Shown piece after piece: positions 1 through 64,000 of a stretch of DNA of 64,000 nt. The DNA is from Thermogemmata fonticola (GTDB lineage: Bacteria; Planctomycetota; Planctomycetia; Gemmatales; Gemmataceae). A program made the translations under genes and the position numbers. The stretch is from positions 62,001-126,000 of the forward strand of contig NZ_JACEFB010000006.1 of NCBI RefSeq assembly GCF_013694095.1, read 5' to 3'. Numbering within the stretch: position 1 is the first letter of the stretch; the number at the start of each line of letters is the position of its first letter. The notes under the pieces are model-generated. The model saw only the letters and a list, made by a program, of their open reading frames with translations. It did not search any database and had not been told where the DNA came from.

Positions 1-1
1 T

Positions 2-370
2 TTGACACGCCGCAATTTGATCACTATGTTCCTGTGCGCGGAACTGATGCTCCAGGGTGTGGCATTGAACTTCGCAGCATTTGCCCGCTGGCATGCCCAG
101 ATGTATGGGCAAGTCTTCGTCATCTTTGCTGTAGCCGTGGCGGCGGCGGAGGCAGCGTTAGCCTTGGCCTTGTTTCTAACCTTATATCGGCAGGCTCGCT
201 CGATGGATGTATCCGTTTGGCAATCCCTCCGTGAAGCCGGGGTGCCAGCAACAGTCGATCCAGACCCGCTGCCGCCCCCAACAGCGGCCGAGGAAGAAGA
301 GATCGTTCATCTCCCGCCGGCAGGATTGCGACCGGCCATTAGCCGCAAGGAGGAACATGCCGGTGTCTGA
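2..370 (+). CDS. nuoK: NADH-quinone oxidoreductase subunit K, 5'-truncated by window edge
   Basis: Membrane subunit of respiratory complex I, part of the proton-pumping arm. The visible part begins inside the conserved NuoK core: TRRNLITMFLCAELMLQG matches the family signature around the membrane-embedded Glu (E in CAELML). Two further hydrophobic segments follow. The true N-terminus lies upstream of the window, so the apparent TTG start is not real. The C-terminus carries an unusual tail of about 40 residues, acidic and proline-rich (PDPLPPPTAAEEEE), beyond the point where NuoK of about 100 aa normally ends. The 3' end overlaps the nuoL start by 14 nt, so the two are probably translationally coupled. 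Confidence 0.93.
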   Translation: MTRRNLITMFLCAELMLQGVALNFAAFARWHAQMYGQVFVIFAVAVAAAEAALALALFLTLYRQARSMDVSVWQSLREAGVPATVDPDPLPPPTAAEEEEIVHLPPAGLRPAISRKEEHAGV

Positions 371-2324
371 GCCGATGAGCTTGGTCTGGTTGATACTGAG
401 TCTTCCGCTGGCAGCCGCCATAGCGGCAGCTTTATTGTCGCCGAGTCGGTTCGGGCGGACGTTAGCCCACGTGCCCTTGGTGGTGGCTTGCGCCTGCGCT
501 GCCCTATTGGCGGTGACCTTACTGGCCCAGTGGCACCGCATACCTTCGGGCAGGCTCGTTTCCCAGGCGTGGACATGGTTTGCAGCGGGGCAGTTGCAGG
601 TGAACGTCAGCCTAGCTTTGGACCCGCTCTCGGCCACGATGCTGGCGATGATCACGTTCATTTCCGCTTGGATAGCCCTCTTCTCCACTGGCTACATGTC
701 TGGCGAACGTGGCTATGCCCGGTTCTTCGCCATCATGAGCCTGTTTGTTTTCGCCATGTGTGGCTTGGTTTTAGCCAATAACTTGTTCCTCTTGCTCGGA
801 TTCTGGGAGTTGGTGGGTTTGTGCAGTTACTTGCTCATCGGCTACTACTTCACGAAACCTTCGGCTGCCGCCGCCGCTCGCAAGGCTTTTCTCGTGACTC
901 GACTCGGAGATGTGGGTCTGGTCCTGGGGATATTCTGGCTTTGGAAGCTGGGCGGTTGGCACACGGACCTATCGGCCATCCTGGACTACCTGGCTCAACA
1001 TCGCCCGGCAGAAGGAGAGATCAGCCTGGCGTGCCTGCTCCTCTTGTGTGGAGCGATCGGGAAAAGTGCCCAATTCCCCCTGTACGTCTGGTTACCCGAT
1101 GCTATGGAAGGACCCACTCCGGTGTCCGCCTTGATCCATGCAGCCACGATGGTGACAGCGGGAGTGTATCTCGTAGCCCGGTGTGCACCCTTATTTGTTT
1201 TGTCTTCCACAGCGCCGATCATCATAGCATGGATTGGAGGCACCACAGCTCTGCTCGCCGCCGTGTTGGCCCTGGCCCAAACCGATCTGAAACGGATTCT
1301 GGCTTACTCGACGGTCAGCCAATTGGGTTACATGTTTTTAGCCCTAGGAACCTTGGGAACAGTTCATCCCGCCTTGGCAGTTGTGGCAGCCTTGTTCCAT
1401 CTACTCACCCATGCCTTTTACAAAGCCTTACTGTTTTTGTCCGCCGGAAGCGTCATGCATGCTATGGGCGGTGTCATTGATTTACGAGCCTTCGGGGGCT
1501 TGCGGCGCTTGATGCCCATCACTCACCTATGTTTCCTTTGTGGTGCGGCAGCCTTGGCTGGGGTACCTTTGTTATCTGGATTCTGGAGCAAGGACCTGAT
1601 TCTGGAAACGGTTGTCGCTGCCAGTGAACAAGGCGGGCCTTACAGCGGAGGATACTACCTATTGTTACTCATTGCTCTGGTCACAGCTCTGCTGACAGCG
1701 TTCTATAGTTTCCGTGCCTATTTTCTGGCATTCTGGGGCGCGGAACGTGTTCCTTCCGAGGCAGAGGGGCATGCTCATGAGTCTCCTTTGGTGATGACTG
1801 GTCCCCTCATCATCCTAGCGGCGGGCGCCTTGGGGGCGGGGATACTGCTGGAGCCAATCACTCATAGCTTGAGTCAGTTCCTCGCTACTACACCCACAGT
1901 GCAACAAGCGGCGCAATGGAGTGCAGCAACAGAATGGCATGTCCACTTCGATTGGACAGTCGCGCTAATCAGCACCACGTTGGCGGCTATTGGGATCGGA
2001 GCTGCGGCACTGTTGTACCATCGCGGTGAACCCCAACATTTGCCCGCCATACTAGAGCCAATCATGAGCCTCTCCCGCCGGGAGCTGTACATCGAGAGGG
2101 TTTACCATGTGCTAATTGTTCAGCCTCTCGAGGGACTGGCTTTTCTGGCCAAAGTATGCGACAACGCTTGGTCGGAAACGATTCGGCTGATCGCTGCTTT
2201 GCCTGGAATGGCTGGCCAGTGGTTGCGAGTGATCCATAACGGCTTGCTCCAATTTTATGCTGTGGGGATGATGCTCGGCCTGGCAGTGCTCATGACTTTC
2301 GTGATCCTGCGAGTGGCACGGTAG
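357..2324 (+). CDS. nuoL: NADH-quinone oxidoreductase subunit L
   Basis: Antiporter-like proton-pumping subunit of complex I, about 655 aa, all membrane helices. Family landmarks are present: DPLSATML, the GFWELVGLCSYLLIG segment with its key Glu, SAQFPLYVWLPDAMEGPTPVSALIHAATMV, and the ending after a long lateral-helix region. An open frame reaches further upstream, but I chose ATG 357 because AAGGAGG ends at 353, directly before it, and because upstream residues would lie inside nuoK. A second ATG at 375 lacks a well-placed Shine-Dalgarno. It lies between nuoK (overlapping) and nuoM (51 nt gap), as in standard nuo operons. Confidence 0.95.
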   Translation: MPVSEPMSLVWLILSLPLAAAIAAALLSPSRFGRTLAHVPLVVACACAALLAVTLLAQWHRIPSGRLVSQAWTWFAAGQLQVNVSLALDPLSATMLAMITFISAWIALFSTGYMSGERGYARFFAIMSLFVFAMCGLVLANNLFLLLGFWELVGLCSYLLIGYYFTKPSAAAAARKAFLVTRLGDVGLVLGIFWLWKLGGWHTDLSAILDYLAQHRPAEGEISLACLLLLCGAIGKSAQFPLYVWLPDAMEGPTPVSALIHAATMVTAGVYLVARCAPLFVLSSTAPIIIAWIGGTTALLAAVLALAQTDLKRILAYSTVSQLGYMFLALGTLGTVHPALAVVAALFHLLTHAFYKALLFLSAGSVMHAMGGVIDLRAFGGLRRLMPITHLCFLCGAAALAGVPLLSGFWSKDLILETVVAASEQGGPYSGGYYLLLLIALVTALLTAFYSFRAYFLAFWGAERVPSEAEGHAHESPLVMTGPLIILAAGALGAGILLEPITHSLSQFLATTPTVQQAAQWSAATEWHVHFDWTVALISTTLAAIGIGAAALLYHRGEPQHLPAILEPIMSLSRRELYIERVYHVLIVQPLEGLAFLAKVCDNAWSETIRLIAALPGMAGQWLRVIHNGLLQFYAVGMMLGLAVLMTFVILRVAR

Positions 2325-2375
2325 CTCTCGCCCGGTGATTCCCCAGAATGCGGACAAGGATATTAGGACAGACAC

Positions 2376-4307
2376 ATGGTTGTCACTGGTCGTATTCTCG
2401 TATTGCTTCTGGTACTCTTCCCTTTGGGGGCCGCCCTGTTACTGCCTCTGTTTGGCCGCTATGCGCGCCGGCCCGCCTTACTGTTTGCTCTGCTTCATCT
2501 AGGTCTAACCGCTGCGCTGGCAGGTCTGACCGTACCGATCATGTACTATCGGACGGAACAAGACGCGCACCGCTACTTTCAGGAAATCGTACGTTTCCAT
2601 CCGGAATATGTTCCTGGTGACATCGGCGGCAAGGAAGGAGCATTCGGGCGGACACGTTGGAATCTCTTCACATTCCAATCCGGACCTTACGACCGGCCCG
2701 GACCTCGCGTGCAGTTGTTCTTGGGCGTTGATGGATTGAATTTGTGGCTGCTAGTGTTGTCTTCTTTCATGTTGATTCCCGCCATACTCGCTTCTTGGGA
2801 GACTGTTAGCGAGCGGCGCGGTGTGTATTATGCCCTCTTGTTCCTTATGCAAGCGGGCACGATTGGGGCATTGTTGGCCTTTGATGTCATCCTGTTTTAT
2901 TTGTTCTTCGAGCTGACGTTGATTCCGGCATTTTTCCTCATCGGCCGCTGGGGCAGTGGCACGGAACGACGGGAAGCGGCGCGGACATTTTTCATTTACA
3001 CCTTGGCGGGAAGTCTGTTGACCCTGTTGGGATTGATCGGAGTGGTGTTTCTGTTTCCTGATGCCAAGGGAACGGTGACGTTCTCCTTGCCAGATTTGAT
3101 GGGAAATATCCAGAATCGCCTCCAGGCGGCGCATGCTCAAGCTCAGGCTGGCCAACCGGAGTTGTTGGAGCAGCTTCAGCGGCAGCAGCTTTGGTTGCTA
3201 GCGGTTTTGCTTGCAGGTTTTCTGGTCAAAGTACCGGTTTGGCCCTTCCATACGTGGCAGCCTCGTGCTTATGCCGCCGCACCTCTGGGTGTGACGATTG
3301 TTTTGTCAGCAGTGCTTGCCAAACTGGGCACCTATGGGATGCTCCGTATTGTCTTGCCGCTGGTGCCCGATGCTGCTTTGCACTACGGTTTACCGATCGC
3401 AGGCACTTTGGGAGCTGTGGGGATTGTTTACGCTGCTTTGTGTGCTTATCAGCAGAAAGATCTCAAGCAGTTATTCGCCTACAGTTCCATCTCTCATTTA
3501 GGGTTGCTAGTGATTGGGCTTTTTGCCTTCAATCGTGAGGGTTTGAGTGGTGCGGTTTTGCACATGGTGAATCACGGTCTGACAACCGGAGGCTTGTTCG
3601 CCGCTTCGGCTTTTCTGCTGGAACGTTATGGTACGACGCAGACAGGACTATATGGTGGTTTGATGGGGCGCTATCCCCGCTATGCTGTGCTCTCTTTTGT
3701 GCTTATCCTGGCGGCCGTGGGATTGCCGGGACTGAATAACTTCGTCAGTGAGATGTTGCTTCTGGCGGGACTGTTTCATGCCCGACATCCGGAGGGTGTT
3801 GGGATAAATCTAGCTATTGTGGGAGCGTTGGGGATACTCCTGAGTGCCTGGTACTTGCTGACGATGCTCCAACAGGTTTTCTTCCAGCCGTTGAAAGAGC
3901 CGCCGCGAGACCCAACTGCTGGTGAAGCCCTGGTCGATGTGCAGCGGCGGGAATTGTGGGCCTTCGGCGTGCCAGCGGTCCTCTGCCTGATATTAGGTCT
4001 ATACCCGCAATGGCTATTAGATACCATGCGATCGGACATTTGCTTGCTATCTATCATCGGGGATCAGGCGCGGGTGCGGGCGGGTCTGCCGCCTCCTCCG
4101 CCTGAACCCGGACCGCCTCTCAGGCCGTTTGAGGGACAGCCGCCGCCGAACATGCCTCCAGGTATGATGCTCCCGGGTGCGGGCGGCGGTGGAGTGCCCA
4201 AAGGGATTATGCCGCCAATGGGGCCAGGAGGCGGAATTCCCAAAGGTCCATTGCCGCCAGTGAAAGGAGGGCTTTTTCCGCCCTCCCGCTTGGAGCCGGA
4301 ACCGTGA
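2376..4307 (+). CDS. nuoM: NADH-quinone oxidoreductase subunit M with Pro/Gly-rich C-terminal tail
   Basis: Second antiporter-like subunit of complex I. Recognisable landmarks are FFELTLIPAFFLIGRWG with the essential Glu, FLVKVPVWPFHTWQPRAYAAAPLGVTIVLSAVLAKLGTYG, and YSSISHLGLLVIG. At 643 aa it is longer than the usual roughly 500. One insertion of about 60 residues follows the second helix (PEYVPGDIGGKEGAFG region). The last 75 or so residues are a hydrophilic tail of Pro, Gly and Met with two copies of a GGG(V/I)PKG(I/P)(M/L)PP unit. The frame is open to the stop with no sign of frameshift, so the tail is probably real. It sits between nuoL and nuoN. Confidence 0.95.
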   Translation: MVVTGRILVLLLVLFPLGAALLLPLFGRYARRPALLFALLHLGLTAALAGLTVPIMYYRTEQDAHRYFQEIVRFHPEYVPGDIGGKEGAFGRTRWNLFTFQSGPYDRPGPRVQLFLGVDGLNLWLLVLSSFMLIPAILASWETVSERRGVYYALLFLMQAGTIGALLAFDVILFYLFFELTLIPAFFLIGRWGSGTERREAARTFFIYTLAGSLLTLLGLIGVVFLFPDAKGTVTFSLPDLMGNIQNRLQAAHAQAQAGQPELLEQLQRQQLWLLAVLLAGFLVKVPVWPFHTWQPRAYAAAPLGVTIVLSAVLAKLGTYGMLRIVLPLVPDAALHYGLPIAGTLGAVGIVYAALCAYQQKDLKQLFAYSSISHLGLLVIGLFAFNREGLSGAVLHMVNHGLTTGGLFAASAFLLERYGTTQTGLYGGLMGRYPRYAVLSFVLILAAVGLPGLNNFVSEMLLLAGLFHARHPEGVGINLAIVGALGILLSAWYLLTMLQQVFFQPLKEPPRDPTAGEALVDVQRRELWAFGVPAVLCLILGLYPQWLLDTMRSDICLLSIIGDQARVRAGLPPPPPEPGPPLRPFEGQPPPNMPPGMMLPGAGGGGVPKGIMPPMGPGGGIPKGPLPPVKGGLFPPSRLEPEP

Positions 4308-4484
4308 TGCTCACAAATCCCTAGCAATTGGCAATAGGGAAAAAGGCAATGCTGATCATCGCTCTATCGCGGGGTGTTAGTTACAAAAACATTCCACCTA
4401 CCGAATCGGTCCAGATAGCTGCCACTATGTCGGATGAATGCAGACTTTCGAAATCGCCTCTGAACAGAATGAGGATGTACGATC

Positions 4485-6065
4485 GTGAATGGATTGAGTG
4501 ATGGGCAATGGGTGAATACTCTCCGGAGCGTATTCATCCACGTAGTTCCGGAAACGCTGCTGGTGGCCACAGCTTGCCTCCAGTTTCTGGTGGGTTGTGC
4601 CTATAACCGCCGCTGGTTATGGGGGTTTGTCACCGCGCTTGGCCTTCTAACTTCGATGCTGGTCGCTAGCTTGCACCAGCCAGCGGCGACCACTGCTGCG
4701 GAAGCGGCCCCAGTGTATGCGGATGCTCTGGCTAGTCTCAGCCGATGGATCGCCTTGCTGGCAGGTCTAGTGCTCATTGGATTGAGTTGGCCGGAAGTAC
4801 CAAGCCAACGTGCTGCGGAATACTACGGCTGCTTGCTGACGCTGCTAGCTGGAGTATCGCTAGTAGGACGGGCGAACGATTTGCTGACGTTGTTTTTGGC
4901 CCTGGAATTGGTAAGTATTCCAACCTACGTCCTCCTCTACCTGCCTCGGAGGACCGGTACTGCGCAGGAGGCGGCCATTAAGTACTTCCTCCTGAGTGTG
5001 GCAGCCTCCGCCGTGTTGCTGTTTGGCTTCAGCTATTTGTATGGTGCGGTGGGAAGCTTGCGCTTGCCCGTCATTGTGACTGCGCTGGCACAACTGCACA
5101 CGGATGCGGTTATGCCTTTGGCGTTATTGGGGGCCGTGCTTGTGCTGGCAGGATTGAGCTTCCGCCTGACAGTGGTACCCTTCCATTTTTATGCCCCAGA
5201 TGTATACCAGGCGGGACCAACAGGCGTGGTGGCCCTGGTGGCAGTACTGCCCAAGATAGTCGGATTCATCGCATTGGGACGTATCTTCGGCTGGTTTACG
5301 CTAGATCCCTGGCATTTGCCCTTCCCCTCTCTGACCCAACTCCCGCTAATTGTGTGGATTTTGGCCGTCATCACGATGACGATGGGCAACTGCGTCGCCC
5401 TGCGTCAGGACAATTTCCGCCGAATGCTGGCCTACTCCAGTATCGCCCACAGTGGCTACATGCTCATTGCGGTAGTCATTGCTTCTGGGTGGCCGGATGC
5501 GGCAGGATCGGTCCTTCCGGTAACGCCGCTCGTGGGTGGTATGGAGGCTCTGCTCTTTTATCTGGTGACTTATGCGATAATGACCTTCGGCGCCTTTGCT
5601 GTGCTGGCCTATCTGGACACACCCGATCGCCCAGTTAGCAATATGGATGATTTGGCCGGAATGGGACGATCCCATCCTGTGATGGGATTAGCGTTAGCAA
5701 TCGTTTTATTAGGACTGATCGGGATGCCATTCACCACGGGCTTCGTGGGCAAGTTCCTGTTGTTTGTGGGAGCGTTGACAGCACCAGCAACGACGACCGA
5801 ACAAGGACGACTCTATCAGATTCTGGCCTTGATCGCAGCGATCAATGCGGCAGTTGCAGCGGTGTATTATTTGCGGGTGATCGGTATTCTTTACCTGCGT
5901 GAACCGCTGCGGCCGTTGCCTCGTACCTGGGCCGTGCTACCCGCATTGACGGCGATCGTTCTCGCAACAGCAACGTTGGTTTTCGGAGTTTATCCCCAAC
6001 CTCTGTTACGAGTGATGCAGGCTGCCGCTCCTCCCCCAACTCTGCCATTGCAGATGACACCGTGA
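4485..6065 (+). CDS. nuoN: NADH-quinone oxidoreductase subunit N
   Basis: Third antiporter-like subunit of complex I, 526 aa, polytopic. Signatures include LFLALELVSIPTYVLLYLPRR with the conserved Glu, LTVVPFHFYAPDVYQAGPTGVVALVAVLPKI, and RMLAYSSIAHSGYMLI. The start is a GTG at 4485 with a modest GAGG 11 nt upstream. An in-frame GTG at 4512 is the alternative, but it sits inside a strong hairpin (4509-4540). The gap to nuoM is 177 nt, wider than elsewhere in the operon, and shows no gene. Confidence 0.94.
   Translation: MNGLSDGQWVNTLRSVFIHVVPETLLVATACLQFLVGCAYNRRWLWGFVTALGLLTSMLVASLHQPAATTAAEAAPVYADALASLSRWIALLAGLVLIGLSWPEVPSQRAAEYYGCLLTLLAGVSLVGRANDLLTLFLALELVSIPTYVLLYLPRRTGTAQEAAIKYFLLSVAASAVLLFGFSYLYGAVGSLRLPVIVTALAQLHTDAVMPLALLGAVLVLAGLSFRLTVVPFHFYAPDVYQAGPTGVVALVAVLPKIVGFIALGRIFGWFTLDPWHLPFPSLTQLPLIVWILAVITMTMGNCVALRQDNFRRMLAYSSIAHSGYMLIAVVIASGWPDAAGSVLPVTPLVGGMEALLFYLVTYAIMTFGAFAVLAYLDTPDRPVSNMDDLAGMGRSHPVMGLALAIVLLGLIGMPFTTGFVGKFLLFVGALTAPATTTEQGRLYQILALIAAINAAVAAVYYLRVIGILYLREPLRPLPRTWAVLPALTAIVLATATLVFGVYPQPLLRVMQAAAPPPTLPLQMTP
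4509..4540 (+). repeat. Strong hairpin across the first codons of nuoN
   Basis: TGGGTGAATAC (4509-4519) pairs with GTATTCATCCA (4530-4540), with one G-U pair, around a CTCCGGAG self-complementary core at 4521-4528. This is an almost continuous stem. It lies 8 codons after the chosen GTG start and covers the alternative GTG at 4512. It could modulate nuoN translation relative to nuoM. Function is inference. Confidence 0.5.
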
Positions 6066-6188
6066 TCGATTTCCCAGCACTTGTCTCAGGTATCACGTCC
6101 GTCAAAGGTGTCAAATTGCTTCAAGTTTTGCTCTCTTCCCAGCCGAATTCCCCGATGGGGAGCAGCATGCTTGGAGGAATGCGGCATC

Positions 6189-7682
6189 ATGAGCGACTTG
6201 CGCATACTCTTGCAGCGCATCGAGCACTTTCGTGAGAAGTTGGATCGGATGGAAGCCGGTCCCACTTGTTTGGAAGGGACAGATGACGGGCGGCTCCTCG
6301 TCGGGCAACCCCGCTTGCCTAGCGGTTTATCGCACGGTTGCCAACAGTTGTTGCCGGACGAGTCAAAAGAGAAAGAAGGAACGAGGTGCGATGATGCCTT
6401 GATCCATTTCGCGGATGAATGCGAAAGGCAGTCCGGTGCAGCTTCAACAGCCGAGACAGCGTTTTGGCGGGAACAGTGTCAGATCCTCCGGCAGAGATGG
6501 GAAGCTTGCGAGGCGGATAACATAACCCTTCGCTGGCGCCACAGCAGTAATCCTCGGCTGGAACATCATCAGCACACGGGAGCTTTGCTAACCCAATGGG
6601 AACAATGGTTGGACCAGGGGGTTATTTCCACCTCAGTGTGTGAACAACTCCGGCATTGCTTACAGGATCGCCTGCGGCGATTTGAAATAGCGTTGAACCA
6701 TGTCCGGAAGCATGAAGATCGTTTGCTTCGGTTGAGCCGGTGTTATCACCTCTGCCTGAAAGAGGCAAGGATGATGGTGGCAGAGGTGGCTGCCCTCGCC
6801 GAAGAATTGCTGGCAGAAGCTCAGCAGGGACAGCCCATCCATTGGGAACCTTTTCAGAACACAGGCATGGGGATGCCCCAAACCCTAAACGAAGCGCCAG
6901 GAAACGATCAGCCATTGATAACAATGTGTTATCGGGTGGCATCCTATGCCTTGCACATGGCGCAAGTGGCCGCTCGGATGATTCTCCATGATGCGGAATG
7001 GCGGATGCATCCCCTTCCTGTCCTCACCGCAGCATTGGTAGCGGATATTGGCTGGTTGACGCTTCCTGAGTCTGTGACCAGCAAACCTACCCAGCAGTGG
7101 TCGCAACAGGAACAGCAGGCTGTGGAAAGCCATCCTTTGCGCAGTGCCGAACTGCTAGCACAAACAGCTCCAGACTTGGCCCCACTGGTGCCGATCGTAG
7201 CAGCCCACCACGAGCGACCCGATGGAAGCGGTTATCCTCACCGGCGGCATGGGGAAGCGATACCGGCGCTGGCACGTCTTTTGGCAGTCGCCGATGCCTA
7301 TACCACCCGCCGTGCACCCTTGCATGGCGACACCGTCCAAGACAGCCGCCAAGCCCTCACCGATGTACTTCTCGAGGCGGAACAAGGGCGACTCGACGGG
7401 CGCGCCGTCGCACTGCTAGCTCAACTCTCGTTTTACCCGACCGGTACACTCGTAGAGCTGAGCGATGGCAGTGCTGCTGTGGTGCTGGCACCGCCGCCAT
7501 GCCCAGCCGATCCGCGAACTGCTCATCGCCCCCTGGTCGCTCGCCTGACCACAGCCGATGGCTTCGCTCTGACCTGCCCAGAATTGTTGCCACTGTCCGG
7601 GAATGACCAGGGGGTGGTAGTGCGTCCTTTGCCGCCGGCGCGAGTCCTGCCGCTGTTACGGTTGTTTCCAGACCTCCAATGA
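6189..7682 (+). CDS. Degenerate HD-GYP-like domain protein
   Basis: A 497-aa soluble protein. Residues 1-240 are charged and helical with no domain I recognise. Residues about 245-415 look like an HD-GYP domain: HHERPDGSGYP at 340-350 is the second signature of the family, and the preceding HPLRSAELL is also typical. The first signature, normally HD in ALLHDIGK, reads ALVADIGW (Ala285-Asp286), so a metal-binding His is missing. Active HD-GYP proteins hydrolyse cyclic di-GMP; this one is probably impaired or serves as a sensor or scaffold. The C-terminal 80 residues may form a small beta domain. ATG 6189 has GGAGG 11 nt upstream. It is 123 nt downstream of nuoN. Confidence 0.8.
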   Translation: MSDLRILLQRIEHFREKLDRMEAGPTCLEGTDDGRLLVGQPRLPSGLSHGCQQLLPDESKEKEGTRCDDALIHFADECERQSGAASTAETAFWREQCQILRQRWEACEADNITLRWRHSSNPRLEHHQHTGALLTQWEQWLDQGVISTSVCEQLRHCLQDRLRRFEIALNHVRKHEDRLLRLSRCYHLCLKEARMMVAEVAALAEELLAEAQQGQPIHWEPFQNTGMGMPQTLNEAPGNDQPLITMCYRVASYALHMAQVAARMILHDAEWRMHPLPVLTAALVADIGWLTLPESVTSKPTQQWSQQEQQAVESHPLRSAELLAQTAPDLAPLVPIVAAHHERPDGSGYPHRRHGEAIPALARLLAVADAYTTRRAPLHGDTVQDSRQALTDVLLEAEQGRLDGRAVALLAQLSFYPTGTLVELSDGSAAVVLAPPPCPADPRTAHRPLVARLTTADGFALTCPELLPLSGNDQGVVVRPLPPARVLPLLRLFPDLQ

Positions 7683-7858
7683 TTGTTTCCAGTGCTTCAG
7701 GAAGTAGCTCACATCCGATGCTAGTGTTCCCTTCCCACCCGTGGTTTTAGCGGCACAGCGGTCCTGATGCTCGCGTGTTACCATCCCCGTAGGCTCGGCC
7801 TCCAACCATTTTCTAAGAATAAATGGAGGCGGAATCTGATCAAAGATAGGGGAAAAAT

Positions 7859-9349
7859 CTAGACAGCGGCGCGGCGGGCGGGCTTTGTCTGTAACACGGT
7901 ATGTCCTTCTGCACATCCCCCAGCGGTTGGCAGCATTTTGCCGGGACTACAGCAGTTCTGGGGATTAAAAGCTGAGCGCAAGCGGACCATGTAATGCAGA
8001 TCGTCAGGAGTGAACATCAGCGGCATGAAGTCGATTTTCTCGACACCGATGCCGTGTTCGCCTGTGACACTTCCCCCTAAACGGATACATTCCGCAAGGA
8101 TTTCATGACTGGCAGCGAGTACCCGTTGCACCTGATCCGGATCGCGCTCATCGAACATGAGAATAGGGTGGATGTTGCCATCTCCAGCATGGAAGACATT
8201 GCAGATTCCCAGGTGATATTTCTGGGCGGTGGTGAGAATGAAGCGCATGATCTCCGGCAGTCGGGTCCGAGGAACAACGCCGTCCTGGGTGCAATAGCTG
8301 GGGTAGCCGAGGCGTCCAATGGTGCCGAATGCCTGCTTGCGCGCTTTCCAGAGCAAGGCCCGTTCTGCTTCTGTGCTGGCTTTGCGGACCTCACGGGCAT
8401 GATGAGCGCGGGCGATCGCTTCCATCCGGTCGGCTTCTTCTTGGAGACCAGCTTCCAGACCGTCCACCTCCATGATGACCACTGCTTCCGCATCCAGCGG
8501 AAAACCAAAATGGAAAGCGGCTTCAACCGCGCGAATCATGGTCCGATCGAGCATTTCCAGAGCTGCCGGAATGATCCCCGCTCCGATGATGGCACTGATG
8601 GTATTGGTGGCATCATCGATCGAGTCGAACACGCCTAGTAATGTCCGATAAGCTTGTGGATTCGGAGTCAATCGGACCCAAACTTTCGACACGATCCCGA
8701 AGGTGCCTTCGCTGCCCACGATGACACCTGTTAGGTCATAACCAGGTGTGTCTTCAACAGGTCCACCACAAGTAATGACTCGCCCATCGGGCAAGACCAG
8801 TTCGACACCCAGGATGTGATTGACCGTAACTCCGTATTTGAGAGTGTGCGGGCCGCCAGAGTTGGTCGCCACATTGCCTCCGATAGTACATGCTCCCTGG
8901 CTGGAAGGGTCAGGGGCGTAATGATACCCGAAAGGCTTGAGAGCGTTGGTCAACCAGACATTGACGACGCCAGGCTCGACGACGGCATAGCGATCCCGAA
9001 TGTTGATCTCCAGGATGCGTTTCATACGGGCCAAGGCGATGAGCACACCTCCGCCCACCGGCACACAACCGCCGGCCAGGCTGGTGCCCGCGCCCCGGGG
9101 CAGGAAGGGAAGGTTCAATTCCCGGCAGGCTCGAACAATCGCCACGATCTGTTCTGTGGACTGAGGAAAGACCACGACGTCAGGTCGTGTCTTCGCCAGG
9201 GTGTAGCCGTCGCATTCGTACACCGTCCGATCCGCTAAGGTGGTCAAGACGTTCTCAGCCCCTACGATTGCTTGCATGCGCTCGACCACCTGCTGAGGCG
9301 GGGCTTCCGTCGCTGCTGAGTTGGACGGGGATGTTATGGTTTGGCTCAT
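7859..9349 (-). CDS. glcD: FAD-linked oxidase, glycolate oxidase subunit GlcD type
   Basis: Flavoprotein of the FAD_binding_4 / FAD-oxidase_C family, about 496 aa, oxidising 2-hydroxy acids such as glycolate or D-lactate. The PP-loop region contains RGAGTSLAGGCVPVGGG and the segment ASNSGG-like CTIGGNVATNSGGPHTLKYGVT typical of FAD binding. The C-terminal half shows HAGDGNIHPILMFD and GGSVTGEHGIGVEK, the substrate/flavin motifs of GlcD. The frame is open to 9472, but the extra N-terminus looks non-coding; ATG 9349 (MSQTITSP) is the better start. No glcE or glcF is beside it, so the electron acceptor is unknown. It is convergent with the HD-GYP-like gene. Confidence 0.88.
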   Translation of the reverse strand: MSQTITSPSNSAATEAPPQQVVERMQAIVGAENVLTTLADRTVYECDGYTLAKTRPDVVVFPQSTEQIVAIVRACRELNLPFLPRGAGTSLAGGCVPVGGGVLIALARMKRILEINIRDRYAVVEPGVVNVWLTNALKPFGYHYAPDPSSQGACTIGGNVATNSGGPHTLKYGVTVNHILGVELVLPDGRVITCGGPVEDTPGYDLTGVIVGSEGTFGIVSKVWVRLTPNPQAYRTLLGVFDSIDDATNTISAIIGAGIIPAALEMLDRTMIRAVEAAFHFGFPLDAEAVVIMEVDGLEAGLQEEADRMEAIARAHHAREVRKASTEAERALLWKARKQAFGTIGRLGYPSYCTQDGVVPRTRLPEIMRFILTTAQKYHLGICNVFHAGDGNIHPILMFDERDPDQVQRVLAASHEILAECIRLGGSVTGEHGIGVEKIDFMPLMFTPDDLHYMVRLRSAFNPQNCCSPGKMLPTAGGCAEGHTVLQTKPARRAAV

Positions 9350-9621
9350 CGTGGTGTTAGCACTCGAAATTGCACTGCTCAGGGATGGGAACTGGACCGC
9401 TCCTGGTGTCAGTGTACATTCTGTTGCAATTGTTGTCTGGGGGTGGGTGCCGGAGTACGCAGCGGCGAACATGTCATCGGAAGCGTTATCGCCTTATCAC
9501 GAGGAAACAAAGTCGTGAGGGTTCGGTATGATTCCTGATGAGCACACTGTGCACGAAAGCCTGGAAAACCAAGGTGGCCTAGAATTGGGGCCATCCACTG
9601 TCCCTTAGCCGCCGTTGTCCC

Positions 9622-10995
9622 TTAACCACGCTTGGCGGGACGTTTGCCTTGAGTCATGTAAACATCGGCGACTTTTCCGTTCTCAGTCAAGGCGAGGTGG
9701 AAGCGCTGCTCCCCTTCGAGACGATGCAAGGTGATATGGTAATTCCGGCTGACCCGAGCCAGGTAGGGACGCTTTTCTGGAGAGGCAGGAGTGCGGAGTT
9801 TGCCCCATGAACCATCCCCCAAATAGGGCACGCCATAGCGATCGCGCAAGCCATCGGTCAGGGGATGAGTTCGCTTAAAGACGTGATCGTGGTGTTCTAG
9901 GGCTACATCGACCCGGTAACGTTCAAACAAGGGACACCAATGTTGCCGTTGCAGTTCGCCCGTACCTAAGCCGATCAGGGCTTGGGGAGATCGGACCGAA
10001 GGATAAGCCGGCACGTGATAGGCTACATAAAGGTGGGGGCGGTCTTGCCGTTCCTTGAGAACTGAAGCGAGCCAGTCGGTTTGTTCGCCGGGGATTGGAC
10101 TAATATGGCCGCTATCGAGCAGCACAATGCTCAAATAGTCTCCGATGTCGAGGACATTGTAGGTTGTCTCACGGTAAAGGCCGTCGAATAGGGGCAGATA
10201 ATAGGTGGCGTCGCTCCGCTGCCCTTTGTATCCCCCGCGAACCTCATGATTGCCGATGCATGTGATCAAAGGAATCAGGCGGCCCTGAGAATCGACCATC
10301 TGACTACTGTAATTTTTGATGAAGGATATCGCTGTGGTAGCAGACGTCCCATTGTCATAACCAAGATCGCCGGCTATGAGCACGAAATAAGGGTCTTGCC
10401 GGGCGGCGGTCAGATTGGAAGCTATAGCAGCAGGTCCGATGCCGCAGTCCCCTCCGCTAACAAACGAGATCAGGTCATTCGCCTTGGCCGGCATCGTGCG
10501 GAAGCGGTAAAGACCGAGGTGCTCGCCAATTTGAAACACGTACTCTGTACCAGGACGTAGGTGAGTCAATTCGCAGCGGTGAACCTTCAGGTCAGTGCGT
10601 CCGAAGGAATGGCAGCGAGTGACTGCCTTCTGCCAAGCGATGCCACGTGGTGTTTCTCCACCGGTTTCCCGACTTGGAGGGTGGGGGAGACTCTGCTCTT
10701 GTGCAGCACTCGCAAGTGAAGCGTAGCGGATCACCGTGGGTGTCTCTGAGCGGCTAAGCCATTGAATTGTCATCGTAGAGGTGGGGTCGCCCTGCCAAGT
10801 CAGAAACAAAGTGTCCCGTGGTGAGTGGAGTTGCGGAAGTTTTTCAGCAGGCCGTGGCGGAGGAGCTATGGCGATATCTTCGATCCTATCCGCATAGGCG
10901 GAGAATGCAGACCAGAGGAACGGACTGCTGGCAGCAATACCACCAGTTAGAGTAGTTGTTAGAAACGTGCGGCGATCCATAGCGGTCACACTCAT
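9622..10995 (-). CDS. Tat-exported metallophosphatase, purple acid phosphatase-like
   Basis: Predicted exported phosphoesterase of 457 aa. The N-terminus MDRRTFLTTTLTGGIAAS is a twin-arginine-type signal (DRRTFL), followed by a hydrophobic stretch. A fibronectin-like N-terminal domain (PTSTMTIQWLSRSETPTVIRY) precedes a calcineurin-type catalytic domain with GGDCG, GDLGYDNG, IGNHEVRG, and HVPAYPS and LEHHDHVFKRTHPL, which supply the dimetal ligands. This order resembles purple acid phosphatases. The start could be ATG 10995 or ATG 10980; the second places the Arg pair right at the N-terminus. It is followed on the same strand by glcD after 272 nt without a visible terminator. Confidence 0.85.
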   Translation of the reverse strand: MSVTAMDRRTFLTTTLTGGIAASSPFLWSAFSAYADRIEDIAIAPPPRPAEKLPQLHSPRDTLFLTWQGDPTSTMTIQWLSRSETPTVIRYASLASAAQEQSLPHPPSRETGGETPRGIAWQKAVTRCHSFGRTDLKVHRCELTHLRPGTEYVFQIGEHLGLYRFRTMPAKANDLISFVSGGDCGIGPAAIASNLTAARQDPYFVLIAGDLGYDNGTSATTAISFIKNYSSQMVDSQGRLIPLITCIGNHEVRGGYKGQRSDATYYLPLFDGLYRETTYNVLDIGDYLSIVLLDSGHISPIPGEQTDWLASVLKERQDRPHLYVAYHVPAYPSVRSPQALIGLGTGELQRQHWCPLFERYRVDVALEHHDHVFKRTHPLTDGLRDRYGVPYLGDGSWGKLRTPASPEKRPYLARVSRNYHITLHRLEGEQRFHLALTENGKVADVYMTQGKRPAKRG

Positions 10996-11228
10996 GGGGG
11001 AGAAGGCAGGATTCGTGCCCTAATTTCGTCGAAACAACTTTACTCTACAACTAAAATCGATATGGAAAGGGTTCAAGGAAAAAACACAGTTTTTACCACA
11101 CTTTTTCCGTGATTCCATCGATTCTACACGTCTGGTAGGGATGATGTGAGTGTAGTAGTCCGGGCGTTACATCGCGGCATGATTAGGATTAGCGGATGGT
11201 CTGATGAGTGTTCCGGAGTGACTGAAGA

Positions 11229-12149
11229 TTACGGAGCACAGGCGATAGGAGGAGAGTCGGCGGCGTGCGGCGGTGGGGGATGGATATTCGGATGAAGGAG
11301 ATGAGCGAGCCATTCGAGGCTATCGACCAGTCGGGGACCAGGTCGGCTGAAATAGGCATTGCCGTCGATCCAGTACACGCGGCCGTTGCGCACGGCGGGG
11401 AGTTGCGCATAACCGGGGTAAGCTTGGAGAATAGGACGGTCCTTTTGAGCACGAGCGATATCGAAGCCGCAGCAGGCAATCACTAGCACTTCTGGCTCTA
11501 CGGCTACGACCTCTTCCCACCGCAAGGTACGGGAGGGGGACCCTTCTCGCCCGATCATTTCGCGCCCGCCTGCCAGACGGATCAATTCCGGCGTCCAGTG
11601 TCCGCAACAGAAAGGGGGATCGATCCATTCCAGTAATACAACACGGGGGCGATAGGTTAGCTGTTCACTGCGTCGGGCGACAGTTTGGACTCGCTGTCGC
11701 AATTCCCTCACAACAGCGGCGGCGCGTTCCGGGACTTGAGCAGCAGTAGCGACCTGATGGAACGTGGCAAATACATCTTCCAGCGATTGCGGCTCCAAAT
11801 TCACGACCGGGGGCTGCCCCGGCAGCGTGCACGCCGCTGCTCGGACTTCCGCCTCCGCTACGGCACAGACATCGCACAAAGCCTGGGTCACCAATAGCTC
11901 CGGGCGTAAGGATTCCAGCACAGGCCAATCCAGGGTATACAGCGCTCGCTGGGTGCGTAGCTTTTCGCGCACCAACTCATCGATCTGCCGGCTACTAGCG
12001 TCCACGGGGATTAAGGAGCGGGTGACGCGGGGCAGATGGCGGACAAACGGCGGTTCATCACATTCGTGTGTAACACCTACCAGTTGATCGCCCAGACCTA
12101 GCCGGCAAATGATTTCTGTAGCGCTAGGTAGCAAGGATACGATGCGCAC
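11229..12149 (-). CDS. BtuF-like cobalamin/iron-siderophore binding protein without signal peptide
   Basis: 306-aa protein of the helical-backbone binding family (BtuF/FhuD/FepB). The start MRIVSLLPSATEIICRLGLGDQLVGVTHECDEP is characteristic of the B12-binding branch. It continues with LRPELLVTQALCDVCAVAEAEV and ends with a typical second lobe (RNGRVYWIDGNAYFSRPGPRLVDSLEWLAHLL). No signal peptide or lipobox is present, so it should be cytoplasmic unless the start is misplaced. GTG 12149 has GGAG about 8 nt upstream. It lies 167 nt downstream of the DUF6580 gene, which follows a cobalamin riboswitch, so a role in B12 or cobamide salvage is likely. No ABC permease or ATPase is adjacent. Confidence 0.85.
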   Translation of the reverse strand: MRIVSLLPSATEIICRLGLGDQLVGVTHECDEPPFVRHLPRVTRSLIPVDASSRQIDELVREKLRTQRALYTLDWPVLESLRPELLVTQALCDVCAVAEAEVRAAACTLPGQPPVVNLEPQSLEDVFATFHQVATAAQVPERAAAVVRELRQRVQTVARRSEQLTYRPRVVLLEWIDPPFCCGHWTPELIRLAGGREMIGREGSPSRTLRWEEVVAVEPEVLVIACCGFDIARAQKDRPILQAYPGYAQLPAVRNGRVYWIDGNAYFSRPGPRLVDSLEWLAHLLHPNIHPPPPHAADSPPIACAP

Positions 12150-12316
12150 AACTTACTCTCCGCAGCAGCACCTTTGGCTACTTTACCGAGTGCGAGGGTC
12201 GCCAGGGAGGTCTGACCCTACCTCGAAGTACAGAAACTGCATAGAGCTAGCTATAGGGCTGGAAAACAGATGGACTAATTCGTGCTCCTGTTTGAAGCAG
12301 GCGGTGCTTCTTGGCG

Positions 12317-12937
12317 TCAAAGAGTAGCTGGTTGTTCGGCCCTTTCGCGGAACAGGGGGAAGAGTCTTTCCGCGAGTGTCACCGTGCCAAACAAGAAGAC
12401 CACAAAGGTGACGTCACCCGCTACGGTATTGCGGAAAAATGGAAGGGCTTTGACGTAGCAGTCGATCAGGCCAGCGAACGTATGGGGATAAGCCATCAGC
12501 CAGCATGCGAAGTTGGTCGTGAGATAGAATTGGATGGAACCGAGGAGAGTGACGGCCGCCAGATTCCCCACTCCCCAGTGATGGCGCAGCCAGCGTCCCA
12601 GAAGGACGTTGCACGCGAAACTACCATAGACCACCGGCATCAGCAGGTGCAAGCCAATGGCGAGATCACTCAGGAATAGCGCTGACAGCGGAAGGGCCAA
12701 GGCCATACGGCGATCCGCGTAGAAAGCCCCCCCGAAGAGGGCCAATGCCCCGATGGGAGTGAAGTTGGGAGGGTGAGGAATCCAGCGTGCCAGAACGGCT
12801 CCGACGATGAGAGCAGCCAGGAGCCAAAAGCGGGGCTGACTCAGTGTAGCGCACCAGGAGGCGTGGGGTGGAACTGTGGGCGTCGTGCAATTTTTGGGGA
12901 ACGATGCGAACGGAGTCAGGTCAGGCAATCCAGACAC
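12317..12937 (-). CDS. DUF6580 membrane protein, putative ECF S-component-like B12 or cobalt transporter
   Basis: 206-aa integral membrane protein. Starting from residue 35 there are about five hydrophobic segments; PNFTPIGALALFGGAF (57-72) right after the first helix is the DUF6580 hallmark and resembles S-components of ECF transporters. Cys109, Cys145 and Cys160 lie in or near helices. The open frame reaches 12982, but GTG 12937 is preferred because GGAGG (12949-12945) sits 7 nt upstream. A cobalamin riboswitch lies 150 nt upstream on the same strand, and a BtuF-like gene follows. B12, cobinamide or cobalt uptake is therefore the best guess, perhaps analogous to the solitary BtuM transporter. 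The substrate is inferred from context only. Confidence 0.78.
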   Translation of the reverse strand: MSGLPDLTPFASFPKNCTTPTVPPHASWCATLSQPRFWLLAALIVGAVLARWIPHPPNFTPIGALALFGGAFYADRRMALALPLSALFLSDLAIGLHLLMPVVYGSFACNVLLGRWLRHHWGVGNLAAVTLLGSIQFYLTTNFACWLMAYPHTFAGLIDCYVKALPFFRNTVAGDVTFVVFLFGTVTLAERLFPLFRERAEQPATL

Positions 12938-13639
12938 GGCACTTCCTCCACTTCGCCGGCACGGGCGAATTCTGGACGGCACTTATTCATCGAGTGGGCA
13001 TACGGCGGTCAGTTCCCGCACCGCACGGGGAAAATGAATACCGACTGACGCCGACGACCCGGCTCCGGGGTGCCGTCGCTTGGGATCACGGCAGGCAGGT
13101 CTTCTGGCTTTCGGCTCAAGCGAACCTCGGCAGCCTTCCCATGACGTGATGTCGTCACAGTGGCATCAGATGCACCAGGTTCTTGCCGATCACAGCAGCG
13201 GCCCTGCGCCGGATTTGCACCGGACTTCCCTGTTACCTCACCCCTGATCCTGGTTCCAGTTTGCGTGGGAGCAAAGCCGATGATCCCACGCCCTGCCCAG
13301 ACACGATCCGTGACCGGGGTGAACCTGCCGCTTGCTCCCATATCTATAAGGAGGGGGAGATCAAGGCTAGAGGTGGTCTTTCCCGAAGGAATGAGGAGGG
13401 AATCTCTGAGTGCTCAGAGCGTAGGCTGAAGATCGTTGGGGCGGTATTGAGGCCGTCATTTCTAGGGCGGAAGGACCGTTGTCGCTCGATATTCGCCAGT
13501 TGCCCTAATGTTGTTTGGGCTTTCATCAGGGTCCTGTCCTTACTAGCATGTCTGTAGGAAAAGATGAAATGCCCGGATTGGCAGCCCCAGGCAGCGAGCG
13601 GATAAATGCCGGCGGGATGGGTTTTAGCACAATAGGGAC
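12938..13639. other. Intergenic region between DUF6580 and cysE
   Basis: Divergent 702-nt region. Its left half is the riboswitch and leader of the DUF6580 gene, including a second small hairpin CCCG...CGGG near 13012-13026. The right half (13330-13639) precedes cysE and contains no frame, repeat or motif that I can support. Confidence 0.6.
13083..13300 (-). promoter_or_regulatory. Cobalamin (B12) riboswitch
   Basis: On the minus strand, reading from about 13300 down, the conserved core appears in order: an upstream hairpin with arms GCGTGGGA/TCCCACGC (13292-13264), GGTAACAGGGAAGTCCGGTG, CAAATCCGGCGCAGGGCCGC, TGCCACTGTGACG, GGGAAGGCTGCC, and the B12 box AGCCAGAAGACCTGCCTGCC at about 13108-13089. 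This is the RF00174 architecture. Immediately downstream is a GC hairpin (GACG...ACCC/GGGT..CGTC, about 13078-13053), probably part of the expression platform. No strong U-run follows, so a translational or antitermination mode cannot be decided. The first gene downstream is the DUF6580 membrane protein. Confidence 0.93.
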
Positions 13640-14596
13640 ATGTTTTCCATGGCTACGGACCTACGCCTGCGGGAAGAACTTCCTCAGATTACAGATCAGC
13701 TCTTGGAAACCTACACCGAGTGTAGCCGCCTGAATCATTTGGCCCATGAGCCGTTGCCTAGTCGAGAAGGAGTGGCGGAAATCATCGCTGACTTATTTGA
13801 GGTGTTGTACCCCGGATATGGACGGCGGCAGAATCTGCACTTGGGAAATGTCGGCTACTACATCGGCAGTTTGATTGATGCTTTGCATGACAAGCTGACG
13901 GTCCAGATTGCCCGTGCCCTCCGCCATGAGTTATGCGAAGAGTCGCCGCATGTCGATTGCGAGCAGATGGCGCAACCGAAAGCCATCGAATTGCTGCGGC
14001 GTTTACCCGCTATTCGGAAAGTGCTGGAACAGGACGTGGAGGCGGCATATCGAGGAGACCCGGCTGCCCGAAGTTATCACGAAATCATCTTCTGTTATCC
14101 CGGCTTGGAGGCGATTACTGTCTATCGCATAGCTCACGAATTGCACCAGTTGGGCGTCCCCTTCATCCCGCGCATGATGACGGAGTGGGCACACTCTCGC
14201 ACCGGCATCGACATTCACCCTGGTGCCCGGATCGGTCCGGCGTTTTTCATCGACCACGGCACTGGGGTGGTGATCGGAGAAACCACGGAGATCGGACGGA
14301 ACGTGAAACTCTATCAAGGTGTGACTCTGGGTGCCCTTAGCTTCACGAAAGGGGAGGATGGCTCACTCGTTCGCGGAAGCTACAAGCGGCATCCGACTTT
14401 GTGTGATGATGTGATCGTCTATGCCAATGCTACGATCTTGGGCGGACAGACAGTAATTGGGGCGCGTTCCATCATCGGCTCGAACGTTTGGTTGACCGAA
14501 AGTGTTCCGCCAGACACGACGGTGGTCCTGGAAAAGCCCAAGCTACGATTGCGGGGCAGTCGGGCAGACCCCGAAGCATGGAACTATATCATCTGA
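13640..14596 (+). CDS. cysE: Serine O-acetyltransferase
   Basis: Transfers acetyl from acetyl-CoA to L-serine, the first step of cysteine synthesis. At 318 aa it fits the longer EpsC/CysE form. An N-terminal helical region ([28 protein letters not shown]) precedes the left-handed beta-helix with hexapeptide repeats: [48 protein letters not shown] contains the catalytic Asp/His region. [40 protein letters not shown] completes the helix. ATG 13640 or ATG 13649 could be the start; neither has a strong Shine-Dalgarno. No cysK is adjacent, so the pathway is split in this genome. Confidence 0.93.
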
Positions 14597-14702
14597 GCGC
14601 AATGGCCAGACGAGACGAGATTTCCCCTCGCAGCAAACTGCGGCAACTCGCATGGAAGAGTAAGTCTCTGGTTATCCACCCCTTTGAGTTGGAGGGTCGG
14701 TA

Positions 14703-15188
14703 TCACATCACCAGCCGCCGTTTGGCGGCTTTCGCTGAATTACAAGCGGCACAAGTTCCGCGGATGACGAGAGTCCGGTTGCGCGCGCGGAACTGATGCT
14801 GGCTCAAGACCTCGCGCAAGACAGCATCCAATGCCTCACTCTGGAATTCAATCATCGCACCGCACTCTTCGCACAGCAAATGATCATGGAAGGGGTAACC
14901 GTAGTCATGGTCATAGACGGTACGATTTCCCAATTCGATCCTGCGAAGAAGACCCGCATCGACGAGCTTGGGCAGGGTACGATAGACGGTGGCTCGGCTG
15001 ACTTGTCGTCCGGCCCGTTTTAGCTCATCGATCAATTGTTCCGCGTCGAAATGGCTATGTTTGGCGAAAATATGCTCCAGGAGCAAGCGCTGTTGCTCCG
15101 TGAAGCGCTGCGGTTTGGGCCGGCTAGCCAGATATTCGCGGAACTTGCTTTCCGGACTCTGGGCAACGGGGATTGTGGGTAATGACAC
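14703..15188 (-). CDS. Fur-family metal- or peroxide-responsive repressor
   Basis: 161-aa transcription factor. The N-terminal winged helix includes FTEQQRLLLEHIF and DAEQLIDELKRAGRQVSRATVYRTLPKLVDAGLLRRIELG, the recognition-helix pattern of Fur proteins. The C-terminal dimerisation domain has HDHLLCEECGAMIEF with the regulatory metal ligands His and Asp and the first structural Cys pair; the second pair is CAAC near the end. An N-terminal extension of about 25 residues precedes the winged helix. The sequence does not allow choosing between Fur, Zur and PerR. It is convergent with cysE and shows no metal transport gene beside it. Confidence 0.88.
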   Translation of the reverse strand: MSLPTIPVAQSPESKFREYLASRPKPQRFTEQQRLLLEHIFAKHSHFDAEQLIDELKRAGRQVSRATVYRTLPKLVDAGLLRRIELGNRTVYDHDYGYPFHDHLLCEECGAMIEFQSEALDAVLREVLSQHQFRARNRTLVIRGTCAACNSAKAAKRRLVM

Positions 15189-15360
15189 GCGACTAACTCC
15201 TTTGGGGGCACCTAGGGTGGCGTGGGTAGCTCTGCGTCCAGCGTGCCTGGCTACCTCCAGGAGTCCACCAAGAAGCGGCTGTTGCTTTCATTATACCAAC
15301 GTCCGAACAGCGGCAGGGGCAACGTCGCCGGGTTGAGCCATAGGTACGCATCGGAGGCGC

Positions 15361-16266
15361 CTATGGTTTGACCACGAGTTCACCCCAGGCTCGCAAACGA
15401 CCGAAGGTCCAAGGGAGGAGTCGCCCTTCACTCCAGCGGCGGCAAAACTTGCCCAACAAAACGGCCAAGTGACGAGGCAGGAGGCGCCAGCCGCCGTAAT
15501 ATCGCCAGTGCCGCCAGAAGAGACGTTCCTCGTTGCAGGATTGCTGTTCCAACAGAGGGCGGTAAGGGGAGCGGCCGTAACTGGCCGAGCCGTGGTGCCA
15601 GACTATGGAAGCCGGCTCGAAGATTATCTCACCACCCCGCTGGCGTAGGCGTAAACCCAGATCAACATCTTCGAAGTAGGCCTTGAAGGAGAGGGCCAAT
15701 CCACCAGCGGCGCGAATTGCTTCCCGGCGATAAAAGGCAGCACAGGCCGACGCTGAGGTAACCGATCCGGCAACCCGCAGGTGGAGAGGAAGCTGGTCGG
15801 ACCACGGCAGGCCATGTCCACGCTTCCAGGCATAACCGCCGGGATCATAATCATCACCTGCTGCATCGATGTACGCGTAGGTGATGGTGGAGTCACCTTT
15901 CCGTTTTGGGTATTGTAAGATTAAGGGGGCTACTGCCACGACATCGGATTGCTGGAAGTGTGCCAAGGCAGCCTCTGCCCAACCCGCTGCCACTTCGGTA
16001 TCGTCATTGAGCAGTTCCACGATAGGGTTGTGTGCCGCTTCAATTCCGATATTGGCGGCGTAACAGAAACCTCGCCGGCGGGGTAATCGGAACAGAAGAA
16101 TGGTCGGAAAATCTCGGATGATGGACTGAAGAGCTTCCTGGGGGGAGGCGTCATCGACTACGAGAATTTCCGTGCCCGACGGCGCATGCCGGAGTACGCT
16201 CTGCAAGCAACGGTATAATAGCGCCCCTCCGCGATGGGTAGGAATGATCACTGTTAGTGCAGACAT
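15361..16266 (-). CDS. Family 2 glycosyltransferase (rhamnosyltransferase-like)
   Basis: 301-aa GT-A fold enzyme. It starts directly with LTVIIPTHRGGALLYRCLQSVL, then ILVVDDASP (first nucleotide-binding Asp), VELLNDDTEVAAGWAEAAL (DxD-type metal site NDD) and YFEDVDLGLRLRQRGGEIIFEPASIVWHHGSASYG, the ED-containing catalytic loop followed by the conserved HH. This pattern is usual in WcaA/RfbN-type transferases that build surface polysaccharide. It lies 20 nt downstream of a second GT2 gene and is likely co-transcribed. Acceptor and sugar cannot be told from sequence. Confidence 0.87.
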   Translation of the reverse strand: MSALTVIIPTHRGGALLYRCLQSVLRHAPSGTEILVVDDASPQEALQSIIRDFPTILLFRLPRRRGFCYAANIGIEAAHNPIVELLNDDTEVAAGWAEAALAHFQQSDVVAVAPLILQYPKRKGDSTITYAYIDAAGDDYDPGGYAWKRGHGLPWSDQLPLHLRVAGSVTSASACAAFYRREAIRAAGGLALSFKAYFEDVDLGLRLRQRGGEIIFEPASIVWHHGSASYGRSPYRPLLEQQSCNEERLFWRHWRYYGGWRLLPRHLAVLLGKFCRRWSEGRLLPWTFGRLRAWGELVVKP

Positions 16267-16286
16267 AGGGATGGGATGCAGAGGGC

Positions 16287-17471
16287 TTACAGATTCTTGT
16301 CCAGATGATCTTGTTCCGCTGGAACACGGTCTTGGGCCGCCGCGATGGCTCGCAAGTAACGGCTCGCGAAGGCCAGTTGCTGGCGGATGGACTGCTGGCG
16401 TTGTCGGTGCATGTCGCCCACCAATTGGCGTAATTGATGATAACAGGCACTGTCACGATAGCGGCGGCGCAACCGGGACCATCCTTCACGGCATAATGCC
16501 TCAAGCCAGACCAGGCCGCGTAAACCCAGATTAGACCAGCGTCCCCAGTGCTTGCGCGCGAACTGCATGAGGGCATGGCGAGTGATGAGGCGCAACGGAG
16601 CAGGCACGGAACGAGCATGCAACGGCCAGTGATGCGTCACGGCTATTCGGGGTTCGTAAAAGACCTGCCAGCCTGCTGCTTTGGCACGACGGCAGAAATC
16701 TACGTCCTCATAGTAGAGAAAGAACGATTCATCCAGGCCGCCTAGTTGCTCAAAGCAGTCCCGCCGTACCAATAGGCAACCGCCCGTGGCCCAATCGACT
16801 TCTTGCCGCTGTTGAGTGTTCAGCATCTGGCATTTACGCCAGGCGCGAGGGCGAAGCAAACCGCGCAGGGTGCTTCCGAACGTCGGAAAGCGGCCACAAG
16901 ACCCTTGGAGACTGCCATCCGGATTGCATAGTCGCAAGCCCACCACACCGGCCCGCGGTTCCTCAGTGTCCAGCTTTTCGATCATATCCAGCACCGCATC
17001 CAGAAAACCAGCAGGCACAGTGACATCGGGGTTCAACAGAAGGAACCATTCCTGGATTTGGCCTTCGTTCTTCCAGATGCCCCAGCGCCAGCGATCGAGT
17101 TCCCGCACTCCTCGGTTGACTCCAGCAGCAAACCCCAGGTTTCGGCTCTCATACCGTACTCGGATGCCACCGACCGTGTCGATCCAGACATTTCCACTGC
17201 TGCCGTTGTCCACCACCACCACACGAACCTGGCCCTGAGACCAGGCGGAACAATCCCGCAATTGCCGTAACAATTGCCGAGTGTTGCTCCACTGGTAGTA
17301 ATTGACAATTACGACCGACACACCGCTGCAGCGACGCAGCCCTGCTGCCCGCTTCAGACGGATAGCTGTCCCGGCGGGAGAAGCCTTAACTTCGCACGAT
17401 ACCAACGCCGGTACCGTTGTCTCTACTTCCACCGACGATACCACTCCGCCGGGCGGGATGCCCCAGTCCAT
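16287..17471 (-). CDS. Family 2 glycosyltransferase
   Basis: About 394 aa. The GT-A domain begins near residue 50 with VSVVIVNYYQWSNTRQLLRQL, then VVVVDNGSSG, GFAAGVNRGVREL and LLNPDVTVPAGFLDAVL, with the catalytic loop FFLYYEDVDFCRRAKAAGWQVFYEPRIAVTHH. The C-terminal 100 residues are basic and helical (RLRRRYRDSACYHQLRQLVGDMHRQRQQ), perhaps for membrane association. ATG 17471 was chosen because AAGGAG lies 5 nt before it; an in-frame GTG at 17495 is less likely. Upstream gene of the two-gene glycosyltransferase unit. Confidence 0.85.
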   Translation of the reverse strand: MDWGIPPGGVVSSVEVETTVPALVSCEVKASPAGTAIRLKRAAGLRRCSGVSVVIVNYYQWSNTRQLLRQLRDCSAWSQGQVRVVVVDNGSSGNVWIDTVGGIRVRYESRNLGFAAGVNRGVRELDRWRWGIWKNEGQIQEWFLLLNPDVTVPAGFLDAVLDMIEKLDTEEPRAGVVGLRLCNPDGSLQGSCGRFPTFGSTLRGLLRPRAWRKCQMLNTQQRQEVDWATGGCLLVRRDCFEQLGGLDESFFLYYEDVDFCRRAKAAGWQVFYEPRIAVTHHWPLHARSVPAPLRLITRHALMQFARKHWGRWSNLGLRGLVWLEALCREGWSRLRRRYRDSACYHQLRQLVGDMHRQRQQSIRQQLAFASRYLRAIAAAQDRVPAEQDHLDKNL

Positions 17472-17864
17472 GCCTGCTCCTTCATTCGGTCCCACCCGAC
17501 CGATTCCACGGCCGGCGCAGTCCTCATCATTGGGCCATGGTTCCTTATTTACCGATTCCTGTGGCTTTTCTGCAAGCGGAACTGAAAGGAGCGGTTCAGG
17601 CCATTCCGAACCGTTAGCATCAGCCAGGCCGGGTGGCCCCTCATCACTTCATCTCGATACTGAACTGAGTGGAATGGCGGCGTATGACATCGATATTGGC
17701 GATCTCATTTTGTCAAGTCACTGCGGAAAATGTCAAACCGTGAACACTGAGGGAAGAAGTTTTTTGATGGGATTCCCCCTAGGTCTTTGGTACCCCTGGA
17801 TTCGCTTGTCTGAGTGCTGGGTTGAAGAGAAGATGAATAGGGGGAAGTTCATGACGGACTAGCC
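17472..17864. other. Divergent intergenic region between glycosyltransferase and queG
   Basis: 393 nt that should hold promoters for both directions. The 17302-17862 plus-strand frame crossing it runs antisense into the glycosyltransferase and resembles no protein. I see no clear promoter pair, hairpin or repeat. Confidence 0.5.
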
Positions 17865-19007
17865 ATGGCTACGGTGCCTGCTAATATCCCTGCCAACACG
17901 CGAACACCTCCACTGCTGCCGGAACGTTTGGAAGAACGATTGCGAGTCGAGGCCCGCCGGCTCGGTTTTTCCCTCTGCGGCATTGCACCAGCAACCGAAG
18001 CGGACACTTATGCTTTCTACCAACATTGGCTAGCTCAGGGATACGCGGGGGAAATGCAGTACTTGCATACTCGTGCGGAAGCCCGCCGACACCCCCGTTC
18101 TATTCTCCAAGATGTGCGGTCTGTCGTCATGCTGGCGATGGACTACGGCCCCCGTCCACTGCACCGTTCGCTCCCGCCCTCCGAAGTTGGTTCTTTCCCC
18201 GGTCGGGTCGCTTTCTACGCTGCCGCCCCTGATTATCATCCCTTTCTCTGGCAGAGACTCAACTTGCTAGCTGATTGGCTGCGGCAGCAGGTGCCGGGAT
18301 GTCAGGCTGTGGGGGTTTGTGATACGGCCCCCCTTCTGGAGCGCGACTTTGCTCGGCGTGCGGGTCTGGGATGGATCGGTAAAAATACCCTTCTGATTCA
18401 TCCTCGTCGCGGTAGCTTTCTGTTCTTGGCAGCCTTGCTCACGGACCTTTCCTTACAGCCGGATGCCCCCTTTTCCTCGCAGCATTGCGGCACCTGCACG
18501 GCCTGCCTGCAAGCCTGTCCCACCCAGGCTTTTCCAGCCCCTTACGTCTTAGATGCTCGGCGCTGCATCAGCTACCTGACCATCGAACATCGTTCCGCCA
18601 TACCTGCGACACTGGCCGAGTCTATAGGAGATTGGCTTTTTGGCTGCGATATCTGTCAGCAAGTTTGCCCCTGGAATCGCAAGCCGCAGACCAGTGAATC
18701 TCCCTTTGTGCACTATCCGGAGTGGGAGTGGTTGGATCCCGTGACGATTTTACGGATGGATGAAGCGACCTTCCGGCAGCGATTCCGTTCGACCGCTCTG
18801 TGGCGGGCCAAGCGCCGGGGCCTGCGCCGCAATGCTGCTATTGTGTTGGGCAATCGCGGAGATACTTCGGTGCTGCCGGTTCTCCAACAAGCAGCCCAAG
18901 ACGCAGACCCCCTTGTCCGGGATGCTGCCCTGTGGGCTATTTCCCGCATCCACCAGCGCTACAGCATTTCGGCGCCAGCATCATCGAACAACACAACAAC
19001 ATACTAG
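17865..19007 (+). CDS. queG: Epoxyqueuosine reductase
   Basis: Cobalamin-dependent iron-sulfur enzyme that reduces epoxyqueuosine to queuosine in the wobble position of tRNAs with GUN anticodons. 380 aa. N-terminal domain includes LGFSLCGIAPA, GEMQYL and RRHPRSILQDVRSVVMLAMDYG. The segment RDFARRAGLGWIGKNTLLIHPRRGSFLFLAALLTDL is diagnostic. Two [4Fe-4S] clusters are supplied by CGTCTACLQACP and CDICQQVCP plus the intervening RRCISYLTIEH. A HEAT-like repeat (AIVLGNRGDTSVLPVLQQAAQDADPLVRDAALWAI) closes the protein, as in the long QueG form. Its cofactor need ties loosely to the B12 locus 5 kb upstream. Confidence 0.95.
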   Translation: MATVPANIPANTRTPPLLPERLEERLRVEARRLGFSLCGIAPATEADTYAFYQHWLAQGYAGEMQYLHTRAEARRHPRSILQDVRSVVMLAMDYGPRPLHRSLPPSEVGSFPGRVAFYAAAPDYHPFLWQRLNLLADWLRQQVPGCQAVGVCDTAPLLERDFARRAGLGWIGKNTLLIHPRRGSFLFLAALLTDLSLQPDAPFSSQHCGTCTACLQACPTQAFPAPYVLDARRCISYLTIEHRSAIPATLAESIGDWLFGCDICQQVCPWNRKPQTSESPFVHYPEWEWLDPVTILRMDEATFRQRFRSTALWRAKRRGLRRNAAIVLGNRGDTSVLPVLQQAAQDADPLVRDAALWAISRIHQRYSISAPASSNNTTTY

Positions 19008-19132
19008 CTTTTTCACGTGATGCGTCTGTCAATGACCACGACTCACGTGATGCACCGTCAATAGACACGAAGTTTTTTCGGTCACCGAAAGCTCTGGGAA
19101 TGGACTTTGAAATGCGCCACATAAAAGACGTG

Positions 19133-19182
19133 AGGCACGAGATTCGGCGCGGGGACTCGCAACCCGCGCTAGTCTCGTGCCT
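19133..19182. repeat. Two-tier hairpin A with GACTCGCAA loop
   Basis: Outer stem AGGCACGAGA / TCTCGTGCCT (10 perfect pairs), internal loop TTCG/TAG, inner stem GCGCGGG / CCCGCGC (7 pairs), terminal loop GACTCGCAA at 19154-19162. It lies 125 nt downstream of the queG stop. It shares its loop exactly with hairpin B while the stems differ. It could be a REP-like element, a processing site or part of an RNA; no U-run follows. Confidence 0.75.
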
Positions 19183-19200
19183 GAGAGAAAGGAATTTTGG

Positions 19201-19237
19201 TCGTTGGGAGCCGGGACTCGCAACCGGCTGAAAACGA
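19201..19237. repeat. Two-tier hairpin B with GACTCGCAA loop
   Basis: Outer stem TCGTT / AACGA, internal loop GGG/GAA, inner stem AGCCGG / CCGGCT, terminal loop GACTCGCAA at 19215-19223. The outer stem extends by wobble pairs on both sides. Same architecture and same 9-nt loop as hairpin A, 18 nt downstream of it. On the minus strand the loop reads TTGCGAGTC, close to a tRNA T-loop with one extra G. Confidence 0.72.
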
Positions 19238-19400
19238 TTATTGCAGGAGGCGTGCCAAATGGGTCTTGGATATCGAATCCACTCCTTCTAAAATTACATA
19301 ACATCCTGGAATATAACACTTTATATCGATCGAAGTCCTGACAAATGTGAACGAGATCGATTTGGTAACCCCCTTTCTGCTTCGGGCGCCAGATTCTGTC

Positions 19401-19417
19401 TGTTGCATTATGCAACA
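19401..19417. promoter_or_regulatory. 17-bp palindrome, possible operator
   Basis: TGTTGCAT-T-ATGCAACA, perfect 8-bp arms around a single T. The dyad with one central base is typical of a dimeric repressor site. No divergent promoter or adjacent regulator is visible, so the bound factor is unknown and chance cannot be excluded. Confidence 0.35.
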
Positions 19418-19666
19418 CCGTCGTGTTCAATTCCGCAGGCCGTAGAAGGCCAGAGTTGAAAAGCACCTGAGGAAGGAGGTGTCCGAAAACATGAATCGAA
19501 TGTTCAGAGTCTGAGTAAAACTCTACCTGTTTTTCCTCGGTTCATCTCATGCAATCGAATTGTTCGTCGCGGAAAGGGGCAATAGGGGTTGGACACCGAT
19601 GAACGGCGTGAGTGGGATTGGGGCGCAGAAACTCTCCTTAGCAAGGAAGGAAGGTGACGGGATAGT

Positions 19667-19739
19667 GCGCGCTACTGGACTCGAACCAGTGACCTCCACA
19701 ATGTCAATGTGGCACTCTAACCAACTGAGCTAAGCGCGC
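19667..19739 (-). tRNA. tRNA-Val (anticodon GAC)
   Basis: Full cloverleaf on the minus strand: acceptor GCGCGCT/AGCGCGC, D arm with GCTCAGTTGGTTAGAGT, anticodon stem CCACA/TGTGG with loop TTGACAT giving anticodon GAC (reads GUC/GUU valine codons), variable loop AGGTC, and T arm ACTGG-TTCGAGT-CCAGT. The 3' CCA is not encoded. 73 nt, no intron. Confidence 0.95.
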
Positions 19740-19752
19740 AAGCTAGAAGTAT

Positions 19753-19780
19753 TGTTTACAGCTGGGGCTTTCCTAGTCAA
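19753..19780 (-). promoter_or_regulatory. Candidate promoter of tRNA-Val
   Basis: On the minus strand TTGACT (19780-19775) and TAAACA (19758-19753) are separated by 16 nt, and the -10-like hexamer lies 13 nt before the tRNA 5' end. The -35 matches the sigma-70 consensus in 5 of 6 positions; the -10 is weaker. Confidence 0.4.
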
Positions 19781-19848
19781 GAGCGCGGCTTTCCGATCAA
19801 GCGGGCAAGGAGCGAGTTGCCGGAATCTAGAACATGCCGGTGAACGGG

Positions 19849-21036
19849 TTACTTTTTGCCTAGGCAATAAAGGACGCCCCGGTCTGTTCCCACGCATAGG
19901 CAGTCGGAACCAATTCCAGCCGAGGATGTGATTGGGGCATCGAGCAGAATCTCCTGAAGTTTCTGCCCAGTTTTCAGGTCCAAAACGTAAAAATGGCCAT
20001 CACGCGAAAGACAGCCGACGTAGACTTTATCCGCGGCGATGACCGGGGAAGCATCAACATGCCCTTCCGTGGCGAAATCCCACAACTTTTTGCCCGTTGT
20101 GATGTCTAAGGCATAAACTTTCCGGTCACGACTGCCTGCCACCACGATGTTTTGAGCGACAGCGGGCGAGGAGTAAAACGGCATAGCCCGGCGTGGTGGC
20201 TCGAAAGTCCAGAGTTTGTCCCGCTTTTGGATGTCCGCAACGACAATCTGATGGGAAATCATAGTGACAATCAGGCGATTGCCAACGACGGCGGGAGTGG
20301 AGACGGTTTCGCCCCCCAATGCAATAGACCCGATTTCCTTGCCCGTTCGCAGATCCACAATGTGGACGACCCCATCACTGCATCCCGTCGCAAAAGCCCG
20401 GTGATCATGAATAGGTGCGGCGGCGTTAATGGGGCCGTCAATCGACACGCTCCAGATTTTTTTCCCTTCGCTGTTGAGACAATAGAGTTGGGAATCGTGT
20501 GCTCCGAAAATGATGTGATCGTTGTAGATATTGGCTGCCGCGTGGATTTCCCCATCAGCCGCAAATTTCCAGCGAATTTTGCCAGTGGTTGCATCGAGGC
20601 AGTAAAAGGTTCCCTCAAGATCGCCGATGAAAACCAAGTTCTTATGCACGGTCGGAGCAGCCTTCATGGGTCCCAAGCGGGTTTTCCAGAGCAGCTTGCC
20701 TGTCGGGAGTTCCAGGGCATATAAGTGCTTGTCCAATGAGGCGACAAAGACCTGTTGGCCGACGATCGCGGGTGCCCCTTCGATGGCATCCCCCGTGCGA
20801 AATTGCCAGCGTTCCTCCAGGGGATGGGGAAGCGCATGGGCGACGGCTCCAGTCATCGCGGGATTACCCCGAAAGTAGCTCCAATCTGCGACCGCCGTCA
20901 ACGCGCAGAAAAGGGTGGAAATGAGAACGAAGAGAGCAGCAGACAGTAGCCGTTGCCAGGTGTTTACCAAGCCGCTTCGTAAACGCGCAGTAAATCGTTT
21001 TCGGTAACGGGTCGGGGGTTGAAGCGTGCAGTCCAT
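19849..21036 (-). CDS. Exported PQQ-like beta-propeller repeat protein
   Basis: About 395 aa. A basic N-terminus and a hydrophobic segment (LLSAALFVLISTLFCALTAVA) form a signal peptide, then WSYFRGNPAMTG and a run of propeller blades: repeated units of the form DGKxYALDxxTGKxxW (for example HLYALELPTGKLLWKTRLG, TFYCLDATTGKIRWKFAADG, KVYALDITTGKKLWDFATEG). Such proteins resemble PQQ dehydrogenases and BamB but usually lack the cofactor site. ATG 21036 was chosen since GGAGGAGG lies 10 nt upstream; it overlaps the alcohol dehydrogenase gene by 73 nt. A TTG at 20970 would start just at the signal peptide. Last gene of the reductive cluster. Confidence 0.82.
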   Translation of the reverse strand: MDCTLQPPTRYRKRFTARLRSGLVNTWQRLLSAALFVLISTLFCALTAVADWSYFRGNPAMTGAVAHALPHPLEERWQFRTGDAIEGAPAIVGQQVFVASLDKHLYALELPTGKLLWKTRLGPMKAAPTVHKNLVFIGDLEGTFYCLDATTGKIRWKFAADGEIHAAANIYNDHIIFGAHDSQLYCLNSEGKKIWSVSIDGPINAAAPIHDHRAFATGCSDGVVHIVDLRTGKEIGSIALGGETVSTPAVVGNRLIVTMISHQIVVADIQKRDKLWTFEPPRRAMPFYSSPAVAQNIVVAGSRDRKVYALDITTGKKLWDFATEGHVDASPVIAADKVYVGCLSRDGHFYVLDLKTGQKLQEILLDAPITSSAGIGSDCLCVGTDRGVLYCLGKK

Positions 21037-22169
21037 TGTTGGTGCGCCTCCTCCGCAAGCAAAGGTAGGATAGTCCGGCTCACACCACAATCCCGCAGGC
21101 TTTGCGGGAGTCCTGCCGCCTGGGTGAAGCGAAGGGTGCGTTCTACTAGCTGATCCGTTGCCCGTTGCTTTCCGCCGTATTCGTGAGCCAAAAGCTCCGC
21201 ATACAACGGTTCCACCCACTCGCCGTTGAAACGAATCACGTGAGGTAGCATGATGCCAATCGCCACTCCGTGGGTTATACCGTAATGCGCGGTCAACGGA
21301 TTGGCGCAACTATGGCAGATACCCAACATGCTGTTCTCAATTGCCATGCCAGCTAAATGGGCGCCGAGAAGCATGTTCCAGCGTGCCGGCAAGTGACGGG
21401 GTTCCCGCAGGACGGTCTCAAAGTGCTGGGACAGCAAATGCCAAGCCGTGCGCGACAGCATTTGGGAGAAAGCATTCCGCCGCGTGCAAACAAAAGACTC
21501 CACAGCGTGGGCGATTGCGTCGATGCCAGTGGCAGCGGTCACCTGCTGTGGCTGCGTGAGCGTTAGTTCAGGGTCGAGCAGAACGATTCGGAAAGCAGCC
21601 TTGCGATCACCGCATGCCATCTTCAGATGCGTTTTTTCATCGGTGATCAGGGCGTAGCTCTGGGCTTCGCTGCCAGTTCCTGCGGTGGTAGGAACACCGA
21701 TCGAGGGGAGCATAGGGCGGCTGGCCTTGCCAAAACCCTTGTAATCACTCATGCGACCGCCATTGGTCAGCAGGAAGTTGATCCCTTTGGCACAGTCCAT
21801 CGCGCTGCCCCCTCCCACAGCGACGATGCAATCGATCTGGTGGGAACGAGCAAACTCTGTGCCGGCTTCCACTTCGCGTTCGGTTGGGTTTTCCTTGACC
21901 CCATCGAACAACGCCACTTTCAAACCTGCCGCTTCCAGGATGGCTTGGGCACGTTGGGGGTGACCGGCCTGTTCCAGCCCTGGATCCGTGACCAATAGAA
22001 CGCGCTGGCCTCCAAGCGACTGAACCGCTTCGTCCAGACGTTGCAACACTCCTGGTCCAGCAATCACACGGTTAAGAGGCTGGAAGTCGAAAGGAAGGAG
22101 CTGTTCTCCGGCTATGCTGTCCCAAGCGGGGGGCGGCGCTGCCAAGGCTACGCCGCTGCGTGCACTCAT
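20964..22169 (-). CDS. Iron-containing alcohol dehydrogenase
   Basis: 401-aa group III NAD(P)-dependent alcohol dehydrogenase. The nucleotide site is IVAVGGGSAMDCAKGINFLL, and GVPTTAGTGSE is the conserved central motif. The metal is bound by GIDAIAHAVES (Asp and His) and by the two His of CHSCANPLTAHYGITHGVAIGIMLPHV. The N-terminus has about 20 extra residues. GGAG lies 10 nt upstream of ATG 22169. It follows the aldehyde dehydrogenase gene by 49 nt and overlaps the propeller gene, so the natural reading is aldehyde-to-alcohol reduction as the final step of this cluster. Confidence 0.92.
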   Translation of the reverse strand: MSARSGVALAAPPPAWDSIAGEQLLPFDFQPLNRVIAGPGVLQRLDEAVQSLGGQRVLLVTDPGLEQAGHPQRAQAILEAAGLKVALFDGVKENPTEREVEAGTEFARSHQIDCIVAVGGGSAMDCAKGINFLLTNGGRMSDYKGFGKASRPMLPSIGVPTTAGTGSEAQSYALITDEKTHLKMACGDRKAAFRIVLLDPELTLTQPQQVTAATGIDAIAHAVESFVCTRRNAFSQMLSRTAWHLLSQHFETVLREPRHLPARWNMLLGAHLAGMAIENSMLGICHSCANPLTAHYGITHGVAIGIMLPHVIRFNGEWVEPLYAELLAHEYGGKQRATDQLVERTLRFTQAAGLPQSLRDCGVSRTILPLLAEEAHQQWTARFNPRPVTENDLLRVYEAAW

Positions 22170-22218
22170 GACGTGGGTCTCCGTGGATCCGGAACGGCAG
22201 GGGTCTTACCGGTTAGGG

Positions 22219-23652
22219 TCATACATGGACTGGTCCTTCAAACTGGAAAGCACGGGCACGAAACAGGAAGTCCACGATATTTCCCTCGTGCGGTTGGAGC
22301 CAATTCAGTTTGATGGTGGGGATGGGGCCAATGTTCAAACGGTCGATGTGGGTGGCATCCAGCAATGCACGCTGGAATTTCGGGTCTTCCGTGATCGCAG
22401 TGCACACCAGGGTAGGCCCAATTTTTTCCAGCATTTTTTCTTGGGGACATTGAACAACCGTACAGAAGGGGAACATATACTCCTTCTTGGCCATGGCCAC
22501 GTCCGGATGGTCACAATGAATGACGGTAGGACGGAGATAATCGCAGCGCTCTTTTTTGACGAGCCGCGGTCCATACTTGGGACCGGTCATGTCCGTGACT
22601 CCAGGTTCCTTGAGGGCATTGTCGATGTCAGCATTGACGGCATCTGCCTGGCCCGGAACCGTGAATGCTGCTAAGCCGGCTTGAGGATCATCGGGAGGCA
22701 GAGGTTGCACCGGTCCGATGCGGGCTGCAATCGCTTCGGCGATGGCACGGGTGTGGCGTGAAGCCCAAATCCCCGAGCAATTGATGCATCCCCGACCACT
22801 GTTGACATAAACGCTATCCACCATGAGGTCGAGATACTTTTCCCATTGATCAACCTTGTCGTCGCCCAGAAGGATTTTGCTAAAACCGGGGCCATGTGCC
22901 TGCACGCGCGGATTGCCCTTGTACTGCTCGACAGTGGCACTGCTCCCGAAGATTAGGCTTCTTTGGCAGCTATTGAGGACCGCCGCCCCAATATCTCCAA
23001 GGCCGGGATAGATGGAGATAGCCTGCTTGGGAATCCCCGCAGCCGTAAAGGCGGCAAACATGCGATAGGGCGTCCATGGTTCTTGGGGACCTGGTTTGAG
23101 AACCAAGCCCACTTGCAGCGGAATGATCGGTAGCCACAGAGTGTGCACGCCTGGAGAATTTGAGGGCAGCACCAGTCCTAAGACAGGGGATTGACACTGA
23201 TAACTGACGGGGACGCCGCGATGCTCGACGCCAAAACCTCGGCTGAGGATATTCAGGTCCAAGCCGCGAGTTAGGGAGTCGAGGATTTTGTCCATGTTGG
23301 TGAGGACAAAATGATTTTTTTCCATGTTAAAGCGGCACATATGCTCGGGCAAGCCAGTCGTAGCGGACTGCATGCGGACGAACTGCTCCGGCGTTTGAGT
23401 GCCATCACCGATGGGCAATTCGGCTTTGAGGTAGAGGTCTGCCGCTTTTTTGACCATTTGGAGCAGGTCCTGTATGGGAATTTGCCGCAGAACATCCCGC
23501 GCGCGTTGGGCATGGCGCATGTCTCGTTCGACCATGGCGGCATTGGCCCGGCCTACTTCCGCCAACACTTCTCCGGTCAGAAAGTGAACGACCTTATCGC
23601 TTTCCAGGCTTTCGTAAGGCTCACCCCAGCGGAGCACGGGGATGCGGATCAC
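22219..23652 (-). CDS. Aldehyde dehydrogenase superfamily protein, probably acyl-CoA/acyl reductase
   Basis: 477 aa. The catalytic Cys lies in YVNSGRGCINCSGIW; the cofactor-binding region includes VLGLVLPSNSPGVHTLWLPIIPLQVGLVLKPG and LIFGSSATVEQYKG. Where classical aldehyde dehydrogenases carry ELGGK with the general-base Glu, this protein has AHGPGFSK, so the Glu is absent. Loss of that residue is known from CoA-acylating aldehyde dehydrogenases and LuxC-type acyl reductases. GTG 23652 is supported by AAGGAG about 8 nt upstream. Between a LuxE-like adenylating enzyme and an alcohol dehydrogenase, a reductive role (acyl thioester to aldehyde) is the best reading. Confidence 0.85.
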   Translation of the reverse strand: MIRIPVLRWGEPYESLESDKVVHFLTGEVLAEVGRANAAMVERDMRHAQRARDVLRQIPIQDLLQMVKKAADLYLKAELPIGDGTQTPEQFVRMQSATTGLPEHMCRFNMEKNHFVLTNMDKILDSLTRGLDLNILSRGFGVEHRGVPVSYQCQSPVLGLVLPSNSPGVHTLWLPIIPLQVGLVLKPGPQEPWTPYRMFAAFTAAGIPKQAISIYPGLGDIGAAVLNSCQRSLIFGSSATVEQYKGNPRVQAHGPGFSKILLGDDKVDQWEKYLDLMVDSVYVNSGRGCINCSGIWASRHTRAIAEAIAARIGPVQPLPPDDPQAGLAAFTVPGQADAVNADIDNALKEPGVTDMTGPKYGPRLVKKERCDYLRPTVIHCDHPDVAMAKKEYMFPFCTVVQCPQEKMLEKIGPTLVCTAITEDPKFQRALLDATHIDRLNIGPIPTIKLNWLQPHEGNIVDFLFRARAFQFEGPVHV

Positions 23653-23863
23653 GGCTTGGTCTCCTTCAGAAATACAAGGTGAGAGAGAAAAAACTCACCG
23701 GGTGTTGAGATAACGGATGGCAGGTTCGTGCAAATTCCTTTATGTTTTTGCCATTCGACTGGTTGCAACTCTGGGTTGGACAGAGAACAGGCCAGCGTTA
23801 CAGGTATTGTAGCGTACAGCCGCAACGCAACAGCCTTACACCACGTTTGTTTCAGACGGTTTG

Positions 23864-24997
23864 TTAGTACACGCCTACTGTGGTTTGAGCCGCAATTTCG
23901 TGGAAAGGCCGGACACCACTGACACCGTCCCAAGGATACTTGAAACAGGGAGGCTCACGTTCGCCCTCATCGCGCTCCGGGAAGCGTGGGACGAAGAACT
24001 CCTTGGTCAAGGTGGTCAAAAGAACTCGTCCGGACTGGCCGTAAGGAACCAGCTTGTTGTAATCCTTGAAGTCCACTACTTCGACTACGGCCCGAGGCTG
24101 CGGGGCGTAGTAGGTGATTTTGTATTTGTCCTTCGCTGTGGGCATATCGGCGGCTGCCAATCCCATAAGGGTGTTGCCATAAGTGGGAGCAATGTAGATA
24201 TCCGGTCCCAGATATTCCTCAATCATGAAGCGGATCCATTGGGAAGTCATTTCTGTACCGCCGCAGAAGATGCCCGTGACTCCCATTTGCCGCAAGGTGG
24301 TACCTTGTTCTTCCAAACGCTTGCAGAGCGCATCGAGGAGTTTGGGCGTCGTAAACATACAGCGGATGTTATGGCCGGCGGTGAGGATGGTCATAGCTTG
24401 ATCGATGCAGTGGTCCTGGTAGGCTCGTAAGTGCTCCATCCAACCCTTTTTGATGAGTTTGACCACCCAACGGGGGTCCAAGTCGATGCAGAAGCAAATG
24501 CCGCCGCGGTACTGGCACAAATGTTCGACAGCCAAGCGGAGGCGGCGCGGTCCGGAGGGACCCAGCATCAACCAATTGGCTCCCTTGGGGAAATATTTTT
24601 CTGGAAGGGTATCCGAAAACATCTCGTAATCAATCCGGAAGTCGTCGCACACAACCCGGCTTTTCGGAATCCCCGTGGTGCCACCCGTTTCAAAGACGTA
24701 CCACGCCCGGTCTTTCATACCCTTGGGAATCCAGCGCTCCACCGGGCCGCCACGAAGCCATTCATCCTCGAAAAAGGGGAACTTCTTGATATCTTCCCAA
24801 CCCTGAATGTCTTTAAGAGGATCAAAATCAAAAGCTTTGGCCTTTTCCAGCCAGAAAGGAGTGCCCGTTTCTGGGGAGAAATGCCAACGCACAATCTCGC
24901 GCACATGGGCGTCGAGTTGGGCTTGGGCATTGCGGATGCGCTCTTCCAGAGTGGTGCCCGTGACCGGGGCAGGCTTTCCAGGGGTGTCGGGTAACAT
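23864..24997 (-). CDS. LuxE/PaaK-like adenylate-forming enzyme
   Basis: 377 aa, adenylate-forming superfamily without a full C-terminal AMP-binding subdomain, a size like LuxE acyl-protein synthetases rather than acyl-CoA ligases of about 430 aa or more. Motifs: WYVFETGGTTGIPKSRVV (phosphate-binding P-loop), ITGIFCGGTEMT-like VTGIFCGGTEMTSQW, PTYGNTLMG (adenine motif) and GQSGRVLLTTLTKEFFVPRFPERDEG near the end. It should activate a carboxylic acid as acyl-AMP and pass it to a thiol. ATG 24997 has AGGAG just upstream. It lies 211 nt before the aldehyde dehydrogenase. The substrate acid is unknown. Confidence 0.8.
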   Translation of the reverse strand: MLPDTPGKPAPVTGTTLEERIRNAQAQLDAHVREIVRWHFSPETGTPFWLEKAKAFDFDPLKDIQGWEDIKKFPFFEDEWLRGGPVERWIPKGMKDRAWYVFETGGTTGIPKSRVVCDDFRIDYEMFSDTLPEKYFPKGANWLMLGPSGPRRLRLAVEHLCQYRGGICFCIDLDPRWVVKLIKKGWMEHLRAYQDHCIDQAMTILTAGHNIRCMFTTPKLLDALCKRLEEQGTTLRQMGVTGIFCGGTEMTSQWIRFMIEEYLGPDIYIAPTYGNTLMGLAAADMPTAKDKYKITYYAPQPRAVVEVVDFKDYNKLVPYGQSGRVLLTTLTKEFFVPRFPERDEGEREPPCFKYPWDGVSGVRPFHEIAAQTTVGVY

Positions 24998-25229
24998 AGC
25001 TCCTCTCTCTACTTCGAGCAGAATCCATCAATTTTGGGGGTGATTTAGGGATTAATTGCGTATCTGGCGATCAGAGGTATGCGACACTTAGGCGGTTGGG
25101 AGTCAAGCCACTTAGGTGTCAAGTCCCACTGATGGCCGTGGATTACTCGTCTCATTTATAGTGTGGTCTGATAACTCATTGGCTAGGCATTGGGTGGCAG
25201 GTCGAGGATTCATCGCTCGTTAGGTCCTT

Positions 25230-27050
25230 TTAGTTCCCGCATTTGATCGCGTAGAGGGACTTTTCAGTCATCACATAAAGCACTCCGTTCGCAACGACTG
25301 GGGTGGAACGGATGTGCGTGTCGAACTCGATTTTCGCGAGCAAGTATTTATCGCTCACCTGCTTGCGAACAGCTAACATGGCCGCACGGGCTGCTTTGCG
25401 ATCGGTCAGATTTTGGGCTGCTGCGACTTCGTCATAAACCTCATGCTGCTTGAGGTGGCGGAAGATGAACAATTCTCCTTGATCGTTGGCCAGCAGGATT
25501 TTGCCATCCACGTAGTAGGGAGAACCCCAAATGGAAGCTTTAGTGTCGAAACTCCAGTAGTGCTTGCCGGTGTTGGCATCCAGGCAGTGGAGGAAGCCGG
25601 CGAGTTCGGAGATGTAAACGATGTCATCAACGACACATGCGGTTGACATAGTGCGTCCGAAGCGGAAGTCCCGTGGCGCCCACTTACGATCATCAACACC
25701 GCCGAATCGCCAGAGTTCATGAGAGTTGGGGTTGGGTTTTTCGCCAATTTTCTCTTTCCCTTCGGCATCTTTCATGCGAACTTCCAGGTATTTAGAAATA
25801 TCGCCACGGCTGTCTTTTTTCGGGGCAATGCAGAAGAAATGAGCAATGCCAGTCGTGTGTTCCGGGTCCTGCCCGACACCGATGTAGATGCGGTTCTTGT
25901 AAACGACAGGTGTTCCGATGAAATCATTGCGGGTGCCTGTTCCACCCAATTCATAGACGGCGTCTTTGGGGTTGCAGTCGAATTTCCAGAGTAGTTCGCC
26001 AGTTTCCGGCACAAAGCTGTATAGCCAGCCATCGCCTCCGGGAAAGATAACCTGACGAGTGCCATCGATATTGGCATAGACGGGGTTAGACCATTGACCA
26101 TGCATGATATTCTTTCCCGGTGCGTTGCTTTTCCAGAGGAGCTTCCCCGTCTTTTTGTCCAAGGCGATGAAACTGGGAGCTTCAGGGGAGGGGATGTTGA
26201 TGTGTCCTTCATCGACTCCGTTGGCTGTTACGATAAAGAGAATGTCGCCGACCAGAAGGGGCGAGCAAGCCGACATGTTATGCGGGAACACGTTTAGTTC
26301 CTTGATCATGTCGTATTCCCAGAGAATGTCGGCATCCGTGGGGGAGTCGTAGTCGATCTGCTTGCCGGTTTTGGGGTCGATCCCTCGCAGGGGTCGGCCT
26401 TGCAGGCCGTTGGCCATTCCTTGCAGGTCTGCACACACAACGGTGCAGCGGTTGGAGACGTAGTAAACACGATCCCCTTCGACCACGGGGGTTGAACAGA
26501 GACCTTCCTTTGGCCAGTCGTTGACCTGCCCGCTAGGCAGTTTGTCGTGCACCGCTTGCCAGAGGAATTTGCCGGTCTGGGCGTCAAAGCACATGAGAAT
26601 CCCCTTATCCGCCGGCTCACCATTTTTGTCGGTATCGCGAGGATTGCGAGGGGACTCGTTATTGGTTCCGACCAGGACACGGCCATTGACTACAATTGGT
26701 CCCCCATAAGCCCGGCTGCCCAATTGGGCTTTCCAAAGCAGTCGTGGGCCTTCGGGATCAAAGTTGTCGGGTACTCCTTTCTCCCGAAGGTTGACCATGT
26801 TGCGATGGATCGTACCACCGAACATGACATGATCGCCGGGTCCGACATTTACCGGCCTGAGGGACTCACCTGGAGCAGATGGTGAATCTGCTGGAGCTGG
26901 TTCCGGAAGAGTTTCTAACCGGCTCGAGAGTGGAATTGCATCGGAAGGGGTGGCCTTCAAACGGTGTATCGCGACCGTGGCCGCTACAAGGCTGAAGCTG
27001 GTCGTGGCGAACAAAGCAATCCGGGCAAACCAAGGCAGGTGTGGCATCAT
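25230..27050 (-). CDS. Large PQQ-like beta-propeller protein, membrane-anchored or exported
   Basis: About 606 aa. N-terminal hydrophobic segment (FARIALFATTSFSLVAATVAI) is a signal anchor, followed by a Pro-rich linker and then propeller blades: GILMCFDAQTGKFLWQAVHD, SFIALDKKTGKLLWKSNAPG, WLYSFVPETGELLWKFDCN, FLHCLDANTGKHYWSF, and a last blade ending in LYVMTEKSLYAIK. HMSACSPLLVGDILFIVTANGVDEGH resembles dehydrogenase-type quinoprotein blades, but I cannot assign PQQ ligands. Start set at the ATG-ATG at 27050; a TTG further upstream is unlikely. Second in a pair of propeller genes with the 790-aa protein. Confidence 0.83.
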   Translation of the reverse strand: MMPHLPWFARIALFATTSFSLVAATVAIHRLKATPSDAIPLSSRLETLPEPAPADSPSAPGESLRPVNVGPGDHVMFGGTIHRNMVNLREKGVPDNFDPEGPRLLWKAQLGSRAYGGPIVVNGRVLVGTNNESPRNPRDTDKNGEPADKGILMCFDAQTGKFLWQAVHDKLPSGQVNDWPKEGLCSTPVVEGDRVYYVSNRCTVVCADLQGMANGLQGRPLRGIDPKTGKQIDYDSPTDADILWEYDMIKELNVFPHNMSACSPLLVGDILFIVTANGVDEGHINIPSPEAPSFIALDKKTGKLLWKSNAPGKNIMHGQWSNPVYANIDGTRQVIFPGGDGWLYSFVPETGELLWKFDCNPKDAVYELGGTGTRNDFIGTPVVYKNRIYIGVGQDPEHTTGIAHFFCIAPKKDSRGDISKYLEVRMKDAEGKEKIGEKPNPNSHELWRFGGVDDRKWAPRDFRFGRTMSTACVVDDIVYISELAGFLHCLDANTGKHYWSFDTKASIWGSPYYVDGKILLANDQGELFIFRHLKQHEVYDEVAAAQNLTDRKAARAAMLAVRKQVSDKYLLAKIEFDTHIRSTPVVANGVLYVMTEKSLYAIKCGN

Positions 27051-27141
27051 CGGGTTTCTCTCTATCAAGATTGTGCAACTCAGGGTTAATCATCACCCAC
27101 AATCATTAGCTTATTCTTTTCAGAGTCGGGTAGGGTGTTTT

Positions 27142-29514
27142 TCAGTTCCGGGTGGTAGTGTTAGGGGTGATTCGAACGTTGTCAAAGTATATTTCCGATC
27201 CCGGTAGGGGCGGACCATCCGGTTGAGGGGCGATGTTGGAAATATAGCCGTAGAGGGCTGCCGCACCTTGGCGGTTGGGGTTGGGGTCCTCAAAGCTAAT
27301 TGTCCAAGCTTGCGGTTCCGGGGTGCCTTTCTTCCACACCTTGGCACGAATCACAGCTTTGTCCGGTTGTTGCTGGACAGTCAGTCTGACGCTGTACCAA
27401 ACATTCGGTTCCCAATGGAAGGCGATGCCGTGGTTAATTCGCGGCCGAGCTTCCCAAGAGGTAATACGAAGGGTGCGCTGGCCATGCTCAGGGTCTATCT
27501 TGCCATCAAGGATCAGAGTGTAACGGGAATTGACGATGCCAACATCTGGCATTTTCTCGCGCACAAGTGTCCCTAAGACGTCCGCCTCAATGGTGTAATT
27601 GCTGACATCCGGCGAGGTGATATAGGCGTTGGCACGGGCGATGGGGGGGCGGGAATCCGTGTTGACCTTGGCCAGGACCTGATTGCCGTCAGCCAATTTT
27701 TTGACAAAAAATTTCCCCGCTGTATTAACCCAGCCGCCAGGGACCGCGTTTTCCGGTACCTTCTCGAAATCCTGTTGATAGGGGATTTGGGGAGCGACGC
27801 GCACCCGGGCCCGGGCCGTGAAATTGCCAAACTGGTATTCCACATATCCCTGTTGGCTAGGTTGAGGGCCGACGATCAGGGTTCCATGCTCATCAATAGT
27901 TCCTTGCAAAGCAGGGGGTTGGACACCAGTAGGAGTTTTGGGTGGCAAGGGAAGTCGCCACACCCCTTTCCCGTTAGGGGCCGGCACTGTGCGGCCATTA
28001 GCATCATAAAACACGACTTGAAACTGAGTCTTCCCCTTGGGAGGGAGGGTGACGTCAGCAGGAAACAATCGCATGCCGGCTACCGAGTCGGCTTGATAGG
28101 GTGTTTCAGGGGGCAGCGGTGAGTACGGATCACACTCGGCTTTGGCGTCGGGGTAACCGATGCAGTAGAGATCAGTACGTGTCGTGAAATAGAGGCGACC
28201 GTTGACGGCAATAGGTGTGCCATTGGTTTCGTTGAGCGTGCCTCCGGGACCTGGGAAGCGGTAGGTGAATGTTTCCTCCTCGTCCGGCCGTTGTTCGCCC
28301 CGTAGCGTCAGGATGACCATACGGCCCTTGACATCGAAAATGTAGAGTTTGCCGTCGGCAATGAGGGGCGAACCGCGAACTTCTGTGGCATAGCGATAAC
28401 GCCAGAGCAATTCGCCATCCTTGACGCGGAAGCAGAAAATTTCCCCGCTATCATCCGGAGCGTAGAGCAAGCCGTCAGCGAGAGCAGCGGATGCCAGGCC
28501 AAAGCGGTTTGCCAACGGTTGGTTGCGGTTCGCCTTGTAGGGGCGGCGAAAGGTATCCCAGACGACTTTGGGCCGCCGGGTCTGCGGATCCACCTGACTG
28601 GCATCCACGCAAATAATCCGGCCGATCGGCGCCCCTTCCGGGTTCTCTTCACCGTGCGTGCAGATCACCAGGTTGCCAGAGACTACAGGGGAACCGTTAA
28701 TGACCCCTTTGGCGAAGGGAATGCTCCAAACGACTTCGCCGGTGCGCACTTTAAGGGCATGCAATGCGCCGTCTGCACCGCCCGTGATCAGCAGACGCTG
28801 TCCATTGATGACAGCGATAACAGGACTGGAGTAGTAAGTGCCATAGAGCGTATCCGGACTGAGAGTGGACCACCACACCACTTGCCCCGTCTCTCCATCG
28901 AAGGCCACATAGCGGTTAAGCCCACGTGCCTGGTCTCCCCATGAGGCATTGGGCATTCCCACGATGACAAGACCGCTATCGAAAATGGGGGTGACAACTC
29001 GGCCGCCATAGCCGGTGACACGACCAAACTCTTCCGTCAATTGCCGCCGCCATACCAACTTGCCGTGGCTATCGAGGCAAAGCAATTCACCTGCTGTGGT
29101 GTGGGCGTAAATGTACTGCTTGGCCGGATCGGCTGTTAGTGTAGTCCATCCCAAGCGTGACGAGACAATGTCGGTGTGGTAAACGTTGACCCGGTATTCC
29201 CACAGCTTTTTCCCTGTTTTTTCGTCGAAGCAGACCACCTGTTCGCCTTCATGGAGTCCTTCCCCAGTACCCTGGATGATGTATAATTTGCCCGATAATA
29301 CGAGAGGGGCTGAACGCCCGCCATAGGGTTGCTTCCACAGAACGTTCCCTCGAACTCCCTGTGCCGGATCAAAATCGCCGGGCAGATTCTTCTCGCGGGA
29401 AAAGCCGTTCTGTTCCGGTCCTCGCCAGTGGACCCAATCCCTTGCGGACAGCGGCAGCAGTGGTACGCACAGGCTGAAGAGAGCGAGGGGTAGAGGATGG
29501 AGGGGCTTCAGCAT
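27142..29514 (-). CDS. PQQ-like beta-propeller protein with C-terminal concanavalin-like domain
   Basis: 790 aa with a clean signal peptide (LPLALFSLCVPLLPLSA). The propeller (residues about 25-460) begins with RDWVHWRGPEQNGFSREKNLPGDFDP, a start shared by many planctomycete propeller proteins, and contains blades such as VVCFDEKTGKKLWEYRV and LLCLDSHGKLVWRRQL. A linker with Ig-like features follows, and the last 220 residues (YQQDFEKVPENAVPGGWVN through GSEIYFDNVRI) form a jelly-roll, LamG-like domain that often binds carbohydrate. ATG 29514 has AGGAG 6 nt upstream. It lies 9 nt downstream of the PaaK-like ligase gene, so they are one transcription unit. Confidence 0.85.
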   Translation of the reverse strand: MLKPLHPLPLALFSLCVPLLPLSARDWVHWRGPEQNGFSREKNLPGDFDPAQGVRGNVLWKQPYGGRSAPLVLSGKLYIIQGTGEGLHEGEQVVCFDEKTGKKLWEYRVNVYHTDIVSSRLGWTTLTADPAKQYIYAHTTAGELLCLDSHGKLVWRRQLTEEFGRVTGYGGRVVTPIFDSGLVIVGMPNASWGDQARGLNRYVAFDGETGQVVWWSTLSPDTLYGTYYSSPVIAVINGQRLLITGGADGALHALKVRTGEVVWSIPFAKGVINGSPVVSGNLVICTHGEENPEGAPIGRIICVDASQVDPQTRRPKVVWDTFRRPYKANRNQPLANRFGLASAALADGLLYAPDDSGEIFCFRVKDGELLWRYRYATEVRGSPLIADGKLYIFDVKGRMVILTLRGEQRPDEEETFTYRFPGPGGTLNETNGTPIAVNGRLYFTTRTDLYCIGYPDAKAECDPYSPLPPETPYQADSVAGMRLFPADVTLPPKGKTQFQVVFYDANGRTVPAPNGKGVWRLPLPPKTPTGVQPPALQGTIDEHGTLIVGPQPSQQGYVEYQFGNFTARARVRVAPQIPYQQDFEKVPENAVPGGWVNTAGKFFVKKLADGNQVLAKVNTDSRPPIARANAYITSPDVSNYTIEADVLGTLVREKMPDVGIVNSRYTLILDGKIDPEHGQRTLRITSWEARPRINHGIAFHWEPNVWYSVRLTVQQQPDKAVIRAKVWKKGTPEPQAWTISFEDPNPNRQGAAALYGYISNIAPQPDGPPLPGSEIYFDNVRITPNTTTRN

Positions 29515-29523
29515 AGCGGACTC

Positions 29524-30885
29524 CTACAGGCAGTTGAGAGTGTCTTTCCTCAACTGCGTGGCTGAGCACGAGGAAGATACCACGCACACACGGCGGGCTT
29601 TCATCTCAAAGCGCGGAAGGCTTTGCGGGGGAACCACCACGACGTCGACCCGAAAGAGCAGTTCATCCCGGATGGCCCGTGCCACGGCGGCTGCCAGGTC
29701 TCCAGCGGCAGATTCGCGTGGCTCCACTTCGATCCTCAGGTCCGTCAGCGGCCCCCTCTGATCGACAACGATACGATACTCGGCCACTTCCGGAAAGCGG
29801 CGCAAGATTGCTTCCAACGTGGCCGGATAAAGATTATTCCCGCGTACATGGATCATATCATCGACGCGGCCTCGAACACCACCGACGATCCGCCGCCAGG
29901 TCCGGCCACAACTGTCTACTTTGTCGGTGATTTGAACAACATCGCCCGTGCGGTAACGGATCAGTGGGCTTCCCCACCGGCCCAAGTTGGTAATCACCAA
30001 CTCGCCCTCTTGACCCGGAGGGACCGGACGTTCCCCGCCCACTTCGATTACCTCAATAATGTACTCCGTCTCCAGCAGAAGCATCTCGGCTGGTGTTTCG
30101 ACGGCTTCCATCGCGGTGGGGCCAATCTCTGTCAAGCCATAATGATCAAAGACACGGCATCCCCAAGCGCTTTCCAAGCGTTGACGCGTGGCGGTGATTC
30201 CGCCGCCGGGTTCTCCCGCCACTACCAAAGCGCGCACAGGAGAATCCGCCAGGGGGATACCCTCCGCTGTTGCGACTTCGGCGAGATGCAGAGCATAGGT
30301 AGGTGTGGTGCACACTACGGTACATCCGTGTTCCTGGAGCAGGCGCAAACGTGCTGTACTGCTCATTCCCCCGCCTGGTAGGCAAAAGCGGCCCATAAGC
30401 CCAGCGGCTTCAAATGCTGTCCAAAATCCCAGGAACGGCCCGAAGGAGAAGGGAAAAAACAACCGATCCTCAGGACGCAAATCCAGAAGTAAATAGTTCC
30501 ATTGCCAGCAGCGGAGCAGCCATGCCCAACTTTCCGCTGTGTCCAACCAACGCAGGGGATACCCGGTGCTTGTCCCTGATGTCTGGTGCAACCGGCTGTA
30601 CTGCTGGAGAGGATATGTCAGATTGCTACCATAGGGGGGATGCTCTTGTTGATCGGTTGCCAATTCTGCCTTAGTGGTGAAGGGTAATCGCTCGAAATCC
30701 GCCCAATCTCGAATGGCATCAGCGGAGAGTCCCGCATACTTGCGAGTATAAAAGGGGTTTTGGGGCAGTACGGTTGTCAACAATTGATGCAGCCGCCGCC
30801 ATTGCCAATGGCGCAACTCATCCCGCGATGCGGTGAGTAAATGGGTCGGCAGGCTTGCTACCGTGGCGGCTTCCGTCCAGCCCAT
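29524..30885 (-). CDS. Phenylacetate-CoA ligase family (PaaK-like) adenylating enzyme
   Basis: About 453 aa adenylate-forming enzyme. Landmarks: NPFYTRKYAGL near the N-terminus, RLHQTSGTSTGYPLRW (P-loop), ALVVAGEPGG and FDHYGLTEIGPTAMEA (core motifs), RYRTGDVVQI, and the C-terminal lid with RVDDMIHVRGNNLYPATLEAIL; the final FEMKARRV carries the conserved Lys. All catalytic segments are intact. The frame is open to ATG 30978, 15 nt after birA, but those 31 extra residues look non-coding, so ATG 30885 is preferred with moderate certainty. The acid substrate is unknown; PaaK relatives activate aryl acids. Confidence 0.84.
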   Translation of the reverse strand: MGWTEAATVASLPTHLLTASRDELRHWQWRRLHQLLTTVLPQNPFYTRKYAGLSADAIRDWADFERLPFTTKAELATDQQEHPPYGSNLTYPLQQYSRLHQTSGTSTGYPLRWLDTAESWAWLLRCWQWNYLLLDLRPEDRLFFPFSFGPFLGFWTAFEAAGLMGRFCLPGGGMSSTARLRLLQEHGCTVVCTTPTYALHLAEVATAEGIPLADSPVRALVVAGEPGGGITATRQRLESAWGCRVFDHYGLTEIGPTAMEAVETPAEMLLLETEYIIEVIEVGGERPVPPGQEGELVITNLGRWGSPLIRYRTGDVVQITDKVDSCGRTWRRIVGGVRGRVDDMIHVRGNNLYPATLEAILRRFPEVAEYRIVVDQRGPLTDLRIEVEPRESAAGDLAAAVARAIRDELLFRVDVVVVPPQSLPRFEMKARRVCVVSSSCSATQLRKDTLNCL

Positions 30886-30993
30886 AGTGATGAATGCCCC
30901 GCTGCGCCGGTCCGTCACCTTATTCTGTTTCTGAAGATGTTCTCCAGCATAGCCACCCTTTCTGCAAGAGCTTACCATGAAATTCCCGAGGTT

Positions 30994-31788
30994 TTACGCT
31001 ACTTCTAAGGGATGGAGGTGCAAAATCTTTTCCGGCGGCCAGGACTGCACCCCCCCTGATGTGGCCACGATAACACTGTCAAAAGTAAGTGTCTGTAATG
31101 TTCCCGCCACGGTATTACCACCCGCCAGTTCGATTTGCACAGGGCGTCCGAGTAACCCCAACCGCCTGCGCCACTGGCGGGTAAGGAGGTCTGTTTGACC
31201 TTTCAGCAGCACGCTGTAATAATGGTCCAAGCAGTCAATAACCTGTTCTGCGGCCTGGCGGATCGTGATGCTTCTGTGAGTGGCTTGATACAACGAAATC
31301 GCATGAGGCAGATTTAGGTTGGTCCAATCTTCTGTTTGTTGATTCAGATTCAGGCCAATGCCGGCGACGACAGCCGATCCGTGACATTCGATGAGGATAC
31401 CGCAGACTTTGCGGCCCTGGAGCAGTAGATCATTCGGCCATTTGATAATGGCATCCTGCTCGGTCAGCTTCTGGATGGCGTCTGCCACAGCGACAGCCAC
31501 CCATACGGTCAGTAAAGAGGGCCGTGCCAATTCGGCCGGGGGTTGAAGGATGATAGATAACAACAGTGCTTTTCCGCAAGGCGCCTGCCAGGTGCGATGA
31601 TACTGTCCCCGGCCAGCCGTTTGCTCTTCAGCGAGAATGGCCCAACCATCCCAGTTTTCCGAGGAGCGAACCAGCCACTCGGCAGCCACGGTGTTGGTGC
31701 TGGAGACTGTGGTATACACCGCCACGTGCTTGCCGACGTGTTGGGTGGGGAAATGCCAGATTTCGCGGGCAGACTCGCGAGCAGACAT
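30994..31788 (-). CDS. birA: Biotin-[acetyl-CoA-carboxylase] ligase
   Basis: 264-aa biotin-protein ligase that biotinylates the carboxyl carrier of acetyl-CoA carboxylase. Key segments: VSSTNTVAAEWL, EEQTAGRGQYHRTWQAPCGKALLLSI (GRGxxxRxW biotin-AMP loop), IKWPNDLLLQGRKVCGILIE and VVAGIGLNLNQ. The C-terminal SH3-like domain is present (RPVQIELAGGNTVAGTLQTL). It lacks the N-terminal DNA-binding domain, so it acts as an enzyme only. It follows nadC by 17 nt in the same direction. Confidence 0.93.
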   Translation of the reverse strand: MSARESAREIWHFPTQHVGKHVAVYTTVSSTNTVAAEWLVRSSENWDGWAILAEEQTAGRGQYHRTWQAPCGKALLLSIILQPPAELARPSLLTVWVAVAVADAIQKLTEQDAIIKWPNDLLLQGRKVCGILIECHGSAVVAGIGLNLNQQTEDWTNLNLPHAISLYQATHRSITIRQAAEQVIDCLDHYYSVLLKGQTDLLTRQWRRRLGLLGRPVQIELAGGNTVAGTLQTLTFDSVIVATSGGVQSWPPEKILHLHPLEVA

Positions 31789-31805
31789 GGTTGCAATCGG
31801 GGCAT

Positions 31806-32699
31806 TTAGGGGGAAGAGTTGTAATCCAAGGCGATATCCAACGCCGGAGCCGAGTGAGTCAAAGCGCCGACACTGATGCGATCTACGCCGGTTCGAGCAA
31901 TTTCGCGGACTGTGGTTAGAGTGATTCCCCCAGAAGCCTCGAGTTGGACTTGGGGTGCAGCTTGCTGGCGCCGTCGTACCGCCCGTCGGATCCAGGGGAC
32001 ACTCATGTTGTCCAACATGATAATGTCCGGTCGGGCAGCTAAGGCTTGCTCAAATTGTTCCCAATTTTCCACCTCAATTTCTACGGGAAGCTCCACATTG
32101 CCAGAGTAACGCTGAGCCAGTTCGATCGCGCGTTGCACCTGTCCACCCAAGGCGGCGAGGTGATTATCTTTGATCAGGATACCCTCCGACAGGCTCATGC
32201 GATGGTTGTATCCTCCACCCATGCGCACTGCGTATTTCTGGAGTACGCGCCAACCTGGCAAGGTTTTTCGCGTGTCATAGATTCTGGCTTGTGTTCCTTG
32301 AGTCCGTCGGACAAAACGTCGGGTCAAGGTGGCAATACCACTGAGATGTTGCAGAAAGTTGAGAGCGGTCCGCTCGGCTTTCAAAATGGAGCGCAAGGGG
32401 CCGCTGAGGGTGGCCAAAATCATTCCGCGTCGCAGGAGCGTCCCGTCCGCCACGCGAGGGGAGAGAATCAATTTAGGATCGACCGCTAGGCAAACCAGTT
32501 CAACAGCAGGTAGTCCCGCGACGACACCGGCGCGGCGAGCCACAAATGCGGCGGTAGCTTCTGCCTCAGAGTCGATCAGCGCCAAACTGGTGCGATCTCC
32601 CGCTGGCCCGATGTCCTCGGCCAAGGCCAACTCGACTAAACGCCGGCAAGCTAGGGTTTCTGGATGACCCCACGGAGGAGGTGTTGGCTGGGGTTTCAT
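31806..32699 (-). CDS. nadC: Nicotinate-nucleotide pyrophosphorylase (carboxylating)
   Basis: Quinolinate phosphoribosyltransferase, de novo NAD synthesis. Motifs: EDIGPAGDRTS, LKAERTALNFLQHLSGIATLTRRFV, IYDTRKTLPGWRVLQKYAVRMGGGYNHRMSLSEGILIKDNH and VEIEVENWEQFEQAL, LEASGGITLTTVREIARTGVDRISVGALTHS. All phosphoribosyl and acid-binding residues look intact. The frame opens at 32807, but the usual family length of about 290 aa and the sequence of the first 36 residues favour ATG 32699; ATG 32741 and 32729 are alternatives. Tight spacing to birA suggests a cofactor unit. Confidence 0.92.
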   Translation of the reverse strand: MKPQPTPPPWGHPETLACRRLVELALAEDIGPAGDRTSLALIDSEAEATAAFVARRAGVVAGLPAVELVCLAVDPKLILSPRVADGTLLRRGMILATLSGPLRSILKAERTALNFLQHLSGIATLTRRFVRRTQGTQARIYDTRKTLPGWRVLQKYAVRMGGGYNHRMSLSEGILIKDNHLAALGGQVQRAIELAQRYSGNVELPVEIEVENWEQFEQALAARPDIIMLDNMSVPWIRRAVRRRQQAAPQVQLEASGGITLTTVREIARTGVDRISVGALTHSAPALDIALDYNSSP

Positions 32700-32964
32700 C
32701 TCGTGAGGCGATCCGCCGCTCCGTCTCATCTTTTTACTCATCTTGACTTTTATTCTAGCAGTTCCCCGGTCCATCTGGCTGGTGGGAAGGATATGGTCAT
32801 CCGGCACACGATGGGATCGACGGCTGCTTCGAACCGGATATGGCCCGCATGTCCTGGAGGTGAATAGCTACTGGCTGTCGAGTTGCCTGGGAGACTTCGT
32901 GGTACAGAGAGGGAGGGCGAGGGAGAGGTTGTACGCAGGGTGAGGGAGGACAATCGCAAGGAGT

Positions 32965-34749
32965 TCACGGTCCAGGAAGAGGGAGTACATCTGGGGGGTC
33001 AGGCATTGGTACCTCGTACATCGGAGGCGGGGAGGGAAGCATTGAACGTGAGTCAGGGGCATCTGAAGGGGGCATGGGAGTAGGCATCGAGTCAGCCATT
33101 CGTGCTATTTCCACGGCTTTTTGAAAAGCCAGTGTGAGCTGGTGGTTGGGGTCGGTTTCCAGCAGATGGGGCTGAACGCCGGTCGCATGGAGCGGATAAC
33201 CGGCGGGAGAGATCAGACGGGCGATTGTAAGGCGAACAGTCCCGCCTTTTGGAGACTTAGGTATTTTCTGGGAATCCGAGCTTGTCGCGCCGGAAGGAAC
33301 AGTGTTGAGCCATTCCAATACCAAGGGATACTGGAGCGTGCCCTTGCCGAAAGTAGGTACTCCGATCAGGGTGGCACGTTGTTGATCTTTGAGGGCGGCA
33401 GCTAGTACCTCGGCTGCAGAGGCTGTCTCGCCGTCGATCAGAACTACTAGCGGAATCGTTGAGGCGGCCATGCCGCTTTCGGAAGAAAAAGAGACATTGT
33501 TCACTTCCGGTACTTGTCCCTGGGTCGTGACGATGGTGCCTCTCGGAAGGAAGCGGCGGGCTACTTCCAAAGCGGCTGTAAATGAGCCTCCGACATTGCC
33601 GCGAAGGTCCAGAACCAGCGCCTGGATTCCCTCTTGTTGCAAGGACGCCAGGGCATCATCGAGTTCCCGAGGAGTTGAGTCCCGCAAGGATCCTAGGCGC
33701 AAGTATCCCACACGAATACCATCACGGTTGATCTTCAGCGCTTTGCCATAAACCGAGGGGGGGCGTACAGGCAGACTGACCACCAATTCGGGGATGGCGG
33801 AATCTCCTGTGACTATTGTGATTTCGTGCCAGTCTTGCTGAGGATGTTGCAGAGCTTCCCGAATGATGTCCCAACTCACCTCGCCTTGAGTGAGGTCGTA
33901 GCCGTTGATCTGCGTGATGATTTGCCCTGCTTGCAGGGGTGTATGTTGTTCCGCCCATGATCCGCGAATGATACCGTCAATCGATAACACGCCATTGTTC
34001 CATCGCAGGCATACCCCTTGGGGTTGCAAGTCTTCTGGCAATGGCGGCAATGGAGGGACAAAGGAGGAGGACTCATCCAAGCCGTTGCATGTACCGTGAA
34101 CCACTTCCAGGACGATTGCCGCGGGTTCAGCAATCAGAGTTTGCTCTTGCCAGTGTGCCAACAGGCGGCGGAGAGTTTGCCGCGCCTGGCGGGGGTTGTG
34201 AATCGGCGTTTGGCGGTAGTGTTGCAATTCTTCTTTGAACTGCCGAAGAAGTGCTGCTGGGGCTTGGGGGAATACCCGATTGTAGAAGGCGTCATCATCC
34301 AGAGCGTGGCACAGTTCTTCGAGTCCGTTTTGCCATAACTGTTGGGAATGTGCCCGCTGGCGATCCACATAGAGCAGGGGAACTTTTGTCATGACCTCTG
34401 CGAGAAGCTGGAGTGCTTCGCCGGGTGCCAGCTCTTGCGCGTAACGGAGATAGTCAGGGTTGCGCAGTCGGCGATACTGATCCAGGCGGCGCCAGGTCTG
34501 GTGCAACCGGGTTCGCAGGTCTGCGGCTGTGCGATCGATCAGATACAGTTGGCAATAAAGAGTAAAAGCCGCTTCCCAATCTCTGAGGCGTTCCGCTCGC
34601 TCCGCAGCGGCCCGCAATTGCTCGACAGCCTGCCGGCCATCCGGAACAACCGCAACTCCTGAGGGCAGGGAGGTTTGTCCCTCGGCTACTGCGGGAGCGG
34701 TAGCGTACCACGCTCCTATCACCGCAAATGCAAATAAAATGGTTCGCAC
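32965..34749 (-). CDS. Exported S41-family (C-terminal processing) peptidase
   Basis: 594 aa. Signal peptide (ILFAFAVIGAWYATAPAVA), a helical region of about 200 residues, a PDZ domain (about 245-330: PLQAGQIITQINGYDLTQG) and the S41 catalytic core: LDLRGNVGGSF, VLIDGETASAAEVLAAALKD with Ser444, and GVPTFGKGTLQYPL with Lys469 as general base. The Ser/Lys pair is intact. The long N-terminal helical part is unlike classical CtpA. The last 40 residues are proline-rich. GTG 34749 is the start. The gene is separated from nadC by 265 nt, so it may have its own promoter. Confidence 0.87.
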   Translation of the reverse strand: MRTILFAFAVIGAWYATAPAVAEGQTSLPSGVAVVPDGRQAVEQLRAAAERAERLRDWEAAFTLYCQLYLIDRTAADLRTRLHQTWRRLDQYRRLRNPDYLRYAQELAPGEALQLLAEVMTKVPLLYVDRQRAHSQQLWQNGLEELCHALDDDAFYNRVFPQAPAALLRQFKEELQHYRQTPIHNPRQARQTLRRLLAHWQEQTLIAEPAAIVLEVVHGTCNGLDESSSFVPPLPPLPEDLQPQGVCLRWNNGVLSIDGIIRGSWAEQHTPLQAGQIITQINGYDLTQGEVSWDIIREALQHPQQDWHEITIVTGDSAIPELVVSLPVRPPSVYGKALKINRDGIRVGYLRLGSLRDSTPRELDDALASLQQEGIQALVLDLRGNVGGSFTAALEVARRFLPRGTIVTTQGQVPEVNNVSFSSESGMAASTIPLVVLIDGETASAAEVLAAALKDQQRATLIGVPTFGKGTLQYPLVLEWLNTVPSGATSSDSQKIPKSPKGGTVRLTIARLISPAGYPLHATGVQPHLLETDPNHQLTLAFQKAVEIARMADSMPTPMPPSDAPDSRSMLPSPPPMYEVPMPDPPDVLPLPGP

Positions 34750-35406
34750 GGCTGACCTTTCATCCCCTATTTACGAACCGATTGTCAGAGTCATTCCCAG
34801 TATCAAATTCGCGGTCCTGATCTAAAGTCATTCCTTGATACTCGGCCCTTTCACTTCTGCACCCTAACGAATCCCTTTTCCCAAAGTTGCTGCGAAGAGT
34901 TTGTCTGCTCCTCTTGCTCTCTCTGGGGCTTGTTCCCTTATTGGGACTTCTAGCCTCCGGCTCTGATCTTGTTCACCTTTTCAGACGGTCTCCCTGGTTG
35001 ATTATAAGTTTTATCATAACTTCTCGGAAGCCAAGCTGTCAAACCAAAAGTCCGAAGGTCTGAAGGTTTGAAGTCTGAGGGTTTACCCTTCCTTTTGCGT
35101 CATTGATTCGGCATCTGTGCCGCCCACTCTGAGGGATGTTGCAATTGGGGGACGGCTAACATAGGTCCCTTTCTCATGGCATTTAGACCCTGCGAAGCTG
35201 GTAGGGTGGTATGTTACGTCATTCCGAGGTATCCTGCCGTTACTTTTCCGACGAGAGAACATTTCATTTGGATGTGTCTAGCTGTATGATGGGGAGTGAG
35301 GATTTTTTTCGTTCGACAGGGAGAATGACCTGTGGCGTGGTAACGTTGTCCGCCCGCAACGGCTCGCTGCGGGTAAGGATTCGCCCTAAGCGAGGCGGCG
35401 AGCAGC
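34750..35406. other. Divergent intergenic region before the nucleoside hydrolase
   Basis: 657 nt with no supportable gene. It contains a short imperfect tandem of AGGTCTGAAGGTTTGAAG type (about 35048-35083) and a hairpin CCCGCA/TGCGGG at 35353-35373 in the leader of the hydrolase gene. Frames crossing it on both strands show no family resemblance. Confidence 0.5.
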
Positions 35407-36333
35407 ATGAAGCGAAAAGTGATCATCGTTGCCGATCCCGGCATTGACACAGCATTTGCCGTTGCTTTGGCTTTGAATGATCCCGCGTTGGAAGTCGTGG
35501 GGTTGCTACCGACGGCCGGGAATGTGACGGCAGAACAAGCCACCACGAATGTCCACGTCCTCATCGATGTGATTGATCCGCCCAGGTGGCCGCGGTTGGC
35601 ATCGGCTCTGCCCATTCGTTACGACTTTGATGGGTTGGCCCTGCATGGACCAGGGGGACTGGGCGGAGTGTCTTTTCCTTGTGCCTTACGCCACACACTG
35701 CATCCCGCCGATAAAATGCTGGTCGAATTGGTCCGTGAGTTTCCTCGACAGGTGACGCTCATCAATTTGGGGCCCTTAACAACCCTGGCTGCAGCTTTAG
35801 AGCGGGACCCCGCCTTGCCTACCGTGATCTTAGAAACTGTCATTGTCGGCGGGTCCTGGCGGGAACCTGGCAATGCAGGTCCTGTCTCAGAATTTCATAT
35901 CGCATTGGATCCTGAAGCGGCCCGATTGGTCCTCCACTCCGATTTGCATCCTCTGCTGATCCCCTTGGATGTTACTCGAAAGTTGATTTTTTCACCCGCG
36001 GACTTGCTGGAAATGCCCAATCCTCACTCTCGCACCTGTCAGTTCCTGCGGCAGATAGTTCCGTACGGCATACGGGCTAGTTCGAATCTTTACGGTATCG
36101 AAGGATTCCATCTCAAGGATGTGTTAGGAATCGTGGCTGCAGTGCATCCGGATTCATTGACCAGCGAAGCCTTTCCCATCGACGTAGAAACCCGCGGCCA
36201 GTTGACCCGTGGAATGACGGTCGTCGATGCTCGGCCCAACCGCAGCAGCCGGGCCAATGCTCGTCTGGTAACAAACGTCTCCGTGGCGGAAGTGCGGCAT
36301 TACATTCAATCCATCCTTCGTAATGCCGCTTAG
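35407..36333 (+). CDS. Nucleoside hydrolase family protein with altered calcium site
   Basis: 308 aa, inosine-uridine preferring nucleoside hydrolase fold, which cleaves the N-glycosidic bond of ribonucleosides. The N-terminal signature, normally DxDPGxDDA, reads VADPGIDTAFA: Asp10 and Asp14 are present, but the second Asp of the DD pair is Thr15. Other family features are LINLGPLTTLAAALERDP, IVGGSWREPGN, EFHIALDPEAARLVL, PLDVTRKL and a late HLKDVLG where the fourth Ca2+ ligand Asp sits. Loss of one calcium ligand may reduce activity or change substrate. The start follows a GGCGG-type weak Shine-Dalgarno. Confidence 0.83.
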   Translation: MKRKVIIVADPGIDTAFAVALALNDPALEVVGLLPTAGNVTAEQATTNVHVLIDVIDPPRWPRLASALPIRYDFDGLALHGPGGLGGVSFPCALRHTLHPADKMLVELVREFPRQVTLINLGPLTTLAAALERDPALPTVILETVIVGGSWREPGNAGPVSEFHIALDPEAARLVLHSDLHPLLIPLDVTRKLIFSPADLLEMPNPHSRTCQFLRQIVPYGIRASSNLYGIEGFHLKDVLGIVAAVHPDSLTSEAFPIDVETRGQLTRGMTVVDARPNRSSRANARLVTNVSVAEVRHYIQSILRNAA

Positions 36334-36368
36334 TGGCTCTTCCGGTGTAACCGTTGCCCTCATCTTTG

Positions 36369-37199
36369 CTAGGTAAGAGATGGGCGGGCGTGGAGGGGCT
36401 GGCTGAGCTGACACACCCAAGATCGGAGGGCCTGGAGCGTGCCAGTCCGGTCCAGAGTTGCTCCTTCGAGCAGACGCACCAGGGTGCTACCGACGATGAT
36501 GCCGTCTGCCACTTCCGCTAATTCCTGCACATGTTCAGGTTTACTGACTCCAAAGCCGACACACAGGGGCAAATCAGTCAATGTGCGAAGGCGCGTCAAC
36601 AGAGCACGCAGGCCAGCGGGCAATTGTTCCCGGCTCCCTGTAATGCCTACGACGGAAACTACATACACGAAGCCGCTGCATAATCGCACGATGCGTTCTG
36701 CCCGTTTCGGTGTGGTGGTCGGCGTAACCAGCAAAATCAGTTTGCAGTCTTGCTCCCGACAGACCTCGGCCAACTCCTGGGCTTCTTCCGCTGGTAGATC
36801 GGGTACAATCAGGCCGTAGATTCCCGCCTGTTGAGCGGCAGCGACAAAGGGCTTGATTCCTTTCCGGTAAATCAACGAGTAGGAGGCCATGGCGAGCAGC
36901 GGCGTGGACCAATCGGCCGAATGTGCGACAGCCTGTAAAGTCTCGAACACGTGAGTCAGCTTCAGTTGGCGTTGCAAAGCCCGGCTATACGAGGCTTGGA
37001 TCACCGGGCCATCCGCAATCGGATCGGAGAAAGGAAAACCGACTTCGATTAGATCGGCGCCTGCTTGGGCCAAGACGGGCAATGCCTCAGCGGTAAACGC
37101 TAAGTCCGGGTCTCCGGCGGTCAGAAAGGGAATGAACGCCGCTCGGTGTTGGGCACGCAGGCGCTGAAAAACAGCGTCGATCGGATGGGGAGTGCTCAA
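36369..37199 (-). CDS. trpA: Tryptophan synthase alpha chain
   Basis: 276-aa TIM-barrel subunit cleaving indole-3-glycerol phosphate to indole. Motifs: AFIPFLTAGDPDL, GADLIEVGFPFSDPIADGPVIQASYSRAL (catalytic Glu and Asp), GLIVPDLPAEEAQEL, FVYVVSVVGITGSREQL and LPLCVGFGVSKPEHVQEL plus VADGIIVGSTLV. It partners TrpB, encoded 1 kb upstream on the same strand, with a YdcZ-like gene between them. Confidence 0.95.
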   Translation of the reverse strand: MSTPHPIDAVFQRLRAQHRAAFIPFLTAGDPDLAFTAEALPVLAQAGADLIEVGFPFSDPIADGPVIQASYSRALQRQLKLTHVFETLQAVAHSADWSTPLLAMASYSLIYRKGIKPFVAAAQQAGIYGLIVPDLPAEEAQELAEVCREQDCKLILLVTPTTTPKRAERIVRLCSGFVYVVSVVGITGSREQLPAGLRALLTRLRTLTDLPLCVGFGVSKPEHVQELAEVADGIIVGSTLVRLLEGATLDRTGTLQALRSWVCQLSQPLHARPSLT

Positions 37200-37289
37200 T
37201 GGTGTCTCGCTCCTGATATTGGGCCATCGAATTGATTTCCTGCTACTACTTGCTATCCAGTCCTTGCCAGTTTTCTGGTGGTTGCTGTG

Positions 37290-37757
37290 TCACAGATATT
37301 TGATGCAAATAACTCCGGCTAGCACAAGCAAAGCGCCCACCAAGCGCCCTGGCGTCACAGAGTGGCGGGGTAAACCTATCCAGGCAAAATGATCCAGAAT
37401 CAGGGAGCAGAGGAGTTGCCCCGCAATCACCAAGGCAATGAACAAAGCTGCTCCCAATTCCCGTGTCAAAGTGGCGCCTGCGAGCACGATCAGAGCACCT
37501 AATGGCCCGCCGATCCAGTTCCACCACGGTGTTTGTTGAATGGCTAACCATGAGGGGGGTGGTGGTTGTAAGAGAGCCAGAGCGCAACTGGCCGTGACAA
37601 ATGTGCCACAGATGGAAAAATACGCCGCATAGAGAGGTTGGTTGCCTAGGTTGCTCCGAAAACTGCTGTTGGCTGAAGCCTGGAGGGCGATACAGCAACC
37701 GGTCAGCAAGGCCAGCAGAATCAGAATTATGGTTGTTCCCATGTTCCGGTGCATCAT
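37290..37757 (-). CDS. YdcZ/DUF606-type DMT-family transporter
   Basis: 155-aa small membrane protein with five hydrophobic segments. TIILILLALLTGCCIALQASANSSFRSNLGNQPLYAAYFSICGTFV is the DUF606 pattern (N-terminal helix then QxxxNxxL), and the closing RLVGALLVLAGVICI is typical of the drug/metabolite transporter superfamily. It is wedged between trpB and trpA on the same strand (177 nt from trpB, 90 nt to trpA), which is unusual and may hint at export of a tryptophan-related metabolite. The substrate is unknown. Confidence 0.78.
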   Translation of the reverse strand: MMHRNMGTTIILILLALLTGCCIALQASANSSFRSNLGNQPLYAAYFSICGTFVTASCALALLQPPPPSWLAIQQTPWWNWIGGPLGALIVLAGATLTRELGAALFIALVIAGQLLCSLILDHFAWIGLPRHSVTPGRLVGALLVLAGVICIKYL

Positions 37758-37933
37758 ATCGATTCTGAGTCCCGAGAGTCTATCAAGGAGGCAGCCACTC
37801 CTCCACTGTTTGGATTATCCCTCAAAGGGAGGGGAACAGTACACCAAGACCTTGCTAAGTTGCGCCTGAGACCACGTTAATCCAGACAATTAATTCTGTG
37901 GCGTTGTTGGCCTCTTGGAGCAAATAATGCAAG

Positions 37934-39253
37934 TTATGAAGGGGGGTGAGCAATCTGCTGAGTAACCGAGAGCGGCGGGGGCTTCGAGTGTAGTTCTGGG
38001 GATAGTTTGGGAGATGAACGGCACAGACGGGCGACCTCCGCACAATCTTTATCGCCACGGCCGGAGAAACAGACGACGACAATCTGGTCAGGGGATTTGC
38101 GTGCTGCGATGCGCAAGGCTTCGACGATGGCATGGGCCGTTTCCAGCGCCGGAAGTATGCCTTCCAGGCGGGCACAGAGGTGGAAAGCTTCCAGCGCTTC
38201 TTGATCAGACACGCAACAGTAACGAACGCGCCCTGTATCGCGCCACCAACTATGTTCGGGGCCGACACCTGGATAATCTAGACCGGCAGAGACGGAATGG
38301 ACTTCAGCAGTTTGGCCATCCTCGTCTTGCAAGACGTAGCTGAATGTACCGTGGAGGACACCAGGAGAACCGTAATTGAGGGTCGCGGCGTGCTGTCCCA
38401 ACGAGCGGCCGCGCCCACCGGCTTCGACACCGATCAATTCGACCTCAGTGTCCCCAAGGAAGGGATAGAACATCCCGGCGGCGTTACTCCCTCCTCCGAC
38501 ACAGGCCACGACGACATCGGGCAGCCGGCCGCATTGCTCCAGGCACTGTTGCCGCGTTTCCTGGCCAATGACGCTCTGAAAGTCCCGCACCATCATCGGA
38601 AAGGGATGGGGACCAACGACCGAGCCGATGATGTAATGGGTGTTCTCAACGCTGCTCATCCAATCTCGCAAAGCTTCATTCGTAGCGTCTTTGAGGGTCT
38701 GGCTCCCGCTGGTCACGGGGAACACTTCGGCCCCCATGGCCTGCATACGAAAAACATTCAATTCCTGGCGGCGGACATCCTCCTTCCCCATGTACACCCG
38801 GCATTCGAGGCCGAACAGTGCTGCGGCGGTGGCTGTGGCCACGCCGTGCATTCCAGCTCCCGTTTCGGCTATGACTCGTCGCTTGCCCATCCGCCGGGTC
38901 AGTAACGCTTGTCCCAAGGCGTTGTTGATCTTGTGGGCGCCGGTGTGGTTCAGGTCTTCGCGTTTGAGATAAATGCGAGCGCCTCCTGCCTCCCTGGTCA
39001 GACGCTCGGCAAAATACAGCCGGGAGGGCCGACCCACGTATTCTCGCAATAATCGCTCAAACTCCCTGAGAAACTCCGGGTCTGTCCGGGCCTGCCGGTA
39101 GGCCTGCTCCAGTTGCTCGAGAGCAAACATCAACGTTTCGGGAACGTACCGGCCGCCGTAGGGTCCAAAACGCCCCCGTGGATCGGGAAGCTGGAGCAGG
39201 GAATGATCATGAACCTTCTCATTAGCTGGCGGGGGGGAAAATATCGATGACAT
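37934..39253 (-). CDS. trpB: Tryptophan synthase beta chain
   Basis: PLP-dependent subunit condensing indole with serine; 439 aa, slightly longer than usual owing to both ends. [19 protein letters not shown] opens the core; [23 protein letters not shown] carries the PLP Lys, [19 protein letters not shown] the catalytic Glu, and [16 protein letters not shown] the phosphate loop. [15 protein letters not shown] and [16 protein letters not shown] finish the family pattern. About 25 extra residues, proline-rich, end the protein. It is the first gene of trpB-ydcZ-trpA. Confidence 0.95.
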
Positions 39254-39521
39254 AGGTCAATCACGTAATTCTCTTGTCTGTGGGGACGCGAACCGCCGTG
39301 GTTCTACGTCAACATGATCATTGTAGTCACCGGGTCTCCTACCTGGGTGGGCGGAACTGAAAAAAACGAAGACACCTGGGCAAAGCGCGAACACATTGGT
39401 CATTTTCCATGAGGATAGGAGAGAAGGGAGCAGGGTTGGAGTATGACCATTGAGAGTCGTATTGCACAATAATGATAGGGAAGGAACCTGTCCTTGCAAT
39501 TTCCGGGTGTGGAGGAAGGCC

Positions 39522-40337
39522 ATGCCGGAACTGCCGGAAGTGGAAACAGTAGTGCGAGACCTGCGGCCTCGTCTGGTCGGGCGTCGGCTGGTGAGCGTAC
39601 ATTGGGGCCCCAAACCTTTGCGACGGAGTTGGCCCGCTGTGGCAGTCCAAAGACTGCGGGGATCGCGTGTGGAAAGCATCCAGCGGCGGGGCAAGTGGAT
39701 TCTCGTTTTCTGCGACCAGGGTCAGGCCTTGCGGATCCACCTGGGAATGACAGGGCAACTGACCGTAGTACCGCGCTCGGAGCCGCCATTCGACCACATC
39801 CACTGGTGGGCAGAACTCGACAACGGCTGGCAATGGCGCCTGCGAGATGTTCGGCGATTCGGCTCAGTCGAATGGTTTGCTCAGAGGGAGGAGGCCCTTG
39901 CGGAGTTGGAGCAGAAATTGGGTCCTGAACCGCTGGCATTACCCGCCGGATATTTACCGCGTATAGTCGGGCGATCGCATCGTTGCCTCAAAGCGGTGTT
40001 GTTAGATCAAAGAATCGTGGCAGGAATCGGTAATATCTACGCTGATGAAGCGCTATTCCGGGCAGGTTTACACCCGGCACGTCGAGCTGTGTCGCTATCT
40101 GCTCAAGAATGGGAGCAACTCCGCCGTGCCATTCGAGATGTCCTCCGCCAGGCGGTCCAAGCTCGCGGTTCAACAATCCGAGATTACATTGGCGGTTCTG
40201 GTCTTCAAGGAAAGTATCAAGAGCGATTAATGGTGTATGGGCGGCGAGGTGGACCATGTTCGCGATGTAAGACCCCGATTGCTCACCTGAGACTAGCGGG
40301 TCGCACCAGCCATTTTTGTCCCGCTTGCCAAAAATGA
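39522..40337 (+). CDS. mutM: Formamidopyrimidine-DNA glycosylase
   Basis: 271-aa base-excision repair enzyme removing 8-oxoguanine and formamidopyrimidines. Pro2/Glu3 catalytic start MPELPEVETVVRDLRPRL, RRGKWILVFCD, RIHLGMTGQL, and the helix-two-turn-helix VLLDQRIVAGIGNIYADEALFRAGLHP. The C-terminal zinc finger has four Cys (CSRC and CPAC). The frame is open upstream, but ATG 39522 is fixed by the catalytic Pro and by GGAGG 6 nt before it. Its stop is 23 nt before the kinase start. Confidence 0.95.
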   Translation: MPELPEVETVVRDLRPRLVGRRLVSVHWGPKPLRRSWPAVAVQRLRGSRVESIQRRGKWILVFCDQGQALRIHLGMTGQLTVVPRSEPPFDHIHWWAELDNGWQWRLRDVRRFGSVEWFAQREEALAELEQKLGPEPLALPAGYLPRIVGRSHRCLKAVLLDQRIVAGIGNIYADEALFRAGLHPARRAVSLSAQEWEQLRRAIRDVLRQAVQARGSTIRDYIGGSGLQGKYQERLMVYGRRGGPCSRCKTPIAHLRLAGRTSHFCPACQK

Positions 40338-40360
40338 GGCGGGAAGAGGTACAGGGAACT

Positions 40361-42193
40361 ATGTCATACCGCGGCTTCAAGCGTCTGTTGGGCGAAACTA
40401 ATCTGGAACGCAAGTGCCGTTGGTTGCTTGGTGCGGCCGTCCTGCTGTTGATGACCGGTAGCTTTTGGGTTTATTCGGAGCAAACTCGAGGTTTGGCTTT
40501 GGAGCAATTCGTGGTCACAGGCCGCACATTGATGGCCCCATTTGTGGAGCGGGTTCATCTCCCTCAGGAACGTTCTGAGGGTGCCGAAGCATTTGAGACG
40601 CTGAGCGAGCGGCACTGGCCTGTGGTTCGGGAAAGTTACAGTGCGCGTTTTTTGCGTCTAGATGCCACGGACCCAGCGGATAAGCCTGGAAGCGAGGACT
40701 TGCCTATTCTGCATCGCATTCTCCAGGAAGGATGGATGGAAGACAGCCGCCCTGCTCCCCACGAGAACGCTTTCTACTACTACGGAGCCTTGCGGGCGGC
40801 TACGGCGTGCCTGGGTTGCCATCGGGATCCGGACAGAGTCAAACAGGCACAACCCCACTTGCAGGAAGGGGACTTGATGGCGGTGGTTCGCATTCGCCTC
40901 TCCACCCTGCCTTTGCAAGAGGGATTTCACACGAACCGGGCCATCCTGATCGCTTTTGCTGTGGGGACCAGCCTGCTGATTATCGCCGGCAGTTATCTCA
41001 TCATCCGCTATGTCATCGTCAAGCCAGTCAAACATCTCAAGGACGTCGCCGAGGCTATCGCCAATGGGGAATTGAATGTGCGGAGCGAAATCCACACCGG
41101 TGACGAGTTTGAAGACCTTTCGCATGCCTTCAATCGCATGCTCCGGAATCTCATCAACATTCAGGATCGTAACCGTAAGCTTATCGCAGACCTGGACCGT
41201 AAAGTCGATGAATTGGCACGGGTCAATATGGCCTTGTTCGAGAATAACCGCCTCAAAAGCGAGTTCCTCTCCACCATGAGCCACGAGTTACGCACTCCGC
41301 TCAACAGCATCATCGGCTTCAGCGAAACCTTGCTTGCGGCCGACAACCTGACGGACAAACAACACCGCTATGTCAGTCACATCATGACAAGCGGACAGCG
41401 ACTTCTGGCTTTAATCAACGACATCCTGGACTTGGCCAAGTTGGAAGCGGGGAAGATGCGGCTCCACCCAGAAACCCTCAACCTCGCCGCCATCTGTGAA
41501 CATGCTGTGGCCATGTTCCGCCCTCAGGCCGAGAAGAAGAATATCGATCTGCGCATCCAGGTCGATCCGCATGCTCCCCCCATCCGGCAAGATGCCGGTA
41601 AAATTCATCAAATCCTGGCGAATCTTCTCTCGAATGCGATCAAATTCACCCCGGAAGGAGGGCGGGTCACCCTCAAAGCAGAAACCGATGGTCGTGATCT
41701 GACTCTGACCGTGTCGGATACCGGTGTGGGTATCGCGCCGGAAGAACAGGAGTTGATCTTCGACAAGTTCCGCCAGGCTGCCCACCCCATGACTCGCGAG
41801 CAAGGGGGTACAGGCCTGGGATTATCCATCGTGAGGGAATTGGCTCGGCTGCTCCAGGGAGATGTGACGCTTCATAGCGAGCTTGGTCGAGGCAGCACCT
41901 TCACTGTTCGCGTTACGGCCCAGTTGGCCGATGAGCCGCTCAGCGAGTTTGAATTGGCTGATGAAACTGCCGTAACATCCCGTTTGCCCCACGAAGCCAG
42001 GCACGAAGCAGGGATAGCCTATCCGCCCTCCACAATCCCTCCTTCTCTTTCGCGAGCACAATCCTCGCCGGCGCCGGCAGTACCTTCCCATCCCGCTGGA
42101 GCCGAAGTCCAAGATAATGCTATGGCCCACAGGCCAGCCCAACACTCTCCGCTTCCCTCCCAAGCCGAGGATGCGGAAGAATCACGTCCGTGA
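40361..42193 (+). CDS. Membrane sensor histidine kinase with Tll0287-like heme-motif domain
   Basis: 610 aa. TM helix 21-39, periplasmic domain 45-190 of the DUF3365/Tll0287 type with a c-type heme motif C150-LG-C153-H154, TM helix 193-217, HAMP (218-270), HisKA with FLSTMSHELRTPLNSIIGFSE (His308), and HATPase with N, G1 and G2 boxes (NLLSNAIKF, VSDTGVGI, GGTGLGLSIV). The Pro-rich C-terminal 90 residues are disordered. No receiver domain or response regulator gene lies next to it. A covalently bound heme suggests redox or gas sensing; that is inference from the motif. Start ATG 40361; a longer frame overlaps mutM. Confidence 0.87.
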   Translation: MSYRGFKRLLGETNLERKCRWLLGAAVLLLMTGSFWVYSEQTRGLALEQFVVTGRTLMAPFVERVHLPQERSEGAEAFETLSERHWPVVRESYSARFLRLDATDPADKPGSEDLPILHRILQEGWMEDSRPAPHENAFYYYGALRAATACLGCHRDPDRVKQAQPHLQEGDLMAVVRIRLSTLPLQEGFHTNRAILIAFAVGTSLLIIAGSYLIIRYVIVKPVKHLKDVAEAIANGELNVRSEIHTGDEFEDLSHAFNRMLRNLINIQDRNRKLIADLDRKVDELARVNMALFENNRLKSEFLSTMSHELRTPLNSIIGFSETLLAADNLTDKQHRYVSHIMTSGQRLLALINDILDLAKLEAGKMRLHPETLNLAAICEHAVAMFRPQAEKKNIDLRIQVDPHAPPIRQDAGKIHQILANLLSNAIKFTPEGGRVTLKAETDGRDLTLTVSDTGVGIAPEEQELIFDKFRQAAHPMTREQGGTGLGLSIVRELARLLQGDVTLHSELGRGSTFTVRVTAQLADEPLSEFELADETAVTSRLPHEARHEAGIAYPPSTIPPSLSRAQSSPAPAVPSHPAGAEVQDNAMAHRPAQHSPLPSQAEDAEESRP

Positions 42194-42219
42194 TAAATGA
42201 TAGACAGCTCAGCTTGTAA

Positions 42220-43536
42220 TCAAGTGAGCACCAGGGGGCCAGAACCGCAGAAAGTCGGGTTGCCGAAGGTCTTGATGTGATGCCCGAAAGCGTGGGCCAG
42301 AGTCAACAGCAGGCGATTATGAGGCTCCCGCTTGTATTTGATGCATTGCCCCATACGGAAGCCTAAGCCATTCCCCACCAGTACGAAGGGGATGTTGTCC
42401 AGCGTATGGGAGTTCCCCTTACCCAATTCGTTAGTCCAGATCAGCAGCGTGTTGTCCAACAAACTACCGGAGCCACCGGGTTCGGGAGTTTCCGCCAAGC
42501 GTCGGGCCAGGTAGGCCAGTTGCTCGCAGAACCATTTGTTGATGGCCGTCAGTTCTTGCTGGGCCTTCTTGTTGCTATCCGGCTCGTGGGAGAGGGTATG
42601 ATGCCCTTCCGTGATGCCGAGCCACTTCATGCGTGCCATCCCGACGGAGTTCGTGTATTGGATCGTGGCCACTCGAGCAAAGTCCGCTTGGAATGCCGCC
42701 ACGAGCAGATCGATCTGTTGTTTGCTGATCTTTGGCATAAGATCGTTATCGCGCCGTAAGCCCGGCTCCAATTGGGGAACAGGGTGTTGCAATTCCTGTT
42801 TTGTGACCTGCAATTCCTTTTCCATCTCGCGGACGAAAGTCGCGTGCTCATCAAGCAGCCGGCGGTCTTCCGCAGGCAGTACGGATCGCAATTTGTTTAG
42901 ATCTGTCTGCAGGTCGTCCAGCAGACTGCTGGCCAAGGCGTGATCCTTGGCGCGCCCGTAGAGCTTGTTAAACATCTGCTGGGGATCGTCGATCGGCGCA
43001 ATGGGTTTGTTCGGACCGGCATAGACCCAACGAGTCCAAGTATCCGCCCGTTCAGGAACCATTACGCCGAATTCCAAGGAACCGAAACGAGTACGCGTGG
43101 CGGGATTTTTCTGGAGAAAGTTCTTGATCTCTTGGTCGATCGATATGCCTTTGGACCAGCCCGCCGGAGTGTCGGAACCGCCTTGGATGTTACCGGGGAA
43201 TAATTCGATGCCCGTGAGGAGACAGCCGATGCCGCGCATGTGACCATCCCCGTCTCCCCGAATACGATCCGCTAAGCCGTGGAGAATGAGGGTGCGCTCT
43301 TTGAATGGTTCCAACGGTTTGAGACTCTCCTTCAGCTCTGTCAAGGGACCTTCTGCGTCTGGCCAGAAATTCCACGGAACCACTCCATTGGGGCTGAACA
43401 TGAATACAATACGCTGCTTCCGCTGGGTCTGATTGGCGAAACCTAAAGCGGGCAGGTTCAGTATAAACGGCAGGGCCGCACTGCTTAGTCCCAAGTCTCG
43501 GAGGAATTCCCGTCGGCTCTGATGTAGTATCGCCAT
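42220..43536 (-). CDS. DUF1552 domain protein, signal-bearing
   Basis: 438 aa, a planctomycete family of unknown function. The N-terminus [26 protein letters not shown] has a Tat-like RR motif and hydrophobic stretch. Family motifs: [48 protein letters not shown] and [28 protein letters not shown]. The alkaline-phosphatase-like superfamily is a possible relation. It lies 67 nt downstream of the DUF1592-type cytochrome gene, and such pairs recur in planctomycetes. Confidence 0.88.
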
Positions 43537-43603
43537 ATCGCGCTCCTGTCGGAATGATTGGGTTTCAGGCGGGTACCGGTCCCAGTTGTCAAACCAACCG
43601 GTT

Positions 43604-45997
43604 TTACGAGGCGGGTTTTTCGGCAGGTGGTGATTCCAGTTTAGATTTAGGAGGTAATGCGCCTGTTACCGCTATCTCTACTACTAATTTACGCCATCGT
43701 CGTCCATTGTGCGAGAGGAAATCCCGTAATTGTTCCGGTTTGTCGACCCCATAAGCCCGGATTGATTGTTGGACCAGATAATGGAACAATTGTGTGGCGA
43801 AGGCTTGATCCATTTCCGGACTATTCGCCAGGAAGCGAGCCAAGTCCTGGGCATTCTGGAACCGGACAATCTGCCCGTTCCGAGTTTCATACTGACCGGA
43901 AGGGTCTACGGGTTGTCCATTGTCCTGAGGCCGGAATCGCCCGACGGCATCGAAATGCTCCAAGGGGAAGCCCAAAGGGTTCATCACAGCATGGCACTTG
44001 GCACATTCCGCTGGTCGGGTTTGCAGTTCGACACGCTGGCGGGTCGTGAGTTTAGGGTGCAATTCCGTCGGCAGGGGGGTAAAGGCATCCATGGGGGGGC
44101 GAATTGGCAATCCCAATAAGGCTCGCCCCACGAACACCCCGCGGTGGATAGGTGAACTTTCCTTGCTGTAGGACAACAGGGCGAGCAGGTAGGGATGCGT
44201 CAAAACACCCGCACGATGCTGCGGTTCAAAGGGGAATTTCTGGAATCCTTTAGCATCTGCTGGCCAGGGAACGCCGTAGAAATCGGCCAGACGACGATTG
44301 AAAAAGACCTCTGTGCTCAGGAAAAGCTCCTTGAGGTCTGCATCGGGGCGCTCCAGCCAATCTTCCAGGAACAATTCCAAGGATGTTCTCAGGTCCGCGG
44401 CCAGAGTTGCGTCGAAGCCGGGGAATTTCTGAGGATCTTTGCTCAATTCTTTGGGCGTATCGGCACGGAGCCAGGTCAGGAGAAAATCGCGCAACTTGGC
44501 CTTAGCCCGCGGATCGTTGAGCATACGTTCGGCTTGGCGCCGAATTTCCTCGGGGTTTCGGAGCTGTCCGGCCGCTGCTGCTGTCAGCAAAGCCTGGTCG
44601 GGTAAGGAATCCCACAAGATCAGGGCCAAGCGGGCAGCTATGGCATAATCTTCGGTCAACTCCCCTGCTTCGGGGAATAGGAAACGAGGAGATTGCAGGG
44701 TCAGCAGGACAACACGTTTGATAGCTAGCCGATCGTCTCCCGCAGCCGCCGCGAATTGCCTCTGCACATACAGCTCTTTCTCTTCAGGTTTGAGGGGGCG
44801 TCGGAATGCAGTTTGCACAAATCGTTCCGCAAAGCGTTGCATAGCTTGGGAGCGATTTCCTCCAGGGGGTCCGGCTAACTCATCGATTCGGTCCGCCACA
44901 TAATTCGCCGTTTGGATCGCTGCTTCCAGGACAGCCGCCTCCCACTCCTTGGAGATGGCGGTTCCACGTTCCCACCCGAAACTGCGATCATCTGGGGGGA
45001 AGGGAACATCGATTACGGCCACTTCCGGGACCAGTTGGGGGCGAAGGAAGCGTGCCGATATGACCTCAGTGGTTCCCCTTTGAGGCCGACGCCATTGCAA
45101 GCTGATGAAGGCGGGACGAGGCTTGAGGAACAGATTTTTCTTGCTGTCATCCACCCCCTGTTTTGCCTTGGAGAACTCCAATCGCACTGAATAAAACCGC
45201 CCGGCCAATAGAAACACTCGCTCCCGGTATTCGGTCTCATTTCCTGACTTGACCCAAGCATCGATCAAGGGCTGGCGCAGGTTGTTCACCCACAAGCGAG
45301 CGGCATGATCCGTGCGCACAATGAATTCGTAATGACCCGTTTCCGGAGCTAGTACGGCTCCTTCCCAGCGGATCGTGAATTGATGGGGGTCAAATTTGGC
45401 GTTCTCCGTGTCGGGGCCGCGCGTTCCGAAATCGAAATCGATCGCAGCATCAACACGCTCCAACAGGCGAGATTTGGGGTTGAAATTGCGGCCGTTGTAG
45501 TATCGACCTTGTAGTCCTTGTTGCTGGTTGAGGCGTACGGGGGGGCGAAAGGTTCCGATCAGGTCCGCGATCGTTTGCCGGTGCTGACGTGCTGTCAGTC
45601 GAGCAAGTTCCCGCCGAGGCGGCTTCAAGCGGGCATACGCCGCTGGGGAGTAGAAGGCCTGATAGATGTACTCAGCGACCTGACGTGATCCTTGGGCATC
45701 CAATTTGTCCGGATCGTCTTCCGGCATTGCTCGATCGATATAGGCGGCTAAGCGCTCCAGGGACCAATCTCCCGTAAGGGGGTAGCTATACTTGGCGGTA
45801 CCTTCCCCTTGGGGGCCGTGGCAGCGGGAACACATCTGCTTGTAAATTTTTGCTCCCGGAGCTTCTTCTGCGCCTGTAGCCGCTAGCCCGTTACCAAGGA
45901 GGGTCAACACCGCCAAGAGCCAGACTCCACGAGCTGGCGATACCACCCGATTCCACCTGCGCTGCTGCCATGGATCCCGGCAGAATAATGTATTCAT
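43604..45997 (-). CDS. Multidomain DUF1592/DUF1588/DUF1585 protein with cytochrome c and PA14 domains
   Basis: 797 aa. Signal peptide ([20 protein letters not shown]), then a c-type heme motif [13 protein letters not shown], a DUF1587-like stretch, and a PA14 domain ([11 protein letters not shown] through [12 protein letters not shown]). After that come the DUF1592 ([46 protein letters not shown]), DUF1588 ([30 protein letters not shown]) and C-terminal DUF1585 regions. A second CxxCH-like motif, [12 protein letters not shown], is near the end. Such proteins occur in planctomycetes with DUF1552 partners; their role, perhaps in polysaccharide handling, is not known. Confidence 0.9.
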
Positions 45998-46312
45998 ATT
46001 GGCCTTTCACCTCGCGGTGTCCGTAGCGTTAGCGGGTTGAAACGTGTGCCAGTCAACAAACGGTTCCATGAAACTGGATAGCGTTGTCCACTGAGAAGCA
46101 TCATGAGTTTGGCGGCAATAATTAGCATCTCTCCACAGGAGGCCGAAGTCAAGGGTAGTGGGTCATGTCCCTCGTTATCTGACGCCATTCTGGTCTCCCT
46201 TCCAATCGTCGATGTACCCATGTGGAGTCACAACTGGATTCATCATGTGGGTGAAGATTGAGAAGACAAGCGTTGGAGAGATAATGAGGACTTGCACCCT
46301 CTGGGATGCAAA
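45998..46312. other. Intergenic region between gatA and the DUF1592 gene
   Basis: 315 nt. Holds the likely promoter of the DUF1592 gene on the minus strand, but I cannot point to boxes. No gene, RNA or repeat seen. Confidence 0.5.
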
Positions 46313-47821
46313 TTAGGCGGGATTCGGTTTCGCAGAGATCAAGGGAGGTCGTCTCGTGTGCCAGTCGGTGACCTTCTCATACATGCGGGCGATCCGGAGC
46401 AATTTCTCTTCCGAAAATGGCGGCCCGATGAGTTGCAAGCCGACGGGTAGCCCTTCGCGCGTAAAACCGCAGGGGATGCTCAACCCTGGCAACCCTGCCA
46501 GGTTACAGCCGACGGTGTAAACGTCGGACAGGTACATCGCCAAGGGATCGTTGACTTTCTCGCCGATGCGGAAAGCCGCCGTAGGAGAAGTCGGACCCAT
46601 CAGAACGTCGCACTCTTGGAAGGCATGGTCATAGTCTTGCTTGATGAGCCGGCGGACTTTCAGGGCTTTGCGGTAGTAGGCATCCTTGTAACCGCTGCTG
46701 AGGACATAGGTGCCGATCATGATGCGCCGCTGAACCTCCTTGCCGAAACCTTCGCCACGCGATTTGGCGTAAGTGCCGATCAGGTCGGACTTCTGCGACG
46801 TGCGGTGGCCATAGTGCATGCCATCATAACGAGCCAAGTTACTGGAGGCTTCGGCAGGCGCTACGATGTAATAGGCAGCCAGAGCATAGGGGCTGTGCGG
46901 CAGGGAGACATCGATCAGGGTCGCCCCCAATTTCTCATACTCGCGCAACGCTTGGCGAACCAGCGACTCAACCTCTGGGTCAAGCCCTTTGTCAAAAAAC
47001 TCCCTCGGAATGCCGATACGGAGCGGGCGAACTGGGTTTTCCAGCTCAGCTCGGTAGTCGGGCACCGGAAGGGGGGCGCTGGTACTATCCCGTGCATCAT
47101 GCCCGGCGATGACCTGAAGGAGAAGGGCGCAATCGGTTACGTCATGCGCGAAAGGTCCAATCTGGTCCAAAGAGCTAGCATATGCGATCAATCCATAGCG
47201 GGAGACACGTCCGTAGGTGGGCTTAAGCCCGACGATTCCACACAAAGCGGCCGGCTGGCGGATCGAGCCTCCTGTGTCGGTTCCCAAAGCCAGAGGGGTT
47301 TGACATCCTGCCACGGCGGCGGCACTTCCCCCGGAGGAGCCACCGGGAATCCGTGTGCTATCCCAGGGATTGCGGGTCTGTTGAAAGGCACTGTTTTCTG
47401 TGGACGAACCCATTGCGAATTCGTCCATGTTGGTTTTCCCAAACAGGATGGCATCAGCAGCTTTCAGCCGCTCAATAACGTGGGCGTCGTACGGAGGGAT
47501 AAAATTGGCAAGGATTTTACTGGCGCAGGTGGTGCGCACCCCCTTGGTGCAAAGTACGTCTTTGATAGCGACGGGCACGCCTGCCAATGCCCCTAAAGGT
47601 TGACCTGCACGGCGTTTAGCGTCAACGGCTGCCGCCTGACGCAACACATCCTCCGAGTCCATCCACAGGAAAGAGCGAAGGGTAGGTTCCCTCTGCTGGA
47701 CAGCCGAGAGGAAGGCTTCGGCTATGGTCTGAGCCGTTAACTCTCCCTTCTGCTGCAAATGCAGCAGTTCTACCGCTGTCATTTCCGGAATGGATCGGGC
47801 CATGGTAGAGAGTAACGTCAT
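46313..47821 (-). CDS. gatA: Asp-tRNA(Asn)/Glu-tRNA(Gln) amidotransferase subunit A
   Basis: 502-aa amidase-signature subunit that frees ammonia from glutamine for the GatCAB complex. The catalytic triad is supported by VPVAIKDVLCTKG (Lys) and the GGSSGGSAAAVAGCQTPLALGTDTGGSIRQPAALCG signature (cis-Ser and Ser nucleophile). GLIAYASSLDQIGPFAHDV, YVLSSGYKDAYYRKALKVRRL and NLAGLPGLSIPCGF complete the family. ATG 47821 or ATG 47803 may start it. gatC lies 107 nt upstream on the same strand; gatB is not in the window. Confidence 0.94.
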   Translation of the reverse strand: MTLLSTMARSIPEMTAVELLHLQQKGELTAQTIAEAFLSAVQQREPTLRSFLWMDSEDVLRQAAAVDAKRRAGQPLGALAGVPVAIKDVLCTKGVRTTCASKILANFIPPYDAHVIERLKAADAILFGKTNMDEFAMGSSTENSAFQQTRNPWDSTRIPGGSSGGSAAAVAGCQTPLALGTDTGGSIRQPAALCGIVGLKPTYGRVSRYGLIAYASSLDQIGPFAHDVTDCALLLQVIAGHDARDSTSAPLPVPDYRAELENPVRPLRIGIPREFFDKGLDPEVESLVRQALREYEKLGATLIDVSLPHSPYALAAYYIVAPAEASSNLARYDGMHYGHRTSQKSDLIGTYAKSRGEGFGKEVQRRIMIGTYVLSSGYKDAYYRKALKVRRLIKQDYDHAFQECDVLMGPTSPTAAFRIGEKVNDPLAMYLSDVYTVGCNLAGLPGLSIPCGFTREGLPVGLQLIGPPFSEEKLLRIARMYEKVTDWHTRRPPLISAKPNPA

Positions 47822-47928
47822 ATTGGGTTCGATTCTGGCTCAGAGGGATCCCTGGATGTTCTGAATGTTCATCACGAACCACGGCGTTTCACCGGGATTA
47901 GGTTGCTGGCGGGAGCAGATCTCCACCA

Positions 47929-48240
47929 TCAATGACTGATCGGACCTTCATCGGGGCCAAATATAGCTGGAACGGCGAAGTAGTCTCCCAAGCGTTGAGG
48001 AGCGTTTTGTAATGCCTCGTCCACGCTGAGAGAGGGACGCTCCTGATCGGGCCGGAAAACGTTGGATAGCGGCAGAGGGTGGGCCAGCTCTTCGATCTGG
48101 CTTGTATCCAATTGTTGCAATTGAGCCACATAATCGAGGATGGCGGAGAGTTGAGCTTGGAATAATTCAATTTCCTCCTCCGCGAGTTCCAAGCGTGCTA
48201 ATCGAGCAACCTTGCGTACTTCCTCTTGGGTCAGCGACAT
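47929..48240 (-). CDS. gatC: Asp-tRNA(Asn)/Glu-tRNA(Gln) amidotransferase subunit C
   Basis: 103-aa small subunit stabilising GatA in the complex. SLTQEEVRKVARLARLELAEEEIELFQAQLSAILDYVAQLQQLDT is the family N-terminal helix pair, and PLPLSNVFRPD the conserved loop. ATG 48240 sits at the expected N-terminus. Upstream of gatA in the same direction. Confidence 0.93.
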   Translation of the reverse strand: MSLTQEEVRKVARLARLELAEEEIELFQAQLSAILDYVAQLQQLDTSQIEELAHPLPLSNVFRPDQERPSLSVDEALQNAPQRLGDYFAVPAIFGPDEGPISH

Positions 48241-48384
48241 GTTGGCATCCTCACGCCTGGATTTGGCAGAGTGCGCTCCAGAACCGCCGGATGGAACTCA
48301 ACTTTTCTGCTCTAAGGTAGATTGTCTCCCAGCAGAAGCTCCAGTCCCGCAAGAGAACGACGTTTGCTGGAACTACGGATTCGA

Positions 48385-48645
48385 TCAGACCACGATTTTT
48401 TCAAAAGGCTTAACTTTGACGGGTTTGACGACCAGTCCACTCCGAATAGCAGCAGCAGACACCCAAACACGCTTCACTTGGCCATCCACAATGCAGCGGA
48501 CTTTTTGCAGATTGGGCCGGAACTTACGCCGGGCGATTCCTGTGATTTTCTTACCGACGCCGCCCAAATATTTGGCTTTACCTCGATATGTTTTCTTATT
48601 TCCGTAGACCGCCTTACGGCCTGTGAATACGCATTGCTTAGCCAT
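48385..48645 (-). CDS. rpmB: 50S ribosomal protein L28
   Basis: 86-aa ribosomal protein of the large subunit. MAKQCVFTGRKAVYGN and RRKFRPNLQKVRCIVDGQVKRVWVSAAAIRSGLV match the L28 core. The start ATG 48645 has AGGAGG 9 nt upstream; a frame up to 48675 is not needed. Only two Cys remain, so a full zinc site is unlikely (C- form). It stands alone before gatC, 144 nt away. Confidence 0.93.
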   Translation of the reverse strand: MAKQCVFTGRKAVYGNKKTYRGKAKYLGGVGKKITGIARRKFRPNLQKVRCIVDGQVKRVWVSAAAIRSGLVVKPVKVKPFEKIVV

Positions 48646-49179
48646 AACTGGAACCTCCTGAGGATGACTTTCCAATTGTTATTATTGAGATTGCCGTCTG
48701 TCTGATCTACATCCGATTGCATTCAAGCCAGGCTACAATACCTTTGTCCGGTAGGTAGACTCGTCCTGTTTGCTCCTGTCCAGCTTCCACCTTCTGGAAA
48801 CGTCATCCTAGGAACTCCCCAGGGAATGTGACAAGATGGAAGGGTTCCAGACTGACTGTCACGGATCGAAGGGGCGATGGCAGTTTGCAGCGGCAGCGGG
48901 GAAGCTCTTTCTTCCCGAAATATGATACAGAAGCCAGCAATCCCGAATCAGGCAGAAGCCAGCTATGTTGCTTCCACTATGGCCCTCCTGAAAGGGAGGG
49001 AGGGAGAAGGCCGGTGTGTCTGGGGGTTGTGTCCGGTGAGGTGTGACCCATTCGTAGCAGTCGTAGCATGCATGCTCCTGGGGTGTACAATGCATGAGGA
49101 TCATTGCGACAGGTGCAGGGAACACTTCATCCCAGAACTTTGCAACGTGGGTCTGAAAAATTGCAGGAGGGAATATCCC
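48646..49179. other. Divergent intergenic region between rpmB and the bifunctional nuclease
   Basis: 534 nt without a supportable gene. An open frame runs from 48877 into the nuclease, but its part before 49180 is rich in Cys, Arg and Gly and unlike the family. No known ncRNA was recognised. Confidence 0.5.
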
Positions 49180-49581
49180 GTGCCTATTCAGATGGAGCTT
49201 CGCCGGATCATTATCAATGAATTGGGAGAGCAGCAGATCATCGTCCTCAAAGAGGTCGATGGCGAGCGCGGTTTTCCCATCGTCATTGGCACCTACGAAG
49301 CCGCTAGTATCGATCGACGGGTTCGCGGCATCAGTACGCCACGCCCTATGACGCACGATCTGGTAGCATCTGTGATTGAACAGATGGGCGGGGAGATACA
49401 GGATATTCTGATTAGCGACCTGATCGAAGGTACTTACTATGCGCGATTGCGAATTCGCAGGGAAGGCGAGCTGATCGAAGTGGATTGCCGGCCTAGCGAT
49501 GCGATTGCCGTGGCCGTGACAGTGGGGGTGCCCATTTACGTCAATGAATCCGTTCTAGGGGAGGCGATGGAAGGGGAGTAG
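49180..49581 (+). CDS. Bifunctional nuclease family (DUF151) protein
   Basis: 133 aa. The single domain spans the whole protein: LKEVDGERGFPIVIGTYEAASI, RPMTHDLVASVIEQMGGEIQDILISDLIEGTYYARLRI and EVDCRPSDAIAVAVTVGVPIYVNESVL. Members have been reported to have both DNase and RNase activity in plants and bacteria, but many bacterial ones are uncharacterised. GTG 49180 was chosen because GCAGGAGG lies 9 nt upstream; the ATG at 49192 is too far from it. Single-gene unit. Confidence 0.88.
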   Translation: MPIQMELRRIIINELGEQQIIVLKEVDGERGFPIVIGTYEAASIDRRVRGISTPRPMTHDLVASVIEQMGGEIQDILISDLIEGTYYARLRIRREGELIEVDCRPSDAIAVAVTVGVPIYVNESVLGEAMEGE

Positions 49582-49612
49582 CGAGGCGGTTTATGGTCTG
49601 TCGTGGTTCTTT

Positions 49613-50173
49613 CTAATCCCCATGTTTTTGCCGCAACCGGGGGGATAAACGGAGTATCCACTGGACACGTTCAAACTCATTGAGCCAATCCTGGACGACT
49701 TGGCCTAATGCAGGGTCGTCCGTAGGAGCCAAACCAGTGGGGCATCCTACGCCGCGGAGTTCGCCGGCCAATTGCCGGTATCGACTCAAGGTCCGATCAC
49801 CATAGCGAGCCACCTCGTAACCGTCTTCGGAGAAGAACACCACCACCGGGACGCGCCGTCCGCCGTTGATCAATAGAGCTTCCTGGACATCAGGATGGGC
49901 ATCCCGGTCCAAATAGCGGGTCACAATCACCGGAGCGACTTCTGCGAAGCGCTCAAAAATCGGACATTGATTGACGCAATCGCCACACCAGGCACCTGCA
50001 AGGACCAATACATTCATCTGTCGGCGGAAAGAGCGTAACAGTTGTTGTTGCTCGTCCGTGAGTTGGATCAACTCCGCCATACGTTGCCACTTTTGCCGGT
50101 CAGTGTCCGTGCCGTAGTGTTGCAAATACTCCTGGAGTGGCAGGGCCAAGGAGAACTTATCAAACAGATTCAT
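49613..50173 (-). CDS. Thioredoxin-family protein
   Basis: 186 aa. The active site is VLAGAWCGDCVNQCPIF (CGDC rather than CGPC), followed by VIVTRYLDRDAHPDVQEALLINGGRRVPVVVFFSEDG with the cis-Pro at RVPVVV. A helical N-terminus of 50 residues precedes the fold. No signal peptide, so cytoplasmic. Family relatives are often annotated as thioredoxin-like of unknown partner. Divergent from the dihydrouridine synthase gene. Confidence 0.85.
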   Translation of the reverse strand: MNLFDKFSLALPLQEYLQHYGTDTDRQKWQRMAELIQLTDEQQQLLRSFRRQMNVLVLAGAWCGDCVNQCPIFERFAEVAPVIVTRYLDRDAHPDVQEALLINGGRRVPVVVFFSEDGYEVARYGDRTLSRYRQLAGELRGVGCPTGLAPTDDPALGQVVQDWLNEFERVQWILRLSPRLRQKHGD

Positions 50174-50491
50174 CGTGTGTCATACCTCGGAGGGGCTATC
50201 ACCTAATTCCATTCGCGCACTCTATGCCAGGTTTATATTTACTGGGGTCGGTTCTGGCCCGAACGTCTAGACCCTGGGGGTTTTTGCTGTTCTGCATATG
50301 CTATTTGCTCTAGGCCTGCCTTGGTTATCTGGGTTCCTCGATTCTGAGCGTTGAACCCAGAGATTCTAGTCAAACCTAAGGTTTGCCATTCCCTTTGCCT
50401 TGGGGAGGATTTCATAAAATGGGAATGCCTGCGGAAGCGGAAGGATTGGTTTGATGCAGACACGTGAGAGAGATACCTGGGAGAGATATTT
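50174..50491. other. Divergent intergenic region with a 9-bp stem hairpin
   Basis: 318 nt. TCTGGGTTC (50328-50336) pairs with GAACCCAGA (50353-50361) around a 16-nt loop. No U-run follows, so it is not a clear terminator; it may belong to a 5' leader of the dus gene. Confidence 0.5.
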
Positions 50492-51634
50492 ATGGTGGAA
50501 GTAGCCGCTCCGGCACGTCCCGCCCAAGGGGAGCACCTGCCGGCATTACCTCCGCCGCCCGCAAGTTATCGGGTCCCGTTGGCGATCGGCACCGTGCAGG
50601 TGGCATCGCGATTTCATCTGGCGCCGTTGGCGGGTTATACCAATTGGCCATTTCGCCTGTCGGTTCGTGAGATCGGAGGGGTCGGTCTGTGCACGTCGGA
50701 TTTGATCAATGCGCGGGCGATTCTGGAGGGTGTGCCGAAGACGCTCAGCTTGCTAGCGAATGATCCACGGGAACGCCCCCTGTTTGTGCAGATATTTGGA
50801 AGTAAAGCCGAGGAACTGGCAGCCGCAGCTTGCTGGCTCATGGAGCGGGGACTGGCCGACGGCGTGGATATCAACATGGGATGCCCGGTGCGGAAGGTTG
50901 TGAAAACTGGCGGGGGGTCCGCCCTCTTGTGCGATACCAGCGGAGCGACGATCGAAATGGTGCGCCGCGTAGTGCAAGCGGTGGCTCCTGCTCCGGTTAC
51001 CGTGAAGATGCGCTTGGGGTGGGATGACCAGCAATGGACCGCACCGTACTTCGCAAGAGCATTTGAAGAGGTTGGGGTTGCTGCGGTGACCATTCACGGC
51101 CGGACCCGCGCCCAGGGATTCTCCGGCTCGGTTCGGCTCGAAGGTATCCGGCAAGTGGTGGAGGCGGTCCGGAGAATTCCGGTTTTTGGCAATGGCGATG
51201 TCCGCACCATTGCCGATGCTGCCCGGATGATAGCGGAGAGTGGGTGCCACGGTATCGCCATAGGGCGTGGAGCATTGGCTGATCCCTGGATCTTCCGCCA
51301 TTTGGACTACTGGATCCGAACAGGGCGAGCCGCACCTCGACCTACGTATCAGGAACGACTCGATTTCATGCGCTTACATCTGCGGCGGCTGGTGGAATGG
51401 AAGGGGGATGAAAAGTACGGCTGTATCCAGTTCCGCAAGGTTGCTACTTGGTATTGCAAAGCTCTCCGATTGCCTAAGAAGGTGCAACAGCGTCTGGTGA
51501 TGCTATCGAATCTTCAGGAATTTGAAGAGGTGATTGCTCCCTTCGCGGAGAAGGGACCCCCTCCGGGCTGGACAGAACAGGAAACACAAGCCACAGCTAT
51601 TCCGGTACCTTCGGGGCCAGTAAGTTATTGGTAA
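50492..51634 (+). CDS. dus: tRNA-dihydrouridine synthase (DusB-like)
   Basis: 380-aa FMN enzyme reducing uridines in tRNA D-loops. The core begins after about 35 residues with RFHLAPLAGYTNWPFRL, then FVQIFGSKAEELAAAA, GVDINMGCPVRKVVKTGGGSALL (catalytic Cys), VTVKMRLGWDD, VTIHGRTRAQGFSG, IPVFGNGDVRTIADAARMI and GIAIGRGALADPWIF. The C-terminal helical domain binds tRNA. The N-terminus is proline-rich and longer than usual. The exact Dus class cannot be proven from motifs. Confidence 0.92.
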   Translation: MVEVAAPARPAQGEHLPALPPPPASYRVPLAIGTVQVASRFHLAPLAGYTNWPFRLSVREIGGVGLCTSDLINARAILEGVPKTLSLLANDPRERPLFVQIFGSKAEELAAAACWLMERGLADGVDINMGCPVRKVVKTGGGSALLCDTSGATIEMVRRVVQAVAPAPVTVKMRLGWDDQQWTAPYFARAFEEVGVAAVTIHGRTRAQGFSGSVRLEGIRQVVEAVRRIPVFGNGDVRTIADAARMIAESGCHGIAIGRGALADPWIFRHLDYWIRTGRAAPRPTYQERLDFMRLHLRRLVEWKGDEKYGCIQFRKVATWYCKALRLPKKVQQRLVMLSNLQEFEEVIAPFAEKGPPPGWTEQETQATAIPVPSGPVSYW

Positions 51635-51665
51635 TCAGCAGAAGACGGCACATCTATGAAGCAAT

Positions 51666-51782
51666 GTAGTTTGGGATGCGGATGGGGTGCGGAACTCACG
51701 ATGTCGATTGAAACGGAGGCAGGAGGTAGGCTCGCCCCCCAACGTCGATTGGAACGCAAGCCGGCATAGGCTCGGACTCCAG
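51666..51782 (+). repeat. Two imperfect direct repeats before the transaldolase gene
   Basis: A unit of about 40 nt of the form (A/G)CGATGTCGATTGAAACGGAGG, later GTCGATTGGAACGCAAGCC, each followed by ATAGGCTCG or GTAGGCTCG, occurs at about 51698-51737 and 51742-51781. Identity is roughly 70 percent. The second copy ends 22 nt upstream of the transaldolase start. Two copies only. Confidence 0.4.
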
Positions 51783-51802
51783 GACTGGAGAGGAGGAAGG
51801 GA

Positions 51803-52849
51803 ATGACACCATTGCAGTCATTGGTGGCGTGTGGAACCAAGCTGTGGCTAGATTCTGTGGACCCAGACGAAATCGCCTTCAATCGTTCCCAAGGTGCCAC
51901 AGGTGCCACGTCGAACCCGATTATCATCGCGGATTTGATCAGCAGCGGCCGTTTCGATGATCGATTGCGGGCTTTGTTGCGCGAGGAAAGAGACGATACC
52001 GCCGTCGCATGGCGCATGACGGACTACCTGGTGCGGCAGGCTCAGGCCGTCTTCGAGCCTGTGTGGCGTAAAACGGAAGGGGATGACGGCTGGGTTTCCT
52101 TCGAGGTGGATCCGCTCATCGAGGACCCTGCGGCGGCCTTGAGCGTAGAGGAAAAGAAACGCCGCTACATTGAGGAGGGGTTACGGTGGTCAGCCGGACA
52201 GACCAACCGGCTGATCAAGGTGCCAGCAACAGAAGGGGGCTTGGCAGCATTGGAGGAACTTGTAGCCGCTGGCGTATCCGTGAATGTCACCTTACTGTTC
52301 ACCGATCGTCAATACACTTTGGCCCGCGAAGCTTGTTGGCGCGGATTGCAACGTTGCCCGCAAGCTGTGCGCGTCAAGACCGTTTATAGTATCTTTGTGA
52401 GCCGGATCGATGTTTACACCGAGAAGTATTGTCCCCAACTCTCACCAGCGGCTCAAGGGCAGGTCGGTATCGTCAATGCCAAGTTATTGTGGCGAAAAAA
52501 CAAGGCATTCTGGGCGGATAAGGGATTGAAGTTACATCACGAGATTGTCTTTGCCAGCACCGGGGTGAAAAAGCCGGGTGATCCGCCCTGGAAGTACGTG
52601 GAAGCCTTCGCCGGGGATGACATTCAAACCAATCCGCCGGCCACCAACCGAGCCGTGCATCAGAGCGGACTTCTCTTCACACGCAAGATCGATGAACTGC
52701 CGCCGCAGGAGATTTTGGATGAGATCGCGGCTCGCGTGGACCCAACACATCTGGAGAATGTCCTCATGTCGGAAGGGATCGCTAAGTTTGCCGATCCCCA
52801 TAAGGCCCTCCTTCAGTTGATCGCTCATAAACGTGAGAAACTGACATGA
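51803..52849 (+). CDS. tal: Transaldolase
   Basis: 348 aa, transaldolase family enzyme of the pentose phosphate pathway. GTKLWLDSVDPDEIAFNRSQGATGATSNPIII is the conserved start, TNRLIKVPATEGGLAALEELVAAGVSVNVTLLFTDRQ contains the Schiff-base Lys, and VKTVYSIFVSRIDVY and IVFASTGVKKPGDPPWKYVEAFAG continue the barrel. The length is near that of the larger, class I-type proteins. It is preceded by GGAGAGGAGGAAGG, a strong Shine-Dalgarno. Confidence 0.93.
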   Translation: MTPLQSLVACGTKLWLDSVDPDEIAFNRSQGATGATSNPIIIADLISSGRFDDRLRALLREERDDTAVAWRMTDYLVRQAQAVFEPVWRKTEGDDGWVSFEVDPLIEDPAAALSVEEKKRRYIEEGLRWSAGQTNRLIKVPATEGGLAALEELVAAGVSVNVTLLFTDRQYTLAREACWRGLQRCPQAVRVKTVYSIFVSRIDVYTEKYCPQLSPAAQGQVGIVNAKLLWRKNKAFWADKGLKLHHEIVFASTGVKKPGDPPWKYVEAFAGDDIQTNPPATNRAVHQSGLLFTRKIDELPPQEILDEIAARVDPTHLENVLMSEGIAKFADPHKALLQLIAHKREKLT

Positions 52850-52920
52850 CGACCACTCCTGAGGCTGCATGGGGACCCGACCCAGAATAAGCCAGGTTGG
52901 AACTCTGTGGCCTTGGCCTT

Positions 52921-54084
52921 CTAAGAGGGGATGGTACGCGTTCCCTGGTGGAAGCGAGATAGGCGGAATAGGTCGATGTTGTACGGTGTGCTTCCGGTAG
53001 TGACCAAATCTGCGAGGATTTCACCAATCACGGGAGCAAACTTGAAGCCATGACCGGAGAAGCCAGCAGCGATGGCTAGGCTGGTGTGTGCGGTCTGCTC
53101 CAGGTCTACGACAAAATGACGGTCCGGCGTGAGGGTATAAAGACACACTTGCATCTGAGTGATTTTGCCTAACCCGGGGAGAAATTCGTCCACAAAGCAG
53201 CGCACGGGGGTGGCATCGTCATCTGAGGTTTGCCAGGATATGGCATCCGGATCGGCATATTCTGGGGCACCGTAGTGCTGCGCCACTTTGACTCCAAGCG
53301 GGTCAATCGCTGGCAAGCCGTAGAAGTCGCCATAGGCTGTTTCGGCGATGAAGATAGGAAAGCGATCACGCCGGAAGTCACAGCGGCGTTTTTCCACATC
53401 AAACCAGAGCATGACCTGCCGCATGACGGTCAGAGGTATCTGGAGGCGTCGCAGGAGGCGAGTCGCCCAGGCGCCGGCAGTGATCACAAGGCGCTTCGCG
53501 CGATAAGCAGCGGCGGCAGTCGTGACCAGGTAAGTGTCACGATCCAGTTGCCAGTCTTGGACGGGTTCGTTGAGGTGGATATTGGCTTCGGCCTTGAGCG
53601 CCGCCTCAATTTGAGCCGCCACGCAATCCTCAACGGCCAGGAAGCCGGCCTGGTCTTCCAGTAGTCCCTGGTAATGTTCGGGTACGCGCAAGGGGGGAAA
53701 TTGCTGGCGGATTTCCGTAGCCGACAAAAGTCGGGCGGGCAGTTGATGTTGTTGCACCGTCACTCGAAGGGCGGGGATCAGGGTACCGTCCGTTGGTCCG
53801 AGGTTGAGGCACTGGCATGGCGTCAGTAGGCGGCGGCCGGTGATTTGCTCAAGATCGTACCACAGAAGGAAGGCTCGGCGGACGAGGGGAACGTAGGCGG
53901 GGTGCTCGTAGTAGGCGGTGCGGATGACGCGTGTGCGGCCATGAGAGCTGCCTCGGTTATGGGGAGGAGCAAACTGATCTAGTCCCAGGACTCGCCAGCC
54001 GCGCTGGGCCAATTGCCAGCAGGCGGCTCCTCCCATAGCGCCCACCCCAATGACGATTACGTCGTAATTCTGCGTTGAACTCAT
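52921..54084 (-). CDS. solA: N-methyl amino-acid oxidase (sarcosine / N-methyltryptophan oxidase-like)
   Basis: 387-aa FAD-dependent oxidase of the DAO superfamily. VIVIGVGAMGGAACWQLAQRGWRVLGLDQFAPPHNRGSSHGRTRVIRTAYYEHPAYVPL is the FAD site with the SSH motif typical of MSOX/MTOX; AKRLVITAGAWATRLL and AIAAGFSGHGFKFAPVIGEIL close the pattern. A Cys near the C-terminus, where FAD is covalently bound in MSOX, could not be placed. The start overlaps the stop of the upstream protease gene by 4 nt (ATGA), implying translational coupling. Confidence 0.87.
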   Translation of the reverse strand: MSSTQNYDVIVIGVGAMGGAACWQLAQRGWRVLGLDQFAPPHNRGSSHGRTRVIRTAYYEHPAYVPLVRRAFLLWYDLEQITGRRLLTPCQCLNLGPTDGTLIPALRVTVQQHQLPARLLSATEIRQQFPPLRVPEHYQGLLEDQAGFLAVEDCVAAQIEAALKAEANIHLNEPVQDWQLDRDTYLVTTAAAAYRAKRLVITAGAWATRLLRRLQIPLTVMRQVMLWFDVEKRRCDFRRDRFPIFIAETAYGDFYGLPAIDPLGVKVAQHYGAPEYADPDAISWQTSDDDATPVRCFVDEFLPGLGKITQMQVCLYTLTPDRHFVVDLEQTAHTSLAIAAGFSGHGFKFAPVIGEILADLVTTGSTPYNIDLFRLSRFHQGTRTIPS

Positions 54085-56201
54085 GGTTGCTCTCGCTGCA
54101 AGGCGCGGATCAGGTATTCGATTTGCTGCCGAGCTTCCTGGAAAGTGGCAGCTTTCCGAATAGCTTCCTGCCAGGGCTGATAGCCGGAGCGTTGCATGGC
54201 TAGCCGAAGCCAGTCTCGTGCCACCTGAGGCTGGAGGGGATATTTTCGGAGCAAGTCTTCCGTTTGTTGTTCCAGGAGTCGAGCCACGGCGGGAAGTTGA
54301 CGAGGATCCGCCCGCAAGGTGTCTCGCACCGCGGCTGCCGCTTGCTCGTGCTCCCCCAACTCTAGAAGGACGCGGATGCGAAGTCGGTGGGCTTCAGCGA
54401 TTTCCGGACGAATGGCCAGAAGCCGCTGCAAGTCTCCACGGGCCAGGCGCCAATCCCGGCGCTCCACCGCGCGCTGGCTGCGTTGCAGGAGCAGATCGCT
54501 GTCGAACGGTCCCTGTTCGATGGCCGTATGCCATTCTGCTTCCAGGGCCTCGCCCTCAAGTAATTGCAATCGCCATTTCCGGGCGGGCAAGCAGGTCGGG
54601 TCCCAGCGGATAGCCAGGGCAAGGTCCTCCAGAGCCGCCTGTTTCTGGCCGTTGCGCATCTTTTCTTCTGCTCGAATGAGCAGACCTCGTGCGACCGCTT
54701 GCATGATATGACTAAGCCGTTGCGCGACCCGGAAACATAAGGCTTCCCCACTATCGGGGCCGCGGCCATCCACTCCTAGCACATTGAGGAAGTGGCGAAC
54801 TTCCTCCGCCCGCAAGATGTAAGCCGCCTGAGCAGGACCCTCTCGTTCCAACCACACACCGACTAACTCAGCCCGATCGTTGACCACTGGTCCGCCGGGG
54901 CAGGCCGCATGAGAAGGGAGTTGCCCAATGAGCAGTCGCACAGGGGGTTGACTCTCGGCGAGGGATGACAAACCTCGTTGTCGAACGATTCCTTGAGCGT
55001 AGACCCATGCGAATTCCACTCCTGCCGGGTGATTCATGGCGTGTATTGCTTCTCCCACACGAGGGGGTTGGGAAGCTAGAGTCAAAGGTTGCATGTGGGC
55101 AAAAGGAGCCGACAATCGCAACACCGTGATTTGCCGCACGGGGTCGGAGGCCACGATAGTCGCCCAGCGCCACAGATTGCGATGATGTAAGTCCAAATTG
55201 TCTTGATAACTATGCCGCTGCTGTTGGCATCTGCCATTCACGAAGAGAGGAGCGGCTACTCCCACTGCTTCTCCAACCCGTGTTCCCACAGCCGCAACAG
55301 TAACAACGTGACGAGTATCTACGAGGAATCCTGCGAATGGTCGATTCGCCGAGGCTGGTCGAACCCAAACAGTGGCCTGAATAAGCCGATCGATGGGGTG
55401 CTGGAAAGCGGCCCTTGGAAACGAGTGGGCTGGACGGACATCGCCACGCAAAAAGCGTTCAATATCCTCCGCGGAGACGACGAGAGCAGCAGGAGCGGCG
55501 ACCCGGCGCACGGCCACACCTAAACCCGCCAACTCTCCCCGTACGTCGAACACAGGACCGCCACTGTCTCCTTCCTCGATAGGCAATTGAACAAGCAGCA
55601 GATGAGCGGCGGTAGCCACCTTCCGGCCCCCCGCAAAGTAACCCTCCTGGACGTAACCATAGGCTCGAACTCTGCCGGCACTTCTATTCCATAAGGTGGG
55701 CAGGTCAGCGCGATGACCAATCAGAGTCAGTAGTTCGCCAAGAGCGGGAGTGCGGTTGACCCATCGCGCGGCAGTTGAGGACGCTGGCAAGTCTTCCAAT
55801 TCGATCAGGGCGACGTCCAACTCCTCAGACACCCGAAGCACGCGACCGGCGACCCAATGCCGGCTCTGCCGTAGGGATTCACGCCGGCGTAGATAAGCGA
55901 GTCGATCCGCTTGTTCGCTGAGAGTTGGATCATCGGGAAAAACAACCTCGACTTGCTTTTGTTCCCCCACCACGTGGCGTGCTGTGATCAGCCATCGTCG
56001 CTTTCCGTCAATGAGTACGCCAGCTCCACTCGTATGGCCCGCTCGTATCCATGCACAAGCGGACAGAGGAAGGTCCGAAACCCTCGATGGTGCTGAACCA
56101 GGATTTGGATACGGGAATGAAGGGGAGAAACACGTCAAAGTTCCTCCCGCTACGCTCAGTAGGATGACTATCCACACTATTCCCACGATCGTTCGGTACA
56201 T
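54081..56201 (-). CDS. Tandem trypsin-like protein: active protease domain, dead protease domain, TPR region
   Basis: 706 aa. A signal anchor (IVGIVWIVILLSVAGGTLT) precedes domain one (about 50-250) with TARHVVG (His), ELDVALIEL (Asp) and EEGDSGGPVFD (Ser), an intact triad. Domain two (about 265-470) has VDTRHVVTVAAVG in place of the His motif and HAACPGGPVVND in place of GDSGGP, so the Ser is lost. The last 230 residues are TPR-like (EKMRNGQKQAALEDLALAIRWDP). It is likely an exported or membrane-tethered protease with a binding pseudo-domain. Upstream of, and coupled to, the amino-acid oxidase gene. Confidence 0.83.
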   Translation of the reverse strand: MYRTIVGIVWIVILLSVAGGTLTCFSPSFPYPNPGSAPSRVSDLPLSACAWIRAGHTSGAGVLIDGKRRWLITARHVVGEQKQVEVVFPDDPTLSEQADRLAYLRRRESLRQSRHWVAGRVLRVSEELDVALIELEDLPASSTAARWVNRTPALGELLTLIGHRADLPTLWNRSAGRVRAYGYVQEGYFAGGRKVATAAHLLLVQLPIEEGDSGGPVFDVRGELAGLGVAVRRVAAPAALVVSAEDIERFLRGDVRPAHSFPRAAFQHPIDRLIQATVWVRPASANRPFAGFLVDTRHVVTVAAVGTRVGEAVGVAAPLFVNGRCQQQRHSYQDNLDLHHRNLWRWATIVASDPVRQITVLRLSAPFAHMQPLTLASQPPRVGEAIHAMNHPAGVEFAWVYAQGIVRQRGLSSLAESQPPVRLLIGQLPSHAACPGGPVVNDRAELVGVWLEREGPAQAAYILRAEEVRHFLNVLGVDGRGPDSGEALCFRVAQRLSHIMQAVARGLLIRAEEKMRNGQKQAALEDLALAIRWDPTCLPARKWRLQLLEGEALEAEWHTAIEQGPFDSDLLLQRSQRAVERRDWRLARGDLQRLLAIRPEIAEAHRLRIRVLLELGEHEQAAAAVRDTLRADPRQLPAVARLLEQQTEDLLRKYPLQPQVARDWLRLAMQRSGYQPWQEAIRKAATFQEARQQIEYLIRALQREQP

Positions 56202-56318
56202 CGAAACAGCCTCTTGACCATACCCGTTCCATCTTCTCCCAAGTCACATGCATGCTCGTTTTTTCTTTATCCTTCACTTCTGGGGGGATGGCGGATGCAA
56301 AACTCCGGTAATTTCCAG

Positions 56319-56346
56319 TTGAGGATTGTTTTTCCCGTGGTATAGT
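56319..56346 (+). promoter_or_regulatory. Candidate promoter of the DUF1501 gene
   Basis: TTGAGG (56319-56324) and TATAGT (56341-56346) with a 16-nt spacer, about 107 nt upstream of the start codon. Reasonable sigma-70 fit. The leader would carry no strong Shine-Dalgarno beyond GAAGGAGC near 56440. Confidence 0.35.
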
Positions 56347-56452
56347 AACTTCACCCCACCCCAGTGTACGGAGGAAGAGTCATCCCAGGAATGCGGGTTA
56401 TGCTTTTCCTCCTCCCGCCGTATTAGCGCCTCACTGTGAAGGAGCTTGAATC

Positions 56453-57778
56453 ATGCTAACGATCCTCGGACCCAAATCTCGTTACTGTGATGGAGTGAGC
56501 CGCCGGAACTTTTTGCAGATCGGCACTCTGGCGTTAGGCGGGTTGACACTGGCGGATTTGTATCGCGCGGAGGCCGTCAGTGGTCGGCGATCGCACAAAG
56601 CTGTGATTATGATTTATCTCACGGGAGGATTGGCACACCAGGATACTTTCGATCTAAAGCCTCAGGCTCCGCCGGAAGTGCGCGGTGAATTCCGTCCCAT
56701 TGCCACCAAAGTTCCGGGGATTCAAATCTGTGAGCATCTACCGCTACTGGCCCGCTGTATGGACAAGTTCATCATCGTCCGCTCCCTGGTGGGTCAGAGG
56801 GATGAACATAGTAGCTGGCAAAGCTACACGGGGACGACAATGGATGTGGCACGACGGGAGCATCGGCCGCATTTCGGCAGCGTCGTGGTTCGCTTACAAG
56901 GAGCGACTGACCCCGTGATCCCGCCTTTCGTCGATTTGTCTCCGACGATGCAGCATAAGCCGTACAACTCCCCCGGTCCAGCTTTGCTGGGACGCGCAGC
57001 GGCAGCGGTCAAGGTGGACGGTGAGGAAGTCCGCCTTATGAAGGACCTCACCATGACAGTGGAACAACTCCAGGATCGCCGTGCGTTGCTAGCCCGCATT
57101 GATGCTTTCCGCACAGCCCAAGAGCGGACAGGGGGATTGCCCGTTGATACTTATCACGAGCGGGCGTTCGATGTGCTGACATCGCCGAAATTGGTGCAAG
57201 CCCTTGATGTCAGCCGGGAACCCCTGCATGTACGGGAACGCTATGGCAAAGGATCGCCCCGCCATCTAGGAGACGGCGGACCCATGTGGAACGAGCAATT
57301 GCTCATGGCCCGGCGGTTGGTGGAAGCCGGATGCCGAGTGGTTACCGTGGCCTATGGTTTCTGGGACACACATGGTGGCAACTTCCGCTATCTCAAGCAG
57401 CATCTGCCCTTATTCGACCGCGGTATTTCCGCCCTGATCGAAGACATATATGCCCGTGGATTGGACCGGGATGTGACGATCTGCGTTTCGACCGAGTTTG
57501 GCCGAACGCCCAAGATCAACAAGGATGCCGGCCGCGACCATTGGGCCAGAGTGAACTGCGCATTGCTGGCGGGGGGTGGTATGCGCACGGGTCAAGTGAT
57601 TGGCAGCACCGACAGTGCCGCTGCTGAAGCGAAAGACGATCCGATTCCCTACCCCAACATTCTTGCCACCATTTATCGGAACTTGGGCATTGATCCGCAC
57701 GGCATGGTCTATGATGTCAGCAACCGGCCTACCCCGATTTTGCCGAGTGTTTATGCACCAATCGAGAAGGTGTATTGA
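56453..57778 (+). CDS. DUF1501 domain protein, Tat-type signal
   Basis: 441 aa, sulfatase-like alkaline phosphatase superfamily branch abundant in planctomycetes. The N-terminus CDGVSRRNFLQIGTLALGGLTLADLY has the RRNFLQIG twin-arginine motif. Family blocks: AVIMIYLTGGLAHQDTFDLKPQAPPEVRGEF, EHLPLLARCMDKFIIVRSL, LMARRLVEAGCRVVTVAYGFWDTHGGNF, STEFGRTPKINKDAGRDHW. The metal-type residues (Asp/His) are present. Function unknown. It stands alone, divergent from the protease gene. Confidence 0.9.
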   Translation: MLTILGPKSRYCDGVSRRNFLQIGTLALGGLTLADLYRAEAVSGRRSHKAVIMIYLTGGLAHQDTFDLKPQAPPEVRGEFRPIATKVPGIQICEHLPLLARCMDKFIIVRSLVGQRDEHSSWQSYTGTTMDVARREHRPHFGSVVVRLQGATDPVIPPFVDLSPTMQHKPYNSPGPALLGRAAAAVKVDGEEVRLMKDLTMTVEQLQDRRALLARIDAFRTAQERTGGLPVDTYHERAFDVLTSPKLVQALDVSREPLHVRERYGKGSPRHLGDGGPMWNEQLLMARRLVEAGCRVVTVAYGFWDTHGGNFRYLKQHLPLFDRGISALIEDIYARGLDRDVTICVSTEFGRTPKINKDAGRDHWARVNCALLAGGGMRTGQVIGSTDSAAAEAKDDPIPYPNILATIYRNLGIDPHGMVYDVSNRPTPILPSVYAPIEKVY

Positions 57779-57971
57779 GCAATTCCCGCTCCAAAACGGA
57801 CTGCGTCCCAGGAGGCAGGTACGACTCGGCGACAATTTCTTGGGGCTGGCCGCTTAGAAAGCGCTAGGATCGTAGTGAACCGGGACATCGATCATATTTG
57901 CCCTGGGAAAGTGCCTTCCGCCCAAACCCAGGTCAGGGAGACTTGGGTTGAACCTGCGGGGGCATAAGTTT

Positions 57972-58778
57972 TCACCGGAAAGAGTGTTGGGGAGTAGGGA
58001 AAGCCCCACTACGGACATCATGGCAGAAAGTTTCGATCGCGGCTTTGATCGTGTTACCCAAGTCGGCATAGCGTTTGACGAATTTGGGTTGAAAATCAGG
58101 GTACAATCCCAGCAAATCGTGGAAGACGAGGACCTGGCCATCGCATTGGGATCCTGCTCCGATGCCAATCGTTGGGACAGGAATAGCGGCTGTGATTTCA
58201 GCAGCGAGAGCGGCGGGGATACTTTCCAGAACGACGGCAAAGACGCCTGCCTCAACGATGGCTTGAGCATCCGCTAAGAGTGCGTCCCGATCACGCTGGA
58301 CGCGAAAGCCCCCCAACTGATGGACGGACTGCGGTGTCAGCCCCACATGACCCATCACAGGAATACCGGCTTGCACACAGGCGCGGATCATAGGTGCTGT
58401 GCGGACGCCGCCTTCCAGCTTCACAGCCTGAGCACCGCTGGACTTGAGGAGTTTGCCGGCACTTCGCACGGCTTGGGCTGGGCTGATCTGATAGCTGAGA
58501 AAGGGAAGATCAGCGATGACCAATGCTTGACGAACCCCCCGCATCACACAGCGAGTATGATAAATCATCTGCCCGAGAGTAACGGGTAGCGCCGTGGAGT
58601 GGCCTTGCACCACCATGCCCAATGAGTCGCCCACTAAAATGGCGTCTACCCCTGCCGCATCGCACCAGTAGGCGGAGGTATAATCATAAGCCGTGACGAC
58701 TACTAGTTTACGCCCTTGTCCTTTGGCTGCGCGGAAGTCCGGAACGGTGACTGGACGAGAGGTAAGAGGGGAACTCAT
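57972..58778 (-). CDS. panB: 3-methyl-2-oxobutanoate hydroxymethyltransferase
   Basis: 268-aa TIM-barrel enzyme, first committed step of pantothenate (CoA) synthesis. KLVVVTAYDYTSAYWCDAAGVDAILVGDSLGMVVQGHSTALPVTLGQMIYHTRCVMRG, FLSYQISPAQAVRSAGKLLKSSGAQAVKLEGG, PVMGHVGLTPQSVHQLGGF and TIGIGAGSQCDGQVLVFHDLLGL are diagnostic. Active-site Glu and metal-binding Asp residues look intact. Divergent from the DCC protein gene. Confidence 0.95.
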   Translation of the reverse strand: MSSPLTSRPVTVPDFRAAKGQGRKLVVVTAYDYTSAYWCDAAGVDAILVGDSLGMVVQGHSTALPVTLGQMIYHTRCVMRGVRQALVIADLPFLSYQISPAQAVRSAGKLLKSSGAQAVKLEGGVRTAPMIRACVQAGIPVMGHVGLTPQSVHQLGGFRVQRDRDALLADAQAIVEAGVFAVVLESIPAALAAEITAAIPVPTIGIGAGSQCDGQVLVFHDLLGLYPDFQPKFVKRYADLGNTIKAAIETFCHDVRSGAFPTPQHSFR

Positions 58779-58911
58779 AGCAGTCCGGGCCTCGAAAATG
58801 GAAATAACTTGTTGTCATTGTACCGATTCATGGGAGAAGCGAGGCAGAGTGGGAGCATGTGATAGAATACCATAGGAACAAAATGACCAATCACCGCAGC
58901 GAGCCACCGTT

Positions 58912-59388
58912 ATGGCTTCCTCTCTTGTTACCCGATCAGAGACTCGGATAGAGGCAGACGAAGGCCGATCTCATGATCCTGCGGCGCGGCGTGCTATCGT
59001 CCTGTACGATGGCCAATGTCCCCTTTGCCGGGCGACGGTCCGGTTGTTGCAGCGTCTCGACTGGTTACGACAGCTACACTTTCAGGATTGCCGCCGGGTA
59101 GATGAATGGCCGCCTGCCCCTGTGCCTCTCTCCCTCGATCGCCTCCTCGAAGAGATGCATGTGATTACTCCGGATCGACGGCGTGTTTATGCGGGATACC
59201 GTGCCTTTCGTTGGATCGCCTGGCGACTGCCCTTGCTCATACCTTGGGCGCCGTGGCTATACCTTCCCGGTGTCCCCTGGGTAGGTCAGCGCCTGTATCG
59301 ATGGGTGGCTCGACATCGTTACCAACTCGTTCCTTGCCATAACGGGATGTGCCAAGTGGTTCCCCCTCAATCATCACCTCCATCCTGA
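58912..59388 (+). CDS. DCC-family thiol-disulfide oxidoreductase-like protein (DUF393)
   Basis: 158 aa. IVLYDGQCPLCRATVRLLQRLDWLRQLHFQDCR shows the DGxCPLC motif defining the family, then YAGYRAFRWIAWRLPLLIPWAPWLYLPGVPWVGQRLYRWVARHRYQ. The Trp- and Pro-rich middle looks membrane-associated. The biochemical role of DCC proteins is not well known. The gene starts with ATG 58912 and is preceded by a divergent promoter region shared with panB. Confidence 0.88.
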   Translation: MASSLVTRSETRIEADEGRSHDPAARRAIVLYDGQCPLCRATVRLLQRLDWLRQLHFQDCRRVDEWPPAPVPLSLDRLLEEMHVITPDRRRVYAGYRAFRWIAWRLPLLIPWAPWLYLPGVPWVGQRLYRWVARHRYQLVPCHNGMCQVVPPQSSPPS

Positions 59389-59556
59389 GTGGATGTTTGC
59401 TATTCACGACCTGTGGAGAGTAAGCTGGTTATAGGTTGGTATAGGGGTTTGGTTAGGCTACCCTGCAAATAGGAAGGGAAAAGTCTCCAATGGAGTCAGT
59501 TGATCTTTGAGAAGGCGGACACATGGCAGAGCTGGAGTTGCTGGGGAGCCAGAAAC

Positions 59557-60894
59557 ATGTCAGAGCCGGAGGATACAAGGGGAGGGCAAGCGGGGGATCA
59601 AGGCAAATTTGCGTGGCGGGCCTTTTTTCAGCAGACGACACGACCGTTGTTCGTGCTCGGCTCCTCGCGGCGCATCCGTTTTGTGAATGCAGCATGGGAA
59701 GAGCTGACGGGCCAGAAGGCAGAAGCAGTCCGCGGTTTGGTATGTAGCCGCCGGCGACATAGTACAGCTCTGGCCGCAGCTTTGGCCCCGACTCCTGAAG
59801 CTTTAGCAGGTCGGCCAGACCGTGTCCGCCGTCCGGCTCCCCACGCTCGACCGGGCACGCAATGGTGGGACATTCATTTTCTGCCCCTCCCTTCTGCCCA
59901 GGGCCTCTACGGCTGGCTGGGGTCCATTGAGGTCATCGGGGAAAAAGCAACGGGAGCAACCCGCAAACTTCCGGCTTTCCTGGCTGAGATCCGAGCGCGG
60001 CACGCTGACGCCTTCCGTTGGGAGGGACTGGAGGGAGACGAAACACGCCTCCAGCTTTGGGTGTCGCAATTGCGGCATGCCGCGGCAGTCGAGGCTCCGT
60101 TGTGGCTGGTGGGACCGGCGGGGAGCGGAAAGGAAACCACCGCTCGGATCGTCCATTCCTACAGCCCTCGGCGTTTGGCTGCATTTGTGGCTCTAGACTG
60201 TGCGGGCTTGCAACCTTACTTGGTGGAAGCTCTCCTGTTCGCTCCTGGAAATGTCCTAGAGGGAGGACACGCTGGGACGATTTACCTGAAATCCCCTCAG
60301 TTATTGCCCCGCGATTTACAGCAACAGATTGCTGAACTGGCCCAGAATCTCGCGGGGTCTGTCCGTTGGATGGTCGGCACTGACCGTCCTGCCCTGGAGC
60401 TTACAACCGCAGGACTAATTCTGCCGGAACTGGCAACCACCCTAGCTATACTCGAAATCCATATTCCCCCACTCTCGGTTCGCTGGCCTTGCTTGAGCCA
60501 TTGGCTGCAAAGCTGGTGTGCACGCTCTCATGTGAGTGAGGAAGTGGTGGAACTGTTGCAGGCGTGGCCTTGGCAGCGCGGATTGCGGGAATTACGTCAG
60601 GTCCTTGAGCAAGCGCATCTCCGCGCGCAAGACCAACCTCTTCAACGAGAGCATCTTCCTTTAGCTTTGCGCTTGCATGCTGAACATGCTCCCGTTGTCC
60701 AGCAGCCGATTCCCTTGCCCTCCTTGGATACGATCCTGCAAGCTGTTGAGAGACAGTTGATTGAATTGGCATTGCGCCAATGCCGCTACAATCAGACCGC
60801 GGCTGCGGAACGCTTGGGCATTCCCCGCAATCGCCTCCTGCGGCGGATCGAAGCCCTAGGCTTATCAGTGCCGCCTGAGACTCCGAAGTCATAG
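59557..60894 (+). CDS. Degenerate bacterial enhancer-binding-like protein (PAS - AAA - Fis HTH)
   Basis: 445 aa. A PAS-like region (30-130: LFVLGSSRRIRFVNAAWEELTG) precedes an AAA+ domain with Walker A GPAGSGKE (186-193), then FVALDCAGLQPYLVEALLFAPGNVL. The L1 loop that carries GAFTGA in sigma-54 activators is missing, and Walker B (GTLFLDEI) reads GTIYLKSPQ. The C-terminus ends with a Fis-type HTH (LIELALRQCRYNQTAAAERLGIPRNRLLRRI). ATP hydrolysis and sigma-54 contact are thus unlikely; it may bind DNA and act on another polymerase. It is the first of a three-gene set with a pseudo-receiver and a ferredoxin. Confidence 0.85.
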   Translation: MSEPEDTRGGQAGDQGKFAWRAFFQQTTRPLFVLGSSRRIRFVNAAWEELTGQKAEAVRGLVCSRRRHSTALAAALAPTPEALAGRPDRVRRPAPHARPGTQWWDIHFLPLPSAQGLYGWLGSIEVIGEKATGATRKLPAFLAEIRARHADAFRWEGLEGDETRLQLWVSQLRHAAAVEAPLWLVGPAGSGKETTARIVHSYSPRRLAAFVALDCAGLQPYLVEALLFAPGNVLEGGHAGTIYLKSPQLLPRDLQQQIAELAQNLAGSVRWMVGTDRPALELTTAGLILPELATTLAILEIHIPPLSVRWPCLSHWLQSWCARSHVSEEVVELLQAWPWQRGLRELRQVLEQAHLRAQDQPLQREHLPLALRLHAEHAPVVQQPIPLPSLDTILQAVERQLIELALRQCRYNQTAAAERLGIPRNRLLRRIEALGLSVPPETPKS

Positions 60895-61007
60895 TTATTG
60901 TTATTTCGGGGCGGCAGGATACTCCCTTGTACGATGTGGAATCCCAGATGATGCGGACAGGGTAACAGCCGAACGAATACGGGCCTTCGAGGGGAGGCTT
61001 GGCTATC

Positions 61008-61544
61008 ATGCGTCTGCCTCGGATCATGGTGTGGGAATCAGATGGCTGGATGGCCCGGCAACTGCGCGAACTGGCCGCAGAGAACCGCTGGTTGCTTCGT
61101 TCCGTTCGTTCTGCCCGACGGTTACGCCAGGTATTGAATGCCGGCGGAGTTTGCGGTGTGTGCTTGCTCCAATTCGAGCCATGGTCGGAACGACGTGAAC
61201 CGATCGAACTATTGGCCGAGATGCACCTTCGTTGGCCGGATGTGGCGGTGGTCGCTGTGTCGGATGTCAAGCTTCCGGAAGCTGAACGCGCCGCCTGGAC
61301 AGCCGCCTTGTTCGATTTGGGAGCACGCTATGTCCTCTTTCCACCGCTGACAAAGCCAGTCTTGGAGGATGTGGTCAGTGGACTGATGCTGGCTACCCTA
61401 CGGCGCGTGATCGGAGAGGAGGAAGCGTCCCAAATAACCCGACCGGCCCGTTCCGAACTAGTAGCTCAAGATCGTTCAGCAATTGTACCGTCGCCGAAGA
61501 AAAACGAAATCATCGATCTGGCCCAGGAAGAGGATGAGGTATGA
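61008..61544 (+). CDS. Pseudo-receiver (response-regulator-like) protein
   Basis: 178 aa. The first 125 residues follow the CheY fold: RIMVWESDGWMARQLRELA, VCGVCLLQFEPW, PDVAVVAVSDVKLP and GARYVLFPPLTKPVLEDVV. At the phospho-acceptor position there is Gln55 instead of Asp, and the conserved Lys after the last strand is Pro112; phosphorylation is therefore not expected. The C-terminal 50 residues are acidic and mobile. ATG 61008 has GGGGAGG 10 nt upstream. The stop overlaps the ferredoxin start by 4 nt. Confidence 0.82.
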   Translation: MRLPRIMVWESDGWMARQLRELAAENRWLLRSVRSARRLRQVLNAGGVCGVCLLQFEPWSERREPIELLAEMHLRWPDVAVVAVSDVKLPEAERAAWTAALFDLGARYVLFPPLTKPVLEDVVSGLMLATLRRVIGEEEASQITRPARSELVAQDRSAIVPSPKKNEIIDLAQEEDEV

Positions 61545-61774
61545 CTCCTCACCTGATCCCGGCGTGGGAGTTGCCTGTGTTGGATCTCCGGCGGTGTAAC
61601 GCGTGTGGCTTGTGCGTGATAGTCTGCCCCACTCAATGCCTGCGCGGCAGTCGCCTAGGACCGTGGTTGATCCGACCGCTGGATTGTCTCGCCTGCGCAG
61701 CCTGCGTTGTAGTGTGTCCGAAGAATGCTCTGCAAATGGTTAATCTCTCTGATGTCGAGGAACCTTTACCTTAG
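61541..61774 (+). CDS. 2x[4Fe-4S] ferredoxin-like protein
   Basis: 77 aa. Two clusters are supported: C19-xx-C22-xx-C25-xxx-C29-P and C49-xx-C52-xx-C55-xxx-C59-P, the clostridial-type ferredoxin pattern. An extra Cys33 lies between. The start codon overlaps the pseudo-receiver stop (ATGA), a sign of translational coupling. It is the third gene of the set with the AAA-like and receiver-like genes; whether it reports redox state to them or serves as a general electron carrier is unknown. Confidence 0.9.
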   Translation: MTPHLIPAWELPVLDLRRCNACGLCVIVCPTQCLRGSRLGPWLIRPLDCLACAACVVVCPKNALQMVNLSDVEEPLP

Positions 61775-61957
61775 AGATGAGACCAGCGGAAACCACTTTT
61801 TTCCATCCTTGGCCGACTGGCAGAACCGGCGAGTTTTTTCTATCCTGCACCATTGCCATCTGAGGGAACAGCGGCTAGTTCCATCCTTGCCTTGCATTGC
61901 TGGAGTGGTTCTGCCCCCCGTATACCTTCTCTATCCCTAGATTTACGAGGTTATGCC

Positions 61958-62890
61958 ATGCGTACACACCGTGGGTTCACCGGCCTGATTCTGGCTGGAT
62001 TGGTGCTGGGTTGGGCTGTTATCTTCGGCTCCACCACCTTGACAGCGCAGGGTTCCCCCAGCTTCACCCCTCAGGACAAAAAACAAGAGGGCAAGACAGG
62101 CGATAAGAAAACGGAAGTAAAGAAGGTCAAATCGAAAATCATCGTCAAGGTGCCCGATGAGGATGCTGAACTGAAGATCGAAGGAAAATTGACCAAACCG
62201 ACAGGATTGGTCCGCGAGTTTGTAACGCCAGAAATTGAGGAAGGCAAAGCGTATATCTACGAGTTTACAGTCATCTGGCGGCCCAATAACTACACAGAGC
62301 TGACCCGCACGAAGGTGGTCAATTTTAAGGGTGGGGACCTCATTCAGGTGGATTTGAGCAAGCCGGATCCCAACAATCCGGATAAAGCCAAAGTGCGTTG
62401 GGTTCCTACACCCGATGACATTGTGGCAGAGATGGTCAAACTCGCGGGGGTTAAGAAGGGAGACGTTGTGTATGAGCCAGGGCCAGGGGATGGGCGCGTT
62501 CTCATCGCCTGTGTCAAGAGCGGTGCCGATAAGGCCGTTGGCATTGAATTGGATCCGAAAAAGGCCGAGGAAGCGCGAGCCAATGCCAAAAAGGCAGGTG
62601 TAGAAGACAAAGTGGAAATCCGTGTCGGCGATGCCCTGCAAGTCAAAGACTACGGCAATGCCACGGTCATCATGTTGTATATGGGCGATGAGTTCAATAA
62701 TCTGTTACGCCCCCTCTTGGAAAAACAACTCAAGCCGGGCACGCGGATTGTTTCCCACCGCTTTACGATGGGAGATTGGAAACCGGATAAGACCATCACT
62801 GTCATGGGACAGGATGGCGATGAGTATGTCCTTCACCTATGGATCGTCAAGAAACCGCAAGAAACGCCTCCTCCCGAAAACAAAAAATAG
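61958..62890 (+). CDS. Secreted TIGR03000-domain protein fused to a SAM-dependent methyltransferase-like domain
   Basis: 310 aa. Signal peptide (GFTGLILAGLVLGWAVIFGSTTLTA), Lys/Glu-rich linker, a TIGR03000-like beta domain (58-135: KIIVKVPDEDAELKIEGKLTKPTG), then a Rossmann methyltransferase domain: DVVYEPGPGDGRVLIACVKSGADKAVGIELDPKKAEEARAN with the E-PGPGDGR motif at 173-180 and Glu197, and VGDALQV. The C-terminus VSHRFTMGDWKPDKTITV fits class I enzymes of uncharacterised type. A methyltransferase needs SAM, which is cytoplasmic, so export poses a puzzle. Start ATG 61958 has GAGG 7 nt before it. Confidence 0.8.
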   Translation: MRTHRGFTGLILAGLVLGWAVIFGSTTLTAQGSPSFTPQDKKQEGKTGDKKTEVKKVKSKIIVKVPDEDAELKIEGKLTKPTGLVREFVTPEIEEGKAYIYEFTVIWRPNNYTELTRTKVVNFKGGDLIQVDLSKPDPNNPDKAKVRWVPTPDDIVAEMVKLAGVKKGDVVYEPGPGDGRVLIACVKSGADKAVGIELDPKKAEEARANAKKAGVEDKVEIRVGDALQVKDYGNATVIMLYMGDEFNNLLRPLLEKQLKPGTRIVSHRFTMGDWKPDKTITVMGQDGDEYVLHLWIVKKPQETPPPENKK

Positions 62891-63003
62891 TAGCCAGGCG
62901 TATAAAAAGCCCCATCTCCCCCACAAGGGCGGGTTGGTGAAAGTTTTGCTGGGATCTGGCAATAACTCTCCCTGGACGACACTGCTCCAAATCTGAGAGC
63001 TGG

Positions 63004-63009
63004 TATAAT
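63004..63009 (+). promoter_or_regulatory. Extended -10 promoter candidate of the RNase R gene
   Basis: TGGTATAAT is a perfect extended -10 element (TGn-TATAAT). No good -35 lies 16-18 nt upstream, consistent with an extended -10 promoter. It is 100 nt upstream of the RNase R start codon. Confidence 0.4.
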
Positions 63010-63017
63010 AGGTGGCA

Positions 63018-63052
63018 GGGGGGAGCGAGGAGCTTCCCCCGTGCTGTTTTTT
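63018..63052 (+). terminator. Terminator-like hairpin before the RNase R gene
   Basis: GGGGGAGC / GC-T-TCCCCC stem around GAGGA, with a run of six T at 63047-63052 six nt after it. It could end transcripts of the methyltransferase gene or act as an attenuator in the RNase R leader, since a promoter-like TATAAT lies just upstream. Confidence 0.4.
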
Positions 63053-63108
63053 GCAGAAAGGTCAAAATTTCCAGCACTCTTCACCGCGGGGAATACTCCC
63101 TCCACATC

Positions 63109-64000
63109 ATGAGTACCAATGACCTAGCAACTCGCATTCTTCAGGTAATTACGGCGGCCAATTATACTCCGCTCAAAGCCAAGGCTCTTTTTTCCCGCTT
63201 GAAGTTGGGAGGTGAGGCGTATGCCGCATTTCGCAAGACGCTCAAGCGGCTGGTCCAAACAGGCCAGGTGGTAATAGGCCGCGGGCATACCATCCGTCCG
63301 GCAGAGCCGTTTGCAACCGTGGTGGGGATTTATCGCCGCGTCCCGACGGGTCATGGTTATGTACGCCCTCACGCTGTGGATGGTACGCCCCAAGCTGCCG
63401 ACATTTTCATCCGTGCGGATCGCGCTTTGGATGCTGCCACAGGCGACGAGGTTCTGGTGCGTGTCCTGCGGCCAGCCAGCAAGACACGCGATGCCTCCGG
63501 AGAAATTGTTCAGGTCCTGGAACGGGCCACACGGACTTTTGTCGGTACTTACTTCGAGCGGGAAGGGCAAGGGTTCGTGCGGGTCGATGGCAATGTCTTT
63601 ACGCATAGCGTATCCGTCGGGGATGCTGGAGCCAAAGGAGCCAAAGCTGGCGATAAGGTCGTGGTAGAAATGCTCCGTTTTCCCACACCGGAAGAGCGCG
63701 GGGAAGGGGTCATCACGGAGGTCCTGGGTCCTTTACATCAGCCCGGTGTGGATACGCTGACAGTGATCCGGGCGTTTGGGTTGCCCGACACCTTTCCAGC
63801 CGAGGTGCTGGCGGAAGCCCGGCAAGTCGCCTCGCAGTTCGAGGATATGCCATTGCAGGGCCGTGAGGACTTCACCCACGAGCTGGTGGTCACTATTGAC
63901 CCCCCTGATGCCAAGGACTTTGACGATGCTGTTAGTGTCAGTGTGGATCCAAAGAGCCGGCATTGGATACTGTCCGTGCACATCGCAGATGTCGGGGCCT
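63109..64000 (+). CDS. rnr: Ribonuclease R, 3'-truncated by window edge
   Basis: Open to the window end (297 residues visible). N-terminal helical domain followed by cold-shock-like OB domains (GYVRPHAVDGTPQAADIFIRADRA, GTYFEREGQGFVRVDGNVFTHSV), then the start of the RNB catalytic domain with TIDPPDAKDFDDAVSV, which carries the metal-binding Asp residues. RNase R degrades structured RNA 3' to 5'. ATG 63109 has no clear Shine-Dalgarno. The upstream leader holds a promoter-like and a terminator-like element. Confidence 0.92.
   Translation, partial: MSTNDLATRILQVITAANYTPLKAKALFSRLKLGGEAYAAFRKTLKRLVQTGQVVIGRGHTIRPAEPFATVVGIYRRVPTGHGYVRPHAVDGTPQAADIFIRADRALDAATGDEVLVRVLRPASKTRDASGEIVQVLERATRTFVGTYFEREGQGFVRVDGNVFTHSVSVGDAGAKGAKAGDKVVVEMLRFPTPEERGEGVITEVLGPLHQPGVDTLTVIRAFGLPDTFPAEVLAEARQVASQFEDMPLQGREDFTHELVVTIDPPDAKDFDDAVSVSVDPKSRHWILSVHIADVGA

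Follow-up and report, generated by a model that had tools for sequence, protein, structure and literature searches.

Some bacteria that depend on B12 without producing it have no recognisable BtuCDF, which has led to the long-standing inference that further transporters exist (PMC2667541, PMC6072759). The cobalt ligand of BtuM, Cys80, sits in loop L3 (PMC6072759). For another group, DUF71-B12 (COG2102), a role in the salvage of cobamides has been predicted, according to the part of its description used here (PMC3541065). In the literature searched, we found no mention of DUF6580 (PF20221). This unstudied family fits the B12-transporter gap in several phyla, including Patescibacteria with their reduced genomes. 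Here we describe a DUF6580 locus in a 64,000-nucleotide stretch of Thermogemmata fonticola DNA, hereafter the window. Structure modelling and gene context make it likely that DUF6580 proteins import cobamides and form a new family resembling BtuM, and that the window locus is a B12-repressed cobamide-acquisition operon.

The DUF6580 locus of the window

The original prediction had placed a B12 aptamer on the minus strand, followed by a 206-aa DUF6580 gene and a BtuF-type gene without a signal peptide, with queG nearby; the analysis recovered every one of these elements (Table 1). The riboswitch matched RF00174 over the full aptamer, above the gathering score of 31.5 bits, and was also found, at 108.4 bits, by a purpose-built model (R1) that had been trained partly on this very sequence. 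The DUF6580 protein likewise exceeds the PF20221 gathering threshold, 27 bits, and its nearest relatives are from Gemmataceae. Its start codon lies about 140 nt past the end of the riboswitch. The 201-nt leader did not fold more stably than shuffled sequences (z -0.64), and no expression platform was found in it. Between the aptamer and the DUF6580 gene, a terminator-like hairpin (13055-13040, minus strand), weak and within chance expectation, could serve as one.

Table 1. Features of the DUF6580 locus and the nearby queG gene, in window coordinates.
Feature	Position	Strand	Evidence
Cobalamin riboswitch aptamer (RF00174)	13080..13275	-	cmscan 81.9 bits, E 1.2e-18, model 1-189
Shine-Dalgarno GGAGG of DUF6580 gene, strong	12945..12949	-	read from sequence
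DUF6580 gene, 206 aa, GTG start 12937, stop 12317	12317..12937	-	PF20221 181.3 bits, E 2.1e-53
BtuF-like gene, 306 aa, second in order	11229..12149	-	PF01497 Peripla_BP_2, 67.7 bits
queG, epoxyqueuosine reductase, outside operon	17865..19007	+	TIGR00276 342.6 bits

By sequence, the closest solved relative of the BtuF-like protein is the B12-binding protein 5ysc (E 1.5e-12). Whereas periplasmic BtuF has a signal peptide and a cognate BtuC, neither was found for the window protein (the host genome, G000, has only weak partial FecCD matches). An in-frame stop precedes its first available start codon, and the Peripla_BP_2 domain starts (MRIVSLLPSATEI) right at that codon, which leaves no space for a signal peptide. 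Sixteen signal-less or probably signal-less members have in common the invariant residues His28, Cys30, Cys92-x-x-Cys95 and Cys227; Cys92, Cys95 and Cys227 are missing from acidobacterial BtuF proteins that carry N-terminal extensions. Our best guess is that the subfamily accepts or processes corrinoids in the cytosol.

QueG is a cobalamin-dependent enzyme, and the product of the window gene is a probable consumer of cobalamin. No btuB, btuC or btuD is adjacent to the window DUF6580 locus, as had been noted from the outset; as a trait of the whole system this absence does not hold, since btuB is the commonest partner in other phyla.

Predicted fold and conserved residues

A first AlphaFold model of DUF6580, built from 9 sequences, placed most of the core above pLDDT 90, and a second, AF2 model from 53 sequences reached a mean pLDDT of 94.8 and a pTM of 0.87. 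For both, BtuM was the best solved match in VIA-align (first model against 8ovv: Z 15.7, 158 aligned, rmsd 2.7; second against 8c7p: Z 14.5, 157 aligned, rmsd 2.9). Foldseek also ranked BtuM first for the second model (TM 0.64), at an E-value of 0.11, weak as were the Foldseek E-values for the DUF6580 models generally (0.1 or more). Other S-components came next (Z 8-14), with FolT, RibU, BioY and ThiT at Z about 9-14; unrelated folds mostly scored well below, and only S-component-type folds stood clearly above background. A profile of 53 DUF6580 proteins found no match among PDB sequences at E up to 10. Given the lack of a sequence relation and the weak E-values, BtuM and DUF6580 are said here to have a common fold, and homology is not claimed. 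DUF6580 is predicted to be a six-helix membrane protein with an ECF S-component fold closest to that of BtuM, in line with the S-component-like character first suggested for it.

Near-invariant residues, numbered after the 206-aa window protein, are His55, Asn58-Phe-Thr-Pro61 (L1), His97 (L3), Tyr104, Asn142, Trp146, Tyr150, Gly156, Cys160 and Tyr161; in the models they group on the predicted periplasmic side. Cys109, Cys145 and Cys160 had been proposed as cobalt ligands. Cys160, kept in 90% of the riboswitch-linked members, stays a candidate, but most relatives have Leu in place of Cys109, and Cys145 is mostly replaced by Val. His97 is kept in 88% of the riboswitch-linked members, and their loop L3 has no conserved Cys. 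To judge from helix order, the His97 loop would be equivalent to the BtuM Cys80 loop. An axial cobalt ligand based on a His or on Cys160 is a reasonable proposal from this pattern of conservation.

Riboswitch linkage and operon partners across phyla

In an even sample of the phylum, PF20221 was rare (9 of 149 genomes) and RF00174 was present in 127 genomes. A sense riboswitch lay within 3 kb upstream of the DUF6580 gene in four of the nine genomes, with 0.004 expected by chance (Poisson P about 7e-12); five of the nine genes had no such linkage. When 84,980 species genomes were scanned with a four-sequence DUF6580 alignment, 572 relatives emerged, and the best 80 were kept; since these are the closest relatives, the loci are biased towards the subgroup of the window protein. 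A covariance model built in-house, with some training sequences taken from linked loci, was run over 89 loci and returned 52 riboswitch matches. Almost every one lay ahead of DUF6580 in sense orientation, and just a single weak match was antisense. Matches on the minus strand, as in the window and a few other loci, arise because the DUF6580 genes there are themselves on that strand.

In this wider scan, drawn from the best 80 of 572 relatives, the sequence reached 4 kb or more upstream of the gene at 64 loci, and a sense riboswitch lay within 4 kb upstream in 32 of these. The linked loci came from Planctomycetota, Acidobacteriota, Verrucomicrobiota, Bacteroidota, Ignavibacteriota, Omnitrophota and Patescibacteria. 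When 50 of these genomes were searched with Rfam's RF00174, 39 had riboswitches above the cut-off, with coordinates that agreed where compared by hand. In the Patescibacteria loci L053, L070 and L098, the AdoCbl-II riboswitch (RF01689) stands in for this class. The survey thus upheld the pairing of DUF6580 with B12 control, across two riboswitch classes and beside cobamide-gene partners.

These recurrent partners are btuB, DUF71-B12, the signal-less BtuF-like gene and pduO. The order riboswitch - btuB - DUF6580 was seen in Bacteroidota, Ignavibacteriota, Verrucomicrobiota and Omnitrophota, riboswitch - btuB - DUF71 - DUF6580 in Acidobacteria, and riboswitch - DUF6580 - signal-less BtuF-like - DUF71 in Gemmataceae. 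Two further genomes, G024 and G137, have riboswitch - prepilin-type DUF1559 - small lipoprotein - DUF71 - DUF6580 - BtuF-like. Patescibacteria genomes of 0.8-1.0 Mb retain DUF6580 next to the B12 adenosyltransferase gene pduO: the order is nrdJ - AdoCbl-II riboswitch - DUF6580 - pduO in L053 and L098, where nrdJ encodes the adenosylcobalamin-dependent (class II) ribonucleotide reductase, and L070 has the AdoCbl-II riboswitch and pduO at its DUF6580 locus. All three loci have the appearance of a minimal B12 economy in a very small genome.

The gene neighbours also bear on what is carried. DUF6580 could handle a precursor (cobinamide, dimethylbenzimidazole), or serve cobamide export or recycling, and not the import of complete cobalamin; the frequent DUF71-B12 neighbours, a predicted salvage group in the part of the source used (PMC3541065), would suit such a role, as would the full-length BtuC that co-occurs in Acidobacteria. 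However, the Patescibacteria genes beside pduO, and twice nrdJ, suggest uptake of a complete cobamide, and cobalamin-bound BtuM is the best fold match, so that we regard this alternative as unlikely.

In a mutL-linked Bacteroidales group of 12 loci, no B12 riboswitch was found (L061, L069, L074, L075, L080, L085, L090, L092, L094, L095, L099 and L100). The DUF6580 genes of this group, mainly from Bacteroidales, also lie near rhomboid and endonuclease/phosphatase genes and, in some loci, uvrB. Since S-component folds are used for many vitamins, and since the mutL-linked group and some others are without B12 context, one might suppose that the cargo of DUF6580 is an unrelated small molecule, such as a metal or a different vitamin, and that its link to B12 is no more than shared regulation. 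Two riboswitch classes and the repeated btuB, pduO, DUF71-B12 and BtuF-like partners in many phyla make this very improbable.

Exactly two B12 riboswitches occur in the whole 4.8-Mb host genome. The second, on contig 15 and outside the window, precedes a prepilin-type DUF1559 (SBP_bac_10) gene (L020:8890-9768, minus strand). In many planctomycetes the same DUF1559 subfamily comes after a B12 riboswitch or at the head of a B12-riboswitch operon: it heads the operons of G024, G137 and G087 and is preceded by riboswitches in L131-L134, L144 and L078; once the common N-terminus was removed, twelve riboswitch-associated DUF1559 proteins clustered together. It is likely that this prepilin-type protein is a further partner of the DUF6580 system, and it is possible, though speculative, that it acts as a secreted capture protein in place of BtuB. 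In two Verrucomicrobia (L036, L051) the subfamily adjoins the BtuF-like gene. Separately, two planctomycete genomes have B12 riboswitches before DUF4465 genes (L137, L138, L139), one of them with a PEP-CTERM motif; the DUF4465 domain binds B12 in Bacteroides, according to the excerpt of the report drawn on here (PMC13398666).

B12 economy, proposed route and known systems

CbiC was found in none of 31 DUF6580 genomes, so that no de novo cobamide synthesis is expected and the hosts are B12 auxotrophs by gene content. They use B12: B12-binding domains are present in 29 of the 31, and a PduO-type adenosyltransferase in all 20 genomes tested. Genuine BtuC (260-295 bits) was found in 6 of the 31, all Acidobacteriota, which possess DUF6580 on top of it, the others having none or weak partial matches, and EcfT was present in 7 and not in the other 24; the set consists mainly of metagenome assemblies that are incomplete, which makes single absences weak evidence but not the overall pattern.

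The whole host genome contains no TonB plug domain, and none was found in most Gemmataceae tested. Its three FecCD-family matches are weak and partial, at most 38 bits, and were ruled out as BtuC on that account; a tandem pair among them bears a closer resemblance to an ABC-3 metal permease. The genome does have CbiQ/EcfT, beside which lies an ECF-type ATPase (C2:154 kb), as well as CbiM (C2:74 kb). Of the parallel drawn by the original prediction to a solitary BtuM, the BtuM-like fold therefore stands, and the word solitary is unproven here and cannot be claimed for this genome.

With its S-component fold, DUF6580 might instead be a true cobamide ECF S-component that needs EcfT/EcfA as CbrT does, with the CbiQ-ECF ATPase pair of contig 2 as power source; CbiQ/EcfT occurs in several Gemmataceae relatives as well as in the host, where the ECF-type ATPase is adjacent. 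Yet the 24 genomes without EcfT include G024, G137 and G087, which have related operons, and CbiM is the more obvious partner of the host CbiQ. S-components dock on EcfT through an AxxxA motif in helix 1, and the helix 1 consensus of the DUF6580 family has no clear AxxxA. Dependence on an ECF module is in our view quite unlikely, though an ECF-powered mode is conceivable in the host.

Under the importer reading that we favour, low intracellular cobalamin would permit DUF6580 expression through the riboswitch, and the protein would bind a cobamide at its periplasmic face. The predicted pocket would be formed by L1 (His55-Pro-Pro-Asn-Phe-Thr-Pro), L3 (Gly-x-His97) and, from helices 5 and 6, Asn142, Trp146, Tyr150, Cys160 and Tyr161, with His97 or Cys160 probably near the cobalt. 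DUF6580 would then deliver the bound cobamide into the cytoplasm, where the co-expressed signal-less BtuF-like protein may take over or process the imported corrinoid. The recurrent riboswitch pairing in many phyla, together with the BtuM-like predicted fold, suggests that, for many B12-requiring bacteria that lack the usual uptake machinery, the missing importer of B12 is probably to be found in this family. Riboswitch linkage and model also favour the broader idea, already put forward for the window, of a cobamide uptake or salvage system unlike the classical Btu set. If this is right, DUF6580 would be a second BtuM-like importer family, with an undetectable sequence relation to the first; it would make it easier to predict which bacteria in large uncultured groups depend on B12, and raise the question of His instead of Cys at the cobalt.

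With more doubt than confidence, we extend this to a B12 route in planctomycetes of this group without BtuB-BtuCDF transport proteins, largely under riboswitch control, in which a secreted prepilin-type DUF1559 protein would capture the cobamide, DUF6580 would transfer it across the inner membrane and the cytosolic Cys-signature BtuF-like protein, often with DUF71-B12, would receive and process it. Beside the proposed capture by DUF1559 outside the inner membrane we place the missing TonB receptors of most of these genomes.

How does this system compare with those already described? DUF71-B12 is a neighbour in many DUF6580 operons, but the salvage group was described with btuCDF and cbiB, and neither DUF6580 nor a cytosolic BtuF-like protein appears in the part of that description used here (PMC3541065). 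Like BtuBFCD, the DUF6580 system appears to be a riboswitch-controlled B12 uptake system, with btuB before DUF6580 in many phyla and one BtuF-like partner; unlike it, DUF6580 has no adjacent BtuC/BtuD, and its BtuF-like partner is signal-less and carries the Cys signature. With ECF-CbrT, the B12 S-component of an ECF transporter, it has in common the fold and the proposed substrate, as far as the portion of the CbrT report considered here goes (PMC5997447), whereas most DUF6580 genomes are without EcfT and no ECF module lies beside DUF6580. From BtuM, DUF6580 departs in two features, sequence relation and the L3 cysteine: sequence similarity is undetectable, and where L3 of BtuM has the invariant Cys80, that of DUF6580 has a conserved His, its conserved Cys being at the start of helix 6. 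BtuM is found mainly in Proteobacteria, and DUF6580 in Planctomycetota, Acidobacteriota, Verrucomicrobiota, Bacteroidota, Ignavibacteriota and Patescibacteria. Nevertheless, BtuM of Thiobacillus denitrificans (PMC6072759; PDB 8c7p, 8ovv) is likewise a small, six-helix protein of S-component fold, and the two are alike in their B12-linked gene context and in hosts that mostly lack BtuCD, most DUF6580 genomes lacking EcfT as well; on the modelled fold, DUF6580 is a candidate for the same kind of transport.

What the first reader, a model, noticed from the sequence alone, without database searches (positions are those of the whole stretch)
19133..19237. Tandem hairpins with identical GACTCGCAA loop and covarying stems
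Two neighbouring hairpins share the same two-tier shape (outer stem, small internal loop, inner stem) and exactly the same 9-nt loop, while the stems have different sequences. A constant loop with variable paired stems is the usual mark of selected RNA or of a protein-binding palindromic repeat. On the minus strand the loop is near the tRNA T-loop.
Basis: seen in the sequence. Interest (0 to 1): 0.7.

Follow-up and report, generated by a model that had tools for sequence, protein, structure and literature searches.

The report
σ54-driven twin-loop small RNA of Gemmatales
The two matching hairpins are parts of one previously uncatalogued small regulatory RNA gene, read from the opposite strand through the specialised sigma-54 promoter type, that evolution has kept in about half of the sequenced Gemmataceae bacteria, which all lack Hfq, the usual small-RNA helper protein.

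Summary
The two hairpins form one stand-alone gene on the MINUS strand (about 19231→19121): a σ54 promoter TTGGCACGCCTCCTGCA (19258–19242), predicted start, hairpin A (19229–19209), a G-poor linker, hairpin B (19182–19133) and a T-rich tail. The same layout occurs in about half of Gemmataceae genomes (51 of 95 by the hairpin-B model) and in two genomes of a sister family, usually once per genome, without conserved neighbours. GCGAGUC is invariant in both loops of 38 analysed genomes. The stems covary strongly. All 38 carry GG-N10-GC upstream, and the predicted start lies a median 2 nt before hairpin A. Tandem enhancer-like sites lie about 147 and 168 bp further upstream; the window's copy is a perfect LuxO-type TTGCAWWWTGCAA. 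Rfam has no match. Hfq was not found in any of 95 genomes. I conclude: a σ54/enhancer-protein-induced, Hfq-independent trans-acting sRNA whose twin loops bind a partner, either a protein it titrates or mRNAs; which of these is unresolved. The T-loop reading is rejected. No transcript data were available.

The parts
19242..19258 (-). sigma-54 (-24/-12) promoter TTGGCACGCCTCCTGCA
   Evidence: GG-N10-GC at the same place in 38/38 homologues, which were found with hairpin B only
19121..19231 (-). predicted small RNA, about 110 nt (start inferred 12 nt after the -12 GC; end at the T-tract)
   Evidence: promoter spacing, hairpins and tail; homologues about 105-170 nt, median 123
19209..19229 (-). 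hairpin A, loop UUGCGAGUC, near the 5' end of the RNA
   Evidence: covariation over 38 genomes: 265 of 304 arm positions paired, permutation mean 189, max 214 in 10,000
19183..19208 (-). G-poor, C-rich single-stranded linker (some relatives carry a small extra hairpin here)
   Evidence: last 18 nt over 38 genomes: 45% C, 7% G
19133..19182 (-). hairpin B: outer stem, internal loop CUA/CGAA, inner stem, loop UUGCGAGUC
   Evidence: 15 of 16 pairs with compensatory changes in 42 aligned matches, covariation 0.56 vs 0.16 shuffled
19121..19132 (-). conserved tail CACGUCUUUUAU, terminator-like
   Evidence: CAC(U/C)UCUUU-type tail in nearly all homologues; a strict consensus terminator scan found none here
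19401..19417 (-). proximal enhancer-like site TGTTGCATAATGCAACA (core TTGCATAATGCAA)
   Evidence: perfect match to the LuxO site TTGCAWWWTGCAA, the only match with 0-1 mismatch in 64 kb; related sites at this distance in relatives
19422..19439 (-). distal enhancer-like site CCTGCGGAATTGAACACG
   Evidence: aligned motif about 21 bp further upstream in most homologues

Best explanation
The region encodes a stand-alone, trans-acting small RNA. A bacterial enhancer-binding protein, active under an unknown signal, binds two upstream sites and lets sigma-54 RNA polymerase start at the -24/-12 promoter. The product is an RNA of about 110-130 nt with a 5' hairpin (A), an unstructured C/U/A-rich linker and a 3' hairpin (B) with a U-rich tail that probably ends transcription. 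Both hairpins present the same motif UGCGAGUC(CC) in a loop; this duplicated loop is the working part. Because Hfq is absent, the RNA must act without it. Its partner is most likely an RNA-binding protein that it titrates through the two identical sites (my estimate about 45%); almost as likely (about 40%) it pairs with mRNAs through GCGAGUCCC and the CU-rich linker. Shown here by comparative sequence: structure, loop invariance, promoter, upstream sites, distribution, absence of Hfq. Inferred: transcription, start and end points, the activator, the partner and the effect. The stated confidence is for the sRNA identity, sigma-54 control and the loops as interaction sites, not for the choice of partner.
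For: 51/95 Gemmataceae genomes carry hairpin B (one of these hits, G025, lacks the loop and is probably false), and two genomes of a second family of the order carry the whole element. Compensatory changes in both hairpins. GCGAGUC in both loops of 38/38 analysed genomes. Sigma-54 promoter in 38/38 at fixed distance, predicted start a median 2 nt before hairpin A. Tandem upstream sites, LuxO-like in 37% of homologues vs 2.5% of background windows at 3 or fewer mismatches. rpoN in 87/95 genomes. No Rfam match. No conserved neighbours, so it acts in trans. Hfq absent in 95/95 while the control search works. Promoter-plus-two-loops pattern: 44 loci in 84,980 species genomes, all but one titled as Planctomycetota.
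Against: No RNA-seq or mapped 5' end was available. The tail is not a strict consensus terminator. The complement of the loop, GGGACTCGC, is not enriched genome-wide and no shared start-proximal target was found, which weakens antisense action with a perfect 9-nt match. No other hairpin with this loop was found in the own genome, which weakens a protein that reads the same hairpin in mRNAs. About half of the family's genomes, including one of the same genus, give no hit.
Confidence: 0.8

Rival explanations
1. Antisense sRNA: the loops (GCGAGUCCC) and the CU-rich linker pair with ribosome-binding sites of mRNAs, as Qrr or C-rich-loop sRNAs do.
For: Stand-alone sigma-54-driven gene, conserved single-stranded motif of 7-9 nt present twice, CUCC in the linker of 22 of 38 copies.
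Against: Complement GGGACTCGC not enriched (own genome 38 sites vs 80 control; G055 14 vs 47; G116 14 vs 95); no site lies in a convincing leader and no orthologous gene is shared. Shorter seeds were not testable.
Confidence: 0.4
2. Protein decoy: the twin loops titrate an RNA-binding protein, as GlmY does RapZ or EutX-type RNAs do ANTAR proteins.
For: Duplicated identical loop with nearly invariant closing G-C pairs (38/38 and 36/38 in hairpin A) while stems drift freely.
Against: No protein found; no linked gene; no other hairpin with this loop in the own genome; the distance between the loops varies, which argues against one rigid dimer reading both.
Confidence: 0.45
3. Cis-acting leader or attenuator of a downstream gene.
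For: Hairpin B ends in a U-rich tail.
Against: No conserved gene downstream in 40 loci; in the window the next gene in the transcript's direction, queG, is convergent on the opposite strand.
Confidence: 0.05
4. DNA-level element (protein-binding palindromes) or chance local duplication.
For: Only two copies in this genome.
Against: Conserved across the order with G-U pairs on one strand, sigma-54 promoter and tail.
Confidence: 0.03

Closest known systems
Qrr sRNAs of Vibrionaceae (sigma-54, activated by LuxO; PMC10162802)
   Same: Stand-alone sRNA from a sigma-54 promoter with two upstream activator sites; the window copy has a perfect TTGCAWWWTGCAA, the LuxO site quoted in that paper.
   Different: No sequence match (Rfam silent), two hairpins with identical loops, Hfq absent in the whole family; most Gemmataceae sites deviate from the LuxO consensus.
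GlmY of Enterobacteriaceae (sigma-54, QseF/GlrR sites TGTN12ACA; PMC6075780, PMC7073468)
   Same: Sigma-54-driven sRNA with several upstream sites of TGT...ACA type; a decoy for the protein RapZ.
   Different: No Rfam match; GlmY lies next to the genes of its activator, here no linked activator was found.
ANTAR twin-hairpin RNAs (PMC3369931)
   Same: Two neighbouring hairpins with matching conserved loops, variable stems and conserved closing pairs, read by a protein.
   Different: ANTAR loops are hexanucleotides with A1 and G4 and a 5-12 nt linker in the eut genes; here 9-10 nt loops with GCGAGUC and a linker of about 22-51 nt.
tRNA T-arm (GGUUCGAGUCC)
   Same: Superficial likeness of GGUUGCGAGUCC.
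   Different: Longer loop, U54 and U55 equivalents not kept, no tRNA body.

Membership tests
sigma-54-dependent regulatory sRNA (general kind) | -24/-12 promoter GG-N10-GC at the right distance from the RNA | tested here: met
   38/38 homologues; predicted start a median 2 nt before hairpin A
sigma-54-dependent regulatory sRNA (general kind) | upstream activator sites | tested here: met
   tandem motif about -147 and -168 from the -24 element in most copies; excess over background
sigma-54-dependent regulatory sRNA (general kind) | transcript lost without rpoN | not testable with these tools
   no expression data; rpoN itself is present in 87/95 genomes
Qrr sRNA | match to the Rfam family | tested here: not met
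   no Rfam hit, even at E of 10 or less, except a chance snoRNA
Qrr sRNA | acts with Hfq | tested here: not met
   no Hfq (PF17209) in 95 genomes; the control genomes ring; the Hfq need of Qrr is from general knowledge
Qrr sRNA | LuxO site TTGCAWWWTGCAA upstream | tested here: inconclusive
   perfect in the window, degenerate in most relatives
ANTAR-bound twin hairpins | hexanucleotide loops with A at 1 and G at 4 | tested here: not met
   9-10 nt loops with invariant GCGAGUC; definition from PMC3369931
tRNA or T-loop mimic | 7-nt loop UUCRANY with U54-A58 | tested here: not met
   9-10 nt loop; U54 equivalent is A in 9 and C in 1 of 38 hairpin-A loops
Any Rfam 15 family | score above gathering threshold | tested here: not met
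   on the window and six homologues

The most novel reading that the evidence does not exclude
A new order-wide RNA regulon of Gemmatales: a LuxO-like enhancer-binding protein and sigma-54 induce a twin-loop decoy RNA that controls an unknown RNA-binding protein recognising UGCGAGUC loops, i.e. an Hfq-free post-transcriptional control system unlike described ones.
Probability: 0.25. Interest if true: 0.85.

Novelty: new variant of a known kind. Interest (0 to 1): 0.66.

Why it matters
Few sRNA families are known from the Planctomycetes–Verrucomicrobia–Chlamydiae group (a 2022 survey of Rfam lists 8 for the group, PMC9029176), and literature searches here found no sRNA described from Gemmata. 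This one has a defined promoter, defined activator sites and invariant binding loops in cultured species, so a σ54 regulon and an Hfq-free sRNA mechanism in bacteria with unusual cell biology become directly testable.

Tried and rejected
Other copies in the own genome: none with a hairpin. Known family: none. T-loop or tRNA mimic: rejected. Conserved synteny or a linked activator: none. Genome-wide excess of the loop's complement: none overall; start-proximal targets in four genomes: none convincing and no shared gene. Members outside the order: weak model hits L072, L073, L331 and L332 lack the loops and are rejected. Viral origin: two-loop pattern hits in viral contigs have no σ54 promoter (0 of 75) and look like coding repeats or chance. 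Plasmids: no match. Same upstream site in front of other genes: mostly chance; one DksA-like gene kept as a lead. A first two-sequence model (R1) was superseded by R2.

Full report
What was claimed and what is there. Both exist. In the 4.8-Mb genome the 9-mer occurs 24 times; only these two have complementary flanks (8 and 6 pairs; all others 0–2), and the longer GGGACTCGCAACC is found nowhere else.

Homologues. A blastn search of the intergenic stretch in 99 genomes (the own one and relatives) hit 13 other genomes of the same family, always over the hairpins. In all of them the other strand (minus in the window) shows the same order of parts: TTGGCAY-N5-YTGCW, hairpin with (U/A)GCGAGUCCC loop, C-rich linker, second hairpin with the same loop, CAC(U/C)UCUUU tail. 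A covariance model of hairpin B alone (R2) found it in 51 of 95 family genomes, mostly once; of the weakest hits, G025 lacks the loop and is probably false, and G024 lacks a clear hairpin A. In a wider class sample the only further true members are two genomes of a second family of the same order (L329, L330), with both loops; the promoter is clear in L329 and weaker in L330. A pattern of promoter plus two loops found 44 loci among 84,980 species genomes. All but one are titled as Planctomycetota or lower planctomycete taxa; the exception is a contig titled 'Bacteroidales' whose length equals that of a contig of a Gemmataceae genome in the other collection.

RNA, not DNA. Hairpin B: 98% of cells paired over 42 aligned matches, 15 of 16 pairs with changes on both sides, covariation 0.56 against 0.16 in shuffles and at most 0.10 when slid (this alignment is fitted to the model, and one row is a spurious antisense match; the independent MAFFT alignment of 15 gave 8 of 16 pairs and 0.30 vs 0.11). 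Hairpin A, which was not used in any search model: 265 of 304 arm positions paired against a maximum of 214 in 10,000 permutations. G·U pairs occur in the minus-strand reading. GCGAGUC is invariant in both loops of 38 analysed genomes (three of the 41 loci tabulated, G024, G025 and the fragment G109b, lack a recognisable hairpin A and were left out).

Promoter and activator. GG at −25/−24 and GC at −13/−12 are invariant in 38/38, although the promoter was not part of the search model; the predicted start lies a median 2 nt before hairpin A, so the RNA would begin with a hairpin. About 147 and 168 bp upstream of the −24 element lie two related sites, consensus near TGTTGCRAAATSGCACA, spaced by about 21 bp. 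In the window the proximal one contains TTGCATAATGCAA, a perfect match to the LuxO site TTGCAWWWTGCAA reported for the σ54-driven Qrr sRNAs. In relatives the match is partial but far above background (37% vs 2.5% with at most 3 mismatches). This shows similarity of operator, not that a LuxO orthologue is involved. σ54 (PF04552) is present in 87 of 95 genomes.

Mode of action. Neighbouring genes differ between lineages, so the RNA acts in trans. Hfq was not found in any of 95 genomes with a search that does find it in control genomes. The complement of the loop is not over-represented and no shared start-proximal target appeared in four genomes. The closing pairs are nearly invariant while the stems drift, as expected of a site read by a protein, but the distance between the loops varies. 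I therefore put a protein decoy slightly ahead of antisense pairing, and regard the choice as open.

Relation to known systems. It works like the σ54-dependent sRNAs Qrr and GlmY at the level of transcription, and resembles ANTAR twin hairpins in shape, but fails tested membership features of Qrr and ANTAR RNAs; it matches no Rfam family. It is a new RNA family of an existing kind, with an architecture (duplicated invariant loop, no Hfq) not shared by these relatives.

Limits. No transcript data; the start and end are inferred; the signal, activator and partner are unknown; about half of the family lacks a detectable copy, partly perhaps through incomplete genomes or stricter filters in large searches.

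Noticed in passing
L272:1500-2280 (genome G005): The same upstream site plus a perfect sigma-54 promoter TTGGCACATGAGTTGC precede a DksA/TraR-like gene (P0001, PF01258). Orthologues occur in 84/95 genomes; a few others also have a sigma-54-like promoter 118-173 bp upstream, but the site itself is not general.
   Followed up: partly
95 Gemmataceae genomes: No Hfq (PF17209) in any of 95 Gemmataceae genomes, of interest for sRNA biology in this family.
   Followed up: partly
window 13080-13275 (-): Cobalamin riboswitch, 81.9 bits.
   Followed up: no
window 19665-19739 (-): tRNA-Val(GAC) about 410 bp upstream of the sRNA promoter, same strand.
   Followed up: no
window 20964-24997 (-): Fe-alcohol dehydrogenase (ErcA/lactaldehyde-reductase-like), aldehyde dehydrogenase and AMP-binding CoA-ligase-like genes in a row; possible aldehyde/alcohol pathway; no microcompartment shell gene was looked for.
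   Followed up: partly
L109 (genome G109, second hit): A truncated second copy: loop and 3' half of hairpin B with its tail but no promoter, hairpin A or 5' arm; looks like a decaying duplicate or assembly remnant. Genome G048 has two complete copies (L029, L041).
   Followed up: partly
genome G105: GGGACTCGC occurs 364 times against 84 for the reversed control, unlike other carriers; cause unknown, maybe a repeat.
   Followed up: no
genome G001 (same genus as the window): No hit with the hairpin-B model although the genome is 94% complete; loss, divergence or assembly gap not resolved.
   Followed up: no
L152 (JAIXLE010000034.1): Contig titled 'Bacteroidales bacterium UW1SPNA076' carries the element; its length equals a contig of a Gemmataceae genome (G020:C269), so the title is probably wrong.
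   Followed up: partly
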